Positions 1 to 11,569 of a DNA stretch of 11,569 nucleotides are shown piece by piece. Where the stretch lies: NCBI GenBank assembly GCA_020217265.1, contig JAIWOS010000094.1, positions 1-11,569 on the forward strand, given 5' to 3'. This DNA is from Thiobacillus sp. Lineage in GTDB: Bacteria; Pseudomonadota; Gammaproteobacteria; Burkholderiales; Thiobacillaceae. The first letter of the stretch is position 1, and each line of letters starts with the position of its first letter. The translations under genes and the position numbers were made by a program. The notes under the pieces were generated by a model, which saw nothing but the letters and a program-made list of their open reading frames with translations, did no database searches and had not been told where the DNA came from.

Positions 1-1403
1 GCAAATGCAAGCCGGTGTGCAACACGCACATCCCGCGCGCCAACCTGCTCTACTCGCCGAGGAACAAGATCCTCGCCACTTCGCTTCTGATCGAAGCCTT
101 CCTGTACGAAGAGCAGACCCGGCGCGGCGTGTCGCTCAAGCATTTCGACGAGTTTTCCGACGTCGCCGACCACTGCACCGTCTGCCACAAGTGCAAGAAC
201 CCCTGCCCGGTGGATATCGACTTCGGTGATGTTTCCATCGCCATGCGCAACCTGCTGCGCAAACAGGGCAAGAAGAAATTCAACCCCGGCACCTGGGCGT
301 CGATGGCGTTCCTGAACGCCACCGACCCCAAGACCATCAAGGCGTTGCGCAAACCGCTCATCGAATGGGGCTACGCCGCGCAGCGCAGCGGCCATCGCCT
401 GTTCAAGCGCATGGGGCTGCTCGGCGAGCAGACCCGGCGCCCGCCGTCCTCGCTGGGCAGGCCGGGGCTCAAGGCGCAGGTGATTCATCTGGTCAACAAG
501 CCCATGCCCGGCGGCCTGCCGAAGAAAACCTCGCGCGCGCTGCTGGGGCTCGAAGACCCGACCATCGTGCCGGTGATCCGCAACCCGGCCAAGCTGAACG
601 AGGATTCCGACGCGGTGTTCTACTTCCCCGGCTGCGGCTCCGAGCGACTGTTCTCGCAGGTGGGGCTCGCCACCCAGGCGATGCTGTTCGAACTCGGCGC
701 GCAGACCGTGCTGCCGCCCGGCTACCTGTGCTGCGGCTACCCGCAGACCTCCGGCGGCCAGGCCGACAAGGGCGAGGCGATCACCGCGGCCAACCGCGTG
801 CTGTTCCACCGCGTCGCCAACACGCTCAACTACCTCGACATCAAGACCGTGATCGTGTCGTGCGGCACCTGCATGGACCAGCTGCTCAAATACGAATTCG
901 ACAAGATCTTCCCCGGCTGCCGCCTCTTGGACATCCACGAATACCTGATGGAAAAGGGCGTGAGGCTCGACGGCGTGTCCGGCGAGAAATACCTCTACCA
1001 CGACCCCTGCCACACACCGATGAAGACCCACGCGCCGCTGAAAGTCGCCAACGCGCTCCTGGGCGGCGCGCCCGACAGCGGCGCGGTGAAGCTGTCTGAC
1101 CGCTGCTGCGGCGAATCCGGCACGCTCGCCGTCACCCGTCCCGACATTACCACGCAGATTCGCTTCCGCAAGGAAGAGGAAATCCGCGCCGGGGTCGCCG
1201 CGCTCGGCCAAGGTTCGCAACCCGTCAAGCTCCTCACCAGCTGCCCGTCGTGCCTGCAGGGGCTGGCGCGCTACAGCGAGGACACCGGCACCACGCCCGA
1301 TTACATCGTCGTCGAACTGGCGAAAAAGCTGCTGGGCGAAAACTGGATGACGAGCTACCTGGCGAAAGCAGGCAACGGCGGCATCGAGCGCGTGCTGCTG
1401 TAG
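1..1403 (+). CDS. Iron-sulfur oxidoreductase with two CCG domains (C-terminal part, 5' truncated)
   Basis: The reading frame is open to the left edge (first full codon at position 3), so this is the C-terminal 466 residues of a longer protein. Fragment residues C2 and C6 (KCKPVC) are the end of one 4Fe-4S motif. C58, C61, C64 and C68 (CTVCHKCKNPCP) form a second. Two cysteine-rich (CCG, HdrB/GlcF-like) repeats follow: C211, C243-C244, C287/C290, and C336, C368-C369, C414/C417. This fits the tail of the large betaproteobacterial FAD-binding/Fe-S oxidoreductases (DUF3683-type, over 1000 residues, glycolate/D-lactate dehydrogenase-like), which pass electrons from a flavin through Fe-S clusters. 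The substrate cannot be read from this part. From memory, such genes often lie near a HIT gene and ubiE in betaproteobacteria, as here. A separate GlcF-like subunit is the alternative. The family is well supported; the substrate is unknown. Confidence 0.85.
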   Translation, partial: KCKPVCNTHIPRANLLYSPRNKILATSLLIEAFLYEEQTRRGVSLKHFDEFSDVADHCTVCHKCKNPCPVDIDFGDVSIAMRNLLRKQGKKKFNPGTWASMAFLNATDPKTIKALRKPLIEWGYAAQRSGHRLFKRMGLLGEQTRRPPSSLGRPGLKAQVIHLVNKPMPGGLPKKTSRALLGLEDPTIVPVIRNPAKLNEDSDAVFYFPGCGSERLFSQVGLATQAMLFELGAQTVLPPGYLCCGYPQTSGGQADKGEAITAANRVLFHRVANTLNYLDIKTVIVSCGTCMDQLLKYEFDKIFPGCRLLDIHEYLMEKGVRLDGVSGEKYLYHDPCHTPMKTHAPLKVANALLGGAPDSGAVKLSDRCCGESGTLAVTRPDITTQIRFRKEEEIRAGVAALGQGSQPVKLLTSCPSCLQGLARYSEDTGTTPDYIVVELAKKLLGENWMTSYLAKAGNGGIERVLL

Positions 1404-1407
1404 CCGA

Positions 1408-1433
1408 CCGGCGGCGTTGGTCACGCCGGCCGG
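1408..1433 (+). terminator. Possible hairpin terminator after the Fe-S oxidoreductase
   Basis: CCGGCGGCGT and ACGCCG(g)CCGG can pair as a ten-base-pair stem with one bulged G and a five-base loop, starting five bases after the stop codon. No T-tract follows, so it is not a textbook intrinsic terminator. It could still pause polymerase or protect the 3' end. Confidence 0.35.
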
Positions 1434-1490
1434 GGCGTGCTAGCCTGCCGGCTACGGAGAACTAGAACAACCGATCCACACCCCATCTCC

Positions 1491-1498
1491 AGGAGGAG
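1491..1498 (+). promoter_or_regulatory. Strong Shine-Dalgarno site for the first PEP-CTERM gene
   Basis: AGGAGGAG lies six bases before the ATG at 1505. It is the strongest ribosome binding site in the window, suggests a highly translated protein, and fixes the start. Confidence 0.8.
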
Positions 1499-1504
1499 AA
1501 CCCC

Positions 1505-2596
1505 ATGAATGCACGTCTGGCTGCACTTGCCGCCGCACTGGCTGCCTGCGCCACCCCCGTCTGGGCGGTCACCTCGAACGTCGATATCCCGGGCGTGATC
1601 GTCATGCCCCCGTCCAGCGGCGTGATCGCCGTCGCAGCCGACATCGGCCCGGGGTTTTACTCGCCCACCCCTTTCGTGCCGACGGCCAGCGTGACCGAAA
1701 CCCCCGGCCAGACGGCAGCGATCGCGCTCGCCGACTACGCCGCCCAGGCCAAAACCACGCTCGGCGGCAACCACGCCTATGCCCAGGCCAGCGGCTTCGG
1801 CAACGGCGCACTCGGCGTCACCGGCTTTTCCGGCTGGTACGATCAGCTCACCCTCACCGGCGGCACGGGAACCGGCACGATCCTGCTCTCGGTGCAACTG
1901 AACGGCGTGGTCGACGCGGGCGCCTTTGCAGGCGGCGCGGCGTACGGGCTGTTTGCCAGCACCGTGCACCCGACGCAGCTGGTCGATGCGCTGAACATTG
2001 TCGATGCCGTCGTGTCGCCCGGCCTGCCCTGGGCGCTGAGCGCGCCGCTGGGCAACGGACAGACGCCCGCCTTGACGACGATCGCCCACTACGCCGTCGG
2101 CGTGTCGCCCTACCACGACACGGAAATTCTCTTTCCCGCCCAGCCCGCCAGCGGGCCGGGCATCCCCTCGATCGAAAACCCGTCGATGTTGCTGGGCGGC
2201 GCGCCGCTCGAACCGGTGCGGCCCGACCTGATTCTCACCCCGGGCGCGAACCAGGCCGTGAACGTGACGCTCACGGGCACGCTCACCTTCACCTATGGCG
2301 AGGCGTTCTATCTGATCGGCGCGCTCGGAACCAGCATGTTCGACGGCCTGGGTGCGTTCTGCACCTTCGATATCGGCGGCACCTGCACTCTGCCCGCCCT
2401 CGACGGCAGCGGCGCCACCACCCTCGACTTCTTCAACAGTGCCCATCTCACGACGGTGGTGCTGCCGCAGGGCGCCAGCCTTTCGTCGGCCTCCGGGGTC
2501 GCGTACAACGTGACTACCGTGCCCGAGCCCGGCGCATGGCTGCTGTTGCTGGCGGGTTTGGGCGTGCTCGGATGGCGGGTGCGCCGCCGCGCCTGA
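1505..2596 (+). CDS. PEP-CTERM sorting domain protein, secreted
   Basis: A 363-residue exported protein. The N-terminus has a short positive region (MNAR) and an Ala/Leu-rich hydrophobic stretch, with likely signal peptidase I cleavage after PVWA (residue 21). A lipobox-like LAAC at residues 12-15 is an alternative that would make it a lipoprotein. The C-terminus is a full PEP-CTERM signal: VPEP from residue 339, a Leu/Gly-rich membrane segment, then RVRRRA. An exosortase would cut there, but none is encoded nearby. The mature part is rich in Gly, Ala, Thr and Ser, without catalytic motifs I recognise; two cysteines in FCTFDIGGTCTLP may form a disulfide. The start is fixed by a strong AGGAGGAG ribosome site at 1491-1498. 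Its job (surface or biofilm matrix) is inferred from the class only. Composition matches its GC-rich neighbours. Confidence 0.88.
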   Translation: MNARLAALAAALAACATPVWAVTSNVDIPGVIVMPPSSGVIAVAADIGPGFYSPTPFVPTASVTETPGQTAAIALADYAAQAKTTLGGNHAYAQASGFGNGALGVTGFSGWYDQLTLTGGTGTGTILLSVQLNGVVDAGAFAGGAAYGLFASTVHPTQLVDALNIVDAVVSPGLPWALSAPLGNGQTPALTTIAHYAVGVSPYHDTEILFPAQPASGPGIPSIENPSMLLGGAPLEPVRPDLILTPGANQAVNVTLTGTLTFTYGEAFYLIGALGTSMFDGLGAFCTFDIGGTCTLPALDGSGATTLDFFNSAHLTTVVLPQGASLSSASGVAYNVTTVPEPGAWLLLLAGLGVLGWRVRRRA

Positions 2597-2659
2597 ACGC
2601 TTGCCAAGGCACGCCCGCGCCCCGCATGATGCGAGGCGTTTCGTTTCGGGAGCCCGATC

Positions 2660-3073
2660 ATGACCTGCCCCCTGTGCGACACCCCCGGCGGCGACCTCCT
2701 CTGGCAGGACGATTTCTGCCGCGTCGTGCGGGTCACCGACACGCCGGACTACCCCGGTTTCTGCCGGGTGATCCTCAACCGCCACGTCGCGGAAATGACC
2801 GATCTCCCCCCGCAGGAACGCTCACGCCTGATGATGACGGTGATGAAGGTCGAGCAGGCGCTGCGCGACCTGATGCAGCCGGACAAGATCAACCTCGCCA
2901 CGCTCGGCAACGTGGTGCCGCATCTGCACTGGCACGTGATTCCGCGCTTTGCCGACGACCCGCACTTTCCGAATCCGGTCTGGGGGGCGCGGCTGCGCGA
3001 CACCCGGCACGCCGCAGTCGCCGATCTGGATCATCGACTGGCCCAGGCGATCGCGCGGGCCATGCAGGCCTAG
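2660..3073 (+). CDS. HIT-family protein (histidine triad nucleotide hydrolase)
   Basis: A 137-residue protein with the histidine triad PHLHWHVIPRF: H88, H90 and H92, with H90 the expected nucleophile. HIT proteins hydrolyse or transfer nucleotidyl groups, for example from diadenosine polyphosphates or nucleoside phosphoramidates; the natural substrate here is unknown. The N-terminal CPLC motif (C3, C6) recalls the metal-binding cysteines of some HIT proteins, although no second cysteine pair is obvious. The length is normal for the family. GGGAG at 2648-2652 supports the ATG. It starts 63 bases after the PEP-CTERM gene. Its TAG stop interlocks with the phoR stop on the other strand (CTAG at 3070-3073), so there is no room for a terminator between them. 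Cytoplasmic; no signal peptide seen. Confidence 0.93.
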   Translation: MTCPLCDTPGGDLLWQDDFCRVVRVTDTPDYPGFCRVILNRHVAEMTDLPPQERSRLMMTVMKVEQALRDLMQPDKINLATLGNVVPHLHWHVIPRFADDPHFPNPVWGARLRDTRHAAVADLDHRLAQAIARAMQA

Positions 3074-4419
3074 CCGACCGCCTGCTCGCGTTCGGGGAAC
3101 GGAATGACCTGCGCCGTGGCCGGGTTGTGCGCCTGCACGCGCGCGGCAGGGAAGACGGCGGAAAACGTGCTGCCCTTGCCGGGCGCGGACTGGATGTCGA
3201 GCCGCGCGCCGTGGCGCGTGAGCACATGCTTGACGATGGCCAGGCCAAGCCCGGTGCCGCCGGTTTCGCGCGAGCGGCTGCGGTCGACCCGGTAGAAACG
3301 CTCAGTTAGCCGCGGAATGTGCTCGGCGGCGACCCCTTCGCCGGTATCGGTGACGGAAAACACGCCTTCGCCTTCCCGCAGTTTCCAGGCCAGCGTGATT
3401 TCACCGCCTTCCGGCGTGTAGCGCACCGCGTTCGAGACCAGGTTGCCGAGCGCGCTGCGGATTTCCTGCAGCGAACCCCGCAGGCCGGCATCGCTGGCGG
3501 TTTCGACATGAATGCGGTGCCGCCCCCGGCTCAGCGATTCGGCCTCGGCCGCCAGCGCCCGCGCCAGCGCAACCACATCGACATTTTCGTCCTTGAGCAC
3601 GTGCTCTTCGCTTTCCAGCCGCGACAGGGTCAGCAGATCGTCGAGCAGGCGCTGCATGCGGCGGGTGTGGTCGAGCATCAGGTCGAAGTAGCGCTGTGTT
3701 TCGGCGGGCGGCAAGTCGGACGCATCGGCCAGCGTTTCGACGAAACCGCCGACCACGGTGAGCGGCGTGCGCAGTTCGTGCGAAACGTTGGCGATGAAAT
3801 CGCGCCGCATGGCGTCCACCCGCTCGAGGTCGGTGATGTCGCGCGCCACCAGCAGCTTCTTGCCTTCGCCGAAAGGCACGAGTTGCAGCGACAGCGACAC
3901 TTCGCGGTTGATCGGCGATTTGCATATCAGCCGACGGGAAAAGTCGGCGGCGTCGAGAAATTCCAGGAAGGGCGCCTGGCGCATGAGGTAACGGATGAAC
4001 TGCCCGCGGTCACGCTCGCAGTCGAGCCCCAGAAATTTGCGCGAGGCGGGGTTGCACCATTCGATCTGTTCGCTGCCGTTGAGGATGACCATGCCGTCGG
4101 GCACCGCCTGCGCGGCGTGCTCGAACTGCTCGAGCGCGCTGGTGAGCTCGCTGCGGCTGGCTTTCTGGCGTTTCTGGAGTTTCTGCAGGCGGTAGAAAAT
4201 GTCGCCCCAAGTACCGGTGGCGTCGGGCGGCTCGACCTCGTCGGGACTCTCCAGCCAGCGCGCTAGGCGGAATTCCTGCCACAGGCGGCGCAGCATGACG
4301 AAGGCCTGGATGCCCGCCAGAAAGGCCAGCGCCGCCACCAGGCCCGATGCCGCCCACAGGATGAGCGCGACCAGCAGCACACCGGCAAGCACGCTCAACG
4401 GTCGCCACCAGAAGCCCAT
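3070..4419 (-). CDS. phoR: Phosphate regulon sensor histidine kinase PhoR
   Basis: Membrane histidine kinase of 449 residues from the ATG at 4419. The frame extends to a TTG at 4434, but GGGGAGG sits just ahead of the ATG, so the ATG is preferred. Layout: hydrophobic N-terminus (about residues 8-43, one or two membrane helices, almost no periplasmic loop, typical of PhoR); a PAS domain (about 94-195, PDGMVILN...WCNPA); a HisKA domain with the phospho-acceptor H214 in VSHELRTPL; then the ATPase domain with N-box (N326, N330), G1 box DTGEG (357-361), F-box ERFYRVDR and G2 box GGTGLGLAI (387-395). All key residues are present. It senses phosphate status, classically through PstSCAB and PhoU (not in this window), and phosphorylates PhoB. 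It lies 25 bases downstream of phoB and is surely cotranscribed. Confidence 0.95.
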   Translation of the reverse strand: MGFWWRPLSVLAGVLLVALILWAASGLVAALAFLAGIQAFVMLRRLWQEFRLARWLESPDEVEPPDATGTWGDIFYRLQKLQKRQKASRSELTSALEQFEHAAQAVPDGMVILNGSEQIEWCNPASRKFLGLDCERDRGQFIRYLMRQAPFLEFLDAADFSRRLICKSPINREVSLSLQLVPFGEGKKLLVARDITDLERVDAMRRDFIANVSHELRTPLTVVGGFVETLADASDLPPAETQRYFDLMLDHTRRMQRLLDDLLTLSRLESEEHVLKDENVDVVALARALAAEAESLSRGRHRIHVETASDAGLRGSLQEIRSALGNLVSNAVRYTPEGGEITLAWKLREGEGVFSVTDTGEGVAAEHIPRLTERFYRVDRSRSRETGGTGLGLAIVKHVLTRHGARLDIQSAPGKGSTFSAVFPAARVQAHNPATAQVIPFPEREQAVG

Positions 4420-4444
4420 CGTCGCCCTCCCCAAGAGCTTCGAA

Positions 4445-5137
4445 TTATCCCACTTCGGCGGAAAAACGATAACCCGCGCCGCGCACCGTCTGGATCAGCT
4501 CGGCGTGCCCGGAAGGTTCCAGCGCCAGACGCAGGCGGCGGATGTGGACATCCACCGTGCGTTCTTCCACGAACACGTCGTCGCCCCACACCTGGTCGAG
4601 CAGCTGGGTGCGCGAATACACGCGCTCGGGATGCGTCATGAAAAAATGCAGCAGGCGGAATTCGGTCGGCCCCAGTTCCAGCGGCTGCCCCTTGCCGCTC
4701 ACGCGGTGGCTCCCCGGATCGAGCCTGAGGCCGTTGATTTCCACCGGCTCGTCGGTCATCTGCGGCGCGCGGCGGCGCAGCACGGCCTTGATGCGCGACA
4801 CCAGCTCGCGAGGCGAAAACGGCTTGGTGATGTAATCATCGGCGCCGGTATCGAGCCCCAGCACCTTGTCGCGCTCCTCGCCGCGGGCGGTGAGCATGAT
4901 GATGGGAATCGGCTGGTAGCGCTCATCGCTGCGCAGGCGCTTGCACAAATCGATGCCCGACATGCCAGGCAGCATCCAGTCGAGCAGGATCACGTCGGGC
5001 AGGGTGTTTTTCAGGAATTTGAGCGCATGCTCGGCGTCACCCGCCGCGGTGACCGAGTGGCCGGCCTGCGCCAGATTGAATTTCAGCAGTTCCTGGATTC
5101 CGGGTTCGTCTTCGACCAGCAGGATGTTTGCAGCCAT
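4445..5137 (-). CDS. phoB: Phosphate regulon response regulator PhoB
   Basis: OmpR/PhoB-family transcription factor of 230 residues, a normal length. The receiver domain (1-120) has the acidic pair D10/E11, phospho-acceptor D53 in [11 protein letters not shown]83 and K105 ([10 protein letters not shown]). The C-terminal winged helix (about 130-230) has the expected [12 protein letters not shown], the recognition-helix region [14 protein letters not shown] and the wing [12 protein letters not shown] just ahead of the ATG supports the start. When phosphorylated by PhoR it binds Pho boxes and activates phosphate-scavenging genes. A three-half-site Pho box lies 35 bases upstream of its own start, which implies positive autoregulation. 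It is followed directly by phoR. Confidence 0.96.
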
Positions 5138-5172
5138 GGCGACTCCAAGCGAGTTAGACCGGTGGCCATACT

Positions 5173-5201
5173 ATGACAGCAATATGACTGATTTATGACG
5201 C
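5173..5201 (-). promoter_or_regulatory. Pho box: three PhoB half-sites in front of phoB
   Basis: Read on the minus strand, three seven-base half-sites, GCGTCAT, CAGTCAT and CTGTCAT, are separated by the four-base spacers AAAT and ATTG. The GTCAT cores therefore recur every 11 bases, one helical turn. This matches the known PhoB site (CTGTCAT, four AT-rich bases, CTGTCAT). The last half-site ends 35 bases before the phoB ATG. A possible -10, TCTAAC at 5158-5153, lies 14 bases further on, slightly more than the usual 10-11, so the exact -10 is uncertain. Confidence 0.88.
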
Positions 5202-5225
5202 GGCGCGGCCGGCCAAAGCCGCGCC
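5202..5225. other. Perfect inverted repeat between the phoB and ubiE promoters
   Basis: GGCGCGGC and GCCGCGCC form a perfect eight-base-pair stem around an eight-base loop, directly next to the Pho box. There is no T-tract on either side. It may be an operator or an insulator between divergent promoters; chance is also possible in GC-rich DNA. Confidence 0.4.
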
Positions 5226-5236
5226 AGTCAGCGCGC

Positions 5237-5245
5237 TGGTAGAAT
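5237..5245 (+). promoter_or_regulatory. Possible extended -10 promoter for the ubiE operon
   Basis: TGGTAGAAT fits an extended -10 (TGn followed by a TATAAT-like hexamer; TAGAAT at 5240-5245). No good -35 is seen about 17 bases upstream, as is common with extended -10 promoters. Transcription would begin near 5252, leaving a leader of about 20 bases in which I see no clear Shine-Dalgarno. The ten-base palindrome CAGCGCGCTG (5229-5238) overlaps its left edge. Confidence 0.5.
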
Positions 5246-5272
5246 TCCCGCACCCTTTCCTCCCCGTCTGCC

Positions 5273-6007
5273 ATGGATAAATCCACCCACTTCGGCTACC
5301 AGCAGGTCGCCGAATCCGAAAAGGCCGCCAAGGTCGCCGAGGTCTTCCATTCGGTTGCCGCCAAGTACGATCTCATGAACGATCTCATGTCGGCGGGGCT
5401 GCACCGGCTGTGGAAGCGCTTTGCCGTGGCGCAGGCGGGCTTGCGGCCCGGCATGCGCGTGCTCGACGTGGCGGGCGGCACCGCCGACCTCACCCGCCTG
5501 TTCCTCAAGGAAGTCGGCGATACCGGCATGGTGCTGCTCACCGACATCAATTATTCGATGCTCTCCGAAGGCCGCGACCGCATGCTGAACGATGGCCGCA
5601 CGCCCCCCGCGGTGCAGTGCGACGGCGAACGCCTGCCCTTCCCCGACAACCATTTCGACTGCGTGTCGGTGGCGTTCGGCCTCCGGAACATGACGCACAA
5701 GGACGCGGCGCTCGCAGAGATGCACCGCGTGCTGAAACCCGGCGGCCGCCTGCTGGTGCTGGAGTTTTCCAAGGTGTGGAAACCGCTGGAGCCGGCCTAC
5801 GACCTTTATTCCTTCAAGCTGCTGCCGCTGATGGGCAAGCTCGTCGCCCACGACGCGGGCAGCTACCAGTACCTCGCCGAATCGATCCGCATGCACCCCG
5901 GCCAGGAAGAACTGAAGGCCATGATGGAAGCCGCCGGCTTCGCCCGCGTGCGTTATCACAACCTCACCGCCGGCGTGGTGGCCTTGCACAAGGGTTTCAA
6001 GGTTTGA
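5273..6007 (+). CDS. ubiE: Ubiquinone biosynthesis C-methyltransferase UbiE (COQ5/MenG family)
   Basis: SAM-dependent C-methyltransferase of 244 residues. In ubiquinone synthesis it methylates the 2-polyprenyl-6-methoxy-benzoquinol ring; family members can also make menaquinone from demethylmenaquinone. Both UbiE signatures are present: [18 protein letters not shown] (31-48) and [16 protein letters not shown] (152-167). SAM motif I is [10 protein letters not shown] (63-72), followed by the acidic residue of LTDIN (89-93). The C-terminus ([15 protein letters not shown]) is typical of the family, so the gene is complete. It is the first gene of the ubiE-ubiJ-ubiB-symporter operon. No menaquinone genes are visible, and the ubiJ-ubiB context favours the ubiquinone role. 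The leader has no obvious ribosome site. Confidence 0.98.
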
Positions 6008-6573
6008 TCGCGGAAGGTCTCGTCGAGAAGGGCCTCAACCATCTGCTGCGCCAGTCGCCGGGCGCCGCCGAAGCGCTGCAACGCCATGCCGGGTTGGGCG
6101 TGCGCTTCGACCTGGGCTTCGCGCAGCTCGACTTCCGCATCGCCGACGACGGCTATTTTTCCGAGGCCGTGATCGACACCCCCGACGCCGTGATCCGGCC
6201 CACCGCGCAGCTGCTGACGCGGCTGCCCTTCTTCGGCCGCGACGCCCTGCGCGACGCCGAGTACCACGGCGACCCGGCGCTGCTCGCCACGCTCGACCGC
6301 GTGTTCCGGCAACTCACGTGGGATGTCGAAGCCGACCTCGCGCCGTGGGTGGGCGACATCGCCGCGCATCGCCTGCATGTCCTGGGCGCCACCGCGCTCG
6401 ACCGCGTGGGTGGCGCGTTCGCCGCGCTCGGTCGCAACGCCGGCGAGTATGTCGTGGAGGAAGCCGAAATGATGGCGCGCCGGGTCGACGTGGCGCGCTT
6501 CAACGCCGACGTCGACGCGCTCGCCGACGCCGTCGCCCGGCTGGAAGCCCGCATCGCGCAGCTCGAAAAATGA
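6004..6573 (+). CDS. ubiJ: Ubiquinone biosynthesis accessory factor UbiJ (SCP2 domain)
   Basis: Accessory lipid-binding protein of 189 residues if it starts at the TTG at 6004. That TTG overlaps the ubiE stop (TTGA), and no ATG or GTG offers a full-length alternative. The frame is also open upstream, inside ubiE, so an automatic caller may give a start that is far too early. Expected features: an SCP2-like N-terminal domain ([20 protein letters not shown] and following, about 30-110) that in E. coli UbiJ binds ubiquinone intermediates, and an acidic amphipathic C-terminal helix, likely coiled coil ([24 protein letters not shown]). E. coli UbiJ is about 200 residues, so the size fits. UbiJ organises the soluble Ubi complex with UbiK. 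It overlaps ubiB by four bases (ATGA), indicating translational coupling. Confidence 0.9.
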
Positions 6574-8096
6574 AGCTGCTGCGCTTGGCTCGCATCGTCC
6601 AGGTCGCGCTCAAATACGGGCTGGAGGAATTCTTTCTTGGCCACGAACGTGGGCGTCCGCTGCGCTGGGTCGTGCGCGCCCTGCTGTTCTGGCGCCCGGT
6701 GCACGAACCGCGTGCGGTGCGGCTGCGGCGCGCGTTCGAAGACCTGGGGCCAATTTTCGTCAAATTCGGCCAGCTGCTCTCGACCCGCCGCGACCTGGTG
6801 CCGCTCGACCTCGCCGACGAACTCGCGCGCTTGCAGGACCGGGTGCCGCCGTTCGATTCCGCCGCCGCCGTGGCGGTCATCGAAACCGCGCTCGGCAGGC
6901 CGCTCGACCATATCTACGCCGAATTCGACCGCACGCCGGTCGCCTCTGCTTCGGTGGCGCAGGTGCACTTTGCGCGCCTGCCCGACGGCAAGCCCGTCGC
7001 GGTGAAGGTGTTGCGCCCCGGCATCGCGCCGGTGATCGCGCACGACGTCAGCCTCATGTACGCGCTTGCGGGTCTCGTCGAAAAACTTTTTTCCGACGGC
7101 AAACGCTTGCGCCCGCGCGAGGTCGTCGCCGAATTCGAGAAGCACCTGGCCGACGAGCTCGACCTGATGCGCGAAGCCGCCAACTGCTCGCAGCTGCGGC
7201 GCAACTTCAAGGATTCGCCGCTGCTCGCCGTGCCCGAAGTCTATTGGGACACCTGCGCGAAAGACGTGATGACCATGGACCGCATGGACGGCATTCCGGT
7301 GAGCCAGATCGACCGCCTGCGCGATTCCGGCGTGAACATCCCCCGGCTCGCCGCCACCGGCGTGGAAATCTTCTTCACCCAGGTGTTCCGCGACGGTTTC
7401 TTCCACGCCGACATGCACCCCGGCAACATCCTCGTGCGCCCCGGTTCCGAGCAGTACATCGCGCTCGACTTCGGCATCATGGGCACGCTCACCGAAGTCG
7501 ACAAGCAATACCTCGCCCGTAACTTCCTCGCCTTCTTCCGCCGCGACTACAAGGGCGTGGCGCAGGCCCACGTCGAATCCGGCTGGGTGCCGGCCGACAC
7601 CCGCATCGACGAGCTCGAAGCCGCGGTGCGCGCGGTGTGCGAGCCGGTGTTCGACCGGCCGCTGAAGGAAATTTCCTTCGGCCGCGTGCTGTTGCAGCTG
7701 TTCCAGGCCTCGCGCCGCTTCAACGTGGAAATCCAGCCGCAGCTGGTCCTGCTGCAAAAGACCCTGCTCAACATCGAGGGACTGGGCCGTCAGCTCGACC
7801 CCGAGCTCGACCTGTGGAAAACCGCCAAGCCGTTTCTGGAGCGCTGGATGAACGAACAGGTCGGCTGGCGCGCGCTGGTGAAAAACCTCAAGGACGAAGC
7901 GCCCAAGTGGGCGCAACTGCTGCCGCAATTGCCGCGGCTCGCGCATCACGCGCTCAACGAAAACCGGCTCGTGCAACTCGAAACCGGCCTCACCCTGCTC
8001 TTGCGCCAGCAGCAGGCCCGCAACCGCTGGCTGGGCGTCATCGCCGGCCTGCTTGCCGTGCTGGCGATCACCGCACTGATTTCAATTCTGCGCTAA
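6570..8096 (+). CDS. ubiB: Ubiquinone biosynthesis protein UbiB (ABC1/ADCK atypical kinase)
   Basis: Membrane-anchored atypical kinase-like ATPase of 508 residues needed for ubiquinone synthesis. It is thought to help extract or present lipid intermediates to the Ubi complex. Hallmarks in order: the KxGQ motif KFGQLLSTR (K65, Q68); the Ala-rich loop ASASVAQVH (125-133) that replaces a normal glycine-rich loop; the ATP-site lysine K146 in [15 protein letters not shown]; the catalytic HADMHPGN (279-286); and DFG (300-302). Two hydrophobic stretches end the protein; the last, [21 protein letters not shown], is a clear membrane helix. No key residue is missing. The start is the ATG at 6570, overlapping the ubiJ stop; it has no separate ribosome site, so coupling is likely. 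The family also includes AarF, an older name. Confidence 0.97.
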
Positions 8097-8105
8097 GGAC
8101 GTTCC

Positions 8106-9530
8106 ATGCTCGTCGGCTTCGTCATCCTCTACCTGCTCGTTTCCATCGGCATCGGGGTGTATGCCGCGACCCGCGTCCACAACGCGCGCGATTACGTCGT
8201 CGCCGGCCGCCACCTGCCGATCTACATCGTCACCGCCACCGTGTTCGCCACCTGGTTCGGCTCGGAAACCGTGCTCGGCATTCCCGCCACCTTCCTCGAA
8301 GAAGGCCTGCGCGGCATCGTGTCCGACCCCTTCGGCTCGTCGATGTGCCTGATCCTGGTGGGCTTGTTCTTCGCCCGCAAGCTCTACCGGATGAACCTGC
8401 TCACCCTCGCCGACTACTACCGCAAGCGCTACGGCCGCAAGGTCGAGGTCATCACCGGCATCGCCATCATCCTCTCCTACCTCGGCTGGGTGTCGGCGCA
8501 GATGACCGCGCTGGGGTTGGTGTTCAACGTGCTGTCGCAAGGCGTCATCACGCAAACGCAGGGCACGCTCATCGGCGCCGCCATCGTGCTGCTCTACACG
8601 CTGTACGGCGGCATGTGGTCGGTCGCGCTCACCGACTTCTTCCAGATGAGCATCATCGTCGTCGGCCTGCTCTACATCCTCTACGTGGCGTCCGACATGG
8701 CCGGCGGCTTCGGCCACGTGGTGCAGCACGCCGCCGACCGCGGCCAGTTCCGCTTCTGGCCCGAGGCCAACAGCCGCGACATCATCGCCTTCGTCGCCGC
8801 CTGGATCACCATGATGTTCGGGTCGATCCCGCAGCAGGACGTGTTCCAGCGCGTGATGTCGGCCAAGAACGAAAACGTCGCCGTCGCCGGCTCGGTGCTG
8901 GGCGGCAGCCTTTACTTCGTCTTCGCCTTCGTGCCGCTCGCCATCGCCTATTCGGCCACGCTCATCGACCCCGCCCTGGTCTCCGGCCTGCTCGACAAGG
9001 ATGCGCAGATGATCCTGCCGCAGCTCATCCTCAACCACATGCCGGTGTTCGCCCAGATCATGTTCTTCGGCGCCCTGCTCTCCGCGATCATGAGCACCGC
9101 CTCGGGCACGCTCTTGGCGCCCTCGGTCACCCTGTCCGAAAACATCCTCAAGCCCTACCTGCCCAACCACACCGACAAGACCCTGCTCCTCACCATGCGC
9201 ATCGTCGTGGTCTGCTTTGCCGCCGCGGTCACGCTGTTCGCCTTGTATTCCGACGCCACCATCTACCAGATGGTGGAAAACGCCTACAAGGTCACCCTCG
9301 TCGTCGCCTTCGTGCCGCTCGTCGCCGGGCTCTACTGGAAGCGCGCCAACACGCGCGGCGCGCTCATGGCCATCGCGTTCGGGCTCGCGGTGTGGCTCCC
9401 CATGGAAATCTGGCTGCCGGAAGGCGAAGCCCTGCTGCCGCCGCAGTTCGCGGGCTTTCTGGCCAGCATCGTGGGCATGGCGGTCGGCAGTCTGACCGGG
9501 CGACGGGCGCACCGCCACGCGCATTCTTAG
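8106..9530 (+). CDS. Sodium:solute symporter family (SSSF) permease
   Basis: Integral membrane protein of 474 residues with about 13 hydrophobic segments spread over its whole length, the usual SSSF layout (PutP, PanF, choline and acetate carriers). The motif AIMSTASG, with S330 and T331, matches the Na+ site serine/threonine pair in the equivalent helix of PutP (S340/T341). Other family-like stretches are ATWFGSETVLGIP (helix 2), TLYGGMWSVALTDFFQ and GSIPQQDVFQRVMSAKN. The substrate cannot be told from sequence by eye. AAGGA at 8095-8099 overlaps the ubiB stop and fixes the ATG nine bases downstream, so it is very probably cotranscribed with the ubiquinone genes. Its link to quinone synthesis is not obvious. 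No terminator is seen right after the stop. Confidence 0.9.
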   Translation: MLVGFVILYLLVSIGIGVYAATRVHNARDYVVAGRHLPIYIVTATVFATWFGSETVLGIPATFLEEGLRGIVSDPFGSSMCLILVGLFFARKLYRMNLLTLADYYRKRYGRKVEVITGIAIILSYLGWVSAQMTALGLVFNVLSQGVITQTQGTLIGAAIVLLYTLYGGMWSVALTDFFQMSIIVVGLLYILYVASDMAGGFGHVVQHAADRGQFRFWPEANSRDIIAFVAAWITMMFGSIPQQDVFQRVMSAKNENVAVAGSVLGGSLYFVFAFVPLAIAYSATLIDPALVSGLLDKDAQMILPQLILNHMPVFAQIMFFGALLSAIMSTASGTLLAPSVTLSENILKPYLPNHTDKTLLLTMRIVVVCFAAAVTLFALYSDATIYQMVENAYKVTLVVAFVPLVAGLYWKRANTRGALMAIAFGLAVWLPMEIWLPEGEALLPPQFAGFLASIVGMAVGSLTGRRAHRHAHS

Positions 9531-9540
9531 AACAGACTAT

Positions 9541-9553
9541 CTGCCATTGGCAG
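9541..9553. promoter_or_regulatory. Inverted repeat, possible distal enhancer element
   Basis: CTGCC and GGCAG flank ATT in CTGCCATTGGCAG, just after the symporter stop. No T-tract follows, so it is not a terminator. Its centre lies about 136 bases upstream of the predicted sigma-54 start, within the usual enhancer range. Functional role is inference. Confidence 0.35.
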
Positions 9554-9567
9554 CGTCGGAATAATTT

Positions 9568-9579
9568 ACAGTGCACTGT
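9568..9579. promoter_or_regulatory. Perfect 12-base palindrome, candidate activator (enhancer) site
   Basis: ACAGTGCACTGT is identical to its own reverse complement. Its centre is about 110 bases upstream of the predicted sigma-54 start, where NtrC-type activators usually bind. A dimeric regulator is the natural reader; PrsR is a candidate by known association with PEP-CTERM genes, not by a site I can match. Confidence 0.5.
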
Positions 9580-9613
9580 GTCATTCCTCTCGCCAACCTC
9601 CGCGATATTCGGT

Positions 9614-9626
9614 TAACACATTGTTA
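9614..9626 (-). promoter_or_regulatory. IHF-like binding site
   Basis: On the minus strand TAACAATGTGTTA matches the IHF consensus WATCAANNNNTTR at every fixed position but one (A for T at the third base). AT-rich DNA (TATAAAA) adjoins it. It lies between the palindromes and the sigma-54 promoter, centred near -63, where IHF usually bends DNA so that the activator reaches the polymerase. Confidence 0.5.
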
Positions 9627-9656
9627 TAAAAGCCTCTTCTCACCCTCCACCTAGAC

Positions 9657-9672
9657 TGGCACAAACGATGCT
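9657..9672 (+). promoter_or_regulatory. Sigma-54 (RpoN) -24/-12 promoter of the second PEP-CTERM gene
   Basis: TGGCACAAACGATGCT matches the sigma-54 consensus TGGCACG-N4-TTGCW: full TGGCAC, the invariant GG and GC at exactly the right spacing, and only small differences elsewhere. Transcription would start near 9683, giving a leader of about 100 bases. Sigma-54 promoters need an ATP-driven enhancer-binding activator. PEP-CTERM systems commonly carry one (PrsR, partner of kinase PrsK), and RpoN/PrsR control of a PEP-CTERM gene has been reported in floc-forming betaproteobacteria. Confidence 0.82.
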
Positions 9673-9785
9673 TTGTTAATGGTAACTGAGCACGCCTGAA
9701 ATTTCCGAGGGTGTTTATTCAGTGAATTGGGACGGATAACTTCCTCAGTCTTCATTAAACAGACCTTCAACCAAGGAGCCACATT

Positions 9786-10583
9786 ATGAAAAAAACCGCA
9801 CTGGCCAGCGCCCTGTTTGCCACGGCCCTGTTCGCCGCGGCTAACGCCAGCGCTGCCCCCGTCATCGTCAACACTGCGCTTTCCAACATCGGCTCGGCGT
9901 TTGACAACATCATCACTGGCACGGGCACGACCGTTTCCACTGCGATAGTCACCGACGGACAAAGCACTTACAACTACATTGACAAGAATGGCAACCCAGC
10001 GACCGTGACGGTCACCCGCCCCAATGGCAACCCGGTCACTCCGAACGGCGGTTACTCTGACAACGGCATCTCGCTGAGCGGCAGCGTTTGGAACATCGGT
10101 CCCTTCGCATCTGGCTCTGACCCTATCCCTGGCTTCAATTCCGGTCTGACTTTCACGTTCAGTTCCCCGGTTAATGCTTTCGGTTTTGAAATTGGCGACT
10201 GGGCTACCTGCTGCACTAGCACCGTGCGTGACCCCAACGTCGTTTCCACCTATGGCGTGCCCGCACAAGGGAGTGGCTTGTGGATCGCCTTCGACGGTGG
10301 GGCGGCCACCCTGCCTGCCAACGCACTGAGTTCGAACGACAACCCCGGCGTTGTCGCCTCGGGTAGTTTCACCAACTTCATCGGCGCGATCGACTCGTCG
10401 GGCTTCTTCTCCAAGGTCACCTTCTTCGGCGACGGCTTTGGCGAATTCCTGGTGGCCGGCGGCACCTTGCGCTTCGCTTCGGTGCCGCGTGGCTCCGTGG
10501 GCGTACCCGAACCCGCCTCGCTCGCCCTGCTGGGTATCGGTGCGCTGGGTCTGGCCGCGATGCGTCGCCGCAAGACCGCCTGA
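9786..10583 (+). CDS. PEP-CTERM sorting domain protein, secreted, sigma-54 controlled
   Basis: Exported protein of 265 residues. The signal peptide MKKTALASALFATALFAA is followed by likely cleavage near ASA (residues 21-23). The C-terminal PEP-CTERM signal is classic: VPEPASLALLGIGALGLAA from residue 240, then MRRRKTA. It should be processed by an exosortase and sent to the cell surface or matrix. The middle is rich in Asn, Thr, Ser, Gly and Phe, with no catalytic motif I know; a CC pair lies in GDWATCCTST and the phrase LWIAFDGG recalls other PEP-CTERM proteins of unknown function. AAGGAG at 9773-9778, seven bases before the ATG, fixes the start. Its base composition and upstream DNA are visibly richer in A/T than the neighbouring genes, which may reflect expression level or separate origin. 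It stands alone, between a sigma-54 control region and a strong terminator. Confidence 0.92.
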   Translation: MKKTALASALFATALFAAANASAAPVIVNTALSNIGSAFDNIITGTGTTVSTAIVTDGQSTYNYIDKNGNPATVTVTRPNGNPVTPNGGYSDNGISLSGSVWNIGPFASGSDPIPGFNSGLTFTFSSPVNAFGFEIGDWATCCTSTVRDPNVVSTYGVPAQGSGLWIAFDGGAATLPANALSSNDNPGVVASGSFTNFIGAIDSSGFFSKVTFFGDGFGEFLVAGGTLRFASVPRGSVGVPEPASLALLGIGALGLAAMRRRKTA

Positions 10584-10597
10584 TCCAGGCACGCAAC

Positions 10598-10632
10598 AAC
10601 AAAAACGGCGACCTCGGGTCGCCGTTTTTGTT
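10598..10632. terminator. Strong bidirectional intrinsic terminator
   Basis: A perfect stem of 16 base pairs with a TCG loop: its core, CGGCGACC/GGTCGCCG, is flanked by five A on the left and five T on the right, extended by CAA/TTG pairing. Because it has a T-tract on both strands it can stop transcription of the PEP-CTERM gene from the left and of the APS kinase gene from the right. Confidence 0.95.
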
Positions 10633-10663
10633 TGGAGTTTTCCCGCCGACCGAAACGCGCGCG

Positions 10664-11569
10664 TCAGCGCAAATAGCCTTCGTATTCCAGCTTCAGCAGA
10701 ATCTGCTGCACCGCCTCGTCGATGCCGAGCCCGGTGGTGTCGATGGCGAGTTCGGGCCGCTCGGGCACTTCGTAAGGATCGGACACGCCGGTGAATTCCG
10801 GGATCAGGCCTGCGCGCGCCTTGGCGTAGAGGCCCTTGCGGTCGCGCGCCTCGCAGGTTTCGATGGGGGTGGCGACATGGATTTCGACGAAGCCGCCGAC
10901 GGCCTCGACCATGGCACGCACGTCGCGCCGGGTCTGGGCGTAGGGCGCGATGGGCGCGCAGATGGCAATGCCGCGGTTCTTGGTGATTTCCGAGGCGACG
11001 AAGCCGATGCGGCGCACGTTGATGTCGCGGTGCGCCTTGGAAAAACCGAGTTCGGACGACAGATGCCGGCGCACGATGTCGCCGTCGAGCAGGGTGACGT
11101 TGCGCCCGCCCATTTCCATCAATCGCGCGGCAAGTGCGCGCGCGAGCGTGGATTTGCCTGCACCGGACAGGCCGGTGAAAAACACGGTGAAGCCCTGCCG
11201 GTCGCGCGGCGGATACTGGCGATGCAGTTCGGCCAGCACTTCGGGAAAGCTGTACCAGTCGGGAATCTTGAGGCCGGCCTGCATGCGGCGCTGGAATTCC
11301 TCGCCCGACAGGGTGAGCTGCCGGGCGCCGGCGGGGGCCTCCTCTGCCGGCAGGTGTTCGGCGCGATCCTCGACGTAGACCATGCGCGGGTAGGCGATGA
11401 GCTTGACGCCGATTTTTTCTGCCCACGCCGACACGGGCAGTTCGGCATGCGCGTGTCCGAGGTCTTCGCCGCGCCGGCAGTCGCCGTCCGGCTGGTGTTC
11501 GCCGCCGGCGGCGAGCAGCGCGCAGCCGTAGTTGCGGGCGACGATGGCGCGCAGCAGCAATGCGGCGGC
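10664..11569 (-). CDS. cysC: Two-domain APS kinase with degenerate ATP-sulfurylase-like N-domain (5' truncated)
   Basis: The frame is open to the right edge, so only the C-terminal 301 residues are seen. The last 180 or so are an APS kinase, making PAPS from APS and ATP: P-loop GLSGAGKST (133-141), DGDIVRRHL, LGFSKAHRDINVRRIGFVA, APYAQTRRDVR, then KGLYAKARAGLIPEFTGVSDPYEVP. Before it comes an ATP-sulfurylase-like region (ALLLRAIVARNYGC, IPDWYSFPEVLAEL). The signature normally reading GRDHAG is GGEHQ here (fragment residues 22-26), so a catalytic arginine appears lost. From memory, the T. denitrificans protein Tbd_0210 (crystal structure 3CR8) has this architecture and is a hexameric APS kinase without sulfurylase activity. 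This is probably its orthologue. Naming it a bifunctional Sat/CysC would likely be wrong, though the missing N-terminal part holds other active-site residues. It converges on the PEP-CTERM gene and shares its terminator. Confidence 0.92.
   Translation of the reverse strand, partial: AAALLLRAIVARNYGCALLAAGGEHQPDGDCRRGEDLGHAHAELPVSAWAEKIGVKLIAYPRMVYVEDRAEHLPAEEAPAGARQLTLSGEEFQRRMQAGLKIPDWYSFPEVLAELHRQYPPRDRQGFTVFFTGLSGAGKSTLARALAARLMEMGGRNVTLLDGDIVRRHLSSELGFSKAHRDINVRRIGFVASEITKNRGIAICAPIAPYAQTRRDVRAMVEAVGGFVEIHVATPIETCEARDRKGLYAKARAGLIPEFTGVSDPYEVPERPELAIDTTGLGIDEAVQQILLKLEYEGYLR

Follow-up and report, generated by a model that had tools for sequence, protein, structure and literature searches.

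The closest described relative of the locus reported here is the PEP-CTERM box, a conserved sequence that Haft et al. described in 2006 upstream of 99 of 167 proteobacterial PEP-CTERM genes (PMC1569441). Its first motif, 17 bases long, has TTTACA at its end; a spacer with a mean length of 62.8 bases (S.D. 10.6, range 32-92) separates it from a second 17-base motif, of the -24/-12 type, which lies on average 71 bases (S.D. 38.5) from the start codon. The distribution of the box was matched by the same authors to that of PrsK, PrsR and PrsT (PMC1569441). In this class of promoter, sigma-54 polymerase rests in a closed state at -24/-12 until it is contacted by an activator bound upstream, and at some sigma-54 promoters IHF bends the intervening DNA (PMC4740811, PMC7962754). 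The pepA promoter of Aquincola tertiaricarbonis RN12 (TGGCAC/CTGCTT) has been mapped by primer extension and depends on RpoN1, and an Aquincola epsB2 mutant was restored by epsB2 and not by prsK or prsK-prsR, for which the authors want further experiments (PMC9850573). Because of this pattern of restoration, control by PrsR is unproven elsewhere too. The switch was thus described in 2006, and in the cited literature both the part played by PrsR and the place where the activator binds remain predictions.

Here we examine an 11,569-nucleotide stretch of DNA from a Thiobacillus sp. genome (hereafter the window; the genome spans 2.14 Mb in 231 contigs), and in particular the region in front of one of its PEP-CTERM genes. 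With a probability of roughly 0.87, we read positions 9554-9673 as a three-part enhancer-dependent sigma-54 promoter composed of a PrsR site, an IHF bend and a helically phased promoter, where the two binders, the bending and the dependence of expression on them are predicted from the DNA.

A PEP-CTERM box upstream of a Thiobacillus gene

The features of the locus are collected in Table 1. The gene, which begins with an ATG at 9786, encodes a PEP-CTERM protein by two profiles (TIGR02595, 27.5 bits against a cut-off of 16; PF07589, 29.5 against 20.7), and a homologue search gave Thiobacillus thioparus and other Betaproteobacteria as the best named relatives of its product. By score the product is not the flocculation protein PepA (NF033554), because its 27 bits fall below the 80-bit cut-off. 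The gene is flanked by one for a sodium/solute symporter, which shares its strand, and one for an ATP-sulfurylase/APS-kinase, which runs the opposite way, and because of these flanking genes and the 13-bp hairpin with T's behind it the PEP-CTERM gene looks monocistronic. An Rfam search of the window returned no structured RNA match. The initial annotation had taken the gene for a lone PEP-CTERM gene, a description that fails on two counts: the window holds a second one (1505-2596), and the genome has 27 PEP-CTERM matches, 22 of them over the family cut-off. No box lies upstream of 1505-2596, which may mean that the PEP-CTERM genes of a single genome are controlled in two ways.

Table 1. Features of the PEP-CTERM box, its gene and the adjoining repeats (positions in the window)
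Feature	Position	Strand	Remarks
Inverted repeat 1, CTGCCATTGGCAG	9541..9553	.	Present; not conserved (1/35 orthologs); outside the module
Motif 1 of the PEP-CTERM box, CGTCGGAATAATTTACA (common form TGTCG-N6-TTTACA); predicted PrsR site	9554..9570	+	10 of 11 fixed positions
Inverted repeat 2, ACAGTGCACTGT	9568..9579	.	Overlaps the 3' end of motif 1; not conserved (0/35 orthologs)
Spacer, 86 bp, 85-86 helical class	9571..9656	+	Measured from box end to promoter
IHF-like site, TAACACATTGTTA, consensus on minus strand, 8/9	9614..9626	-	43 bp before TGGCAC, 43 bp after motif 1
Motif 2, sigma-54 -24/-12 promoter, TGGCACAAACGATGCTT	9657..9673	+	GG-N10-GC
Predicted transcription start	9683	+	About 12 bases past the -12 GC, from the usual sigma-54 spacing
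Ribosome-binding site, AAGGAG	9773..9778	+	From sequence
PEP-CTERM protein gene, 265 aa	9786..10583	+	Profile matches; signal-peptide-like start; sorting signal at residues 240-263 (10503-10574)
Likely terminator	10601..10629	+	Perfect 13-bp stem, 3-base loop, T's at end; read from sequence; terminator scan did not list it

Upstream of the gene we found the elements by which Haft et al. recognized the box in 2006, namely a motif 1 ending in TTTACA, a spacer within 32-92 bases, a GG/GC motif 2 and a PEP-CTERM gene downstream. Motif 1 departs from the common form in that a C replaces the first T; motif 2 stands 112 bases before the ATG, and from the predicted start the leader measures about 103 bases, in line with the leader of about 100 bases given by the initial annotation. 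By its motifs, then, 9554-9673 is a new copy of a PEP-CTERM box of the kind already described, and probably acts as a switch that activates the gene of a secreted matrix-type protein.

The -24/-12 promoter that had been proposed at 9657-9672 (TGGCACAAACGATGCT) was found at that place. It had been written as TGGCAC-N8-GC, which is one base too long (the actual form is TGGCAC-N7-GC), and a search with the pattern as written would miss the window's own site. A pattern of the longer kind (GG-N11-GC, that is N8 with T before GC and one mismatch allowed), which does not have the window's spacing, gave 640 matches against 1012 when read backwards. With the spacing corrected, the enrichment test suggested at the outset was borne out: TGGCAC-N6-TGC occurs at three sites in the 350-bp upstream regions of 25 PEP-CTERM genes (the 27 matches minus two cut by contig ends), against 0.07 expected (P 6e-5), the three being those of the window and of contigs C53 and C145. 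Without the window's own site there remain two sites in 24 PEP-CTERM genes (P 0.002). Over the whole genome the pattern has 36 matches against 29 read backwards, which is chance level; the promoter pattern alone therefore has little meaning by itself, and it was rejected as a regulon finder in this genome. The genome encodes RpoN (TIGR02395, 468 bits; cut-off 277). The sigma-54 matrix used in promoter scans was written by hand.

Conservation places the promoter within a larger unit. In the first three aligned relatives, with spacers of 84-86, the core TGGCAC/ATGCTTT is identical, and the invariant columns of the alignment are GTCG, TTTACA, the TA and TTG of the IHF-like site, TGGCAC, ATGCTTT and scattered others. 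Our wider ortholog set comprised 35 of 39 loci, four that matched only by their C-terminal tail being excluded. A search with the spacer left free between 20 and 130 recovered box and promoter together in 33 of the 35, among which one module (L366) scores below 17 of 21 and another (L367, spacer 123) is weak. In the control regions the same search found the module in 1/35 reverse-complement, 2/35 within-gene and 1/35 downstream sequences, and in 15 of 700 shuffled sequences. The -24/-12 bases, whose lack of conservation in orthologous upstream regions would by the initial annotation's own criterion have spoken against it, are thus conserved, and both this and the enrichment support its promoter call.

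Regulators and regulon in the host genome

On contig 212 a gene for a PEP-CTERM glycosyltransferase (TIGR03013, EpsB_2) comes first, then prsK (913 bits) and prsR (770 bits) in tandem, both over curated cut-offs, and then prsT, which also exceeds its curated cut-off and is cut by the contig end; an exosortase is encoded in the genome as well (153 bits). PrsK/PrsR had been named as the likely regulator before, which agrees with this arrangement and with the box being the one that Haft et al. tied to PrsR in 2006.

The genome has 12 exact copies of the common form of motif 1, TGTCG-N6-TTTACA, and 28 copies when up to one mismatch is permitted, as opposed to 8 occurrences of the reversed pattern at the same tolerance. 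Ten of the 12 exact boxes precede PEP-CTERM genes, two being second copies and one belonging to a gene that the family search missed; boxes with one mismatch precede the window gene and a gene on contig 45, which brings the box-bearing PEP-CTERM genes to 11. The suggestion that the window gene is a main output of a matrix programme accordingly gives way to a more modest place as one of these 11. Of the 27 PEP-CTERM matches, 26 have a start and at least part of their upstream region; in 10 of these 26 box and promoter are present (one weak), and in the other 16, one of which is truncated at a contig end, no such module was found within 350 bp. The gene overlooked by the family search lies on contig 17 (L324, box at 1092) and encodes a PEP-CTERM-like protein ending in VPEADNYALFLAGLGIIGYLARRRHLRT, which TIGR02595 at E 1 missed and the box found.

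Of the remaining two exact boxes, one lies before the gene of a small secreted-type protein on contig 221, which had no Pfam match, and the other before an open frame on contig 152. The secreted-type protein (L334:569-1138) has 189 residues and no PEP-CTERM, and its box is followed at 74 bp by a weaker promoter that was picked by eye. In other genomes, boxes precede proteins that by eye resemble it in build (L168, L178, L221), and perhaps such secreted proteins form a branch of the regulon outside PEP-CTERM. On contig 152 (L330:1501-1517, minus strand), a promoter-like site lies 42 bp from the exact box, in phase with the spacing classes set out below, before a membrane-protein-like frame. In two genomes of the genus (L265, L269) a membrane-type protein of 56 residues (MPLGMLT...) stands behind a box, and a 51-residue frame from another genus (L247) is similar to it by eye. 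At eight further loci (L222, L225, L226, L227, L229, L230, L234, L239) a box precedes proteins with VPVPAAAWLLGSGLLGL-type tails, which are variants of the sorting signal; tails of this type behind boxes occur in two genera (G046; G261, G291 and G032).

Module geometry is kept in whole helical turns

To the first of two samples, 399 genomes of the same order, we applied strict forms of the two motifs and let the spacer vary from 41 to 101; relaxed forms were confined to the host genome, its first relatives and the 35 orthologs. Matches were found in 76 of the 399 genomes, and the backwards pattern gave none among the matches listed. The analysis covers 150 listed sites of 165 matches (a total counted by hand), from 67 genomes and 34 genera, the remaining 15 matches lying in 9 genomes beyond the listing. 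Together with 59 sites from outside the order, these modules have spacers almost only near 41, 52, 63, 74, 85 and 97 bp, a series that we refer to as the comb; in both samples the unit counted is the site, and sites need not be independent events.

Of the 150 listed spacers, 127 lie within 2 bp of the comb and 4 lie beyond 3.5 bp, with 42-49, 66-71, 78-80 and 89-93 empty and two sites at 55-60. A Rayleigh test on these sites gave R 0.746 at a best period of 11.3, a value matched by none of 5000 jittered sets, and the slope over the spacing classes was 11.22 bp (95% 10.93-11.49, genera resampled). The sample from outside the order (42 genomes) repeated the pattern, with R 0.81 (0 of 10000 jittered sets), a best period of 11.1, a slope of 11.0, 52 of 59 sites within 2 bp and none beyond 3.5. 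Long spacers of 102-162 are rare, with 8 matches in the 399 genomes versus the 165 at 41-101, and 3 of those 8 miss the comb by more than 3.5 bp. An ad hoc and crude rule assigned a PEP-CTERM end to 103 of the frames behind the 150 sites and none to 41 (13 of which have variant, VPVPA-like tails by eye), while 4 frames run off the stretch and 2 sites are frameless; the sites before the 41 frames are phased as well (R 0.81).

In the host genome the first ten spacers were 54, 63, 64, 65, 74, 75, 86, 86, 97 and 99 (P 0.0002); three more (42, 74 and 95), of which the 74 was chosen by eye, joined after the comb was known, making a set of 13. The 33 ortholog modules of the window gene fall at 50 (one), 61-65 (17), 74-75 (three), 82-85 (six), 94-98 (five) and 123 (one, weak), again in phase (R 0.77, 0 of 5000), with 28 of 33 within 2 bp of the comb and the other five off by more than 2 bp, two of them (82 and 123) by more than 3.5. 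Because these orthologs of a single gene sit in several spacing classes, their sequences indicate that its promoter has jumped between classes, whole turns having been gained or lost.

An IHF-like site locked in position

The window's spacer divides as 43 + 43 = 86 bp around the start of an IHF-like site. The site had been pointed out at 9614-9626 by the initial annotation, and it is present there, matching the consensus at 8 of 9 positions; its distance of 43 is seen again in other modules. IHF-assisted sigma-54 promoters such as nifH and glnHp2 likewise have the bending site between activator site and promoter. Our consensus, with nine scored positions, was written by hand. Sites with 8-9 matches were found in 107 of the 150 listed spacers, whereas dinucleotide shuffles gave 33.8 (maximum 42) and the reversed consensus gave 18. 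Their positions cluster: minus-orientation sites start 31-33 bp before TGGCA in 42 of 75 cases and 42-45 bp before it in 15 of 75 (shuffles 1.0 and 1.3), and plus-orientation sites start at 18-20 in 24 of 67 and at 29-32 in 19 of 67. Base frequencies anchored on the promoter, with no selection for matches, peak at -30/-31 and at -19 to -21. In the 40 of the 59 sites outside the order that were tested, longest spacers first, 18 spacers had an IHF-like site (shuffles 7.4, maximum 11). An IHF-like site is therefore position-locked over many modules, where it would be bound by IHF, and whole turns are kept in the IHF-to-promoter part of the module as in the entire spacer, so that the parts stay on fixed faces of the helix.

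Among the relatives of the window gene, two (L068, L069) have the site with 8/9 at 43 and one (L067) with 7/9; 23 of the 33 ortholog modules have it at 8-9 of 9, in varying register.

Proposed mechanism and alternatives

In the three-part promoter that we favour, phosphorylated PrsR would occupy motif 1 at 9554-9570 and IHF would occupy 9614-9626 and bend the DNA, such that the AAA+ domain of PrsR may contact sigma-54 polymerase at 9657-9673 and bring about promoter opening. The output would be a monocistronic transcript from about 9683, and activation would answer PrsK. Because the sites must face each other, insertions and deletions would be tolerated mainly as whole helical turns.

The alternative that fares best is a variant overlapping this explanation, in which the spacer element is not bound by IHF and is instead an AT-rich bendable tract or an HU site, the phasing arising from the PrsR-polymerase contact alone. 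No clear IHF consensus at 8/9 is found in 43 of the 150 listed modules and in 10 of 33 ortholog modules, and a second class of sigma-54 enhancers has no IHF sites, some of its members having a conserved AT-rich sequence (PMC4740811). Three of the closest orthologs (L352, L353, L355; 79% identity) are among those ten and reach only 7/9 at best, because of which we give the variant more weight and hold IHF to be less certain at the window gene than over the whole set. But the enrichment concerns the 13-base consensus itself and not AT content alone, with perfect 9/9 matches in 37 listed modules where dinucleotide shuffles give 2.6 and the reversed consensus 1, and the site is locked at 31-33 or 42-45, outside the order too (9 of 12 minus-orientation matches at 31-33 bp in the 40 of 59 sites tested). 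We regard the variant as unlikely, though worth keeping in view.

Binding of the activator elsewhere is a much poorer prospect. The initial annotation had offered two inverted repeats (9541-9553, 9568-9579) as activator sites, in which case the sigma-54 promoter would be the same and the TTTACA box incidental. Palindromes are typical for activators and both repeats do exist where they were reported, motif 1 lying between and overlapping them; inverted repeats of all kinds in this stretch number 9 overlapping counts versus 2.3 +- 2.4 in shuffles. However, the two repeats recur in 1/35 and 0/35 orthologs as against 33/35 for motif 1 plus promoter, and the invariant alignment columns fall in GTCG and TTTACA, so that the conserved site is 9554-9570, which the initial annotation had overlooked, and a role for the repeats as activator sites is very improbable.

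Even less probable is descent of the spacing classes from a few founder promoters with no stereospecific need. Related genomes do have promoters in common, and our counted units are sites, but one random site per genus (34 genera) keeps R at 0.77, with a minimum of 0.65 in 300 draws versus at most 0.62 in 3000 jittered draws; the 59 sites outside the order give an identical comb, and the orthologs of one gene are themselves spread over five classes (50, 61-65, 74-75, 82-85, 94-98). Least probable of all is that the hexamers are promoter-like by chance and a sigma-70 promoter drives the gene, for despite the chance-level frequency of TGGCAC-N6-TGC genome-wide, a simple scan finds no sigma-70-like site and the module is conserved in orthologs.

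Comparison with known systems

Taken beyond this locus, our data make it likely that PEP-CTERM boxes across the Proteobacteria are rigid three-part loops of PrsR site, IHF site and sigma-54 promoter, both segments being quantised in turns of about 11.2 bp. As a naturally occurring collection of spacings, they would keep a record of the helical repeat that DNA has in living environmental bacteria, and the comb would separate true regulon members, including genes without PEP-CTERM, from chance matches. It offers a sharp and cheap test, in that a spacer lengthened by 5-6 bp should kill activity and one lengthened by 11 bp should not; a stricter rule for finding PrsR regulons, meaning the proteins with which bacteria of wastewater and sediment build matrix and flocs; and, for the study of short DNA loops, a data set supplied by nature.

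The module has been known since 2006, and the helical spacing rule seems to be new. A keyword search of the open-access literature, judged mostly from titles, gave no report of helical phasing or of IHF at PEP-CTERM promoters, and neither "PEP-CTERM" nor "helical" occurs in the text of a 2025 survey of sigma-54 regulons; PEP-CTERM, integration host factor and promoter are mentioned together in two Geobacter papers. The available text of Haft et al. likewise has no mention of IHF, and has "helical" only within the title of a reference (PMC1569441). The boxes described there and the one in the window share a large intergenic region, a single PEP-CTERM gene, and prsK/prsR/prsT and an exosortase in the genome, and the mean spacer of 62.8 fits the commonest class found here (63), provided that the start of motif 2 is defined alike (PMC1569441). 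The Aquincola pepA promoter resembles that of the window in preceding a PEP-CTERM gene and in having a -24 TGGCAC and a predicted upstream enhancer (PMC9850573); for pepA, RpoN dependence has been shown and the start mapped, and the product of the window gene is not PepA by score.

The nearest precedent for the spacing itself is found in the Vibrio qrr enhancers, where the activator is LuxO and the loop lengths of 61 natural enhancers cluster about 11 bp apart (PMC4740811). An NtrC-type activator, a sigma-54 promoter and phasing of about 11 bp are common to both systems, whereas qrr has another activator and other genes, with loops of about 80-120 bp in one genus (PMC4740811). The PEP-CTERM boxes, in contrast, have loops of 41-100 bp, come from 34 genera within the order and from others beyond it, and have a phased IHF-like site. 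Their step of about 11.2 bp is close to the in vivo helical repeats fitted for lac loops (11.08 and 11.60 bp in wild-type E. coli, 10.95 bp without HU; PMC1762422).
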